From Apostichopus japonicus (Eukaryota; Echinodermata; Holothuroidea; Aspidochirotida; Stichopodidae): 64,000 bases of DNA. Where the stretch lies: positions 17,691,001-17,755,000 of the forward strand of contig NC_092568.1 in the NCBI RefSeq assembly GCF_037975245.1, given 5' to 3'. A program made the translations under genes and the position numbers. The first letter of the stretch is position 1. Every line of letters begins with the position of its first letter. Below, piece by piece: positions 1 through 64,000 of the stretch. The notes under the pieces were generated by a model, which saw only the letters and a list, made by a program, of their open reading frames with translations, was not told the DNA's origin and searched no databases.

Positions 1-263
1 CGTTCATATAGTAGGCCAATGACTTGACAACCACGTACGTAAACAGTTGACATTTTCTTTGGCTGGTATAACAAGAGTTATCAGACACAACGTCAGCAAT
101 GATACCCCGTGCGTGAATTAGGCCCATAGCTTAGATAAACTGATGGTGAATATGGGTGGTCTAGCTCTGGAAAACATTTTAATGTTTAATTTACTTCCTC
201 AATTCACTTTCATTTTTCTCATAAAGTAGTTTAATCTCATATTCCTCCTTTTCTTCATTTCAG
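1..263. other. Intron or intergenic flank, nothing coding seen
   Basis: The stretch is AT-rich and has no convincing ORF. Its last bases form a pyrimidine-rich tract ending in CAG at 261-263, a good splice acceptor for the exon that starts at 264. It is therefore probably the 3' part of an intron whose upstream exon lies outside the window. Confidence 0.5.
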
Positions 264-491
264 GTTCCTATGAACTCGAAGATGTTATGGATGAAAACAA
301 TTTCGTCACCAGTCTATGTATATATGGCTACTGTGACGAGTTTGACCAGCCCGAGGATCTGAGAGAACTCACTCCCTCCTTGGATGGTCAAGAATCATTG
401 AACCTTGACCTTGACGAGATCCAAGATGAATGGTCAACACTGGACATGTTGTTCTTTGATTTTTATGACGTCATGACCTACTACCTTTACC
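264..491 (+). CDS. Coding exon of an unrecognised acidic, tyrosine-rich protein, split by a transposon
   Basis: After the acceptor CAG at 261-263 the frame stays open for about 76 codons with coding-like codon choice. The peptide begins SYELEDVMDENNF, is acidic in the middle (LDLDEIQDEW) and ends FYDVMTYYLY just before a transposon at 492. I do not recognise the family. Without the transposon, and with one copy of the 8-bp duplication, the same frame would stop four codons later (TGA), so the element sits almost at the end of that reading frame. With the transposon, the frame runs about 29 codons into repeat sequence and stops at 575-577. The upstream exons are outside the window. The exon may belong to a gene that ends here; I see no arrestin N-domain signature linking it to the next gene. 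Confidence 0.45.
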
Positions 492-2119
492 CAGGGACGT
501 CGCTAGAGGGGGGGTGTGGGGGGGTGTCTCACCCCCCCCCCAATCTTGGTAAAAATGACAATAGTTGGAAAATTTGAGTGCGACAGTCGGAATTTCCGAC
601 TGTCGGAATTTCCGACTGTCGCCAGCTTCAATTCGGAATTTCCGACTGTCGCGCTCTAATTTTTCTGACTGTCGCACTCTTATTTTCATATGTTCTTGTA
701 ATTTGTGAGTGACATAAAATTTTCGATCAAAATTGACCTTTAATCAGTCATATTTACCACGTTTTCCTCGTCACATTGAGAAATTGTATCTCGCGATCCT
801 TATACTCCACCATACAAAACTTCGTATGATTTTGAATACTCTAAAAAAAAATACAACGTTCGCCAGCTTCATTTCGGAAAATTTATGTATTAATTTTGTT
901 ATTGGGTGGGTCGACCCTGTTCGCTAGCTTAAAGTAAGTTCAGGATATACCAGGGACGTAGCCAGGGGGAGCAGGGGAGCGACTGCTCCCCCCCCCCTTT
1001 GAGTGTCGAAAAAAAATGTTTAAAAACTGTTGTTTTTTAGCATGGTATTTTGTCAGTGCTCTTTTGATCTTGAATACTCGTCAACTCCGTTAACTCGATT
1101 ATAATCGTAATAACATGCAGGCCTACTGATTCAACTACTTACTTAGTTTGGCAGATGCAATTAGATAAATTTAGCCTATAGCCTATTTCAAACCTACAGT
1201 TGGCCACTGCGTAATAAAATACATATTGCCTACCTAACCTCACTCGATGGAATGTCACGAACCGTATGCACAACAACGACGACAAGTTCGTTCTCATCCG
1301 TTCTATGATTCGTCCTAAGTTGTTGCACGAACAGCATGTTATGAAGCTAAGCTAGCAATCGTACGTGATACGCACTTCCTATAAATAATTATTACACTGT
1401 TAATACACGGAGATAACGATATTTTTTTAGGCCACTGCAAATCTGGCTGTCTTACAAAATATGAAAGTTTATATTGTCCATCAATTAAGTTCGTCAAATG
1501 TATTTAAGTCCAGACATTGGACAATAAACAAGAATCATCCTTCTGGAAAAATTGTAAAAGAGCACTATGTTTGTCTTTCTGATATATTATGTAAAAGAAC
1601 ATGTAAAAGAATTCAAACAGGAAACAAAATCTGCTGATAATATGATATCATATGATAATGATGAAACTGGCAACAAATTGCACCAGATCGCATCTAAGGA
1701 TCTTCAATTGTTCAAAAAAATCTCAAAGGGGAGGGGGACACCCCCTCCCCTTAGACCCCTCCCCCATATCAATCGCAAAAAGTGCTTCCCTTTTCAAATT
1801 CCTGGCTACGACGTTGGGATATACATTGTCTCTATGGTATACAATTAAAACACGCAATGCTAATCTACGGAAGTTTAAAAGTGCCATCAACATAAGCAAA
1901 AACTTTGCCCCATAAGGTACAAATGTATTGAAAAAAGTTCGGAACAAAAGTGCAGTCGCGAAAGATGGGGTGTCTGACTGACACTGACCGTATCGTTGAC
2001 GATGAGTGCGGGGGGGGGGGGGTACAAGGCAGCAGTCGGAATTTTCTGACTCCAAAACCCATCCAGTTGGAATTTCAGCCACTACACCCCCCAATCATCA
2101 GGCCTTAGCTACGTCCCTG
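492..2119. mobile_element. hAT-like non-autonomous element with perfect 8-bp TSD
   Basis: The ends are imperfect terminal inverted repeats. The left begins CAGGGACGTCGCTA; the right, read on the opposite strand, begins CAGGGACGTAGCTA. The octamer CCTTTACC lies directly outside both ends (484-491 and 2120-2127), which is the 8-bp duplication typical of hAT transposons. No transposase is encoded. The inside is mosaic: a block of near-perfect palindromes (581-690), a second CAGGGACGTAGCC end at about 952 that suggests a nested insertion, and G/C-rich stretches (about 960-1010, 1725-1770, 2010-2025) of a type repeated elsewhere in the window. Confidence 0.85.
581..690. repeat. Palindromic internal repeat block
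   Basis: The motif CGACAGTCGGAA is followed by one T and then its exact inverse TTCCGACTGTCG (581-605). The half-motif TTCCGACTGTCG recurs at about 610-621 and 640-651, and a weaker version at about 666-676. It lies inside the hAT-like element, so it is probably a subterminal repeat of that element. Confidence 0.75.
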
Positions 2120-2499
2120 CCTTTACCACTTCTTCTGAGCTGGTATCATCATTCCTGATGTATGACGTCACTCCTGGTTACCATGATCGTGTCTGCGTAC
2201 CTCTGTCTCATGGCGATGAATACAACTATCTTCTGCCAGAGAATGGATTTTGCCAGCGCGATGACACCAACACAAGGGTCCGAGTAGACCCACGGCTGAC
2301 ACCATTCACTTTCTCTTCCGTTGGTGATATATTTGATCCCCTCTGGATGGATGTCACTAAACTTGCTGGTATCTTGGAAATAATGGACGACTACTATTTG
2401 ATGCCAATCTCGAGAGTTTTAGTCGTGGTCTTGCTTTATCGTCGAAAGAAACGGATGACATTTAATTCCAAGGGATTCTACATCCACTACGCGAAATAA
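2120..2499 (+). CDS. Open frame downstream of the transposon, possible end of the interrupted gene
   Basis: From the right-hand duplication the frame TTT-ACC-ACT stays open for about 125 codons to a TAA at 2497-2499; the first ATG is at 2158. The peptide includes EYNYLLPENGF and MDDYYLMP, and its Tyr/Asp-rich character resembles the exon left of the transposon. A poly(A) signal AATAAA (2495-2500) overlaps the stop codon. However, this frame is shifted by one base from the left exon and meets a TGA just upstream when the two are joined. Either a one-base indel accompanied the insertion, or this is 3' untranslated sequence that is open by chance. No family is recognised. Confidence 0.3.
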
Positions 2500-2500
2500 A
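2495..2500 (+). promoter_or_regulatory. Canonical poly(A) signal
   Basis: AATAAA overlaps the TAA stop of the preceding open frame. It is consistent with the end of the upstream + strand gene. Confidence 0.4.
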
Positions 2501-3900
2501 AGAATCCATCGCTCTCTCTGTTTATATACTGTTATATACATTATACATAAAGACTGCAGATACTATATTAGTATAATATATTTTGTATGAAAACAGTATT
2601 GTTGTTGGTTATATCACCTTAACCAACTAAGGCTCGAAAATCTTAAGTAGTTTCGAATATTGAACGTAATAAAAACAGAGAAAGTAATACCATCATTCAT
2701 GCTCTTTACATTTATAGCTTTGCTCGTTTCTCGGTTGTTGAAACCACGATTTTTTCTTGAGGCGTGAAGATCTACCTGTGGTCCAGATATAATTGACATC
2801 GTTAAACCCGCCCCCTCCCTTTTGCAAAGCAGTTGACTGTGTTTCGTGTAGAGGTATCTCATCTATATGGTAAAACTCTCCCCTCTTCCTCTCCAGAAAC
2901 AATAATCAACTTCCTAAGGATAATGTTTTGTATAGGGTTAAGTTTGCGCGCAAGTTCTGATCCGCTAAAGGTATTTTTGAATACGAAGAAGAAATTTCAA
3001 GTTAGATTTTCTCTTTATTACTTTTATTTTGAGTGCTTGAAAATTGCCACTAGAAAGTAAGCAGTATCTGAGAATCTTGCAACTTCTTTCCTTCCCGGAC
3101 CACGAATAACTAAATAGCATTGTTATGAAGTGTAGTGCACAGGCTTTTAAAGATTGCGGGCTTTTTATTCTTCACAGACAGACGATGGCCCTGGGCCAAG
3201 CCCTCCCCGACCCCCTTGGGCACTTCATCGTTGTTACAGATTCACAGTTACAACTGTTATAATACGCACTTAGAGAATAATTAAGCATCATTGCTATAGA
3301 AATGTGGCATGCATCTTTTACTTGTTCAACCCGGTATACGAATTTATAAAAAGTAAGAATAAAAACATGTGAAGCTTACGCTATTAAAGAAATAAATGAA
3401 GGGTTGTCTATATTTAGTAATATCACCATTTGCTAGAACTGAGGGTAAAGATATAGGGCTTCCAAGAAATGTCAGGTCAAGAAACCGTTGCTTTCGTACA
3501 AAAACAATTTCTCAGCTGTGAATTTTGTAACATTATATCCCCAGTTTAGCAGCTTATTATAGTAAACTATGTTAACCTCAAGTTTAAATTATGCACGCTT
3601 GAATTGCAAAATACTTCTCCAACAGTGACTTCCTTGCGGGTCATAATCCTCCACATTTTCCCGATGGACACTGAAAAGTGTCAAATTTGACAATGCAATG
3701 TCTCAGCCTGATGCAAAATGCTTTGTGTGTGGTTATGTTGTTCCTGCACAAAGCTGCCATTTTAAAGACCCATGGTTTTAAAAGAGGCAAATGTTGTTCA
3801 AGGTACAAGATTTATCCACCTCAATCCTCTACCCCCCCCCCCCCCACCCACCCTCCCCTCCATTAAACGCTACCGTCCTTGAAAGAGAAGAAAAGGGTAA
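2501..3900. other. Spacer without recognisable gene
   Basis: No supported exon was found. Short ORFs here have no coding character. I looked for an arrestin N-domain belonging to the next gene and did not find one. A C-rich run at 3831-3845 is low complexity. Confidence 0.5.
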
Positions 3901-4150
3901 TAGTCCCTACATTTAATTTCAAGTTTTTTCAAGTTTTTATTTATTTATTTCTATCATTAAATCACAATGATGTACATTTGTAAAAAAAAAAATTAAAAAA
4001 ATACGGTTCTAGCATTGAAGCAGCGGGACCAGAAGTAAGATGACTTTTCGAGTCTGGTCTCTTACAAACTAATACGAGAAAATTAAATTTTATATAGAGA
4101 CAAATAAAACATCAAGAAAACACATAGAAAAAAGCCACACATAGGGAATT
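3901..4150 (-). repeat. Probable 3' end of a LINE-type retrotransposon (minus strand)
   Basis: Read on the minus strand, the segment ends in an A-rich tail with AAATAAATAAATAAA followed by repeats of ACTTGAAA (3920-3950). Short simple repeats of this kind are typical tails of CR1/L2-like LINEs. No reverse transcriptase ORF remains, so this is a 5'-truncated copy at best. Confidence 0.4.
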
Positions 4151-4295
4151 TTAATTAAATTTATTATTTCCAGTAAAACTATTTATAGAAGGAGTATAAA
4201 ACACAGCCAGCATAGTATACTGACTATACACAAATGTCCACCCATCATTATTAATACAGTAATAACCCTATATCATTCTAACCTCTTTTCCACAG

Positions 4296-6271
4296 TCGTT
4301 TCAGTCGTCATTCGTCAAACAAGGTCCTTATTCCGTTGAAGTATTGCTTCAAAGGACAGGATATTTGCCAGGAGAGAGGATTGGTGTACTTCTCAACTTA
4401 AGTCGTGGAAAGCAATCACCATTATCCATCAGTCCTTTCATTACAACGGAGCTTTTCGCGGTGAGTTTCCAATGCAAACACCGTTCCTTGAGCCTGTATA
4501 CATGCATGTCAAGTGACATGTTTGTTCTTTACATATACATATTTGGCAGAGGTGTTGAAGTTTGAAAATGGCGAGCGATCAAGACTATACGTAGACTTAT
4601 AAGAGATATATATAGTAGTATATGAAGTTTAAAGCCACAGTGTGCGTCTAATTTAATTAGAAGATGCTTTCTATGACAAAAGTCTCATTATAGCTAACTT
4701 CTTGTCTAGCTAAGAGACAGGTGGACTGGCCTATATATGCGTACTGAAGTTTATAACTAGTGGCTGCTGGCCCCTGAGTCGCCGATATCCTCTTGGTTGT
4801 AAAATGTGCTATAGCTTTCGACCGAGAAGCCAACATGCTTGTTTGAGGGCCCCAACCTCGCCAGTTGAATTACTGCAGAAGCCCAATTTATGTCCCACTC
4901 GCCACCCTTGCTCAGAGGCCGTCTATAATGTGTACAATATAATAGAACGACCACGATTGGTCAGTTGTATATTACGGCCATAATAGAACACTGGTCATAC
5001 TGCCCTCGTCACAACATCTTAGCTCACAATGGGACGATAAGGTCTCTTTAACTCAGGCGCTTAGCCAGCCTCCATTGTGTGAGGGGGGCAAAGCCAACTT
5101 TTTTGTCCCTATTGTAAGTGTCAGAGCATTTAAGCTTAAATAACGCTTACATCGGTATGATTTTTCATGCCACCATATAGGCTCCACCCTCAGTACGAAT
5201 TCAAATTTTCAATTGGGGTGCAAAAGGTTGGCTGACGTCCGTCTTGGTGAGGGATCTATAAGGGGAGGAGAGAGCCCTCCCATTTGAGAAATTTTTACTT
5301 CGTTAAGGAAGCTTATAGATGCAAAATGGTGCTATTCATTTTCGGCATTGGGCTTACATGTTGATAAGAATAGTCAGTTTTTTGCCGAGCAGCAATCGAA
5401 GTAATGTTACTTGCTAAATTAATGGTCTTTGAATTATACTGCAGAAGAAGGGAAAAAACACTTGGAGGGTGTCTTATATAGTTGGAAGCATAATATAAGC
5501 AACACTCGGTAATAAGTTTGAATTCCTAGAGTGAACTTTAGCAATATACCGAGTCAAGAATGTTGTATTACAATATGAACGACCCGGTATATGAAAAGAA
5601 AGTATATATTAAAGATATATTACAACCTGTCGCAAAAGTTTATTTCGTCAAATTTCCCTTCTTACCCATCATGATGGTCAAAATACACATGTAATGCTTG
5701 TTCCTTCGCAAAGATCTGAGTTTTTTAGAACTTAAACAACCTTCTACTCTATAGAGTATAACATGTAAGTTAAGCAATGAATCTCGCCAATGTGGAGAGA
5801 AAAAAAAACAGGTCTATGGCATCTTAGCAGTAAATATATTTGACTGCAGCAATCCTTCAGGGTGATATCTTTGATTCCAGAACTCGTAAATCCTTGCTTT
5901 TAGCAAAGATTTGGTTATTTTCATCCTCGACCGCAAGGACCCTTCTCGGATATCTAATACCACAGACTGCATAATCCTGTTAACGTTAATCCAAGTTCTG
6001 ACTGATTATCGAACAGTACTTTATCCTGGCTTCAAGTAAATTACAAACATAGAGAGTTTTTTAATATTGACTATACTGTGCCCGTCGCCAACTTCTTTTT
6101 CTTTTCTTTCCATTTTCGTGTATAAAGTCAATATTGATTCCAGCTAACATCCGTAGTTTAATTAAATTATACTGTGACCAGGTCACTTCGCCGATGTATA
6201 TATGTATATCATATAGCACGCCGATAAAATATCCCCTGGGGTTTCCATTTCTCAACGGTTCAAAGGGGCCG

Positions 6272-6315
<44 letters not shown>

Positions 6316-6375
6316 TATATATATATATATAGAGGCATATATATATATATAGAGGCATATATATATATATAGAGG

Positions 6376-6426
<51 letters not shown>

Positions 6427-8677
6427 GCATATATATATATATATATATACATGTATATGTATTTATGTGTGTGTGTTAGATAGACAGGTAGATTGAAATG
6501 AAAGTATATACTATATACATAATATCTGAATATATATACATAAGCGACGCTTTTCTTAATACGGTGCGTCTGAAAACTGCTCAGTGCTAGGTGAACAAAC
6601 GACGTAACAAGCTATATGTAACTGGAATTGATAACAATCATTTCCAAGTTTTATTATCTGTATTGTAGATCTCTTAATTTCTTTAACTTTAGTTCTTCCT
6701 AAGGTTATATTTATAAGTATATGAAAAGAAATGTTATAAGATGATACTTGTTGTTGTTTGTTACACTGTTTTTGTTTCATTCATCTTTGTAGGCCGTTAG
6801 GTGTCAGGAACAGAAGGGTTTCTTGACATCTAAGGTTTGTTTGGAGAGGAAGAGGTTTATCTTTCCACGTACTGCTCGTCATCGGATGAGACAAGTCCTC
6901 CAGATCCCAGCAGATGCTATGCCCGCTACCAGCTTTAAAACAGCTTTCGAACATCCAGTTGAGCTCAACTATTATCTCAATGTAAGTTTATTAGTAACGC
7001 AGTAACACACACATTAACATTCGATGTGGCGTTTTGAGTAGGTTTTGTCATTTTGTCGATAATATGCGATCCCACTATATGCCATAATAATGTTACTTTG
7101 TCGATAATACGTGATACCAATATATGCCTTTGCGATAATATGCGATACTAATATATGCCATGATAATGTTAGTTTGTCGATAATATGCGATACTAATATA
7201 TCTCATAATGATGTTAGTTTGTTGATAATTTGCTATACTAATATATGCCGTTATAATGTTATAGTTTGTCGATAATACGTGATACTAATATATCCCACGA
7301 TAGAGTTAGTTTGTCGATAATATGCGATACTAATATCATATAACACTGTTGTTCTTTGATTGACTGTATAGGCATATATACTCAACTTCTGTGTATCAAA
7401 TATATATGAACATTTCGCAATTTTGGAGAAGTCATAATTTTTAAAATGATGCGACATTTTGGGATACGTGACATGTTGCAAAATATGGGCGATTCATTTG
7501 TAAAATAGAACAATAACTCATACTCTCTAGTGTAACATAGTGAAAATTGTATATAAAAAAATGATATGTTATACCTACGCCTATGAGGCTTATAAATATA
7601 CCAGATGTGATCAACTAACTTCAACCTCATGCTCAGAAATGCTTGGTATCTTACATTTGGTGCAACTTGAAATTCGCAGAGAAACGCAAAGAACTCCTTA
7701 AAAGGGATAGTCCATTTAATAAACATTTACATTTAATAACATTTAATAAACGAAGGAGGAACATATTCTAAGCTTCCTGGTAAAACTTGCTTTCACTTCC
7801 TATGTAACGTTTTCCAGATAACATTTGAAGTTGACACGTTTTGTACCCAAAGTGAACTTGAAGCAAACAGATGTGATGTCATATCGTATAGCATAATTAC
7901 AAATTTGGTTATATTTGTCATTAAATTTAAGTATACAATATTTTCTATACTTCAAAATTGGGATACATCTCTGTATGAGTATACTATCAGCATTGGTATA
8001 TTGTTAACTTCTTCAGATCGCCTTCGGTAAAGTTGGAACTCCATCCAATCAAATGTCAAAACAATCAAGTGAAAAATAACGGAAAACAAAACATTTTTTC
8101 TACCTGTGTGCAACTATGACATCACACCTGTTTGTTTCTAGTAGCTGACTTTATGGAAAAATCTCTGGCAATTATCAATATCTCGATAACGCTATGTATA
8201 GGAAATGCTTCCAAACTTCACAATGATGCAATTTTACAAGTCAAAAATACAATTTCCTCTGGACTATCATTTTATTCCAACGTATAATCACATTTTCGTC
8301 GTGAAAATGTTGATTATACAAACAATAATAAAAATTACTTTGTTTCATTGCATGGGATTCACAAACCTTGACAGATTAAATAACCTTCAGGAAAATTATT
8401 TCTCCAATATGTTTTATGGAACACGTGATGAAAGAAAAATGCGTCCTATATTGCACAATATGTTATGTATGTAACATATATCTGTAATGGAGAACAAAAG
8501 AACTCGCTGCACCATCTGAAGGTTAAATCTATCAACAAGTCTATATCCAATTGCTTTTAAAAGAAAATATTGCAATTTAAGAAAAAAATCAAAAATCAAA
8601 ATGTCGGTCATTTCATATAACATTGACCTCACTATAAACATGCATGGTTATATAATAGATATATATATAAATATATA

Positions 8678-8744
<67 letters not shown>

Positions 8745-9352
8745 ACAACTGAACTTATGCATGCAATATCCGTGTGTGAATTGTGAAAAATTAGACCAAG
8801 AGTCTCTGGATATTTCGGTAAAACACTACTTTTTAATTCTTCACATCGCCTTGAGTACATCAACAGACGTGGGACTAGCGGGATAATTTTGACGTCAGGC
8901 TCGGGAAAACTTAGCTGTTATACGAGTAAAAAATTATATCGCTTCCACTGGGGATTTCTGACATTCCCGTTCCTAATTTGATGTTAAGCTGACCTTTTCT
9001 AATCTCTTTTGTCAGTATATCATTTTTTGAAAAAGTGACAAAATATTATTGTATCATTCGGAAGGATTTTCGGACTAATACGCTGTTTTGAAAATCATTT
9101 TGAAAATTGCCTATGGACAAGATATTATGCTAAATATAATTGGATAGGCTGACAACCTAACAAAGATTATGTTCATAACACACCTTCTAACTATTTTTCT
9201 TTATAACGAGATTTCATTTTCGATTCTCCCTTTCTCTCCTGCAGGTGAGATTATCCTCCAAGGAGATTCAAATTCCAATTAAGGTCGGAAAGAAGAGAAT
9301 AAGGGAACGTAATTTCGAGAATGCTAGATTGGAAACTTGGACCACAGTATGA
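4296..9352 (+). CDS. Arrestin-domain protein, C-terminal arrestin domain (3 exons)
   Basis: The exons are 4296-4460, 6793-6981 and 9245-9352. All junctions are phase 0 and all introns are GT-AG. They join into 153 codons ending in TGA. The peptide has the order of an arrestin C domain: a first strand region with [18 protein letters not shown] (residues about 20-37), a middle segment containing [16 protein letters not shown], then [24 protein letters not shown] and the closing strand [10 protein letters not shown]. Alpha-arrestins are adaptors that recruit ubiquitin ligases to membrane cargo. Here the protein stops about 20 residues after the last strand (ETWTTV) with no PPxY motif, so NEDD4-ligase recruitment is not indicated. 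No N-terminal arrestin domain was found between the window start and 4296, so the gene is incomplete in the window or lacks that half. Acceptor 4305 is an in-frame alternative to 4296. Confidence 0.75.
4461..6792 (+). other. Intron 1 of the arrestin-like gene
   Basis: No further exon is supported. A G-rich stretch with an end-like CAGGCGCTTAGCC at about 5055 resembles hAT termini seen elsewhere but has no clear partner. The (TA)n compound array is listed separately. Confidence 0.5.
6271..6450. repeat. Compound (TA)n microsatellite with AGAGGC interruptions
   Basis: TA dinucleotide blocks are broken four times by the hexamer AGAGGC (followed by A or CT), giving a second-order repeat. It lies inside an intron of the arrestin-like gene. 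Confidence 0.95.
7046..7345. repeat. 45-bp minisatellite, about 6.5 copies
   Basis: Each unit starts TTTGTCGATAATATGCGATA and continues with TATATGCC and TAATGTTA. Unit boundaries fall about every 45 bases, with one shortened unit near 7120. It lies in the second intron of the arrestin-like gene. Confidence 0.9.
7735..8205. repeat. Foldback (MITE-like) element, copy 1
   Basis: An arm at 7845-7890 containing CAAACAGATGTGATGTCATA is repeated in inverted form at 8113-8150 (CAAACAGGTGTGATGTCATA on the minus strand). A diverged copy of the whole unit lies at about 61140-61600, with the same order of landmarks (AGGAACATATT, TTGGTATAT, GTAAAGTTGGAA, ATATCTYGATAACGCT). It is intronic here. Confidence 0.75.
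8650..8740. repeat. (TA)n microsatellite
   Basis: A nearly pure TA dinucleotide run with a few extra A or T near its start. It gives a long isoleucine-tyrosine ORF that is an artefact. Confidence 0.95.
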
Positions 9353-9366
9353 AGGGAGGCAGCCAA

Positions 9367-9417
9367 AATAAAAAAAAAACAAAACAAAATCACACATGTC
9401 TTTAATACGGTAATAAA
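9367..9417 (+). promoter_or_regulatory. Poly(A) signals of the arrestin-like gene
   Basis: AATAAA occurs at 9367-9372, fifteen bases after the stop codon, and again at 9412-9417. This supports 9350-9352 as the true stop and a short 3' UTR. Confidence 0.6.
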
Positions 9418-10164
9418 TTACTGTGTGAGGAAAATTATCATTTATTTGTACTCATTTGCAAGATTTCTTTTCATTATAAATGAACATGACTATATATTAT
9501 ATGACACAGGAGAATGGCAGCAGCTAGACAGGGAGAATGCAAATATAATTATATATTTTTGTATCATTTTACAGGAATGGTATCTTCGAAGTTCATGCAC
9601 GCTGTATGTATATAACGTTCCCCTTATTTATCTACATATATATATATATATATATATATATCCCCGGAAAAGATGATAGGTGAAAAGATGAAAAAAGATG
9701 GAAATATGACAGCTGTGGATGGAACATGTAAGACTGCAACGGGCATAGTGTATGAGTGGTGGGGGGGGGAGGGGATTGGGGGAGGGGAGAATTTCGAAGT
9801 TGACTAGATGGGTATAGGGGGAGATCGTTCTTCTGAAATTGACGGTTAGAATCGCTATTATATTGCATATTTCTTTGTGTATGAAAGCCAATAGTATATA
9901 ATAATTTCTAACACAACTGGTCCTATTGATGATTTACAGCGACATATCAGATCCTTCCTCTAACATAGTGACATCATTATAAGACGCCCTATATGTTCAT
10001 AAAAACCATGATCCTGTTTAATATAGCAAACTTATAATCCCCCCCCCCCCCCCCATTGACTTAAACACGTCAATTCTACATAAGGTGGCCTCTCCAAATT
10101 TGTAGAAGTTTTCACTTGAAGCCACCCCTGGATTTTTGTCTGATAGGAATAGAACTATGGCACG
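9418..10164. other. Spacer without recognisable gene
   Basis: Holds a short (TA)n run (about 9638-9661), a G-rich stretch (9760-9790) and a C homopolymer (10038-10054). No coding signal. Confidence 0.5.
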
Positions 10165-10500
10165 CAGTTTGCACCAATTTATTGGGGTGTGCAATTATGA
10201 GGCGGTGATAGTTATATATTATTCACATCGACGCGACGAGTAACATTGAGAACCAAATTCAGAGCGGTAGGACGATAATACATTAAGACCACCATATTCA
10301 TATCGACAAAACAATATACATATCATTTGAAACGGTCAAACAAATTGACACCACCTTATCGGTTTTATACGGTGACATAAATCGACACCACAATTATGTA
10401 AAATGCCCGCCAAATTAATGCTTCACCGCGATATAAACGATGTAACTATCACCGCCCCATGCATAATTTCACACCGGACTAAATTGGTGCAAAAATGCGT
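10165..10500. mobile_element. MITE with ~50-bp terminal inverted repeats
   Basis: The left arm starts TTTGCACCAATTTATT and ends GCGGTGATAGTTAT (to about 10217). The right arm, read on the minus strand from about 10498, starts TTTTGCACCAATTTAGT and ends GCGGTGATAGTTAC. About 230 bp lie between, with scattered GACACCAC-like repeats. No ORF and no clear duplication at the edges, so the superfamily is not assigned. Confidence 0.75.
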
Positions 10501-12014
10501 TCCCATGTAAAGAACATTCTCTCGAGTATAAAATATAAATACGAAAGGCCAGCATGGAATGATTGCACAGTGACTGATTGCCGGCCTATTTATTAAGCAA
10601 AGGAATAAAAAATAAAAAATAAAACAACTATGATGGAATTTGTGGCAGTACATGGGGGACTATGAACTTAAAAGATTATATGCGGAACAATTAAATGTTA
10701 ATGTCTATAGGGAGTGAATGAAAAGGAAAATACGTATAGGTTATAAGAAGGGCCAATATAATTATGATTTTCATCATATTGAGTAGGCCAGTTCTGCTGG
10801 TGATGTTGGTCTAACCCTTTGTATTGATTTTTCTTCCTGCATTAAACCTTTCCTATGGGAAGAGGTTCCCAATACAAACCAGCTGCATATCAATTTAATT
10901 CTGATTGCATATATGAAAATATTTATGTGTATGACAATATACCTAACATGTAGACACCATGCACGCGTGCGCCGGATAAACCTAATTTATATCTAGGCCT
11001 ATATGTGTGTGTGATTAATGGCAGTGCATAGGACTGTGTAATGCCATCTGTAGTATATTAAAGCCTTCATCACTGTTTTTATTAGCAAAGAGATTTATAT
11101 ATAGAAAAGTAAAGGTTAACTGTCTAATTCAGGGGCGTAGAAAGATGGTTTTACATATGCTACAGGAAATAGCCAGTAACGGACGTCAGGGGTGAAACTA
11201 TGAAGGTGGGGTTGGGGTGGGGTGGATGTGACTGTTTGAGTAACTACTTCAATGACGTAGATTACCAAGGCATGTACAGTTCTATATATACGATGTATAA
11301 AACGGGCCATTATTGTAGAATAAGTTCAATTTCATATACGTATACATATTTGAAGTATTGTTTTTTTTGTGGGGAGGGAGAGGGGCAGAGGCTGCCGACA
11401 GTTATTTATTTGATAGCGCGTCTTAGAAGATAGATCTTGTGACGAAACCAGAGTAGAATTCATAGGTAAATTTTGAAAATCGTTTTTTTTTTGGGGGGGG
11501 GGGTGGGACATGATGCACGGATTGATGTACAATTTCTTGTTTATTGGGTTAGATCGTGATGGGAGATCTGGTGTGGTGGTGGTGGTGGGGGAGGGAGGGA
11601 GGGGGCATGTTAACCAAAGCATAGACTTATGGTTAAAGTATTGGGATATAGCCATTGTCACGTGGTCAGCACATGTATTTAGTAGCTTTTTGCTTTTCCT
11701 TAGCTTGTACACATGCACGCATGCAAAATGACCAAAGTAGAGTGGATTTACTCTTTTGTTTATACATTCCTCGTAACAATGTGACTAGAGTTCTTGAAAT
11801 TTTTGTGAACTTTACAAAGAATTATTGGTCAGTGGATTCTGGAATGTTTGTAACGTTACTTTATAGCTAACAGAGAACACCGTATAATAACAAGTAAGTA
11901 TGCACATGTGTGTGTCCAATATCATTTATTGTGTAGAATGGTATAGTATTTGCCAGGCTGAGGTTTTACGCCAGCCATGTATAAGCATAAAGGCAGGTTG
12001 TTACCGCTGCATGA
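10501..12014. other. Spacer without recognisable gene
   Basis: Only short, unconvincing ORFs and G- or T-rich low-complexity runs (for example 11361-11400 and 11484-11506). No splice-bounded coding exon was found. Confidence 0.5.
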
Positions 12015-12256
12015 TATTTCTTCTTTATGTTATATGATATATACATATTCCTTTTGGCCTAAGATCATGTGTAGTATCTGTTCCCTTTCGAGGGAAATGG
12101 TGATACACCCCGACGATGATCACACAGTCCCGATGCAAGGGGACTGGGGTTGAGAGCGGATCAGCGGCGTTCGGTAGTTTGGTTTTCGTGCCAAGGTTCT
12201 TTCCTGGGTGACTTTTATTAATAAGTATTTCTTCTTTATGTTATATGATATACATA
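12015..12256 (+). mobile_element. Retroposon with a U2 snRNA-derived head and ~31-bp TSD
   Basis: A 178-bp body (12048-12225) is flanked by long direct repeats at 12015-12047 and 12226-12256. Both read TATTTCTTCTTTATGTTATA onward and differ only by a 2-base TA indel. The body starts CCTTTTGGCCTAAGATCATG and continues TGTAGTATCTGTTC. That matches the start of U2 snRNA as I recall it, including the branch-point-pairing GTAGTA, with one inserted C and one substitution. After that the U2 match is lost. What follows has RNA-like hairpins: TTCCCT-TTCG-AGGGAA, and CAGTCCC with GGGGACTG. The long duplication indicates retroposition. The first bases of U2 are missing. Confidence 0.65.
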
Positions 12257-12865
12257 GTCCTGCATTACCGTAGCATAACCTCGTAGTGAAGGAGTTAGGG
12301 TTTCTTCATGACATACAGAAATTGTATCGTTAACACAATTGTGGAAGTACGTTATCCATGTTTTTGCTAAAGGGATAGACCGGACTTTTGCTGTGGGGAA
12401 TACCGTAAGTTTTTGTTACTTCATTTTATAACTTGAAAAGCTTCGAAATGAATTATCATTATGTTATGCAAGTGTATTGAAAGGTGCGATATAGCCTATG
12501 CCAGGTAATGCGACATGCATGTGCAAGATATATCAGTTTATTTCTAAATTATTTCCAGTATAACTTCATTTATGTGTTCAACTCTTGTGTTATACCTTGA
12601 ATGCGGATGTAGTCAATACAAACGATGCTTTGGGAGTCACAAGAGAATGTGAAAGGATCCCAATTAATTAGTTAATTTATGCATCATAAAGGCCAGTACA
12701 TAGTGTGTAGAAAATATTAAAAGCATATTAAGAAGAGATATGTTGTACATTTTTTTCAGGGTATTTCCGTTTGGTTAAATTAAAGTTTTACTGTTGGTCC
12801 GTTCACCTGTGTATATTCAAACTGAAGTTACAAACCTCTCTGTAAATGATCTATACATCTTATGC
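12257..12865. other. Spacer without recognisable gene
   Basis: AT-rich, no supported exon or repeat structure seen by eye. Confidence 0.4.
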
Positions 12866-13055
12866 AGTGGCGGATCCAGGATTTCGCCGAAGGGGGGGCC
12901 CAGATGGGAAATGCCTAATCGTCGTCCTGGGGGAGGTGTCTAAGGGGAGTGGGTGCCCCCCTCCCCTTTGGGAAAATTTCACAAAATATGGAGGTCCTCG
13001 GTGCAATCTGGTGCTACTTTTCGTGAAAGTTTGGAGTAAAATTTTTTTCCAATAA
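12866..13055. mobile_element. hAT-like terminus (CAGTGGCGGATCCAGG)
   Basis: An end motif of the CAGKGGCGKA type is followed by G-rich sequence and the block GTGTCTAAGGGGAGTGG...CCCCTCCCCTTTGGG, which recurs loosely at about 1730, 18030 and 58090. The partner end was not found, so the right boundary is approximate. The ORFs through it are repeat-derived. Confidence 0.5.
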
Positions 13056-13298
13056 ATCATGTATTCATGGTTTGCCGGGCATATATTTGCAATTTCGAGC
13101 AATGAGCTGGGATTTACGTCTTTGTGGAGTAGGTGGTGATGCAAACTACTTTTTACCAGGCTACTCCAGGCCATTTCATCTTGGATGCCCCTTCCAGATG
13201 GAGACTATTGATGCAGTCAGAGTGCCCCTCTCACCTTCACTTTATCAGAATGATGATGTACTCTTTTTGCAAATTTATTTTACAAAAAATTACACGCA

Positions 13299-13460
13299 CA
13301 GTGGCGTAGCTAGGATTTTTTGAGTGGGGGGGCATGGGGGGCTGTTCTTTCTTGTGGGGGGGGCGGAGTTTACTATCTAAGCGGAGCGCCACCTTGGTTG
13401 GCGCGGAGCGTACAGAGAAAATTTGAGATTTCAGCACCCCCCAGATCGCAGGAGATTGCA
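13299..13460 (+). mobile_element. hAT MITE fragment with conserved subterminal block (copy 1)
   Basis: Starts CAGTGGCGTAGCTAGG. It carries ACTATCTAAGCGGAGCGCCA, then GGTTGGCGCGGAGCGTAC, and a CCCCCCAGAT motif. This block is shared with copies near 14412, 54064 and (inverted) 56440. The right end is not defined. Confidence 0.7.
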
Positions 13461-13879
13461 CCTGTGAGGCAAAATAGCAACCAAAAAGATGTGCAACTTT
13501 GGTGACAGAAATGCAAAAAAAGTTATTTCTCTTTCATGCTGACTGGCCTTGCCAACTCAGCCAGACTTTTAACTTGAGGGAAGTTGGCATCATTTGTCGT
13601 TTCAAGCTGTCAAGGCCTTTCTCCCAACTCAAACCCCTGTGGGCTACCGGTAGATTTGCAGGATATGCCCACATGTGGACTTAAATAGCATTAGAGGAAG
13701 GGGGTGGAAGACTAACACGAATCGATGTTTCGGTAATGGTCCACATTGATGGCTCGGTGCTTATTAGGCCATTTATTGGGTTTCTTGAGGCAGCTGTCAT
13801 CAGAATCTGGCTTTTTGTGCCAATCGATGACCGATAACATGTATTGGTATGTAAATTTCTTCTTCATATATCTAGCAAC

Positions 13880-14100
13880 ACTCTAAAAACAAATGAGTGG
13901 ATTTCATTCCATTGGAGTGATCACTCGGCGCACTTCAAATTAAGAGTAAAATTTAACTCTATTGGAGTTAACCCTCACTCCTAATATGAGTGAATATAAC
14001 TCTATTAGGAGTTAAGATTTACTCCAATGGAGTGGAAATTCACTCTTATACCGGAATGTGCTCAGTGATCACTCCCATGGAGTGAAATTCACCTATGTTT
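13880..14100. mobile_element. Foldback element, almost entirely inverted repeat
   Basis: The left arm has CATTCCATTGGAGTGATCAC. The right arm, read on the minus strand, has CACTCCATGGGAGTGATCAC. The pairing continues inward through repeated ACTC/GAGT words. The ~220 bp could fold back on itself nearly completely. No ORF. Confidence 0.65.
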
Positions 14101-14383
14101 TTATCAGTACAGTACAGTGCATATCATCATAGACGTACGTACGTACTACGTACGTTCGTATATCAGACGCACTCGATACCCACGATACGATACGGTCCTG
14201 GAGAAACTATTTCCACTCATCATTTTTTAAGGCGATACAGTAGTGAGTATTGAACAGGCACAGCCTCATGTTTGCAGGAAATTCAGAATTCCCAATATTT
14301 TATATCTCTACCAGTAGTGAAAATCATGTTTCGACAGTTTCGTGGACATAAAAAGTTGTTTTGTGGAATATTCAATGACATAT

Positions 14384-14704
14384 CAGGGGCGGATGCAGCC
14401 GCGCCTGAACGTAAGACTATCTAAGCGGAGCGCCATCATCGGTTGGCGCGGAGCGTACAAGAAAATTTTTGGCTTTACAAACCCCCCAGATGGCCGGAAA
14501 CGGCACTTCCCGAGTATTCTAAGCAGCATGTACCTAGCCTGAAAATATGGATCTCATGTCTGCAATTTCAGGCCCCCCGTAGCTACGCCACTGATAACGC
14601 ATGGGGCACTTTCCCTCGAACGCGGTAAAAAAAAAAAAAAAAAATCAGGATTTTCAAAAAGGGGGGGCCCGGGCCCCCCGGGCCCCCCCCTGGATCCGCC
14701 CCTG
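14384..14704 (+). mobile_element. Composite hAT MITE with conserved subterminal block (copy 2)
   Basis: The left end is CAGGGGCGGATGCAG; the right end, on the minus strand, is CAGGGGCGGATCCAG. An inner end at 14594 (CAGTGGCGTAGCTACGGGGG on the minus strand) suggests two nested units. The shared block GACTATCTAAGCGGAGCGCC lies at 14411-14430, followed by the CCCCCCAGATGGCCGGAAAC segment also seen near 56400. An A19-like run and a GC-rich palindrome (GGGCCCGGGCCCCCCGGGCC) fill the right part. Confidence 0.7.
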
Positions 14705-16290
14705 TTATGTTGTGTAAATATATTGTTTCTGATACGGACGTATGACAAAAATAAACAAGACTCTATAAAGGATATAGGGTTATATGTAATATTGAATAAT
14801 TCTCGATGTTTGTTTCATATTGTGCAACATGTTATTTGTCTATTATCATTTTATATTGCAATGTGCATATATAATATATGGTGCAAAGCATATAGCAATC
14901 TAATAGCAGCATGTAGGATGCTCGTGTTCCTCTTTTATTAGTCAAAACAAAAGACCAGTTTGTTTACTCTCTCTCTTCTCTCTAGAGCTTATCCTTTCTT
15001 CACCGATTTTTGCAAAAAAAAATCCTATTTGAGTTATCAACCCCCCCCCCCCCCATCATGCACCTTTAAAATACTATATGTCCTCCATTGAAATGTTATG
15101 CATTTAATGAGGCGCCGATTATTTCCAGTACACGCCGTCTCATGTATAACTGCCTTGGAAGATGTTAAGCTTCTTAATTCAACCATAACTGGGTTGCGTG
15201 ACATAATCACGCTCTGATACATACGCTCGATTTTGTAATCATCATTACTATAGCCTATAGCTTGTCTATAGCCTACACATTTCGTCCGATCAACTAACTA
15301 TGAAATGAAGTCATGAATTCCTTGTTTCATACGGACGCTTTGAAGTGCTCCCACCCTCCCGCCAGCTTAAAGGTTCGTTAAATGTGATAATTGGCCTAAT
15401 TACTTGCTGACAAAATAATATACGTCCCGAATTCATTCATGCAAATTGAAGCCTTGTTGATAAAGCTGTATTGATCCAGATCGAGGTCTACTGTGTGGGA
15501 TATGTTGTTGTACAACAGTGGGACCTTGGACAACGTAAATACTCATTACTATATGTTAAGATGGACACTTAAAAAACTTTGAACATTATATTTTGGCTAG
15601 AGTGTCTGCGTGGAATGTACGGTAGTTTGCATGAACACATTCCTTCAAATTTGCGGTGAGGACTACATCGACAATGCAGACGTGCACTATGTCTCGTTGG
15701 TGGTGGTTCCCCAATTTATCTTCAGAATAAGAAGATGGGACTAGAGATGGAGTGTTATACAAAGTGTACTACTATTAATTAAAATTTTGACACTTTACGT
15801 ATTACATATTGAGACATACTGAGGATATTTTCCTCTTATCCTCTTAGATGGCTCTAACAAAGATGGATAAAAGTAACAAGCCTGTTGGAAAACATATTAA
15901 TGGTCGATGCAAAAAATATCAATGCCAACTCTCTCACACCCCTTCCCTAGGTGCTCCACCATTTACACCCCTGGACTGGATTGGCGCATCCAGGTAAAAT
16001 ACGAGGGATTTCAGAACCTGTAAGATTAATAAACATTTTTTTAAATTGTGATATAACTGGTATTACATAAAAGAAATAAAAAAGGTCCATTCATGTTTAT
16101 ATTCGAACTACTATTTCCATAGTAAGTTTGGTATCTACCTAACACACAGCCCCTTCCCCACCCCACCACGCCTGCCTCCACCAATGTTACGAGAAAACAT
16201 AGTTCAATCACTGTTCTTTAAAATTAATTTAAATGATGATTATAAGCAATATATTTCTACTTTGGATATGTCCGATTGGTTATTAGCATA
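14705..16290. other. Spacer without recognisable gene
   Basis: No coding exon supported. A C homopolymer occurs at 15040-15054. ORFs here are short and compositionally random. Confidence 0.45.
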
Positions 16291-16296
16291 TGTAAC

Positions 16297-16404
<108 letters not shown>

Positions 16405-17063
16405 CATGACATCTCCGATTATACATGTCTTGGGTTGTTGTTATATGATCAGCTGATTTCTGATTATTCCTAAAGGTGTCATGCCATTACTAACATTATT
16501 ACTTTACCCCAATGAATCTCGTTTACACTGATGTGTATATATTTAGCAAATCATATGACAAGAATATGAACTGCCTTGGGACAAAGAAGACACTCAAACT
16601 AATTGCAAGCAGAAATAAACACAAATACATAAATTTGACAGGTCTATAACAATCGATCGATAAAATAAGCTATAGAATTTTGACATGACGTTCGTTATTG
16701 ATATTGACATTGATTAAGTTTGTCTCTAAATGTTATTTATTTTGGTTGAAATTTATAAATCATGCTATTGGCATTGATTCATTACCCAGAACGTTAGAAG
16801 AGTGCGGCCCCCTGATATAGTATATGCAGAATTGTATCGATGGTGTTTGAGCTAGGAGTCAGATTTCTTGATATGTGATGGTAGAAATGAAGTTGCTTTG
16901 ATATACATAATTTAAACGTTGAAAATTGAAATATGTAGCTCAATCTTCCTTCAATATCTAACAAGCTGACAGCTATAGATTGCTTTAGAAAACGAATTAT
17001 TTCTAGAGCAGTTTTATGCCACAATTGATTTGTTCATGATAATCATATTTACCATCCTACCGA

Positions 17064-17102
17064 TATAAATATATATATATATATATAAATGAAAATCGTA
17101 CC

Positions 17103-17177
<75 letters not shown>
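17064..17177. repeat. (TA)n microsatellite pair
   Basis: A short TA block (to about 17088), an AAATGAAAATCGTACCG spacer and a long TA block. Confidence 0.95.
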
Positions 17178-17180
<3 letters not shown>

Positions 17181-19779
17181 GAATGTAGATAAAAATCCAT
17201 GTGTTTTTCTCCTAAAGTGATATAAGCTTCATACGTTATCAAGACGTAATCGTTAGTTAGTGATTGATTGAGAAATACTCCGTTCGTACTTAAAGCCAAC
17301 ACATCCGTCCATAAACCAACGTTTACTTACAAGGCAAAGCTATATGTATATATGTGGGTGTATACCTACTGGCTGTAATTGGTGATTGTTATAATTGGGC
17401 GTGTAGCTATTTATAAAACTTAATAAGGTTTTTTTAAACTGTGTTGATACCAAACTGGTAAATATGTAGGCCAAACTGGTATAAGTAGATCGCGAAACGA
17501 AGAAGTGAACGACCTTTAATTAAATCAGCATTTCAACATATAGACATACGTTTTGCTGGACTATTAACACGTCACACTCAGCCAGTTGTATTAATAATAA
17601 GATCAAAGAGGCACATTGTAAGGTATCCCGTCTTGACAATATAAAGTGATGCGACACGCACTGTATTGAGTTAAACATTTCAATTGGCTTCAACAGATCG
17701 TCAACATCGCCAACAAACTTGAGCTAATAGTAAAACCGATTCGAAGGGCTAAATTGCTTTGCTGTTGGTGTAGCAGTGGATAAACGACGTATGCTTCTCG
17801 GTGGTGGTGGGGGGGGGGGAGGCGTTGGTTCACCTCCCAACGTCAGGGAGCTCAGCCCCTACTACCAGATAAAATATTAAGAGTAATCTTTATGTACAGT
17901 ATCTTAATATAGCCTGTAATATTTATGTGCGGTACAACCTATAAGTGGTCAAAAATTCTTTAACATTATTGTCAACGTTGCAAATATTGCACCATATTGA
18001 AGCACCCTCCATTTTACCAAAGCTTCTCAGAGGGGAGGGGACATCCTAAGACCTCTCCCCTGGGCGACATGACATCTTCCCCCCCCCCCCCCACGCAAGT
18101 ACAACTTGGTGTAGAAAGTTCATACTGACCGACGGTAAGGCTACATATCACTTTGTATCATATTTGGGACGATCTCATGACTTTTTTAAAGTGAAACTCC
18201 ACCTTTTAATGATTGCACATCAAAGAAGCCTGCTTGACGGCTATATGAGATAGCGTAGGCCTACTAATACATGTATATATGTAAATTATATGTTATAATG
18301 AGGATGGACAGAATTGTGGAATCTGCTGGGTTACGTGAACCTATTCATGTACCTCTATTTGGTCTCTATTGTAAAGTGGTTTATTAAGGACATTGGGGAG
18401 GGGGGGGGGTGGATGGGGGATTCCTCAAATTTTTTAGATAGGAATGTCAAGTTTAAGTAAAAAAGACAAAATTGTGAAATAGGAAACTCTATTTTCAATA
18501 AAGCCCCCCCCCCCCACGCTCCCTCTCACCGCTCTCCACTACCATTAAAAACGAGTATAACTGAAACGTAAGGCAACATTATTCAAGATCCTGAAAATAA
18601 CAAATTTGAAGAATCCCTTCAGACTTTTTCTTATAGGCCTATATTACTCACATTAAATTTAACAATCATTATCGGGCAGGATTTATTAATATGGGTTTTA
18701 AGAGTCAACTATGTTAAACTGAACGTATAAATATTTCTCTTTTCATTGCCTGCTATATTATTCAATGATTTTTTTTTTAAAGTTCCGGTAAACCCTTGTG
18801 TACCTCCATGACCGTTTTTTGTCGTTGCTCACACGGTTAATAAAAAGCTTTAAATTGAAATAAGTTTATAAACAGTATGCCAACTGCATGAGTTGTAGCC
18901 ATTCAATCGACAAACGTTTATATCAAAGAAATAATAAGGGCACTGGTGTTAAACTCTGTGCTATTTACAGTAACAAAAAATACTACTAAGCACATGGTGG
19001 TTACACAAATGGCGGTCACCCTAGTGGGTTCCATGTGCGCAAAGCCCCCGAAACTGTAGCGTTTTGGGGTATTTCTGGTTCTATCGTAGCAGGCGAGTTG
19101 AAAGCAGGAAATAACATGTGTAAGAGAGGAATTCAATTTCTTTGCAAAGCCCTGGTGGGTCAAGAGAGCTTCAGCGTTTAGTGGTATTTGTGTTCTTTCT
19201 TGTCTTCCTGTGGCAATATCAGCACTGTATGGTAAAACGATATGTTTTTTTCTCTATATATTGCGTGTCCCAAGATGTCAAATGGCGCCCATTTAAATGT
19301 TACATTTCACTAGCTGTTTCGTGTGACGTCATTTTTCTCCTTTAGGTAGCATACGCATATTAAAAGCCCCGTTGACTTATACACTAAATCACAAAAGTAA
19401 TGCGGCCTCTAAGTCTAGATAGAAGTTCTCATTAGCTAATGCTACCCATCACTGGATAGCTGACAAGTTGGCCTTTCATGGCATTATCATTTTTTTTTAT
19501 CATGACCATAAAGCTTTTTTGCTATCAGACCATGAAGGTTTCGTCACTTGTAAACAAACCACTTCACTCAATAGTAAAAAATTTTCGTACGCTAATCCTG
19601 GGAGGCGAAAAGCGGTCTTAAATTGCCTCAATTGATCCAATTTTTGCACCACATGTACTTCCATTCATGTTCTTTAACATGCAAGCCACAAAAATTCAAG
19701 CTCTGATCGATAACAGATCAAAAAAATGTTCTACTACTGCATTGCACATTTCCTGAGACAGGAGGACACTCGGGAGGAT
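17178..19779. other. Spacer without recognisable gene
   Basis: No supported exon. G or C homopolymers occur at about 17808-17822, 18079-18092, 18400-18411 and 18504-18516. Short inverted G-rich/C-rich words (GAGGGGAGGGGAC near 18032) resemble those of the hAT-like elements, but no ends were found. Confidence 0.45.
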
Positions 19780-20010
19780 TGGTTTAGATATAGACTTCTT
19801 TTTCTTCCTTTCTTCTCTTTTTCTTAGTTCTTTTTCTTAATTCTTTTTTGTAAGTTATTTGTGCACTCTATGTACAGGGAGTGTAACACTAGATAAGCCC
19901 ACAAGGGTTTCTTGATGCACTTCCTTTCACATTCCATAACTCTCTGTATTCGCTACTTTTGTTGTTTATATGTTGTGAAAAACAAATAAATAAACGAAAT
20001 AAACGAAACT
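19780..20010 (+). repeat. Possible 3' end of a non-LTR retrotransposon
   Basis: A pyrimidine-rich stretch leads into GTGTAACACTAGATAAGCCC and ends in an A-rich simple tail, AAATAAATAAACGAAATAAA. This looks like the 3' UTR and tail of a 5'-truncated LINE. No reverse transcriptase remains; the assignment rests on layout only. Confidence 0.35.
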
Positions 20011-20209
20011 AATAGGAATATGCCACCTTTAGTTATTGGGCAAATAAATGTCCCTTTTCGCGTTCCATACAAAGACCCGAGCTAGCTTTCTGTTTCAATG
20101 ATAAACAAACCACAAAGACCCTGGGACAACAGTGTTTGTGTACGTACGTACCAGCTGAAGTTCTGTGTCATGTACAATACATGTACAATAGCTTGAATTT
20201 GACAGTGAC

Positions 20210-22273
20210 ATGGACGAAACACTAGAGAGAGAACTGTTCTTGAGTAAAACGCATGAGAATATGTAAGTCCTTTCGTGCAACATTGTTGCAGTCTTCAGAA
20301 TTCTTAAAGTTGAGTGAATAATTTGTAAATGTAATAATTCCGCTGTCTAAATTTAGTTGTTGCCAAGTGTTTCCAAGTGACGCTCATACCCAGGCTAGAC
20401 TAGGTTATATTACGTTCACTACCGTATGTTACAGACTGGCTGGTTCAGCTTTTATGGTTCTAGGCTATATAGTACGGTGACGTTGAATTCAAACCGAAAG
20501 GAAATTTGCATATCTTTCCCACCACACAAACATGACTGTTAAAACAAACCCACACTCCTCATTTGATTTCTAAATGTTTTTTTTCTTCAAGTTCGCTATG
20601 TCTAACCATGGAGCTATAAACAGAAGATATTGTTAGTCCTGGTCTCCCTCCCTCACACACACACACAGTTATTACACATTTCTTATTTTTAATACCAATT
20701 ATATTCAGAATAAATGGTTTAATAGTGCAAGAATGTATGTTGTTTTAAATTTCTATTTATCTTCCTCTAAGAATCAGTCAAAGAGAGAGGTTGGTAAGGC
20801 AAGCAGAATGGCAACTGGAGGGCCAAGAGCAATTTCAATTTACTTTGGTAAACAAATGGCAACAGGCTAAGAAAAGGAACAAATCTCTCTTAGAGGTAAG
20901 TGGTATTATTGCCCAAAACCTAATCATTAAAACAACATTCTATCAATGAATCTGACTGTTTTAGTACTGATCATTAAACACAGATCGAGTGAAGAATTCA
21001 TTCTGTATTGTACTGATGTGTATTGTATGTATGTATTTTAGATCTTCCTGCAAGCAGGAACTTACGAAGAAGCCATCATTGGCTTATCAAAGCCACAAGC
21101 TGACCGAAGTCAGTCTCTTAGATTCATATTTAACATCCATAATTATGAATTGTCAATTGTCAACAACTCTGTAACTGGACGACATACATTAATCTTGGAG
21201 TGACTCAAACTCTGGACCTTATGATTGAAAGGCACCGGCGTTAACCACTGAGCTAACACTCCCGATACAGATTTTATTTGTACACTGATGTCAGTCTGCC
21301 TACTGTTGTAATATTCTTTTTGCAATTGACTTCCTTGCAGGATATCAAGCACTTTCAAGCTGTATTTAAAGAGAGAATGGAAAGACCTTATTCTGCAGAT
21401 TTCATAACCTTAAAGGTAAACATTTACAATTGTTTTGTTTTCATTTGTTCCTCTACCATGTGTAGTACTGGAATGAGACTAGGAACTGAGACTGGTATGA
21501 GACTAAAGCACATATGTACAGTAGGCTACCTTTATACATACATTTGAATGAAGTATTATGACCGTTAAAACTTATGCCTGTGTTCAGTGGAACTGCGATG
21601 TACATGTCCATTTTTCATCATTTGAAAGAGTATATGTTGTTTGCAGTATTGAACGGTTAACAATATAGCAATCTTATTCAAGGTTTTAACCGCAGTCTCC
21701 ACTGATCTGGCAAAGTTCACTGCCTAGTTGAGGAAAAAAAACATAACGTATTAAACACTGTTGCTTTTTTCATTCTTATAAACTTTACAAATCATGTTTG
21801 TGTGACAATCAATGAAGTCAATGAAAACTCAGTTAACAGTTGTATGCCCGATTGCATCATATATCAGTTAAAATGTGCCATAATATTTAATATCTAGATA
21901 TAAGGAAGGAAGCATAAAATTCTTTCTTTGATGGATCACATCAGGTACTATTTTTCAACTGAGGCAAGTACACATTCGGTAGCGTTCTGTTGGCTGTGTG
22001 TAAATGTTATCTTAACTTTAGGTCAGACAATCCAGACCAATGCCTTCCCTCCCATGCCTTTTATACCTCTCAAGTGCTCCCAGTACATATCCTGCTTGGT
22101 ATCTTTTATTTCCATTTTTTTTAATTTGTTTTTCCTCATATGTTTTACATTTACTTGATTCAGTTTTAAACTCTTCCACACAGGAGCAGTATTGGTCAAT
22201 GGTTGAAAAAGAACTCCCAGATTGGAAAGCAAATGTAAAAAAGTCAAAGCAAGAAGCTTTCAGCCCGAGATGA
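20210..22273 (+). CDS. CEP15: CEP15 (C3orf14)-like small coiled-coil centrosomal protein, 4 exons
   Basis: The exons are 20210-20262, 20772-20895, 21341-21415 and 22184-22273. GT-AG junctions keep one frame of 113 codons plus TGA. Human CEP15 is about 128 residues. The start ATG opens MDETLERELFLSKTHEN, and the first junction completes the codon giving ENIISQRERLVRQ. Later landmarks are RNKSLLEDI across exons 2-3 and EQYWSMVEKELPDW at the start of exon 4. The order LSK-H-E-x-I-x-SQR, RN-SLL-DI and YW-x-x-VE-x-x-x-P-x-W matches the vertebrate protein as I remember it. The product should be a small, largely helical, charged protein associated with centrosomes. No membrane or signal segment. The gene faces SF3B2 tail to tail. 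Assignment is by motif order, not alignment. Confidence 0.82.
21020..21277 (-). mobile_element. tRNA-derived SINE in CEP15 intron 2
   Basis: On the minus strand the segment begins with a tRNA-like head (about 21264 to 21194). It has a good A box (TTAGCTCAGTGGTTAACGCC) and a degraded B box (GAGTTTGAGTCACTCC), with GGAGT able to pair with ACTCC. The body continues to an ATAC-rich tail near 21035. Imperfect direct repeats, TTGTACTGATGT (21008-21019) and TTGTACACTGATGT (21278-21291), could be the target duplication. Confidence 0.6.
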
Positions 22274-22535
22274 TGTTTGATCTGCACCAACCGTAAAGAG
22301 AATGTGGATCAATGAAGAGTTATCTGTGAAGAAATAATTCCGCTTATAAGCGGATGGCGGTAGTAAAGCCGTTGTGGTGATGAACAAGATGATACACCTG
22401 ATGAAGATACCTCAGTTATTGTTTGGAAAGATTTCGTCCATTACAAGTATTTTCTTCGTTCAGTCTATCTTGGTTAGGATGGAGTAGTCAGATCTTCGAA
22501 CGGTACAGCCATTAGTTTAGGATAACACTCACATG
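22274..22535 (+). other. Probable 3' UTR of CEP15-like gene
   Basis: Non-coding after the TGA. A perfect 14-base palindrome CCGCTTATAAGCGG lies at 22340-22353. No canonical AATAAA is evident nearby, so the 3' end is not placed. Confidence 0.35.
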
Positions 22536-23458
22536 TCAAAAACTGGATATCGTTGCAATCATGTTTTTCTCTTCAAGTGTCTTTCTGATTTGCAGGGGAG
22601 GGGTGATGTGGTTCGGAGGTATATGTTGCAGGCACATTAAGTAAAGGCTGATTGATGACATCAGACACTTGTAAACTTTGGCATATACAATTTTTAAACT
22701 GGGGCAAGGAAAGCCTTGCAACAACTCTAAATGAATGTAAAAAAAAGGCAAAATTCAAATGCCCTCACCCAAAAGCACACTTCCAAAGGGATTCAAATTT
22801 ATACTTTTCCTGTGTATGCGTATGAAAGTGAATCTGTTCGAATTCCAGTGTAATTATAAGGTGGATCCGCTGAAGGTATGCGTGGGCTTTCAAAAGCAGG
22901 AATAGTTTTGTCATATTGCCAGTTGGGAAAAGATAAGGGTTAACCATATTGGCATATTCTGAAGGACTGGGTCAGTGCTGGTAGTTCTTGGCCAAGTTCA
23001 TTAGTGAAACGGTACAACAGATACTCTTCCCAAACAGTTATTTGTCTTTTACAGGGTCATATCTGACAGAATTCATTTTGAGGCATTCTTATTTTTGGTC
23101 AATCTTTTTCATCTGTATTTTATATTATTTACAGGTCTTCTGTTTTCCATTTAAAAGCATTCCCATTTTCAATACCCTTGATAATAGTCAGTGAGATCTA
23201 TTTTTAGAGCATTCCTTTCTCAGGACCAGTTTTATTTTTACTAAGTTTAAGTAGTGTGTTGTATCTTCTGGTTTGTTATCAAGACTCGTTGTGATAAACA
23301 GTGTAACTGTGAAGGATTTATATTGTGTTTAGTGTACAGAAAACTGCAGAAGCAAGAAAGTTGTCAGTGTATATATATATGCTGTAAGCACATGAATTCA
23401 TATCATCCAGACACACATGAAACCCCCATAATATCATTTTCAGCTTCGCTTCTATAAT
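22536..23458. other. Spacer without recognisable gene
   Basis: No supported exon or repeat structure. Confidence 0.4.
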
Positions 23459-23785
23459 TGTCTCATTTGGTAGGGTTTAATTGTTCATTAGGTTCCATCT
23501 CACCTACAAAGTTACTCTTCTGTCAGTTATATTGTGATATGTCAAATACGCAGGTTGTCTCATTTAAAAAGTCTAGTATTCCAGAATTGTTCATTTAGGC
23601 CAGTCTCAACTATGAGATTACTGTTCTGTGAATACTATTGTGTGATATAATTAATATGCAGGTTATGTCTCACTTTGGCTAGAATTGTTCTTTATCTCAA
23701 ATATGAAGTTGATTGTTTGAGACAAAAAATGTGCAGATGTCTCATTTAGATAATCAAGTATTCCAGAATTGTTCATTTAGGCCAG
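23459..23785. repeat. Diverged tandem repeat, ~120-bp unit, about 3 copies
   Basis: Words TCTCATTTRG, TATTCCAGAATTGTTCATTT and AGGCC recur in the same order at about 23459, 23560 and 23745. The middle unit is shortened. Confidence 0.65.
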
Positions 23786-25523
23786 GGAGAAAGTTCGGAA
23801 GAGTGGCTATTGGTGAATTTTGGTTTCCTATATAAGAACGTATTCATTTATATAAATTAATGTGAAAACATGTCAACATAACAATGTTTCTATTTTTCCA
23901 CTACTAGTCGAAATCCCATTTTAGTAGTTCATAATAAGACAACTACTTCATCTCAGAGATGCTATGTAAACAGGCTTGGACAAGTCCATCTTTTGTTAAA
24001 TTCATCTATAAGTTGTAAGGTTTGGTATGAAGTCACTTAGACAGCTTCCAAAAGTCTGGACTTTTGTCTGTCCATGGGCAAATCACTTGACCACCATCAC
24101 CAATTCACCATGATGAGTTCTAACTGCCCATTTTATAAAGTCCAGAGCTCCGCCCTTCCTATTTCTTAAGCAAAAAATGTAAACGAGACCGATCTTTTAT
24201 AATTTTCTCCAAATGTGTATTTAACATGTTTCATTTATTCACACAGGCAAATTAAAATTGATTGAAACTATCTGCTGCCAACTGAAATTCTAGCAGGCCA
24301 GTTTTGTACCAAGAACATTGGACTTCAAACGACTCATATGATGTTCTCACAGAACACACGACAGAGAAAAGAAAGAGTAAAGGTTGATATGTTAAAAAAG
24401 GGTCAAACTAAGCAATGAACCCTACATATAGAAGTGCAGTGCTGATCATAGGCAACATATTGTATTTCTAAAGGTTTCCACCCCACTCTAGCAAAAACTT
24501 TCTTTGCTCAGTCAAAATTCGTCAGCTGTCTGTTAATCTGTTATTTAACATGGCAGTTGAGGAAAAGGTCTGCGCTTTTATAACTCTGCCCTAATTATCC
24601 ACCGACTGGGGACATTTGCACTTTCCACTGTTTGCAGTTTTCATCCCGATGAAGACATGGGGAGTATTTTACGCATTGTTTAGGTATCAAAATGGAGGGT
24701 ATGTCATCGAAACAAAGCTAAACCTTATCCTCTACATGTAACAGGTTTAATCCTATAAAAACTTTCTAACACCAGATGGAACATGATTAGAAAAGGATAG
24801 AATAAAGTAACAGGGCTAAATAAATCTAGGATAACTTTTCATTCTACAAACCATCTCAGGGACGATCTTATCTTCAACCAATGTGAGTGATGCGTTGCAC
24901 CAGATTTAGAAAAGTGATCTTCTAAACTAACTAATAAGGTTTATCATTAAACCTTGTAAAATCTGACAACCCATTTACTCCCTTTAGAGCATATACTTTA
25001 GGCAATTAACAAAGTCAATCTTTGTCTTCCTCTTCACTTTACAATTAAGTACCGGGAAAAGTACGCGTTCAGAACATTTCGAGATCGACTGTCTCACTCC
25101 CAAATGCATTACTGATATCCAGGGATACATCAAGATAAAAGTAGAAGACAAAAGACAAAAAAATATTACAATGACAGATAAAATGGGTTGACATTTTGTT
25201 TCCAGACCTATCCACATATAACTCAACTTATCTCTGATTGGCTACCCCACCCCCTCCCCTCCCACACCCATTCATTTGATCTACTTGGGAAGTACAACAA
25301 GTTGTGATGTCACTGAGAATGACTACAAATGAACAATTATGGGCAAACGGTGAGGTAAAGACCTTTGAATGGTTCATCTAACTGCCAGTTAGGAAAACCA
25401 TTAGATACAGATAACATTCACAAAGCCAGCTTCGCATAATATAGCTGGTATACTGAAACAATAGCTTCACACATTCCATAATCAAACTATTTCTCTTTGC
25501 TCTTGACTGTTCATGCTCTCAAG
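23786..25523. other. Intergenic region between convergent CEP15 and SF3B2
   Basis: No supported exon. Part may be 3' UTR of SF3B2 (minus strand), but no clear poly(A) signal was found. Confidence 0.4.
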
Positions 25524-25690
25524 TGTCTGCTCCGCCAGTGAGAATAGAGCTGGTCAGTTTATATTGAAACTTGACCACCACCAGTGAGGATAGCTGGTCA
25601 GGTTCTATTAATACTTGACCACCACTAATGTGTCTGCTCCACCAGAGAGAATAGCTGGTCAGTTTGTAATTTAAAAGTAAAAAACACCAC
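25524..25690. repeat. Tandem repeat beside the SF3B2 3' end
   Basis: The words CTGCTCCRCCAG, GAATAGCTGGTCAGTTT and ACTTGACCACCACYA recur two to three times over 165 bp. It lies about 100 bp downstream of the SF3B2 stop codon and so is probably in its 3' UTR. Confidence 0.75.
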
Positions 25691-25781
25691 CAGAGTCCAT
25701 TTCTTCCTCTCGCCACACACGCAGGAATGTTTCAATGGTACATCTATGTACAGGAAAATGTCCGAATTGGCCAAAATACTT

Positions 25782-28700
25782 CTAAAACTTGAATTCTTTG
25801 TACTTCTTGGTTTGTCTACCGCTGTCTTGTGACTGCTTCTTCCTTTTGTTCTGCAGAAGAAAGAAAACCGATGAAATCAGAAATGATAACTAATCTAAAA
25901 TAATAGATTAATGACTAATATTTTGTAACTATTTCAGAGACGAATACACACACCTAAATGGTAACATTAACAAGTTTGATTTTTAAATATTGACATGTTA
26001 ACAATTATACAATCTCAAGCACTTTACAAAACTCACGGTACAGGTAGGGACAAGAAATTACATTTTTAACCACACTAGAAGAATTTTTTTTATAGCTCCA
26101 GCAGACTTTGCACAAAATGACCATTGGGTGAAACTTTCTCTACTGTGAAAACTGAGATATTAACCTTAAAGGTGGCGTACAGAGGGAGATGTCACATCAG
26201 TACTAACATTGCCATAGATACGACTCTTGTACCTAATGTGTGTGATCTGTCTTCTTTACAGATCTCCAAAGATTTTGCAGAGCACAGTACCATATCTCAA
26301 TGCCATATCAATACCATATCTCAATCTATGTGCTAGTTGTGAAAATACATTGAAAGATCTCGTCTTCAATAACCACGAGAGGTATGGCAGGTGTGAGTCC
26401 GGTGTATTCCATTTCAGAGACAATTTTACCAATGCTCAAAGTTCAGTTTAGCAGACGTGATTCGAAATACCTCAAGGAAACTTTCTGATTGGTTGAGGAA
26501 CGGACGGGTGGGGTGTAGAGTTGCAGATGAAAGGAGGGCAAGATTTTCTTTGGTAAAACGTGCTAGTTATGAGTGGGTCAAACTGTACGATAATTCCAAA
26601 ATGTCACACTCTGCGTGAATTAGGGGATATGCACATACTTTGCCCAGAAGTGTCAGCAAGAGATTCCTCAAAGGAATTTCTCTGTGATTTCAGAGAATGC
26701 AGTTTGTGAAGTTTCGCAGAACTGGAAAGGACCGATACGGCAGCGCCCTATGTTAATTATAGGGTGTGGCTGGAGATCCTCACTGACTGTAAACCTCATC
26801 TCGGCAAATCACAGCGACATGGAATGACTATGTCAGCAGGAACGCTGTGGATATCAGTATTCTATTGTTCTAAAGCAGGACAATGTCTTCATTGTTATCT
26901 CACCTTTTGTTTAGCTGCATGTTCTGCTACCATATCACTGAAATCCTCTTTTTCTAGCTGACTCTGCTGTTCTCTGACTTGTTCTTCATACCTTGCAAAA
27001 TGGAAAAAAGTGAAAAAAGTTTAAAAGAAAAACACAATAAAAATCGGGTGACAAGTATGCAGAAGCAGCAAGAACTCTTGTGGACTTTTGGCGACATACC
27101 TGAGATAACGTACCTGCAGAGGAGGCAGACATCCCTCGATAGTCTCAGAGCCAGACAACTGTAGGACTGTTAAACCTCACAAAATACACTTAATACTATT
27201 TTGGATAACATGTCTTTCATTTATCATCTTTGGATGGTAAAGCTACGTCTGCACAGAAAATTGTATGCAATTCTCTTCATGTGGATTCTACCTCATGATT
27301 TGCTTATAAAAGGACTGTCAGACATAGCCTACAAACTGAAAATGACACCCCCTCTCCCCCCCCCACCTACAACCATAGTCTGTTAGCAAAGACATAACAC
27401 AAATGCCCATTCTGGATGCAACATGATTAACAATGACCTTTCTCCCCTCCCCCACACCCCACAAATGTCATCTCCCTGCCACATCACCAAGTCCAGTTTT
27501 AGGGAACTTGTCGCTCAACGTATCCTTTTTTGCCCTTGCAATATCGAAAGAAACGACTTACTTTGCTGCCATGGCTGCTGTGTCCATGTCCAACTCACTA
27601 GGATCCAAGGCAACAGCCACTCCCTCTGTGATACCCCCTGGTCCTGTCTTCTTACCCTACGAGATAAAAAAATGAAAACACTCAAGGAATAAAACTTAAC
27701 CCGATTCAAATTTCATTAGTTACCATATACTCAATAATACAGTTTCCAAATAAAGTAATTTGAAATGGAAAGTTCTAACAAGATATAGTTAACCTGATAT
27801 AAGCAGTGGTGTATGACCTTAGAATTTTATTCACAGATGTCACATTCCATATTTGTCTTCTTTTTTTAAGGAGGGGGGGGGGATGAGGGGGGCAGCGCTA
27901 TTACAGAATGAGGGAGTCCATCACTCACAATTTAAGCCTGTCAGTCTCCCTATGTTGGTAAGCCAACTCACCGTGTCAAAGATCACTCAGAGAATACCCT
28001 ACAAATTGCATGTTATTCTGTAATAAAGATATCATTACTAGTGACATTCTGTAGATACCTATGCCTGAAACATATCAAGGTTAGAGTAACTGGTGACCTT
28101 TCAAAATCTTTGTCCACTTGTCTATTGTTCCACTCAAGGGCATTGCAATGTAAAAACAGCCAATGAAGGTATACTTTTACATCTCCAAGCTTGCAATAAG
28201 CCAAAAGCCTCAGTGGTATAAAAAACCTATCATGAATTACTTCGGCCCATATTCTTCTTATATGCAAAATAGGTAAGGCAGGCGAGGTACATCTCTTCAC
28301 AAACATTTGCTACATGCCTACGTTCAGTGTTGATAATTCATTTCAAAATCAACCCACTTTCTCAAGATTTTAAACATACGTTATGCAATCAATGCGACAA
28401 GACCAACCAGTTGTGTTTCTGTCAAATCGTAATTTATTCGACGATGGGATAATTAAACAGAAGAGGCTACAAACACAAGCGACTGCTTTAATTTCTGATC
28501 TGAAACAGACTACTTACAGCAGTCGCTGCTCCGATATCGTACACGTGAGCAGAGCCCATCATGGCACCGCCCACAGCCGTCTTCTTCTCTGGTAGTACGG
28601 TATACAGAGCAGGCGTCTCTCCTCCCTGGTCCATGGTATCCTCGATGTTCTTCTTTCGTAGTTCTATCATCTCTGGTGTTTCCAACCCGGTAGGTATTGA

Positions 28701-31700
28701 GCTCAACCCGCTAGGCGTGATCAAACCACTGTCAAAATCAAAATATATAAAACATATCTATATAGATGTATGCATGTACTGCCCTGCAAAAGCAAGTTAC
28801 AATCAGGCAATTTCGATTTACATGTCTTCTACATTTCGGTGTTTTTGATTAGCCATATTTAGAACAAGGCAAGCCATCGTAATTGTTGCTGCAAAAACAC
28901 AAAGCACTTTGTATCTTATTTACAATCTTTCCTTCCTATCAATCCTTTTGAAAATCAAATGATGCAAGAATTTTCTTGGGGATGAAATGTATACAGGGGA
29001 AGCTTAAACAGTGCAAATTAATTTCAAACCACCCACCTTAGAAGGTTAACAACTTTTCTAGTCAGATATCCAGAGAATTTTAATCAGCAAAGTATTTGGA
29101 CAAATTTATCACAAGATAGTGAAATAGACAAGGGACTTAAACTATGTCTGGAATCCTTGTTGATATGTTATTTGTGACGAAACTAACTTCAGTTCGTTGG
29201 AGAGTTAATATCAGCCTGCATTGCCAACAACTACCTACATTGGCAGTACTGCCACTGCTCTCTTTACAAACTAATCTTTGCAATCCTGCGTTGGTATAGA
29301 AAGGGAACTTTTGTCCTATTTAATGTATGAGGCAGGAAATCAAACCACCAGTTCCTTCTAGATTGCATTAACATCACCCCACCACAACACTACAGCTGCA
29401 CCTCCCTCCATCCTTATCCTCCTCCTTCTCCTCCTCCTCCTCCTCCACAAAAAAATGATAAAATGACAAACCCATCTGCTGGAGTTATGAGCCCTGTCTC
29501 GTCTATTTCTTTGCCATCTTCGTCTTCCTCTTCTTCACTTTCTTCCTCTTCTGATTCTTCCTCCGATTCACTCTCCAGCTCACCCCAGGTTGTCCTGTCA
29601 ACCTCTTCCTCCTCTTGCTCTTTCTGTCAAAAGAGAGATGAGATGTTTGACAATCTGCAGACAGTGTCCTCTAGAAATTACCCCCATTATACTGAAAAAT
29701 AACCCTTTTGAAGCCTACAAGAACAAAACTATTTTCACTTTTTTTTCTTAAAATTTAATAAGATTTGAGAATCTCATCTAAGAAGAGTAGCTCAATTTCA
29801 GGTTGCTTCCTTTTGGGTTGTGATCAAAACAGAAAACAGAAAGATGAATCATAATTCAATAGGACATGGGAGGGGGAAGGGTAGGGTGGGAAAGTGACAT
29901 CATCTAGAGAATCAGTAAACAAGGAATATCTGGGGTACAAATGCAAAGAATTTTGGGGCTTTCCTCAGCAGTTTTCAAACTTACAAAGTATTTATACTCT
30001 ATTTAGGCTAAATTTCAAGTTGATCACATTAACCTTCTAGATTATATATGAGTGACTACAACATTTCATTTCCACAGATAAGTTTCACACAGTAGTATGA
30101 AAAAGTTGAAAGAAACCTGAATCATTCATATAAGTTTGAAATGCAACATGACTAGCAAACTCCAAGTATAATGACCTAACGTTGCTGTGGGAATTTAAAG
30201 TATCTACCACCATTGAGAAACAAAGTCAACTCAATAAGGCTGCCTTTAAGAAAAAATGCCCTTTTCTTACTAAACATTGGAAAGGACCAGTTAGGGCCAG
30301 CAAGTCTATATGGAATGGCATATTGCTATAACAATGGTTGCCTAATAATGACAAAAACTAGTGAATAACATAAACCAATTCGGCACTGACCTGGAAATCG
30401 TCAGCGTTGGTACCAAAGACGTCCCCATAGAGAGGTTTGCCCATCTCATCAACCGGAGGTTTACCCCAGCCTCCTGCATGATAGCCAAAACTGCAGCCCT
30501 GTACAGGTAAAAGAATATTACAGTGAGGAAAGTCTTAAAGCTTCCCTGTGTGGGTCAAGTCGTATCTTTGTATCATTCCTACCAAGCCGTGCCATAATCA
30601 CACGTAAATAGGACTATGCATCCAAATGACCTAACGCAGAGTAAACCCATTTGGCCGTTCCTGATTAGCAAGTCCTACACACAAAATGTCTCTGTACCAC
30701 GAACTTGATGAAAGGTATTGTTTTTGTAATTTCAAACATGTTAATGCCTCGCTTCATTGTTCCTGTTGGTATTTTGTCGGACTAAAGTAACAGATTTAAC
30801 CAAATATGATGCAAAAACGAAGCTTTAAACAGGTACAAAGCTGGACAAACATAGTCCTCAGAAGGTTTAGCAATTAAATTTTGTTCCCCAATGATAGAAA
30901 CCTTTGGTGTATTTACACACTCACTCAAAGACCGTCTTGCAAACTATCTAATGGGGGCACCCAAAAATATTCGGACAATGGAAAGTTCACTTCATCTGTT
31001 CTATGAACATGAAATTTTTTTTTTCCAGGAGGCATTGCCTGCCAAAATAATCCTTACTTTGGAACAATTTCAAGGGAAAATTTGGGTGCTTTTAATGAAG
31101 TAAAACTTTAATAACTTGGATAAGCCCCCTGCAATGCAGAATGTCCACATCTAATTGATTGACTACAAGATTTTGCAATTGTATGGCATTTTGACACCAC
31201 CAACCTTTTTTTAAATATTTTCAAATAACATTAAAAGGCATCAATTTGAAAATAAAAAAATGTGTGGAATATTTCAAGAGTGTGATCTCACCTCAGGAAT
31301 GGGTGCATTCAGTCCTGGAATCTTCAGATGGGGGTAAGACGGGGGAGGTCCGTATCTCTGCATTGCGATCAACCATGGAGGAGGGTACTTATCCGCAGCC
31401 TGTGAACGAGAAGGTCGAGACCATTGAGGTGCATGGTAAATTACATTACTATTACAGTATAGCATCACATGGGTACGAGTGTCTTAGTTAAAGCAACCTC
31501 TTAACTGTCATCTGTGAACAGTATCAGCTTAACAGTATTTATAAGTATTTAATTGCAAAAACACAAACAGATCAGAGATATTTGAAGTTAGTTTTTAGGT
31601 TCAAATAATGCAAATGATCTTCTTTATTGAGAATATATTTCTTTACCAACTGCAAACCTACAACCCTGGTTTAACCTTGAGGTTACCTGTGGTGTTGCAG

Positions 31701-34700
31701 CCGTGTTATTGCTGTGGAATGTTTGTTAACTTTACTTGATGGTTATCGTACCAGATGTAATCCTATTAGGCTGATCTGAATAAAGTGTAACTCAATAAAT
31801 CTGCAGCATTGGTGTATTACTTGTGAACAAGATCTTCCTTTACTTTAGAACAGGAGTTATATGAGGGCCAGAGAAAAAGCGCTGGTTGGAGCAAAAGAGT
31901 CAGAATGAATCAGAACCTTACTTTACCTAGATTGAGCAACATTTTTCAAGGTAGGCTGGCAGGTTTGCTCAATTCTAAAGCAACTCACAAGGTTTTGCCG
32001 ACAAGATTTAAACCTTTATATGGCCAGATTTGGTCCACGGGCCATCTACTGGAACCGCTGCTTTAGAATAACCCAGCAATGTGTACATACTGAAAGCGTG
32101 AAAGTTCACAAATAAGTCATCTTTTCACTTTCCTTGACAGGTACTCACCTCTCCGGTAGGCATTCCCAATGCTGTTCTCAGCTCGTCGGTCAGTTCACCT
32201 GGTTTCTTCTCCTTCAGTTTGGTTTCAAATTCCTTCCCTTCGTAGTACAATTCTCCGTGCATAGTCAGCTTGGGTTTCGTCTGCCAACTGCAGGATAAAT
32301 AGAGACGGGATGAGAAGATACCAACAAAAACATGTTATGCAAAAGAAAAACAATTCATTTTCACTGATTCATTTTCTTCTATCTGAATATCTTGCAAGCA
32401 ATAATGTGCGATTATACATAGACATAGAAATTGGGTCACAACCTCCCTTTGGACCTATGAACTGTGGTAAGAAGGAACTGCTCACATTTGACTTGGAGGA
32501 GTTCATACTCTGAATGGAGAGGGGATGGTAGGGAATAGAAAGGAATGGAAATGTAAGGGAGCAGGCAGGGGGAAGAGGAAAAGGAGAGGGGAGAGAGGAG
32601 AGGGGAGATGGCAAAGGGAAGGGGATGGTAAGGGATGATTTCAAGGGATAGGAAGAAGTGTTTAATTGTACCTTAGAACAGAATATTAAGTGGCAGCCCA
32701 TGAGCAGACTATATATGGAAATTTACGAGTCAGACACCTAATTACCCCCATTGCTCAGTATAAGTGAGCCAACTTAACCAAAAGTAACGTAAAAACAGCC
32801 AAAGAAATCCTTACCGGAAGAAAGCATCGTGGAGCTTTTGATAATCTATATCTATCTTGCCCATTTTCGGTCGCACTCGCTGTCTCATTTTGGTCTTCAT
32901 TGTCTGTTGTTCTTCCTGTAAGGGTAAGGCACAAAATGATATGAAACAATGATGCTTCTAACTAACACTTCACAAAAAGTCCCCATTTGCCCTTATCTAT
33001 TCTTCTTAGTCTCTGGTATTAGACCCAAATGTGGGATGTTTTAATACATGCCAGGGCCTGATATAAGACTCAGAAATAACCTAACAAAAATTTCATGAAG
33101 GTTAGTAGCATGGGCTTAGATGGAATGGGTATTGAAATGGGTTAAAGGCTCTATGCAATCAGTGCTAGCCAAGTTAAGAGTAACTGAATTACTCTAAGCT
33201 TAGAACATTTGCATGACAGCACTGGATAGACTAGCCATTTGTCAAGGAAAACATTTATAATTAACAGTAAATGGATCATTTTGAGAAAGTGATATCCTTT
33301 TTAAAGATTCTTAATACTACATTTCTTGGAGGACCTTCTTTTTTTTTGGGTGGATGGGGTGGGGGGTGGAAGGGTGGGGGTAAGGTTACAAAGTCAATGA
33401 CCCACTTGAGATATGCCATAAGTGCTACTGTTACCTTTTCTTGAAGGGCCTGCCTCATCTCCATGATGCCTGTCTTCTTGATGAAGTCCGGAAGTTCAAA
33501 CGGAGGCTTGATGATACCTCTCTTCCCTTGTAGATATTTCCTCTTGAAGCACCAATGTCTTGGTACAGGTACTGTATTTCTGTATGCCTGAAAACACCCC
33601 CACGAAAAAAAAGGAGGAACAGTTGTAATAGATTATTAACATAACCATAGTAACAACCAAATAGCCCAAGAAGGTACCACATATTACACCCCCCAAAAAG
33701 TTTTCTGTGTGTAAATTGTCTCTTACTAAATCAAACTCTTGATTAATACAGGAAGAAAGTCGAAGCGATAGTCGAAATACACTTTTCTTTCCACGAGTAA
33801 GGATTACAGAGAACCGGACAAACCTTTAAGTAAACTAAAAGTTTGGGATCCCTGGCGGTGACGTCGTGCATTTCTACCACGTCCGGTCTGTTCACGAGTT
33901 GTTTCAGTTCTGCTACGCTCAGTCTGTTCATCTTTCGTAGTTTCTTCTTGGATAACTTTGGTTGATCATCGTCGGACTGTTAGCAGAGAAACAAAGGGAA
34001 GAATATGACCCTGAAAACTGACAACGGTTGAGAAATATCTCTCCCTAGCTAGATGTGTGAAGAAGTTAGATATTGTCACAGACACAATAACTGTGTTTTC
34101 ATTACCAGTGGCTCTGGGCAAATGAAGACTTGCACTGCAAGACTGGAGGGTGTAAAAGGGTTTGTATTCAAAATTGAATTTTTTCCCCCCCTTCACTTCT
34201 GCAAAATTCAGCATACCATCACACCTCCCCTTCCTGGCCCCTACGACCCATTCTCCTCCTTAAATGCAGAAAACAAACGATCAAAGGGGATGATATGATA
34301 TGATGGTTTATCAAGCATTCACATGTGATCCCATCATACTGTAGTCACACACTAGTCATAACAGTAGTTGTACAGTACAGTATATTATCACACTGTAGTC
34401 ATTAACAAGGAGGCATTTGCCACAGATGCTCACAACCGACATGTTTTTTGGAGAAGGGTAAAATTATCTAAAGCTTACACTTCACCTTAGAGGTAACTTT
34501 AAATCCATCTAGATGTTAGCACTTCTGGCTCAGTCTTTTGAACTAATTCGCAGTCTTTCTCTTCAGAACATGAAACTAACAAATGTTGATGGATAACTAA
34601 AAACCAGTCTCCTTTTGGGCCAGCCAAGATTCAAGCTCAACACCTCCTTGATGATAAAACCTTTCATCCTTGTAACTTCCACTACCCTAAGCACACTTAA

Positions 34701-37700
34701 CAACTATTTGCTCACAGTGTTTAAATCAGTCTATCTCATCACAGATTTGTGTAGTTCAATAATTCACCAGAAAAGGAATGTCAAACCAATTTAGATAAGT
34801 CTGCTTCAGCCAGCAACCACACTGCCCACTCCCTCCAGGACCCACTCCCTCCAGTAAGCTGCCTACCCCCACCCACCCCCCCCCCCAAAAAAAAACATTA
34901 GACATGCATGAAAGCAATTTATTCTACCTCTTCCTCGTTGTCACTATCATCTGCATCTAAACCTGAATCCTTCTTCTCCTCTCGTTTCTTCTCCACTTTA
35001 TCTTCTGTCCTCTGTTCTACTTTATCTTGGGGTATGACATCTTCCGATAACTGAAGGAGGCAGAACAAACAAAGGGAATATCATAATCAGCAATTGACCA
35101 TGTTACAAATTGCTACATCGTTGGAATCATTTGGTAGTAAAACTTAATTTATGCATCAATGTTTCAGCAGAATTCAAAGAGAGGAGTAAAATTTTATTTA
35201 TAATTCCAATTTTTGTTTCCATTCAGTAAGACAAAAAAAAGATGGCTTCAGTAAATATTTCTTCTTATAGGCAGCTTTAAGAAAGTTGACAGAATAACGC
35301 AGGTGGTCTTAAGGAGACTTCACACATAGGAAAGCTTCATATAACAGTTTTGTGGTTATTATACATGAAAAACTACCTACAATCCTATTCCTTCTCATCT
35401 TTTCATCTCCATGGATACCAAAGACAATATAAGAGCTATTTGTTGAAGTTTGTAAACAAAAAACAGTTCTGTGGCCCTTATCTATTGTCTGGTTGAAACC
35501 AAAACACACATGCTGCTGACTTCAAATGATGTTGGAGCACATCTAAACAACTTCCTTCACTCTCAGTATATGAACATATTAAATGATGGAGCCCATCAAA
35601 ACAACTTCCTTCACTCTCAGTATATGAACATATTAAATGTCAGTGCCCATTAAAACAACTCCTTCACTCTCAGTATTGAACATATGAAATGTTGGAGCCC
35701 ATCAAAACTACTTCCTGCACTCTCAGTATACGAACATATTAAATGTTGGAGCCCATCAAAACAACTTCCTTTTTACTCTCAGTATATGAACATATTAAAT
35801 GTTGGAGCCCATCAAAACAACTTCCTTTTTACCCCAGCACATGAACATATTAAATGATGGAGCCCATCAAAACAACTTCCTTTATACTCTCAGTATATGT
35901 GAATATTAAATACTGCATTGGGTTACTTAGTTACTTTAGTAAAACGAGGGAAACATTGCAACAGATAACTACAGCGAGATGCCCTTAGTGATGCATTCCA
36001 TGGAATGACAGTGAACTTGTTCGTGTTACCTTAAACGCTTCAAATATTCTTGCAAACTGTCTCATGGTTGGGTCTGTGATGTCAAATTTTTCCGGGACGT
36101 ACTCGATCTCAACCTCGGGAGGAAGAGAAGAATCGTCATCCTCTATGGACTCCTCGGGATCATCCTCTGTCTTTATCTGATTCTGTTTCTCTTCTTGATC
36201 CCGTCTCTTAGCTTCTTTCCTTCGCTTCTTCTTCAATTTTCGGCGTTGATTCTTCGTCTGAATCATTGGGGGGAAAGATTCAGATACCTTTAGTAACTTG
36301 TGAGTAGTTACCGATGAAACAAAAACCCCATTATATGATGTAAGGAAGGACTTCAGATATGGCCGAAATATTAAAAAGCTGTCAAATTTGAAACTTAAAC
36401 GTCTTCTTGCATATGATAAACTTTTAACTCAATCCGAATGACCAGATTTGAAGACCAATTTGAGAGGGCAAGTATTCTAACATTACCAGTTTCTGTTTCT
36501 TGTCACTCTTCTCCTTCTTTGACTTGACTGTCTGTTTTTCCTCCTCCTCCTCTTCATCTTCGTCGTAGCCTTCGTCCTCATCAACCTCCGATACTATGCT
36601 CTCCATCTCCGTGGGAGCTGTATCCTCCTCTGTTGCCAGGGGCAACCCTGCAGCTGAACACAAAGGTTAAAGTTATGTCCATGAAACATAGCAAGGCTCA
36701 AAGTGCACAAACTAAGTGGATAAAAAACCTGTTGAACTCTTCAACAACCGAAACAGTGGACCCTGTCTACATGGTACAAGAAGAACTGTCACAGAGTGAC
36801 AGAATGACACTGTGGTTAGAGATATGTCCAACATTTGTACATCTTGACTTCAATTAATTTATTTCTCATTACGTACCTGAAAGGTTTAATACTACTTAAC
36901 GGCAATCACTTCGTTCAGTTCTTTAATAGCATAAATGGACAATTGCAGTTCAACATATTTCATGCATACTCAATAAAAAATATTGTGAAAGGACTTATGG
37001 ACTGTTGGTCGGTAGCTATCTCAAAGCTACTTTGATTTTGGCTAACACCTTGATTGCAATGAAACTAAGAAGCTACCCTTACATCTGTTACTTTTCATCA
37101 AGCAGGTATTACTGAGAAATTGTTCTACGACCACTGTACATTCCACTTCAATAAATTTCATCCGCCAACAGTTACGATAAATTTGCTGCCGCTGATCCGG
37201 AACAAACATTGAATCAATATTGAAGACAGATAATTCAATAATTTGTCCTGATTACTTCGCTTGTCATATTACATTTCCTCGAACGATATAGACCAGTTCC
37301 AACCACAAATTCCCAACCTGACGCAATCTCGTAACTACATGCACAGTTAGCTCTTCGGAGATAAATTCAAGTATCTTCTTCTCAAACTAAACTATCAGTA
37401 GAGCTCTAACAATAATCTGTCCCTCTTATATTGAAAAGAAACTTGATTTGTCAAACTTGTTAACTACACTGCTATTAGGGGATTAATACACAATTCGTTA
37501 GGGGATTAATACACAATTCATGAAGACCACTAGTATCAATCCACCAAACCCCTACCTTCTTCTTCTGTAACACCAACTTCCTGCACTCTTTCTTCCTTGT
37601 AAGCCAGCACCTTCTCCAGTGCAATGGGTAACTTGATTTCAAATGACGGTTGATCTACAAATGAAGAAAATTAAAAGTCCACTCAGCCCACCTTGCCATG

Positions 37701-40700
37701 GAACTTTAGAAGCGTTTCCTTTTAAATTTCCAAGTAGCTACTGAACCACAACACTGTCTAAAATACATGTCCGTGCTCTTAACAAAAAAAAACCATCCAT
37801 CCCATCACCTGGTATGCAGGCTGAGTGACCACATGTACAGTATGCTGTACAAAAATGTTATCAACAGACTATACATGAGCGTAGTGGGCATTATTAGTGG
37901 GTACCCAATACCCATCAATCACATCTTTTTGAGACACGTTTTGGTACACATGATAACCGAAGGTCTATGGTTTTCCTTCTCTAGTTTCTCCCACCCTACA
38001 CTTCCTTCCACCTTCTCTTCCTATTCCTTATTTGCACATAATAAGATGCAACTGCACATCTTAATGCAGTTTTAACTTATTTCATCCAGTAGATTGGATA
38101 TACATGGAAACACTTATAAGTTCTTCACCACCGTCCTAAGCAAACAGCATATTTGCACATCAATTGCCAGAGAAACATGACACAGAAACATGGTTACTAC
38201 TCCAGACACAATTACACAATGCAAATAGAGGCACCAATTTGCCACCAAATACAGCTGCATACAACAACCTCATCTGGTTTTTCCCACTCCTAACCTTCCA
38301 AAAAACTCCCCCTCCCCCCAAAGAACCATGACACACAAACAGCATACTACTCAAGTATAATTACATTTGAAATTTCTACTTAGCTGTTGAATACTTGAAT
38401 GTAAAACCAGTTTTATTTTGCAAACATTTACTTATATATCCAACATTCCTCCATTCTGATATGTAAATGTATAGTGGTCATGGCCTACGGTAATGTGATA
38501 CTTGACCTATTAAAGCAACGTGTGCACTTATCGGCCACATGTCCCTTTATAGAATATGATTTTATGGGCAAGAATGTTTTTGAGCATGAAATGGAGCTGG
38601 AGTGGGCACAAAAATTGCAGAGACCATGATTGGCACATAAATCTAAAACTTTGTTAACACAACTTAAAATGTCTCATACAGTGTTTCATAAGCAGTGGAA
38701 AATGTTGAGGAGTAACGTTATTAACCCAATTAAAGAAAACACAAGAGGTTACTAATTGGGTATCAGAAAGGACTTTTGTGTTGAGGATATAATAATACAT
38801 TCACTACATTCACAACAAACTTTTAAAGCAAAGATGGATTTTTCAATTTCCATTGACATGTTTTCATTGATTTGGGGGGGGGGGGGAAGCAGGGGGAGAG
38901 CATAAGATGTGACATTACAAAGACTGTAAGGAGGACAGGAAGTGTCAAGCTTCAACTCTTACCTTTCTTGATATCATCCCTGTCGTTATTTTGACTTGGT
39001 GTCAACTTGCGTTGCTGGTCCATTCCTGGTGGTGGTATATCCCTTCTTGCACTTCTTCCTTCAAAGGGTGGTCTAGGGGGCCCTCTATCTCCCCTCATAA
39101 CTTGTTGTGGGGGTACCCTGGCAGACATGAGTGGAGGCGGCCCTCTCATTCGGAATGATTGCGCCCTCGGGGGCGGCACTCCGTAGTCCGGTTGTGAATT
39201 AAACCCTGGCTGGGACACAGGAGGAGGACGGCTGAACTGCGGCGGCTGGGGTGGTCCACCTCTAAAGTTTCTCTCAAATAATGGCTGTGGAGGTGGGGGG
39301 CCTCTATTGTCAAATGGGGGTCGCATCCTGTTAGGAGGGCCTTCAAATGGGAGAGAAGGTGGTCCTCTGTCTAGGGGTGGTGGCCGGTCTCGCTGGTCAT
39401 CCTGATGCATTGAAACAGGTGGGGGAGGTCCAGGTATAGGAGGCGGCCCAGGAGGAGGAAGACTGACAGTGGGTGGGCCCGATGTGACGTCCATCAGGGG
39501 CACAATTGGTGGCGGTGGTGCTCCTGGAGCCATTGTGGAACTCGGCAGTGGCTGTTGCGCCATTAACCCAGGAGGTGGAGGAGGAGGAGGTACAGGTAAA
39601 GAGATGCCTGGAGGCATGGATGAGGGCACAGGCTGAGAATCAGCTGGTTGAAGAAGAGGAGGCATGGGGACACTCTGATTGACCTGAGGCACAGCTTGAA
39701 CAGGAGGAGGAGGATGTAGCAGCGGTGGTGGCCCACGGGCTGGTAGTGGCTGCACAACTTGTCCAGGTGCACCAAATGGCACTGCAAGTAGAGAAAGATA
39801 TGCACTAAAGTGATGATCTTGCATAAAAAATCATCAAAAGTTGCAGTACTTGGAGAGGTTCGGTGAAAATGATGGACAGAACCCAACGAGATGCTTTAAA
39901 TTAAAGTTTTGGATGAAAACTAAGCCTTGTGTCAATCAAAATCAGATTTAATACACACTCAACGTTACAGATGAAGACAAAGATTTACATAAATATGTGG
40001 GACTTCCTCATGACAATTAGCATTTTTTGCCAACAGCAACTCCACTCACATGCTTACCACCCCTACACCCCCAACCCTCACCCCACTTTCCCACAGTCTT
40101 TCTGCAGCAACAAATTAAACACACTATACATTTGCAGGAGAAACAAATAACAATACCGATTCAAAAAGAGCAGAGATCTCAATATTACGCAGATTTGCCA
40201 TACGACAAGAGCAATGAGAGTTACAAGCATAAACCAATCAAATCACACATTACCTGGCGGAGGAGGTGGCATGGGTACATTAGCTGGCAACGACTGCTTT
40301 GCTATCTCTTGGATAGCCAACTGCTGATGCCGAAGAAGTTCTTCATCATTCGGTCCATCCCTCTCTGGACGACTACTGGAGCCCATGAGTTGCTGCCAAT
40401 TGAAGCAAACATGTGAGTCAACTTTATAAAAGGTGGGTACATGGCATTTATTGCCTTACCATTCCTACAGTGATTGTCTTGTTTAATTTCATTTCAGTTC
40501 ACTTAAAAATGTTCTAAACCTACACAATTTTTTCCCACACAATATTCTAAGTTGATAAGATAAGATACTTTATTAAGGGTACCATCAAAAGTTTGAGGTG
40601 TCATATTTATCGAATGAAACATAACGCAACATTTTGTACAACTTGAGCAACCACAAAGGGGACATTGATTATATCACCATTCAGAAGCATGGGACAGACA

Positions 40701-43700
40701 ATTACTAAAACAACCTAAATGGAAAAACTTACTTTTAAAATTCCATATCTTCACAATACAAAATGCTATGAGGATGTGGTTCTTGCCTAAAGATTCAGAA
40801 AACCTCAGCCACCAGAAAAACATTTTAGTGCAAAATGCTATGTGTACTTGACTCAATAATAGTAGGGCAACAAACTACTTCAACAAAAAGACCCAAAACA
40901 TAGTTCACGGACGGCCAAACACTTACATTTCTGCTACAGCCATTCTCTGAGCATTGTTTTGTGTACTGTATATTTTCAATTTTTTGTTTTTGATGTCTCC
41001 CACTGTATATGACCGGGAAGCAATTTCAAGCGTGTACCTATGAAAACACTATTGGGATTTTTTGGCTTTTGATATCTAAGTGAAAAGTTGAGGTACTACA
41101 GATGCCCTCTAAACCACTGGAAGGTCAAATGAAATACCTCACCTCTGCCTGAGGCTTTTCAATCATTGGCTGTTGTTGTTGGATGACACTGCTATGCATC
41201 ATCTCATCCAGATTTGGTGGGGGAGGCACTGGAGGTGCAGGAGGCAGGGAGACCATGCTCTGCTCTCTTAGTTCCTCGACTGCCAACATCTGCTGCTGTT
41301 GAAGAACTTTCTGCATCTTCTCTTCCTCCATACGTTTCTGGTCCTCTTGCCTTTTCTGGATGACATGCTGCTGTTGCTGAAAGATTCTCTGTTTTTCCCT
41401 TTCTATCATCTCTTCTTGCACCAGTAACTGTTCAGGGGACATGGGCGGAGGTGAGGGTATCTCCATGTGAAGAAGTGGAGGTGGTCCAGACATTCCCTGA
41501 TCAGCCTGCAGAATCTGCCATGAAAAAAAATGGGAGCAAACTTGGTTTACTCTATATACAGCCACCAGTGAAATATTAAAATAATGTCATTTAAAGAGGA
41601 TCATATTTGTCAGTTTAAAGCAGGTTAAAATGCTATCGTGACACGGGCAAGAATATCCATAAGTCGAGGGAAACCTTTAGTAACATTCGCAGGCAGCCGT
41701 TAGGATTTGAAATCACGATACAATCTTCAAGCACTTACCTGAGCTGGTGTTGGTGGCAAATTTGGAGGGCCACCATCCTGCTCCTGGGCTGCTGCTTCTG
41801 GAAGGAGGTAAATAGATAAAATTAGGCATCAACTAAGAAACAACAGAGTAAATCACTCTAGATGAGCAAGATATACTTCGAAATCCAAATAAAGTACAAT
41901 AATGAAAAAAATTGACACTATAAGATTGTCAAATTAAACTGATCATATTTTACAATAACTGTTGGGGGAAATTAAAAAAGTAGGTCAAAAGAGTTTTGAA
42001 TAACTTCCAGAGTTTGTTTTAAGAGATTCTTTCCACAACAAAAACTTTGTTGGGTAAACAATTTAACATGAAAAATGAAGTTATCTGCCTCCCACCCCAA
42101 AAACTGTCAAATTTATTGACAGCAGTGCTCCTGTTTGACTGGAAAATCGGTAGTACAGTTAAGGCTACAAAGAACATACCTTCTTCTTGTTCCAAGTAGT
42201 AAATTCTCACTTTCTCAATTAGTTCGGCTTTTCTACCTGGAGAAATAACAATTTATCAAAAATAGAACTGGTTACTGGTTAACACTTTGCTTTACATCCT
42301 TAGTGATTAATAGCTAAAATTAAGTTTACTATCCCATTTAGCATTAATGAATGACAAAAAAAAGCTTTGTTCCCTTAACCAGAATACTCCCATAATCCCT
42401 CTCCCCTCATTTTGGTCGTATTTGTGTGCTTATATAGGTATTTGTAACTCAATACAGCCGAATCAGTGTCACTCATTGAAGTACAATGCCCCATAATGCG
42501 TGCAACAACGATGGCAATACTGATAACACTACTGCTGCGATATTTATCGAAGTATCCCTAGGCCTTCATGTAGCCTTCACCTAAGTAACACATTGCAGAA
42601 GTTCCTAGGCCTAATGTGAGGAATTAACTTGTCAATGAGTAAAAATTGCTACAATTCATTTTACCAAATGGTTGCTCTGACTACTAGTACTATTACTACT
42701 AGTACTACACTTTGTAAATATAATAACGGAATCTGCATGTGCAGATAACACTAACTAGTATGACAGGTTAGAGGGTGTGAAGACTCGCCAGAAAGAAACG
42801 TCTAATGCCGGTAATTTAACCTAGTTTCGTATGGGGTGTAACAGAAGTGTTAAACACCACCATCGATCCCAGAAAATACACACACAGCTTGCTACCGTTG
42901 GTAATGAAACACTAGACACTAGTGTTCAGTCAGTACATACAGCTGCGGTCAATACCCACAGCACAGTAAACAAACGATATAGCGAAAGATAACAATTAAG
43001 GTATCATGTTTCATTACTGTCTACATTTTGTAGCAACACAAACAAAAGGTCACTTGCAAGCAACAGAAAGTTAACTTTTTCAGATGGCTGCACGCGGTTT
43101 GGGGCGAGTCTTCAATGCCTTTAACAAGTCAGTAGCACTTTACTTGGATTACTTGCAGCAAACTTGGACCCATCTTCAACGGTTTCAGTTGTTTTCCGCA
43201 TACGTTACTTTCCGCTGATTACTTTCCGCTGAAAAAATTCTTCTGCGGAAAACACCTATTTTTCACTTACCTGTACACTATATTTTCCGCAATTTTGAGA
43301 TACCAAATTCAGGCAGGATGATTAAAATAACATGAGAAAGTATCAAAGAACGTCGATCAAGGATGGTTAGACTGAGTTCATGTCAGAAAAGTTAAGCTGC
43401 ATATAATTTAGAGGAGGCTTGGGGTGTTTGTAATTACGAATTATTAAAGAAGCATATATACTAGGGCAAAGGGACGCCCGCATTATGAAGGATTGAGTTT
43501 CTAATTAAGTATTAAAAATTCGGCCCGCGTAATGATGGTTTAAAAAAAAGGTGTAAAAGGCGGTATCTTTGATTTTCGCTGGAAATAAAATGGCTGTATA
43601 AGTAAGCCTTACAGCCTAAGCTACAAGTACAACCTTAGCTACTGTATCCTACATCTAGTCTCGAAGCTACATTTTATCCTGTTACAGTCAAATCCTATCT

Positions 43701-44245
43701 TCTCCATCTTCCTAAATCCTTCCATGTGCCTTATCAATTCAGTAAGTTATTCTGTTTCTCCAAAAAAAAACGTTACTTTCCGCTGAAAAAAACGTTGTTT
43801 TCCGCTGACAAATTTGTTTGCGGAAAACACCGTTTTGTTTCAGCGGAAAGTAACGTGTGCGGAAAACAACGGTACCCATCTTCAACCAACTGCCATATGT
43901 AAGGTCATGCTATTCAAATGCAGCCAGACGGACAGGCTCATGCAAATAACGTGACATTAGTATATCAATTCACTATCTAACAGTTAGGGACAAAGTTAAT
44001 TGTTATTCTAAATTCACTCTTTGGTGCTTCATGATAACGCTTTTGTACATACACCCGTTGCCTAACGTTTCGTCAACACGAAAAGATTGTAACACTAGGC
44101 TAAGCCTCAGGTAAGCTTGTTTACTTCTCTTGATCATATGAATTTAGCAAGTTCACTAACCAGATGTTGAAATTCCAAGCTTGGAAAGCTTTGCACGAAG
44201 CTCCACTACCTTGAGCTTTTCTAGCTCTACCACCGTTGGAATCAT
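25782..44245 (-). CDS. SF3B2: SF3B2 (SAP145), splicing factor 3b subunit 2, 21 exons
   Basis: The exons, from 5' to 3' on the minus strand, are 44245-44161, 42236-42180, 41797-41739, 41514-41143, 40392-40254, 39781-38963, 37654-37556, 36647-36487, 36257-36030, 35050-34928, 33976-33824, 33587-33435, 32915-32815, 32287-32149, 31399-31292, 30498-30391, 29623-29472, 28728-28518, 27656-27562, 26991-26904 and 25850-25782. They total 3519 nt in one frame: 1172 residues against about 895 in human. The protein is part of the U2 snRNP SF3b complex and acts in the nucleus at the intron branch site. Domains: SAP (residues about 8-45, VVELRAKLSKLGIS); Gln-rich coiled coil (80-160); proline-rich region (160-510); acidic/lysine-rich stretches (545-715); CUS1/DUF382 core (about 715-845, MNRLSVAELKQLVNRPDVVE and HWCFKRKYLQGKRG); PSP domain (about 880-935, PPPWLIAMQRYGPPPSYP). 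The C-terminus KKYKEFKF is as in the family. The main oddity is the 819-nt proline-rich exon 6. Confidence 0.97.
35534..35912. repeat. ~55-bp minisatellite, 7 copies, SF3B2 intron 9
   Basis: Units read GAGCCCATCAAAACAACTTC, then CTCTCAGTATATGAACATAT, then TAAATGATG, with 52-57 bp spacing and small indels. The array lies between exons 9 and 10 of SF3B2. There are no unique spacers, so it is not a CRISPR-type array. Confidence 0.92.
37475..37520. repeat. 22-bp direct duplication
   Basis: TTAGGGGATTAATACACAAT followed by TC occurs twice in immediate succession, just downstream of the exon 7 donor of SF3B2 (in the intron). Confidence 0.85.
40551..40600 (-). repeat. Short LINE-tail-like repeat in SF3B2 intron 4
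   Basis: GATAAGATAAGATACTTTAT reads on the minus strand as a (CTTAT)n tail of the kind left by truncated LINE copies. It is very short and could be chance. Confidence 0.25.
43168..43886. mobile_element. Foldback element in SF3B2 intron 1 with 13-bp direct repeats
   Basis: The direct repeat ACCCATCTTCAAC occurs at 43168-43180 and 43874-43886. Just inside, the left arm has GTTGTTTTCCGCATACGTTA followed by CTTTCCGCTG; the right arm, on the minus strand, has GTTGTTTTCCGCACACGTTA followed by CTTTCCGCTG. The word TTTTCCGC or its inverse GCGGAAAA recurs many times in both ends. The right end (43770-43860) is itself a hairpin, CGTTACTTTCCGCTGAAA against TTTCAGCGGAAAGTAACG. No ORF. I cannot assign a superfamily; a 13-bp duplication is unusual. 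Confidence 0.8.
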
Positions 44246-47149
44246 TTTCGCTGTCAATTTTTGGCGACCGGATTATAGCTCTGTTTGCGTTCGCTATTGC
44301 ATCTCCATTGTATACATACTATATACTGCTCAAAAAGCTTGCATGCAAGACACGGACACCGTACCATGCAATAGGCATTACTTGATTCACGTTGCGGTAA
44401 CGTTCTTGTATTCTATGGGACGCCAATGGTAATAAACGATGTTATGGTGGTAAGATTTTTGTTACTTGTCATCTACCCAAACGCTAACACTATTTATCGT
44501 ATGCAATAATCCTTCCTCCCGTCTTCAGACTCACATAAAATAGTTCAGTAATTATAGAACAATTCAGTGCGTAGTTACATTCTGGTGTGATAAGGCTAAG
44601 TTATTATAGCTTCATAATTCGCAAGTCTATTCTGTGAAGAACTAAGTTGTTTGCTTGATGAATAGAAAACTTACGAAACGGCTTGAATTCATTTTATTTG
44701 ACATGATTTTTGGTGAAGAAAACATCCCTTAATTAACAATGGCAGTGTTGTTGAATCTACTCAATGACCTGGACTCGACGGACTTTATTGAGACACATTT
44801 TTTCTTGACTTGTGACTTCGGATTTGATATGGCAGTTAAATAAACTGTGAGTTGCCTTGTCGATAAAATTAATTTTGACCCTTGATTTGAATAATTAACT
44901 TCTTGACATTATAAAAGTAGACGCTACCAATTTTTATATGAATGGACAGAAATACTATGTGCGATGAAAACAAACAATTAGTTTTTTTTCCCGTAGACTC
45001 ATGTCGTTTACTATTGATCTTTATACCGTCTGGGAACCCTTGGGAACCAATTATGTTTATGTTGAGATAAGAAGATATTGCAACTGATGATCGATATTGC
45101 ATTGCAGGATATGTTTTGATGGTTTATTATTATTAACTTTTATAATAAATATCAACGATTAACATTATTATATCTTCTTTGTTTTTTGGGGGTGGGTGGA
45201 AAGGGGGGGGGGCATGAATTAACTACCGGTATGCAGATCTTGTAGTGAGACATATAGTTATGTTGAGTTCAGGCAATACTGTTTTAATGAAGGTGTATTA
45301 GTATTGGTTAGGTAGCTCCCCTGGTGATATATACATGCTATTTAAAGTTACTATTACTGTCGTCATTCATGATAATCTGAATATTGTATTGTCATGTGTC
45401 ATAATTTCACTATAATTATTGTCAGAGTGTAATATATGCAATGCGATAGAGAGAGAAAAAAGTGCCTGTTTTACAATGAAGTTCAGTTGCTGTCAAATCC
45501 ACTAACGGGTTATTGCTTTGCTGCATATACTAGCTTCATGACACTATAGCTGATGTTGACTGCCAGTGCACGTCATCATGAGAAACAACTTTACTTCACA
45601 AAATTTCGCGTCATTGACCTTAGGCTATTATATATGAATTTTAACTTGCCTTAAAAATTAAAACAAATGAATTGTTACAGGACTTGTCATGACGCCTATT
45701 GACGTGGTTACAAGTTTGTAACACTGGGAGAAACAAACCAGTAGAACTGGAAGTTTCTACAAATAAGAGACCTTATTAGTTTGACGATTTCAGTCGGTGG
45801 GGGATCTTAACAATATTGTGCTACCACTTATGAAAGAAAATATGGCCGTCACCATGAGAATGTCGTGATACATTGTAATATTTCTTGGTCTCATTTGAGG
45901 TTTAAACTCAAGTTTGTGGAAGTATAAGGTAAAGGGACATCACAGCAGTTACATTACTAAGTTTATGGAAAGTTCGGTTTCAACTTTTTACTGTAGCTAG
46001 TGGTAGCAATGTTGGCCTGGCTGAGTCCACAGCTACTTTGTTATTGTGATACTACTTTAGAAGCAGTTTTGCGAGATAAATGGTAACTGTGAAGTTTGAT
46101 AAGGTATGCTACAGCTTGAAAGATTGGTCTACTGACTTGTTATTCGTCTGGCTACCGGGAAAATTACATGGTCCATCTCCTTATACACTGGCAGCTGGAC
46201 AAAGATGGAAGGCGCATGTTCTGAATCTAGTTAAATGCAAAATTTAGATAGCTAGAACTGGTAAATTGTCAGGCATGTGCAGATTATGATTATAAATGAA
46301 GAGAGTGGAATTTCATCACCATAATGTTTAGAAATGTGGATGTGATTGTTCATTATAATCTCATTCAAGTTGCCAAGTGTTTTTTTTTTTTGTATTTGTG
46401 GAAGTTCATTGTTATTCACCATACCGTTTCAAACTTAGCATAATGTGAATACTGATCAATAGTACTTTCTTAACAAGTGTGGAAATTGTGTTACTCTGCA
46501 CCTGCTAAGCTCTATCGTCTGATTGGTACATTCTACTGCTGGACGAATCATCCGGTTGCTGGGTGAATAGCCTTGATGACAAAGAATTGTCCAATGGAGA
46601 ATCACATTTAATGATAGATTTCCTAATAGCAAATATTTAACAGATCTATATCAATCATTAGTGCACCATATAATTCACCTCTGTACTATTCTTTTAATTC
46701 AGATTTTTTCATAAATTCTTTTGCATAGCTTGACTGAGTGTAGCCTATACTGTAGTAGGCCTAACTGCCAGTCACTGAAAATGCTTGTGTGATGAAGACC
46801 CATTTTAACCGGCGAGCATCATAAAAGTTAGAGCTACTGTCAGCTTAGGGGTTCCTTAAAGCTAAGGCAAGTCAATACCCTACAATGCAAACACATAGTT
46901 TCCACATTTTATCTGAGGAAAGGTGTGCAAGTTGCTGTGGGAGTGGCATAAGTTGATGGTGACCTCTCACTCTTGTGATTTTGATGAGTTCCTACTGTAC
47001 ATGAAAATGGTATCAAATTTAAAGGAGACACAAATCCCAACCAACTTCAGTAGTCTGTATTTTAGAGATGAAGTGTCATGAACAACTTGTACCAACATGA
47101 ACCAAACAGCTAAGAAATACAGTGTCTTATTTTAATTTTCCATCACACA
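44246..47149. promoter_or_regulatory. Divergent intergenic region between SF3B2 and MRPL11
   Basis: SF3B2 starts leftward at 44245 and MRPL11 starts rightward at 47910, so both promoters should be in or near this spacer. I saw no certain TATA box, Inr or non-coding first exon. A G-rich run is at 45186-45214 and a T run at 46380-46391. A pyrimidine-rich tract ending TTTAAAG shortly before the MRPL11 ATG could be an acceptor for a 5' UTR intron. Confidence 0.35.
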
Positions 47150-47470
47150 CTAGTTTGAAGGCTTGAACAAGTCTAAATATGAAAGAATTTCCCTTTGTAT
47201 TGTTTTTCACGCTTTATTTAAAAGTTCCAATTTTTATTTTCTCTAATGGAGATGGGTTCATATATCAAGATTCTGAAATATTGAAGCATATAACCTAATG
47301 TCAGCATTGCTTTCACTGTCAGCACTGTTTATATATAATGAATCTTCCAAATGTGAAAAGAAAAACAAACAAAGAGGATAAGGTTTCAAATCCTACTGGC
47401 ACTATAATGTCACCTACAGCCACCAAACACGACTTTAAAATTAGGATGTCTCCATAATAGAACAAGGCTT
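47150..47470. repeat. Dispersed repeat, sister of the 61.9-62.4 kb repeat
   Basis: The same ordered landmarks appear here and at 61855-62130: GGCTTGAACAAGTCTAAATA, TTTATTTTCTNTAATGGAG, ACCTAATGTCAGCATTG, TTTCACTGTCAGCACTGTT, then AAAAGAAAAAC and TCCTACTGGCACTATAATGT. The copy here is single-unit and more diverged; the CRE-like core has become TAATGTCAGC. Confidence 0.7.
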
Positions 47471-47909
47471 CAAAATTAAGTTAAAATGGCATATGTCCTG
47501 CAACTGCAGAACATCTGAAGAACTGTTGTACGCTGTTGATTATTTACCTTTCTGTGCTCAGGTTGAAGCTCAGGTAAATGACTAAATCACTGTCAAGAAT
47601 GTTATCCACATCTTTAACTATCTAAACCATCCAGACCCTTCTTTTTCAAATTTAACAATCCACCCAGGTGCTTACTTAACAGAGGACATGTCCGGGAAAA
47701 TCCGGACATGAGGTAGTGTTTACATTCTGAGTACCTAGCATTCAAGTTTAATTAAGATATGATGCTGTTCACCTTGTTACGAAACAAGTGACTACTGTTT
47801 TATACTACAGTACGATCATTGTGTGACCAAGATCAGCCAAGTTATTTTCACAACATATATCATTTAACTTTATCATCATCATTTTCTGTTTAAAGAAAAA
47901 TCATCCATC

Positions 47910-50900
47910 ATGTCAAAGGTCGCCAGAAGAGGGAAAGAAGCTGCAAAGCAAGCTGTCCAGCTCAATAACGTGATCAAGACTTACATCAAGGCTGGACGGG
48001 CGGCTCCTGGCCCACCACTCGGTCCTGTTCTTGGGCAGGTACAGTCAAAGTTTCCTTCATCAATTGTGTGATATGTGTGTATGGTGCTATATCTATTTTC
48101 TATCAAACTATAGCTGAAAATTAAAACTGAAGCAAAAGATGCAGAAGTCGATGTTACTGTGACTCAGGGGAAAGGGTCTTGACCGTTTTGTTTTTGTTCA
48201 GTCTACTACTGCCAAAATATTATGGAACACAAAACTTTGAATGCCTTGCAAGAAAATGCAGAGACAGATGCCAGAATGATATCAAATGATCACTTCAATG
48301 TTGTTGTCAAATACACTCTATTTACGGCCACCTTCTTGACCGAGGCATTTCTTGAAGTTGGTATTCTGTAATATCCCGTTATAATTGATGCTTCAAGACC
48401 CACAGGAAAGCACTTTTGAGGGACTTAAAATCAACTTTTATGGGTTTAAAGCATGCCAAAATATTGAAGCATACAAAAAAATTTAAGCATGCTAAAATTT
48501 GTCCCCAAACTTAACTCTATTGTAAGTGTGATGTATGCTTTGCAGTAATCAATGTTTTCACGTAAGCATACCTACCAATTTGGGGTTACTACACACAGTG
48601 TGAACAAAAATTGCTGGATGAGGTAACTTCTTACTTTATGTACCATTATTGTCTTTGTTTATTATGAATCAAAATTATCCTCCACTGTGCATTTCACTAT
48701 GGTGAAGATAAACATACATTGGTGGTGATTTTAGGAGAGCATGTCATGTGAACAGATTTTCACGATGTCAGCTGACCTGGGCATTCAATTCAAAGAAGGT
48801 CGGTACGATTAAAGACTGTATCGATATGGAATCGATTTAGAATGCTTTGTTTGATTGTTACTCTTTTCTTCAATCTTTGATATATATGACCAAAATATAA
48901 TGTCATTTTTACTTTGAGAACTGTAAAGAATTAGATGCATGAGAGTACATTCTAAGGAACATATCTGGACCACCTGTCCACTTTATTATGTCAAAACGAT
49001 GGCATTTGTATAATTTGTATTCATAAGTTTGTGACAATCATTGTGCTTGAAAGTTTTCACAATGACAAAAACAATGGCACATTTATCCTCCTCTTTCTTC
49101 ACTTTTTAAAACACATTTATTGAGGTGAAAATTCCAAAGATGTGAAAGACAACACAGGCAATCCTGATAGAACAAAATAGTTTTTTTTCTCAAAAAGTCA
49201 TGCGTTTTATAAAATCTTTACGTTTATTCTCCTGTTTTTCCCCTTACCAGAGAGGTATTGCTATCGGACAGTTCTGCAAGGATTTTAACGATAAGACGAA
49301 ACACATCAAGCCAGGCGTGCCACTACCTTGCAGTATATATATAAATGTAAGCGGATCTTGTTACATATGATCCATTGTTTTGTTTCCATTAAAGTTATTG
49401 GATATTGGTTTGCTCAAACTGCCATAGGGTAGATGTATCTTACTGGCTTTGATCCTTTGTCCATATGATTTAAGTTTCTTTATTACTATTACAAATTTGG
49501 TGAGCAGTACATGATGACTGAAACACATAATAGTGAACTTGTAGTCAGAACTGGCAGAAGCTGGTTCAATCTGAGGGAGAGCAGGCACAAACTTGGACAA
49601 AAAAATTAGCACATTAGCACATATTTTCTCCTTTATCTTCACTTACTTAAAAACAAGCACAACAAGGTACCCCATTTATGGAGGTGGGACTTGTAACTTT
49701 CATTTTAGGGGATTAAACCACAAAATCACCTCAAAGCCTCCCAACAGAAATTGATAGTATGTGTATTCTGTGACCATAAATTCCATATTTGAATGTTTCC
49801 AAACAAAAGGGCAGCTCTTGTTAAGTTTTCCAACAAATGGGCACTTTTAAGTTACAAAATGGCACATTTTCATTTGCAAAACAGAAAATGTCCCCTTCTT
49901 GTTGATGAAAAGGGCTATTTTTTTTTTAGGTTTACACATTGTGCGTTTGTATGTTGTTATGTTATAATAATAATATAATAATAATAATTACAAAATCTCA
50001 AGTGCTATGATGCCAATGTTTCTTGTCACTTGTATTTTGATTTGAAATAAAAAAGACTTCCTTTCGTTTATTAAAGTCTTTCATATTTTGCAGCCTGATC
50101 GTTCTTACGATATTAAATTCAACACACCACCAGTGTCATACTTTCTAAAACTTGCGGCTGGGATGCATAAGGGAGCATATCAACCCGGTAAGAACCAATT
50201 GTTTTGACCTTTGAATACTATTACAAATGAAGTCCATTATCTGGTATTGTAGCATTAAAATACATGACATCAGAAATAATCATCGTAAGAACTGTCAAAA
50301 AGTATCCTTAAAATTAAACCAGTTGCTGATGAAATAGTCTGTCTGCAATGAGAGCAAAAATATTGCTATCAAGTCCAATGGTAAACAGGAATAGTATTGT
50401 TGCAATAAAAGAGTAGTATATGTATAAAGATTGCTGGAGGCTCAACCCTAGTGGAAAATGGGAAAGCAGCTGTAAATGCATAATTGAGCTAATCGACTTG
50501 GTGGGAATGAATAGTTCAAAAGTTGATAGCAATCGAAGATAGTCTGTTATATAAAACAAAAGATTGTCAACTTAGACCGAAAAAAAAATTCAGCCGTTAA
50601 TGAAAACGTAAGTCTGCAATAAGGAAAAAAAATGTTGCTTTCAAGTCCAATCACAAACAAGGATATTGTAGTTGAATTAATATATAATGTATGTATAAAA
50701 GAGTTTGAAACCCTGGCAGAATATGGAAAAGTACAAAGTCACAAGGTAACCAAACAGAATAAAGAAACAACTAGTGAAATTTTCTACTGAAGGTGGATAA
50801 AAACATAGAAGTTTACACGAATGGGACAATGAGTCTGAAGGTTTGCGTCAGCTTCTACTGCTATAGTCAGTGGTCTGTCCTTATGTAGGGCTAGGAGAGA

Positions 50901-51463
50901 GAGAGTGGTCGCTGCTTCTTTGAGAGGTGGGTCTAGAACCCAGTTAAGGGCTAAGTAACATCATTCATAGCCATAAAACAGGGGGCCAATGCAAAAGCAT
51001 ATTTATTAGCACAAGCTTGCATTTAGTGCTAATTTATAGAACCAATTTATAGTCTAAATGTTCCTCAGAAAGTGCCATTTGACATTTAAACTCCCAGATT
51101 CTATAGGATCAAGTATGTTGGTATCACAAATTTTGAGTATTTACCCAGAGTTACTTTAGCTAGTGGTTGTTAATTTTTGACTTATCGCGTTTCACTTGTA
51201 CAGGCAAACACATTCTCGGGAAAATCACTCTAAAGCAAGTCTACGAGATCGCAACGATTAAAAAACAAGACGAAAACATGGAACTCGTTACCATGGAGAC
51301 GTTATGCAAGCAAGTCATCGGCTCTGCCAGGTCAATCGGTATAGAGGTCGTAAGGACAGTGACAGCCGAAGAGCTGGCACCATTCCTCGAGGAGGTGGAA
51401 GAAACGAGGAAAGTCGTAGAGGAAGAATTTGCAGCGTTGAAGTTGGAAGGGGGAATGAAGTGA
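47910..51463 (+). CDS. MRPL11: MRPL11, mitochondrial large-subunit ribosomal protein uL11m, 4 exons
   Basis: The exons are 47910-48038, 49251-49346, 50094-50187 and 51204-51463. GT-AG introns in phases 0, 0 and 1 give 192 codons, the same length as I recall for the human protein. It is a component of the L7/L12 stalk base of the mitochondrial large ribosomal subunit, binding large-subunit rRNA where elongation factors dock. Visible features: a basic N-terminus ([14 protein letters not shown]) that could act in targeting; the L11 N-domain with [20 protein letters not shown] (30-48) and FCKDFNDKT; the linker [12 protein letters not shown]; the C-terminal RNA-binding domain with [15 protein letters not shown] (84-98), [16 protein letters not shown] and [14 protein letters not shown]; and a charged helical tail. 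The start is the first ATG of the exon and matches the family start. Divergent neighbour: SF3B2. Confidence 0.97.
50310..50745. repeat. Diverged ~285-bp tandem duplication in MRPL11 intron 3
   Basis: The order GTCTGCAATGAGAGCAAAAA, TTGCTATCAAGTCCAAT, AACAGGAATA and TATGTATAAA in the first half (50310-50470) recurs as GTCTGCAATAAGG, TTGCTTTCAAGTCCAAT, AACAAGGATA and TATGTATAAA in the second (50590-50740). Confidence 0.6.
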
Positions 51464-52015
51464 AGAGGCATGTTACTACCAGTTTCAGCAAAATTGCGAC
51501 TGTTATGTCAGAACAGTGAGTAATTGTGGCTATAAACTTGTCCTGCGGTCCACAGCCTGGAACGGTTGTCTTTCGTGGAACCTTTGGGGGACCCTGCGAG
51601 ATGAGAAAGCCTGCAATGGAATGAATGTACAGCTGTGTTGTATGATCGAATCCTGTTCCTGGATCCTGAATATTAGTAAAGTTGTTGGATTGGGAAGAAA
51701 CTTTCCGAGTAGATCTACAACTGGCAATCACAAACTCTTTGATGAGATTGGAAGCAAAGGTTTAGTGATCTAATTACTTAAACATAATGTTAAAATGAAA
51801 TTCAGGTTTTCATTTTACATTCTGATGAAGCAGTCAACCGCATCTTTGTTATAGTACACTTTACAATATAATGGGAACATTTATAATTTCTCTTTTTGTC
51901 TTTGCTGTTCTTTTTGTCTCTTTTGATTCCGTGCCGAAAGCAGAAGGTTTCTAGCGATGATGATTGTGTGTGTGTGCGCGTGTATGTGATGCTGTTTGTG
52001 AACACAATACTTCTC
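51464..52015 (+). other. Probable MRPL11 3' UTR and flank
   Basis: The moderately GC-rich, non-repetitive sequence just after the stop suggests transcribed 3' UTR. I saw no canonical AATAAA up to about 51900, so the end is not placed. ORFs here overlap the UTR and are not supported. Confidence 0.35.
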
Positions 52016-52810
52016 ATACTTGGCATGTGGATGTCCCACATTGAGAAGAAGAACCGTTTTGTTCATGTTGGAGGTCAAAGGTCATTTGGGGTCACCAGAG
52101 GTCAAACTGAAACTTTGTGAACACGATATCTCAAGAAGGTAAAATTTGATGAATCTCATCCTTGGCAAGTTGATGCCCCATATTGAGTACAAGAAACCCA
52201 TTATTTTTGATAGAGGTCAAAGCTCATTTGTGTCACCAGAGTTCAAACTGTGAAAACCTTGTGAACACAATATCTCTCAAGAAGGCAAACTTTGATCCAT
52301 CTCATACTTGGCGTGTGGGTGCCCCATATTGCATTGAGTAAAAAGAAGCTACTTGTATTGGTGGAGGTCAAAGTTCACCAGAGCTAAATGGTGAAACCTT
52401 GTAAACATGATATATCAAGCAGGAAAGCATGTCTGGATCTGATATCTGGCATGTTATGCCCAAACTTAAATGCAAGAAGCTGTTTTATTAACATGACATC
52501 AATCCATTTGATCTATTATTAATAAAGGCCTGTTGTGAGTACAACAACCCTACTAAAAATGGCAGAGATTAGAGGTCAAACTGTGAAAGCCTTGTAAACA
52601 TGATCTCTCAGAGGTAAAACTTTGATGACTCATACTACAATTCATGGTTCACTAACATGTTAGTCAATGCTCATGGAATTTGAACTTTCTATACCTGAGT
52701 GGAGTTTGGATGAATGTCATACTTAGCATGTGTTTCCACCTTAGCACAAAATTCCTACTTTGTTTCGTAGCGGCCAAAGGTCATTTGAGGTCAAAGCAAA
52801 CGTGATCATT
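52016..52810. repeat. Tandem array, ~145-bp unit, about 5-6 diverged copies with AGGTCA half-sites
   Basis: Units share CATACTTGGCATGTGG, CCCCATATTGAGTA, GGAGGTCAAAGGTCA, CAGAGGTCAAACTG and CTTGTGAACACGATATCTCA, starting near 52016, 52159, 52301, 52440 (degraded) and 52550, with a partial unit near 52705. Several carry the nuclear-receptor half-site AGGTCA; the unit at 52072 has a perfect direct repeat spaced by one base (AGGTCA-A-AGGTCA). Confidence 0.8.
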
Positions 52811-53387
52811 GCGTCTCTCTCCACCAGCGTCATAGCCATAATAACCAAAATGGTATCGACAATGCAGCCCCTACCCCCCCCCCCCCCAATCCTAACGCAT
52901 GGAGTCAGAGATTTAGTCCATATTCGACTACAACCTTCATAAGACTCACAATGCTAGAACGAGAGTTGTAGGCACGGCAGGCGAAATAAACTTCGGGTTT
53001 CATTAGGAGGATTGCGTGGGCCTCATTACTTAGCTGGACATGTTTGCCCCAACTGTGAGACTGTCCTCGCTGCCGGTGAACACTTTCATCAAGAATTGCA
53101 ATTCGCCACCCATTCGCTTGCAGTCAAGTGATAAGAAATGAAAGAGCGAGACAGTGTAGGGTGAGGTTCTTCAATTGGAACATATTATGCCTTGCATATT
53201 AACTGATAATCTCAACCAATTATTATCACTTATTATTCTATTATTCTTTCATCCTTCTACACAACTAGTAATTGCAGTGCACAGCCGGAAAGTTTTAGTT
53301 TTTGTCTTGTGTATTTGTTGCTGCAAAAAGGATAAGCAAAAACCGATTATACCATTTCTAGAGGAACAATGGTCTGACCCTATCCAA
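52811..53387. other. Spacer without recognisable gene
   Basis: A C homopolymer at 52876-52887; otherwise no structure. The ORF at 53175-53546 has a hydrophobic then repeat-derived composition and is not supported. Confidence 0.4.
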
Positions 53388-53481
53388 GGGAAGGACGCCA
53401 CCTTCGACCCTATCCATGTTAAGGGACCAGAGCCGTATATAGAGATACGGCTCTGTAAGGGACAAGGGAAGGACGCCACCT
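53388..53481. repeat. Direct repeats flanking a perfect hairpin
   Basis: AAGGGAAGGACGCCACCTT occurs at about 53386-53404 and again at about 53463-53481. Between them GAGCCGTAT-ATAGAG-ATACGGCTC forms a 9-bp stem with a 6-base loop. Confidence 0.8.
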
Positions 53482-54010
53482 TTATGAATTCGTCAGCAGG
53501 TGATTACGTTCTGAAAGAAACAAAAGCAACGGAGGAATGTTTCTGACAGGAATTATATAAAGCGAAGTTTGACAAAGGACACCTAACTACGAAAAACTAA
53601 AACACATCGAAATGATGAAAATGTGTTAACGTGTTTAGTGTCATTTTCACTCACACCCGCCTCCCAATAATTAAAAATCCACCTCATTAAATAAAAATCG
53701 TAATTCCCTCCCCCCTTTTTTTCGTGATTCTGCAATTGGCGACAACATGTGACTGTGAGTATAAACGTTACCCACAGAGAAATGTCGATTATCCGGCATT
53801 ACCGAGTTTCCCTTTACAAAAAATGGCCCAATTGGGCCTAAGCATTGTGAAACTACCATATATACAATCACACACAGTGTTGTTTCTTTATGCTGACTTG
53901 CCTTGATGGAACATTGTAAATATATACTACTAGTAGTCATGGTCATGGTCATGGTACTGCATATCTCAAAGTATTCTGAGACACCTTTGTCTATCATTAG
54001 AACGCGACTC

Positions 54011-55140
54011 CAGGGGCGTCGTGCGAAAATAAATTTGGGGGGGGGGGGCCGTGAGTAGGTGATGACTATCTAAGCGGAGCGCCACCACAGGTTGGCGCGC
54101 AGCATACAAGAAAATTTTTCGTCTGGCAGACCCCTCAGATTGCAGGAAACGGCACTTCCCGTGCCCTATGGCAGTAAGCAACACCCCTAAAATTGATAAA
54201 AATTTCCGTCAATTTTTTATTTTGGGAAATATTCTCGAAGGAAGTGATCGCCATTTATTCCTCAGTTCACCAATTCCTCGTCTCCCAGAAGCGCCCAAAA
54301 TTAAAGAAATCGAAACATTTTTGGGTTGGCTGATCCATGATCGCCGCCCATGCCCGTGAGAAGTGGTGCCTGGGTGAAGAAAAAGCTATGCCGTTTGAAA
54401 ACATGGGCAGAAAAAGCGAAAGTAGCAAAACCTAAGGTAAAACGTGCCATAACGAAGTGATTATTTTCCAGGTTAATTGTGACTGTATTTGAAATGATTA
54501 TTATTATTCATTTTTTTTCGAAACTACCTATCAGATCATGAGAAAAATTAGTTATCAAGCAGTAATTATTTAACAACCATTGACCAAGCAGTCAACAGAA
54601 GCCCCATTTCTCGTAGGCCCTACAAAAAAATTCAGTTGCTGACACTGTTCTCATTCAACGTTGCTGAGTTAGGTTCCAAAATGAGTCAATGGCAGTCTGC
54701 TTGCACGCTTCCGCGCGGTCGGGGTGCGTGGACAGCACCATCAGGTCACTCAGGCGTGCTTGGGACATGCTCGTCCGCAACGAATTCTTCACAAACTTTG
54801 ACGCCGAAAAGCTGTGCTCGCATGAGCAGGAAGTGACTGGCAGGGTGAGAACTAGCTGGTAGGCACGAGCGACGTTTGGATATGTGTCGAACTGCTCGAA
54901 CATCACCTTCTCCAACATGTGAGCTTAGGACAAACATATTGGCATTACTAATCCCGATATGTCGTCTTTGAGGTGTGTGGAAAATCCGCAACGACCATCA
55001 AAGAGCAATTGACTATTTAGTCTACTTTTCGATTTCGAAAACACTTTTTTTTTTAAATTATGACAAAATTTTATGACACCTTTGACAAAATTGGGGGGGG
55101 GGGCTGTGCCCCCCGGGCCCCAATGGGCACGACGCCACTG
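54011..55140 (-). mobile_element. hAT transposon, internally deleted, keeps transposase C-terminus
   Basis: The termini are CAGGGGCGTCGTGC on the left and, read on the minus strand from 55140, CAGTGGCGTCGTGC on the right: a 14-bp inverted repeat with one mismatch. The flanking octamers match only weakly (5 of 8), so the duplication has decayed or the ends are off by a base. Inside on the minus strand is a transposase remnant (54655-54918). The left end (54064-54160) carries the subterminal block shared with three MITE copies, GACTATCTAAGCGGAGCGCC. Confidence 0.8.
54655..54918 (-). pseudogene. hAT transposase C-terminal dimerisation domain remnant
   Basis: An 87-codon frame on the minus strand contains LTLPVTSCSCEHSFSASKFV followed by KNSLRTSMSQARLSDLMVLS. 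This is the hallmark hATC dimerisation motif (LPVTSASCERSFSxLxxIK...LR..M...RL..L) of ZMYM1-like/DUF4371-type hAT proteins. It ends in a stop just after FWNLTQQR. The BED finger and catalytic RNase-H-like portion are absent: only about 220 bp lie between the ATG and the element end. Not a functional transposase. Confidence 0.85.
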
Positions 55141-55589
55141 CTCTCCTCTCCACGTTCCCTCTTCTCGTTGCCAAAATATCAATTTCTGTACTGATTTATA
55201 CCTAATATCCAAGCTTTTCATACCTTTGTTTCTGCCTCCAGTCAACCAAATCACAACATTTATTTTTATAGCTTTAACAGTTCAATTGCCTAATTTAGAT
55301 TGTCCACATGTCTGGAAATAGAATCTAATTTGTGTAGTAACAAAAACCCGGAAAGAACTTTCGGAACTTTTTAGCAATTTTAGCATCCGTACTAAACCTT
55401 TAGGGATATTGCAGAGATTATCTGTGTTGGAAATTTTGCCGTTACTTCAAAACTTGATCTTAACTAATCGAATCTTTACATGTTTTTTAGATCAATACGG
55501 ATATTAGGATATGTCTATCGTGTGATGCATTGTGTTGATGGATAAACCTAGATATATATCTATATCTATAACTAAATCTATCTGCATAT
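55141..55589. other. Spacer without recognisable gene
   Basis: No coding or repeat structure seen. Confidence 0.4.
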
Positions 55590-55800
55590 ACATCATTTCA
55601 ATTCAATTTCTTTATTCCAGTATAAATTAGGAACTTTAAAAATAGGACACATAATAATGATACACAAAAGACGTAAAATGTACAATTATGAAAGCATGAA
55701 CAAATAAGAAATAAGATGGAGGATTAGACGGTTGAAAGATTAAAAGGATTATCAAACATAGCTATAGAAAGATAGCAGACTGTAATTGCAGAACAGCCGA
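55590..55800 (-). repeat. Probable LINE 3' end (minus strand)
   Basis: On the minus strand an A-rich 3' region ends GGAATAAAGAAATTGAATTG AAATG, a poly(A)-like signal followed by a short simple tail, as in truncated CR1/L2-type LINEs. No ORF left. Confidence 0.45.
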
Positions 55801-55975
55801 GTAGTATTATGGTCACACCTGCTTAACAGCAAACAATTCGTTCTATCTAACATCACAATTACTCACTTGTCTTTTCTTGTTTCAGCCAATTACCATAGCT
55901 GCATTGTCTAAATTTTATGTAGTACTGTATTCTTATATATCGGTCAAAATGTGAGGTAAGTCTTCTTTAACAGCA

Positions 55976-56206
55976 GGCGCGGATCCGGAGGGGGGGTCCA
56001 GGGGGTCCGGACCCCCCCTGCTCTTGGCCAAAAAAAAAAGGGAAAAAAAAAGAGAGGTGCTTTGCATGGCTAAATTGAAGGGGGTTCCCTGTTGTACTTA
56101 AATATCCAAGAATTTCACAATGGAAAGAGGGAAACCCACTCCCCTTAGACCCTAGGATCACTGGCGGCCAAACCCCTCGCCCTTCCAGAATCCTGGATCC
56201 GGCCCT
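55976..56206. mobile_element. Short hAT-like MITE
   Basis: The left end is CAGGCGCGGATCCGGAGGG; the right end on the minus strand is CAGGGCCGGATCCAGGATT. The interior is G/C-homopolymer-rich with an A-rich centre. No clear duplication at the edges. Confidence 0.6.
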
Positions 56207-56214
56207 GCATCAAA

Positions 56215-56549
56215 CAGTGGTGACGGAACGGGAGGGGGATTGGGGGCTAAAGGCATTATGATTTTTGTATCGTCTCAACTCATCTGATATGTATTACCAT
56301 ATTTCATACATTGTTTTTTTCTCATCAATTGAGAAATTGCAGACATGAGATCCATATTTTCAGGCTAGGTACATACAGCTTAGAATACTCGGGAAGTGCC
56401 GTTTCCGGCCATCTGGGGGGTTTGTAAAGCCAAAAATTTTCTGGTACGCTCCGCGCCAACCGATGGTGGCGCTCCGTTTAGATAGTCTTACGTTCAGGCG
56501 CTGCTGGACCAGTCAGACCCCCCCTGTCACAAATCCTGCATCCGCCCCT
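56215..56549 (-). mobile_element. hAT MITE with conserved subterminal block (copy 4, inverted)
   Basis: Read on the minus strand it starts CAGGGGCGGATGCAGGATT. It then carries GCCTGAACGTAAGACTATCT, GGAGCGCCACCATCGGTTGG and AACCCCCCAGATGGCCGGAA, and runs colinear with the 14384 copy through CCTGAAAATATGGATCTCAT. The other boundary is put at CAGTGGTGACGGAA (56215) but is weaker. Confidence 0.7.
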
Positions 56550-57942
56550 GAACAGGCAATATATATTCCATTTTGTGTTGTTTTAATTCTGTTTTTTTCT
56601 TACAAGAACTCTGACAAAGTTGTAGCACCGGGAAAGCAATCCAGAGTAATTCATACTGGAAAAGAGGTCATTGGTGTATTATTAAACATCAGTTGTTAAA
56701 AATGACGCTGTGACTTCATGTAAAGTAACAATAGTGTATTCACAATGGGGGGCCACACATAACGTGTAGAGTTGAACTTAGGAGACTCGACTTATATAAT
56801 CAGGGACTCGATCCATGTGACTCGGACAGGGACTCAAATCAGACTCAAGTCGGACTCGACTTGACTTGAACTATGAGAAACGGCTCGACTCGAGACTCTA
56901 CAGCATCGATAAATAGATTGTTAGTTGGATGGATAGGTCGATGGATGGCTAGATGAATGTTTTCATTTTCACCATGCATCTGTTCTAAATTTCCCAGTTC
57001 ATAGTCGTTCAGTTATATTAATATGTATATGCTTCTTATATATTTGGAAGTGATCGAAGGAGTGTTCCAACATGCCCACACAATTTTTTTGTTAATTCAA
57101 ATTCTCTGTGGGTAAGCCTATATCCTCCCCCTGCTCTACCTCATTCCATAACCTATAATCAGCTTACATTTCAAATACTTGACTGGACAGGGTTTTTTCC
57201 CTGCTTATTTTTCTTTTCTTTTTTACTACGGTGCCAATTTTACACAAGTCTGAAGATTAGATCACCGATGACTCAATCGGTATGACTTGAGAAGTAGCCA
57301 AGTAGTAATCTTGTTTATGGGTTCAACTTGACACCTTTTTCTGAGGTTGATTGACCTAGCAATGGTTCACTTGCTGGACAAGGACTATACTATACTCACT
57401 TTGTCAAAACGTAAACAATTTCTATTCCACACCTTTTGTACTATATTGTAATGCTATAACTATGTCTTGTTTTGTTTTGTTGGCTCGTTACGCTTCGTCA
57501 TACCGTGCCCATTTCGAAAGAATCTGTGTTTACAGCATTCATAGCGTATCTGATTGATTGCTTCATTCCCGGAACTAAGTTGTTGTGAAAGAAGAAACAC
57601 TAACATATTTAGTGTGTCTTTAAAAAAAGAACGAGGGGAACTAAATTTGAAGTGAGAAACACTTGAATTTTACTGGAAAAAATGGAACTAAAAGCTGTGA
57701 CCTCATGGTTACAAACAATTTTGAATTTAAGAATAACTGCTGATGTAAATATCACGACCTGTTTATTCATTCACTGCGTGTTTTTCAGCAAAGGCTATAT
57801 ACTATCCTCTGCATGTCTATATATGACTCGTATGCACAGAGAATTGAATACAAAATGTATTACTGTAACACTGGCGTCGCTGCGGAGCCCCCTCCCTTAC
57901 CCCATGCGGTCCAAGTGTCCATAAAAACTGACAAGCTACAGG
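56550..57942. other. Spacer without recognisable gene
   Basis: Has a local run of GACTCGACTTGACTT-like words (about 56775-56900) and GATGGATAGG words (56926-56956). No coding exon supported. Confidence 0.45.
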
Positions 57943-58236
57943 CAGTGACGTACTAAGCGGGGCGGGGGAGGTCCACTCGGGTACCAGTCAGGGGGTGCCA
58001 TGCCACAGCCCCCTCCCAAGAAATAAGATAGTTTAAAGCTTTGTCATATATAGCAACATTTTGCATCTAAGCCACCTTACATAAATAAAAAAATCTCAAA
58101 GTGGAGGGGGAAATCCCTCCCCGTAGACCTACCCCCTTAGACCCATCCCCTTAGAAACCTCCCCAGTACGGCATCCCCTGCATAGGGTGACAAGAAAGAA
58201 TTCGCCCGGGTGCCAACTATTCTAGGTACGCCACTG
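57943..58236. mobile_element. hAT-like MITE with 6/8 TSD
   Basis: The left end is CAGTGACGTACTAAGC; the right end on the minus strand is CAGTGGCGTACCTAGA. The octamers outside, GCTACAGG (57935-57942) and GCTATAAG (58237-58244), match at 6 of 8 positions. The interior carries CTCCCCGTAGACCTACCCCC-type repeats and no ORF. Confidence 0.7.
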
Positions 58237-58448
58237 GCTATAAGCCTGTATTTGGTTAGTGAAATTGATCAGCGGCGTAATGCCAGGGGGTTGAGAGGGT
58301 TGAGCCGCCTTGTCCCGTAGCCTTAGAACCCTGCACACTGCACATCACGTTCAAAAGTGACACGTTAATTATCATCAAGCATATATGTGGGAACCGGATG
58401 ACATTGTGCTCGTACGGTTACGTAAAGAAAATACATGTTCAATATCTG

Positions 58449-58833
58449 CAATCAATCAATCAATCAGAAGACATTTATATAGCGCCAAAGTCAACATAAA
58501 TTGCTCAAAGGCGCTATTAGCCTTGGTCATTGGTACCTTGTCACACCCACCCACCAAAGTGTGCGTAATTCAATCAATCTCTCCTGGGGCACCACAGTGC
58601 ACCACAACCACGTGTCCCCCGGGGGATTTCCCATAGGGTGCAGCCAGAAAGCGGCGCACGCAACTATATTTACAAGTTACCTCGCAAGTCCCCATTTATA
58701 CACCTGGGTGAAGTGAGGCAATGGAGATAAGTGCCTTGCCCAAGGACACAACGCAATGATCTGGCCAGGGCTCGAACCTGTAATCCTTAGATCACCAGTC
58801 CACTGCCTTAACCACTTGACCACAACGCCCTCC
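58449..58833 (-). mobile_element. Full-length tRNA-derived SINE with L2-like tail
   Basis: Read on the minus strand from 58833 it opens GGAGGGCGTTGTGGTCAAGT and contains an A box (TGGTCAAGTGG) and a consensus B box (GGTTCGAGCCC), a tRNA Ser/Leu-like head. The body has TGTCCTTGGGCAAGGCACTT. The 3' end has GGCGCTATATAAATGTCTTC and a (TTGA)n tail (GATTGATTGATTGATTG at 58449-58465). The body word is one I remember as widespread in animal SINEs, and the tail is typical of mobilisation by L2-clade LINEs. Confidence 0.85.
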
Positions 58834-60738
58834 AACAAATGTGTCATTAAGATCTCGGTCTGTTTCCAGTCTGCTTCTGTTCTTCTGGTTTTACATTATC
58901 GGCGGACTTCTATGTATGATTAATTCTAACGTTGATGAGGTAAATAATTGACTAACACTAAATTAATTAAACTATATCCTCACTCAAAAGGGGCCCATGG
59001 TACGAGAAATTTGACCCCATGCAGTAGATGTTTACTCGCTGCAATTGCAAATATTCGTTTCTGTAACTTTAGGGGCTCATCTCTAAATTCTTGGCCCCGC
59101 GGTCCCCCTCTTTCCCATGAGCCTGAATCGGAGTTACAATGAAAGAAGGTCTAGTACAGTATACATTGGGGGGAGGGGGGGGGGGCTCGGGTGGTGGTAT
59201 TATGGAAGGGCGTTAAGGAATAATTGCTACAAGTACTTCATATATGTTATAGGGCTTAAACATGTTACTAAACACGTGTTACTATATAGTCTTTCACTTG
59301 CTATACTGGAGGTTTTTCAGGATTTCTCTGCAGAATATTGGCCTAGTTGTTGTTTGAGTCCTGAAATTATCTTTCCAATACTTTAATTTTACCGGAACTA
59401 ATTTAAATGGCTATGAATTGTCACAGAGGTACGGGGCATGCTACTCTAGCTGAGCCTGGGTCACATATTACAAAACATAGCCCCCCCCCTCCCCCAAGAA
59501 AAATCAGTTTAGTTACCTAACAAAAAAATGATGGGATAGTTATTTGTTCCCTGTAATTTCCCGGAACTACCTCTGTTTTGGAATCAGGAAATGTGCATCT
59601 TGATTGTCTGAGCGACGTTTGAAAAAAAAAAAGACCGTGAAAGTTCGTCACGAGGTTAGTAAAGAAAGGCATAGACCTAATCGTTTTTTCTTTACTATAT
59701 TTTATACTGGTTTCTTTACTTTCATAAATTTGCTTTAGTCATATTCTTTTTTTAGATTCAATCCTAATCGGGGATAAAAACAATTATTGTTTATTTCTTT
59801 GTTTGTCAAGTTTTTCTCAACGAATAGAAAGTATTCTTTGTTCACGTCCAGTGTCTTCCCAACCCAGAGCCGTTCGGTTCCCACCGGACTTATGTACATT
59901 GTTCGCTACCACCTATAGCAAGGGAATATAAGTCTCTCAATTTTTGGTAATCAAAACAATACTATATTCCTCCCCATTTTTTCCACTTCTTTTTTAACTT
60001 TTTTCCAAGTTTCAATTCTTTGTTCTATTGATGATTCACGATTTTATCGCACATGATTTCCGAGAAGAAACAAAACATGACAAAAAGTTACAGGCCCACA
60101 TACTACCCAAAATTGTTTATCGCGGTTAAAGATAACGTTAGTCTAAACTTAGGCCTGTATAATCATCGTCAACCGTTTTTGTCATCACTGGAATATAGAG
60201 AAAGTTCTAAAGTTAGTAACTTTCCTCCAAGTTACGCAGACTCATTGTGTGTAAGATTATTTTCTCCAGTTGTCCATAGATTTCGTTTCTCCTTTTGAAC
60301 TCTGTGAAACCCAAAATGGATGAAAGAAAACATGTATAAAAACACCAGGTCAAGGACAGGGTTCTTTCTTTTATTATTTGTTCCACCTAACAAGTGAGAT
60401 ATTTCACAAAGTGTCGCATATTTACTTTGCCCCTAGGATGATAACTTTGACACAATTCTCAAGTCTATATCCCGGCAATCTTTCTCGCTCATTAACTTTT
60501 CCAAACTTGAACAACAAAAAAAGGCTCGATGGAATTGTCCGTTTTACTTTGTATATACGCACAAAGTTTGGTATAGTCTTCTTGTTAATAGAGTTTGCCC
60601 GCCCAAATTGGTTCGTTTGATAAAAGTCAGCCCTGTTGAAAAAACAACTTTTTTTCTTTACAACCGGAGTGAAAGAAAACAACCATCTATAGACAGATAG
60701 AGTGAGTCGCACAAAAGTCGATATAACAGAAAAATTAC

Positions 60739-60740
<2 letters not shown>
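58834..60740. other. Spacer without recognisable gene
   Basis: A G run at 59166-59183 and a C run at 59480-59492. The ORFs are short with no family signature. Confidence 0.45.
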
Positions 60741-60744
<4 letters not shown>

Positions 60745-60778
<34 letters not shown>

Positions 60779-60782
60779 ATGA
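60745..60782. repeat. (TA)n microsatellite
   Basis: A short TA run followed by ATATAATGAATG. Confidence 0.9.
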
Positions 60783-61139
60783 ATGTGAAGCAAGTGGTAT
60801 GACAGATATATATATAGTAAATAAATAAAGAATAACGCACCAGAAAAATTCCACTTCACGACCGGTTTCGTCCTTTTGGGACATATTCAAAGAACCAGGG
60901 GTGCCTCTGTACAATCATAAAATGTTTCGTTTCTCTTCATATTAAGATTACATTACGCAATATGTTGCTGTATCATAAGAAGGCTATAACGGTGTCTACC
61001 GTATCAACTTAATTCTCTACAAACTTCTATCAGTCGTTTTGTATTTGTATTGTATTGTATTTCCAATCCAAATTAAATTTGCCCATATTTCTGTGAAGGG
61101 AAAGTCCAATTGATAATTATTTACCTTTGTACTAAAGGA

Positions 61140-61600
61140 AGAAGGAACATATTTAAAGCATCTTGCCACATTTGTATTCAATTCCTACGGTTCTCTGTTT
61201 CTTTCCTTATTTAGGTTAACACAGCTTTTACCAAATGTGAACTTACGACAAACGGTTGTGACGTCAAAGAAGCACACTAACAAATTTGTTGTAATATATT
61301 TTTTTTCTTTCACATTTACATCCCAACTTTGTAACTCAAAACTTGGATGCATCTCAATATGGATAAACTACAACCATTGGTATATATTGTCAACTTCACA
61401 GTGCCCTTAGGTAAAGTTGGAACCCTATAAATCCAGTTCAAGGTTAACAGAAAATAAGGTGAAAAACACGAAACCAAACATTTTACTCTCAGTGTATACA
61501 ACTATGACGTCACATCTGTTTGGTTCAAGTTCACTTTCAAGTGGAGGATTTCAACAGTGAAAATTTCAACTATAAATATCTTGATAACGCTTTGTTAAAA
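61140..61600. repeat. Foldback (MITE-like) element, copy 2
   Basis: Homologous in order to 7735-8205. The left arm (about 61232-61268) has AATGTGAACTTACGACAAAC and GGTTGTGACGTCA. The right arm (about 61500-61545), on the minus strand, has AAAGTGAACTTGAACCAAAC and AGATGTGACGTCA. In this copy both arms carry an exact TGACGTCA. Confidence 0.75.
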
Positions 61601-61854
61601 GAAAAAACAATGCACGAAGACTTCACCAATATCCTAAGAAGATGTTCCTCTTTCGCCAATCGTTGTTAAGCTGACTGGAATATTCTATATTACAGAGGCC
61701 ACAATTAACCAACCATCATTATTGGTCTATGCGATAGAGATAACTGTCATGAAAAGCCATCCAAACAGCTACGAAAAATGTTATTCCATCGGGGAAATAT
61801 CACAGTATTAATTGGGAGGGGAAAGGTGGGGGTGCGGGGGTTCACACACAGAGG

Positions 61855-62436
61855 CCTAAGACTTGAACAAGTCCAAATATGACATCATCAAGCCACGTGT
61901 GCTTCAATCTTTTCTAAAATCTTTCTATTTATTACAATGTTTTATTTTCTGTAATGGAGTTCAGATTTTGTAAAAATGTTGAATCGACACTATTGAAACT
62001 CTTAACATTGACCTAATGACGTCATTGGTTTCAGTGTCAAAACTGTTAACATTCTTAGCTTGAAAATCTGAAAAGAAGACCAAAGAAGAGAAAGTCATAA
62101 GTGTCAGATCCTAGTGGCACTATGACATCACAAAACTATTGAAACTTTTAACATTGACCTAATGACGTCATTGGTTTCAGTGTCAACACTGTTAACATTC
62201 TCAGCTTGAAAATCTGAAAAGAAGACCAAAGAAGAGAAAGTCATATGTGTATAGGGTCCTAGTGGCACTATGATATACCGTAACAAAACTATTGAAACTT
62301 TTAACATAGACCTTGTGACGTCATTGGTTTCACTGGTAACACTGTTAACATTCCTACCTTGAAAATCTGAAAAGAAGACCAAAGAAGAGAAAGTCGTAGG
62401 AGTGAGATCCTAGTGGCACTATGACATCACAAATTT
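61855..62436. repeat. Dispersed repeat with 3 tandem ~150-bp units, each with a CRE
   Basis: Units begin ATTGAAACT at 61992, 62138 and 62291. Each contains TGACGTCA (62017-62024, 62163-62170, 62316-62323), ACTGTTAACATT, TTGAAAATCTGAAAAGAAGA and CCTAGTGGCACTATGA. Leading sequence (61855-61991) matches the repeat near 47150. Confidence 0.92.
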
Positions 62437-64000
62437 ACAAAATGACATCTTCAAGACACTGCTTTTAAACAAGGAAATCTACCAAATTGGACAAGATTTT
62501 GCTGTGCTGTTTGGGAGGTGGGGGAGTTGTTCTTCACATAAATCTCTGTCAGATATGCCAGAGATAATGGTTCACTTAGTTTTTTTGTCTCCTTTAAATT
62601 GGCACTATTTGACTTTTTTGACTGACAGAGGGCGTGCTGCTGTGCTCCGTCCCTGCATGCGAATTCCTTTAATATTACACAACCCTAGATGGTTATGGTA
62701 TGCCATTTTGACTCCTGCCAAGGTCTCGTTAGACACCATTAAGACAGATCATCACTCAACTTAGCACTCTACTTATTTACAATGATACTCTTAAAGTAAG
62801 CAACACTCAAGAAGTAATTAAATCCAATAAAGCGTGGTTTAACTTTACAAAGCAAAGAGTGTTAAACAAGATTCTTAAAAAGCAGATAAAACAAGCATAG
62901 CAAAACCAAACGCAAAAGCATTTTTGAGTTATTCTGCAGTTCTTGTTGTCCTTGAAGGCATTGTTGTATGTTAACTTTGTGTGGGCAGGGGGTGGGAGTC
63001 CATTACGGTTTTGGGTATTGAATTGACTCAGAAATAAACGATCGGCAGGGGGGCATACCCAACAAACAAAGAGTAGGTAATGGCCGGATTGGTTTTTATA
63101 TTGGTTTTTATTCAGATAGGTGAAAGCAACCCTCCCATTGTAATATATTCCTTTACTAAGTATTCAATCTTGGCAATATTTTCGCTGATTGACGTTTTGT
63201 ATTTATATGTATATCTGGTAGATTAATATCTATGGATCACCCATTATGGTAACAAAGCACGTAGCCTACACTCGGGGCTGTGACTAGCTTCATACTTATG
63301 CTATACTGTATAGGGGCGTAATGAGGTAGTGATCCAAAAATGGCTAGATATGCTAATACGGCGACAATATTACAGTTATGATGCATCAGTGATCCAATTT
63401 TGTTAGGAGTCCCAATGCATCCATGAATACCAGAAGTCTAGATTCGTGAATTTTGGAGATGCTTCTTACAACAGTATAGGTCACGTAATCAAGTATTGCC
63501 TTTAGATCTCTGTGATGGATTAAGCGTTGATACTGCTATACTGTATGATAGGGCCGAATAGAATGCAGCACAACTACACACTATTAACTTCCATCAGTTT
63601 AAGTTCCCTCTCCTCTCTACCCCCCCCCCCCTCCACCCGGCATTGAAAAACGATTTCTTATTATTTTTTCTTATATCGTTGTGTCTTCTATCATCCTCCA
63701 CGGCGTACAATATCAAGATTTGTGAGCTTGTCTGCAATTATAATTAGTCTAATATTTAATGGAAATGTTATGGATGGACAAAATGACCATTTCATCTCTT
63801 TTAGATTGTTACATTATTGAAGCTGCTTGTTGAGCAACCGTTTGATTAAAAACACCTAATACTATGATGTGCATCTTTGTTTGCACTTGTACAGCTCCCA
63901 CGTAAAACTGCATTCATGGATCATTACAAAACAAAATATGCGGCCGTGGTGTCGCACTCGTTGTTCAATAAGTAAAAAAGACAATGCTGATATCGAGGTA
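62437..64000. other. Spacer without recognisable gene
   Basis: No supported coding exon. A C run at 63620-63632. The word GCTATACTGTATA recurs at about 63298 and 63534 without further structure. Confidence 0.45.

Follow-up and report, generated by a model that had tools for sequence, protein, structure and literature searches.

Copies of a short repetitive element of the sea cucumber Apostichopus japonicus lie inside the animal's U2 snRNA genes, where they follow the same U2 segment (nucleotides 1–45) that dispersed copies of the element carry as a 5′ head. We regard it as likely that the element is a non-autonomous retroposon, with a body of approximately 149 nt, which inserts into U2 genes such that the U2 sequence resumes at nucleotide 39. 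Because the resident copies follow U2 1–45 and have the nucleotide 39 junction, the head is best interpreted as host-gene sequence lying upstream of the element, presumably co-transcribed with the body and carried to off-target sites. SINEs with U2-derived heads are already known; in the literature searched, residence inside U2 genes appears to be the new aspect.

The window copy and its U2-derived head

The window, i.e. the whole stretch of 64,000 nucleotides analyzed (contig NC_092568.1, positions 17,691,001–17,755,000), contains one copy only of the element, with the following features.

12015–12047, no strand: target-site duplication, left copy (33 bp, extra TA)
12048–12227, plus strand: SINE-like copy, 5′-truncated (nucleotides 1–12 of the family majority sequence, 194 nt long, absent)
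12050–12083, plus strand: U2-derived head (U2 nucleotides 13–45, one extra C)
12081–12096, plus strand: UUCG-capped hairpin at the head/body boundary (predicted fold)
12084–12227, plus strand: body and tail, non-U2, ending AAGTA (family: TTAAAAAGTA)
12125–12146, plus strand: CAGTCCC/GGGACTG hairpin (z −4.4, 0/1000 shuffles)
12226–12256, no strand: target-site duplication, right copy (31 bp)

The sequence-only reading had the insert bounded by direct repeats of about 31 bp. Exact repeats of 27 bp are present in the window (12015–12041 and 12226–12252), and allowing one 2-base TA slip extends them to 33 and 31 bp with zero substitutions, in agreement with that description. The dinucleotide TT (12048–12049) lies between the left repeat and the head, and the copy ends in GTA, the last TA of which overlaps the right repeat. 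A second direct repeat in the window (23556–23785) sits within a run of local repeats.

Aligned with human U2, the head spans 34 columns with one extra C and one substitution and scores 57, whereas none of 5000 dinucleotide shuffles exceeds 41 and the best of 1428 other window segments reaches 35; the proposed near-perfect U2 head is therefore significant against shuffled sequence. The Rfam U2 model gives 19.3 bits (E 0.079) on the window copy, below its gathering score of 46, and no Rfam family reaches its gathering score anywhere in the window; raising the E limit to 10 adds just a CRISPR-repeat match (E 3.4) to this weak U2 match. The possibility that the entire 178 bp is a divergent U2 variant is not borne out, since 1701 of 2000 shuffles score as well as the body does against U2 from nucleotide 46 onward, and against the U2 repeat unit the body scores only 18. 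Reading the body as antisense U2 was likewise rejected as not significant (358/3000 and 198/3000 shuffles reach the observed value). A tRNA search found none, phage records gave only short matches with weak E values, three patterns had zero matches in viral contigs, and prokaryote contigs gave zero matches; 32 viral contigs contain a 16-mer resembling U2, and their scores against the body are low. The presence in the window of an SF3B2-like gene, a weakly supported call based on one open reading frame (E 0.00015), is regarded as coincidence, as had been supposed.

A dispersed family in the genome

A search of the genome (671,581,487 bases, 35 contigs) with the window copy returned at least 45 matches; of 2205 first-look candidates, 40 were scored. 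Many of the copies carry the body after the U2 part. Thirty loci, the best matches to the window copy and not a random sample, were cut out and aligned: head, body and tail are common to all of them, giving the 194-nt majority sequence and upholding the earlier reading as a SINE family. Since many copies have the same head and body, a one-off chimera is excluded; a single retrocopy made by template switching, which would suit the absence of a second copy from the window, is refuted by the genome search, with its 30 dispersed copies and their common subfamily changes, and we give it practically no weight.

Eight of the 30 copies align from nucleotide 1 (ATCGCTTCTCGG, the U2 start) and the others from nucleotides 2–13, and 29 end in GTA. 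Possible target-site duplications, scored by a mismatch-tolerant script without chance comparison, occur in 24 copies, with lengths of 6–16 bp in 23 and greater length in the window copy. Changes in the body group the copies, e.g. a 6-bp deletion found in five of the 30, including the window copy. Variants common to at least two copies occupy 3 of 990 head cells versus 54 of 4431 body cells; one head variant occurs in three copies, implying that some head variation is inherited. Among 19 spread 10-kb stretches sampled, one copy was found (L073), together with old pieces at two places (L080), from which the family might, as a rough guess, number thousands of copies. At one locus (L063, G000:C6:10845001-10855000, about 4025–5872), SINE units are arranged head-to-tail, several of them headless, with tail ends joined directly. 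The element is thus short, multicopy, dispersed and non-coding, with target-site duplications (33/31 bp in the window copy), as SINEs are; a simple consensus scan of the window copy revealed no Pol III A or B box better than those in shuffles, a respect in which it departs from a SINE.

Identity of the head with host U2

A genome search with the U2 model RF00004 gave at least 46 matches over the cut-off, with 46 of 40968 candidates scored; 42 are on contig 16, mostly at 645-bp spacing, and four on contig 15. Alignment with the species' own U2, as read in one array gene (L083, G000:C16:31155500-31156200), shows that the family majority head starts at U2 +1 and is identical to host U2 nucleotides 1–45 at 45 of 45 positions, i.e. 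it is a U2-derived head of the kind that defines SINEU. Nucleotide 30 of host U2 is T (GATCATGTG), adjoining the branch-site-recognition GTAGTA, and the majority head also has T; the human residue we take to be A. The T at this position in both host U2 and head is a second line of evidence for a host-derived head. Co-evolution of the body with an A-to-T change in the head was ruled out, as host U2 itself has T. Comparison of the 30 loci with the U2 upstream region gave no clear match (best score 34 of 200 possible, without shuffle comparison).

Copies resident in U2 genes

One start-to-start distance in the U2 array equals two units plus 153 bp, an excess near the body length, and it was this odd interval that led to the reading of L086 and to the first resident copy. 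The order there is U2 upstream region, U2 1–45, SINE body, and then U2 from nucleotide 39. Two of five further gap stretches (L089 and L090) have the same structure, with one changed base in the segment before the body in L089. In all three resident copies U2 39–45 is present on both sides of the body, and the element has thus inserted inside U2 genes. The last 141 nt of the three bodies are identical while their 5′ junctions differ; the differing junctions fit separate insertions, and array amplification could alternatively have been the source of the identical bodies.

The junction string CTTAAAAAGTA followed by U2 from nucleotide 39 occurs seven times in the genome, compared with zero for the reversed control. 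Six of the strings are in the U2-array region (C16:31,006,762-31,134,570) and one is on contig 20; three of the seven were read in context. Resumption of U2 at nucleotide 39 in several U2 genes (three read, seven strings) corresponds to the insertion site of Keno and Utopia. The single string outside the contig 16 array is at G000:C20:14906446-14906471.

Seven of the 30 dispersed copies are only one or two changes from the resident body, and the window copy, with 12 changes, is the furthest from it. None of the three resident copies that were read has CCCTTTCGAGGGG, the boundary sequence of dispersed copies, so that a direct source of the latter is not among them.

These observations bear on a SINEU-type origin, in which a single template jump from body RNA to U2 snRNA created the head, dispersed copies were the source of amplification, and those in U2 genes arose secondarily by insertion or conversion. 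Chimeras of LINEs with U1–U6 snRNAs (PMC13174262) and an R2-U12 template jump (PMC3414825) are reported, a jump would likewise end at U2 +1, and the head variant common to three copies suits amplification from dispersed copies. The end of the head, however, coincides exactly with the start of the U2-gene insertion, with U2 39–45 on both sides, a boundary that a single jump does not predict, and the head matches present host U2 at all 45 positions. We consider this origin unlikely relative to derivation of the head from the host gene.

A proposed cycle

For the host-gene derivation we infer transcription, a mobilizing partner LINE and the order of events as follows. The U2 promoter, which probably drives the resident element, would transcribe a chimeric RNA consisting of U2 1–45 and then the body. 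A U2-targeting LINE enzyme would recognize the 3′ tail of this RNA and carry out target-primed reverse transcription. At a U2 gene, reverse transcription would yield a new resident copy; at an imperfect off-target site, the cDNA would run through the U2 part to the RNA 5′ end, yielding a U2-headed copy. The window copy would be one such off-target product, and it presumably lacks its own promoter.

Entry of the body with duplication of U2 39–45 leaves the upstream U2 segment as exactly 1–45, which is the head. A chimeric transcript from the U2 promoter would account for the identity of the head with host U2, for copies that begin at U2 +1, for the lack of a conspicuous Pol III box, and for the absence from the 30 loci of any clear match to the U2 upstream region. 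The 3′ flank of the window copy from 12228, TTTCTTCTTT, agrees at 8 of 10 positions with U2 39–48 (TCTGTTCTTT), a likeness reached at 154 of 127,980 window positions. Over the 30 off-target flanks, one of which (L049) is a neighboring unit and not an independent target, the mean agreement is 3.9/10, with the window copy the best at 8; the control mean at 80 offsets is 2.78 (sd 0.27, maximum 3.3).

Other insertions with the same nucleotide 39 junction are present in the U2 array. Those in L084 and L091 are of one kind, about 5 kb by spacing, with L091 repeating the 3′ end of the L084 insert; the insert in L087 is of a second kind; and gap stretch L088 has no U2 junction. In L085, U2 1–30 precedes an insert end that is assigned to the opposite side of the L084 insert, of which the two ends were read. 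By size and junction these inserts are putative LINEs; a Pfam search of them gave nothing over the cut-off. Neither kind of 3′ end resembles the SINE over any extended stretch (scores 18–19), and neither points to a partner LINE. Nor does the SINE match one insert's 3′ end (403 nt), the approximately 330-nt 5′ stretch in L085 or the L087 end.

Predicted RNA folding

The hairpins noted from the sequence alone fared differently. The CAGTCCC/GGGGACTG stem is well supported (z −4.4, 0/1000 shuffles); the UUCG-capped stem is present in the predicted fold, but its stretch alone (12079–12115) is unremarkable (z −1.08, 139/1000 shuffles). A further stem of the SINE is CCCAGG-loop-CCTGGG. Over its full 178 nt, the window copy is not more stably folded than shuffles (z −0.74; other strand −0.54), nor is its body alone (z 0.53), while its 5′ part (12048–12160) gives z −3.16 (3/1000) and the family majority sequence z −3.69 (0/200). 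Against shuffles of the body that leave the head intact, majority nucleotides 1–130 give z −4.73 (0/2000), with 36 predicted head-body pairs, a number reached by 14 of 2000 shuffles; the GUAGUA segment is among these pairs. In a covariation analysis of 25 sequences, 92.9% of cells are paired versus 92.6% after shuffling, and both-side changes occur in 4 versus 2.1 pairs.

Such folding would suit a functional small RNA gene family, i.e. a U2-like snRNA with a new body, accompanied by retrocopies. We think this very improbable: the U2 genes are interrupted by the element and show a short duplication, as after an insertion, and the body of the element is unlike U2. Within the retroposon cycle, we put forward tentatively, and with slightly less than balanced confidence, that a headless SINE living in U2 genes obtains from the host, at each cycle, both a promoter and its first 45 nt, and that the body folds over the U2 segment, including GUAGUA, such that the chimera escapes use as U2 snRNA; snRNA-headed SINEs might more generally arise in this way.

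Relation to known elements

The usual explanation for a SINE head is a single capture of a small RNA. SINEU, reportedly described by Kojima in 2015, occurs in crocodilians and is associated with a Tx1 LINE and a Mariner target. SINEU is an accepted class of SINEs with U1- or U2-derived heads, and it resembles the sea cucumber element in that the 5′ part of the SINE is U2 snRNA. Compared by description only, the two differ in that the element here also resides in U2 genes, with the gene supplying the head.

According to PMC4640811, downstream U2 starts at nucleotide 39 after Utopia, Keno occupies the same site, and reptile Utopia produces 20-bp duplications; resumption of U2 at nucleotide 39 is thus common to these elements and the resident SINE. 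In contrast to the body of approximately 149 nt here, Keno and Utopia are autonomous and coding; no protein of either was identified in this analysis. R2 and the R2/R1 SIDEs occupy Drosophila rRNA genes, and the SIDEs offer a likeness as short non-autonomous elements in a multicopy RNA gene at the site of a target-specific LINE (PMC3414825). The same paper describes SIDEs as internal R2 deletions whose 5′ ribozyme cuts off the 28S part (PMC3414825), whereas no LINE similarity is present in the insert stretches read here and the dispersed copies retain the U2 part. In the literature searched, mostly titles and abstract openings, we found no description of a SINE resident in U2 genes.

The captured part is here visible in place: within a U2 gene, the element begins precisely at the point up to which the head extends. 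How snRNA-headed SINEs originate would thereby become testable as a cycle of gene-resident source, borrowed snRNA promoter and off-target copies, and SINEs would gain a counterpart to the SIDEs of rRNA genes. A question raised is how the animal tolerates chimeric U2 RNAs.

Other features of the window

A DNA-transposon-like insert, identified by eye at 484–2127, has the ends CAGGGACGTCGCTA and TAGCTACGTCCCTG (492–505 and 2106–2119) and CCTTTACC on both sides; we take it to be hAT-like. Tandem arrays are present at 35529–35911 (periods 54/106 bp), 61989–62433 (146 bp), 52012–52331 (142 bp) and 7052–7336 (31–92 bp), the first of which lies just below the SF3B2-like open reading frame.
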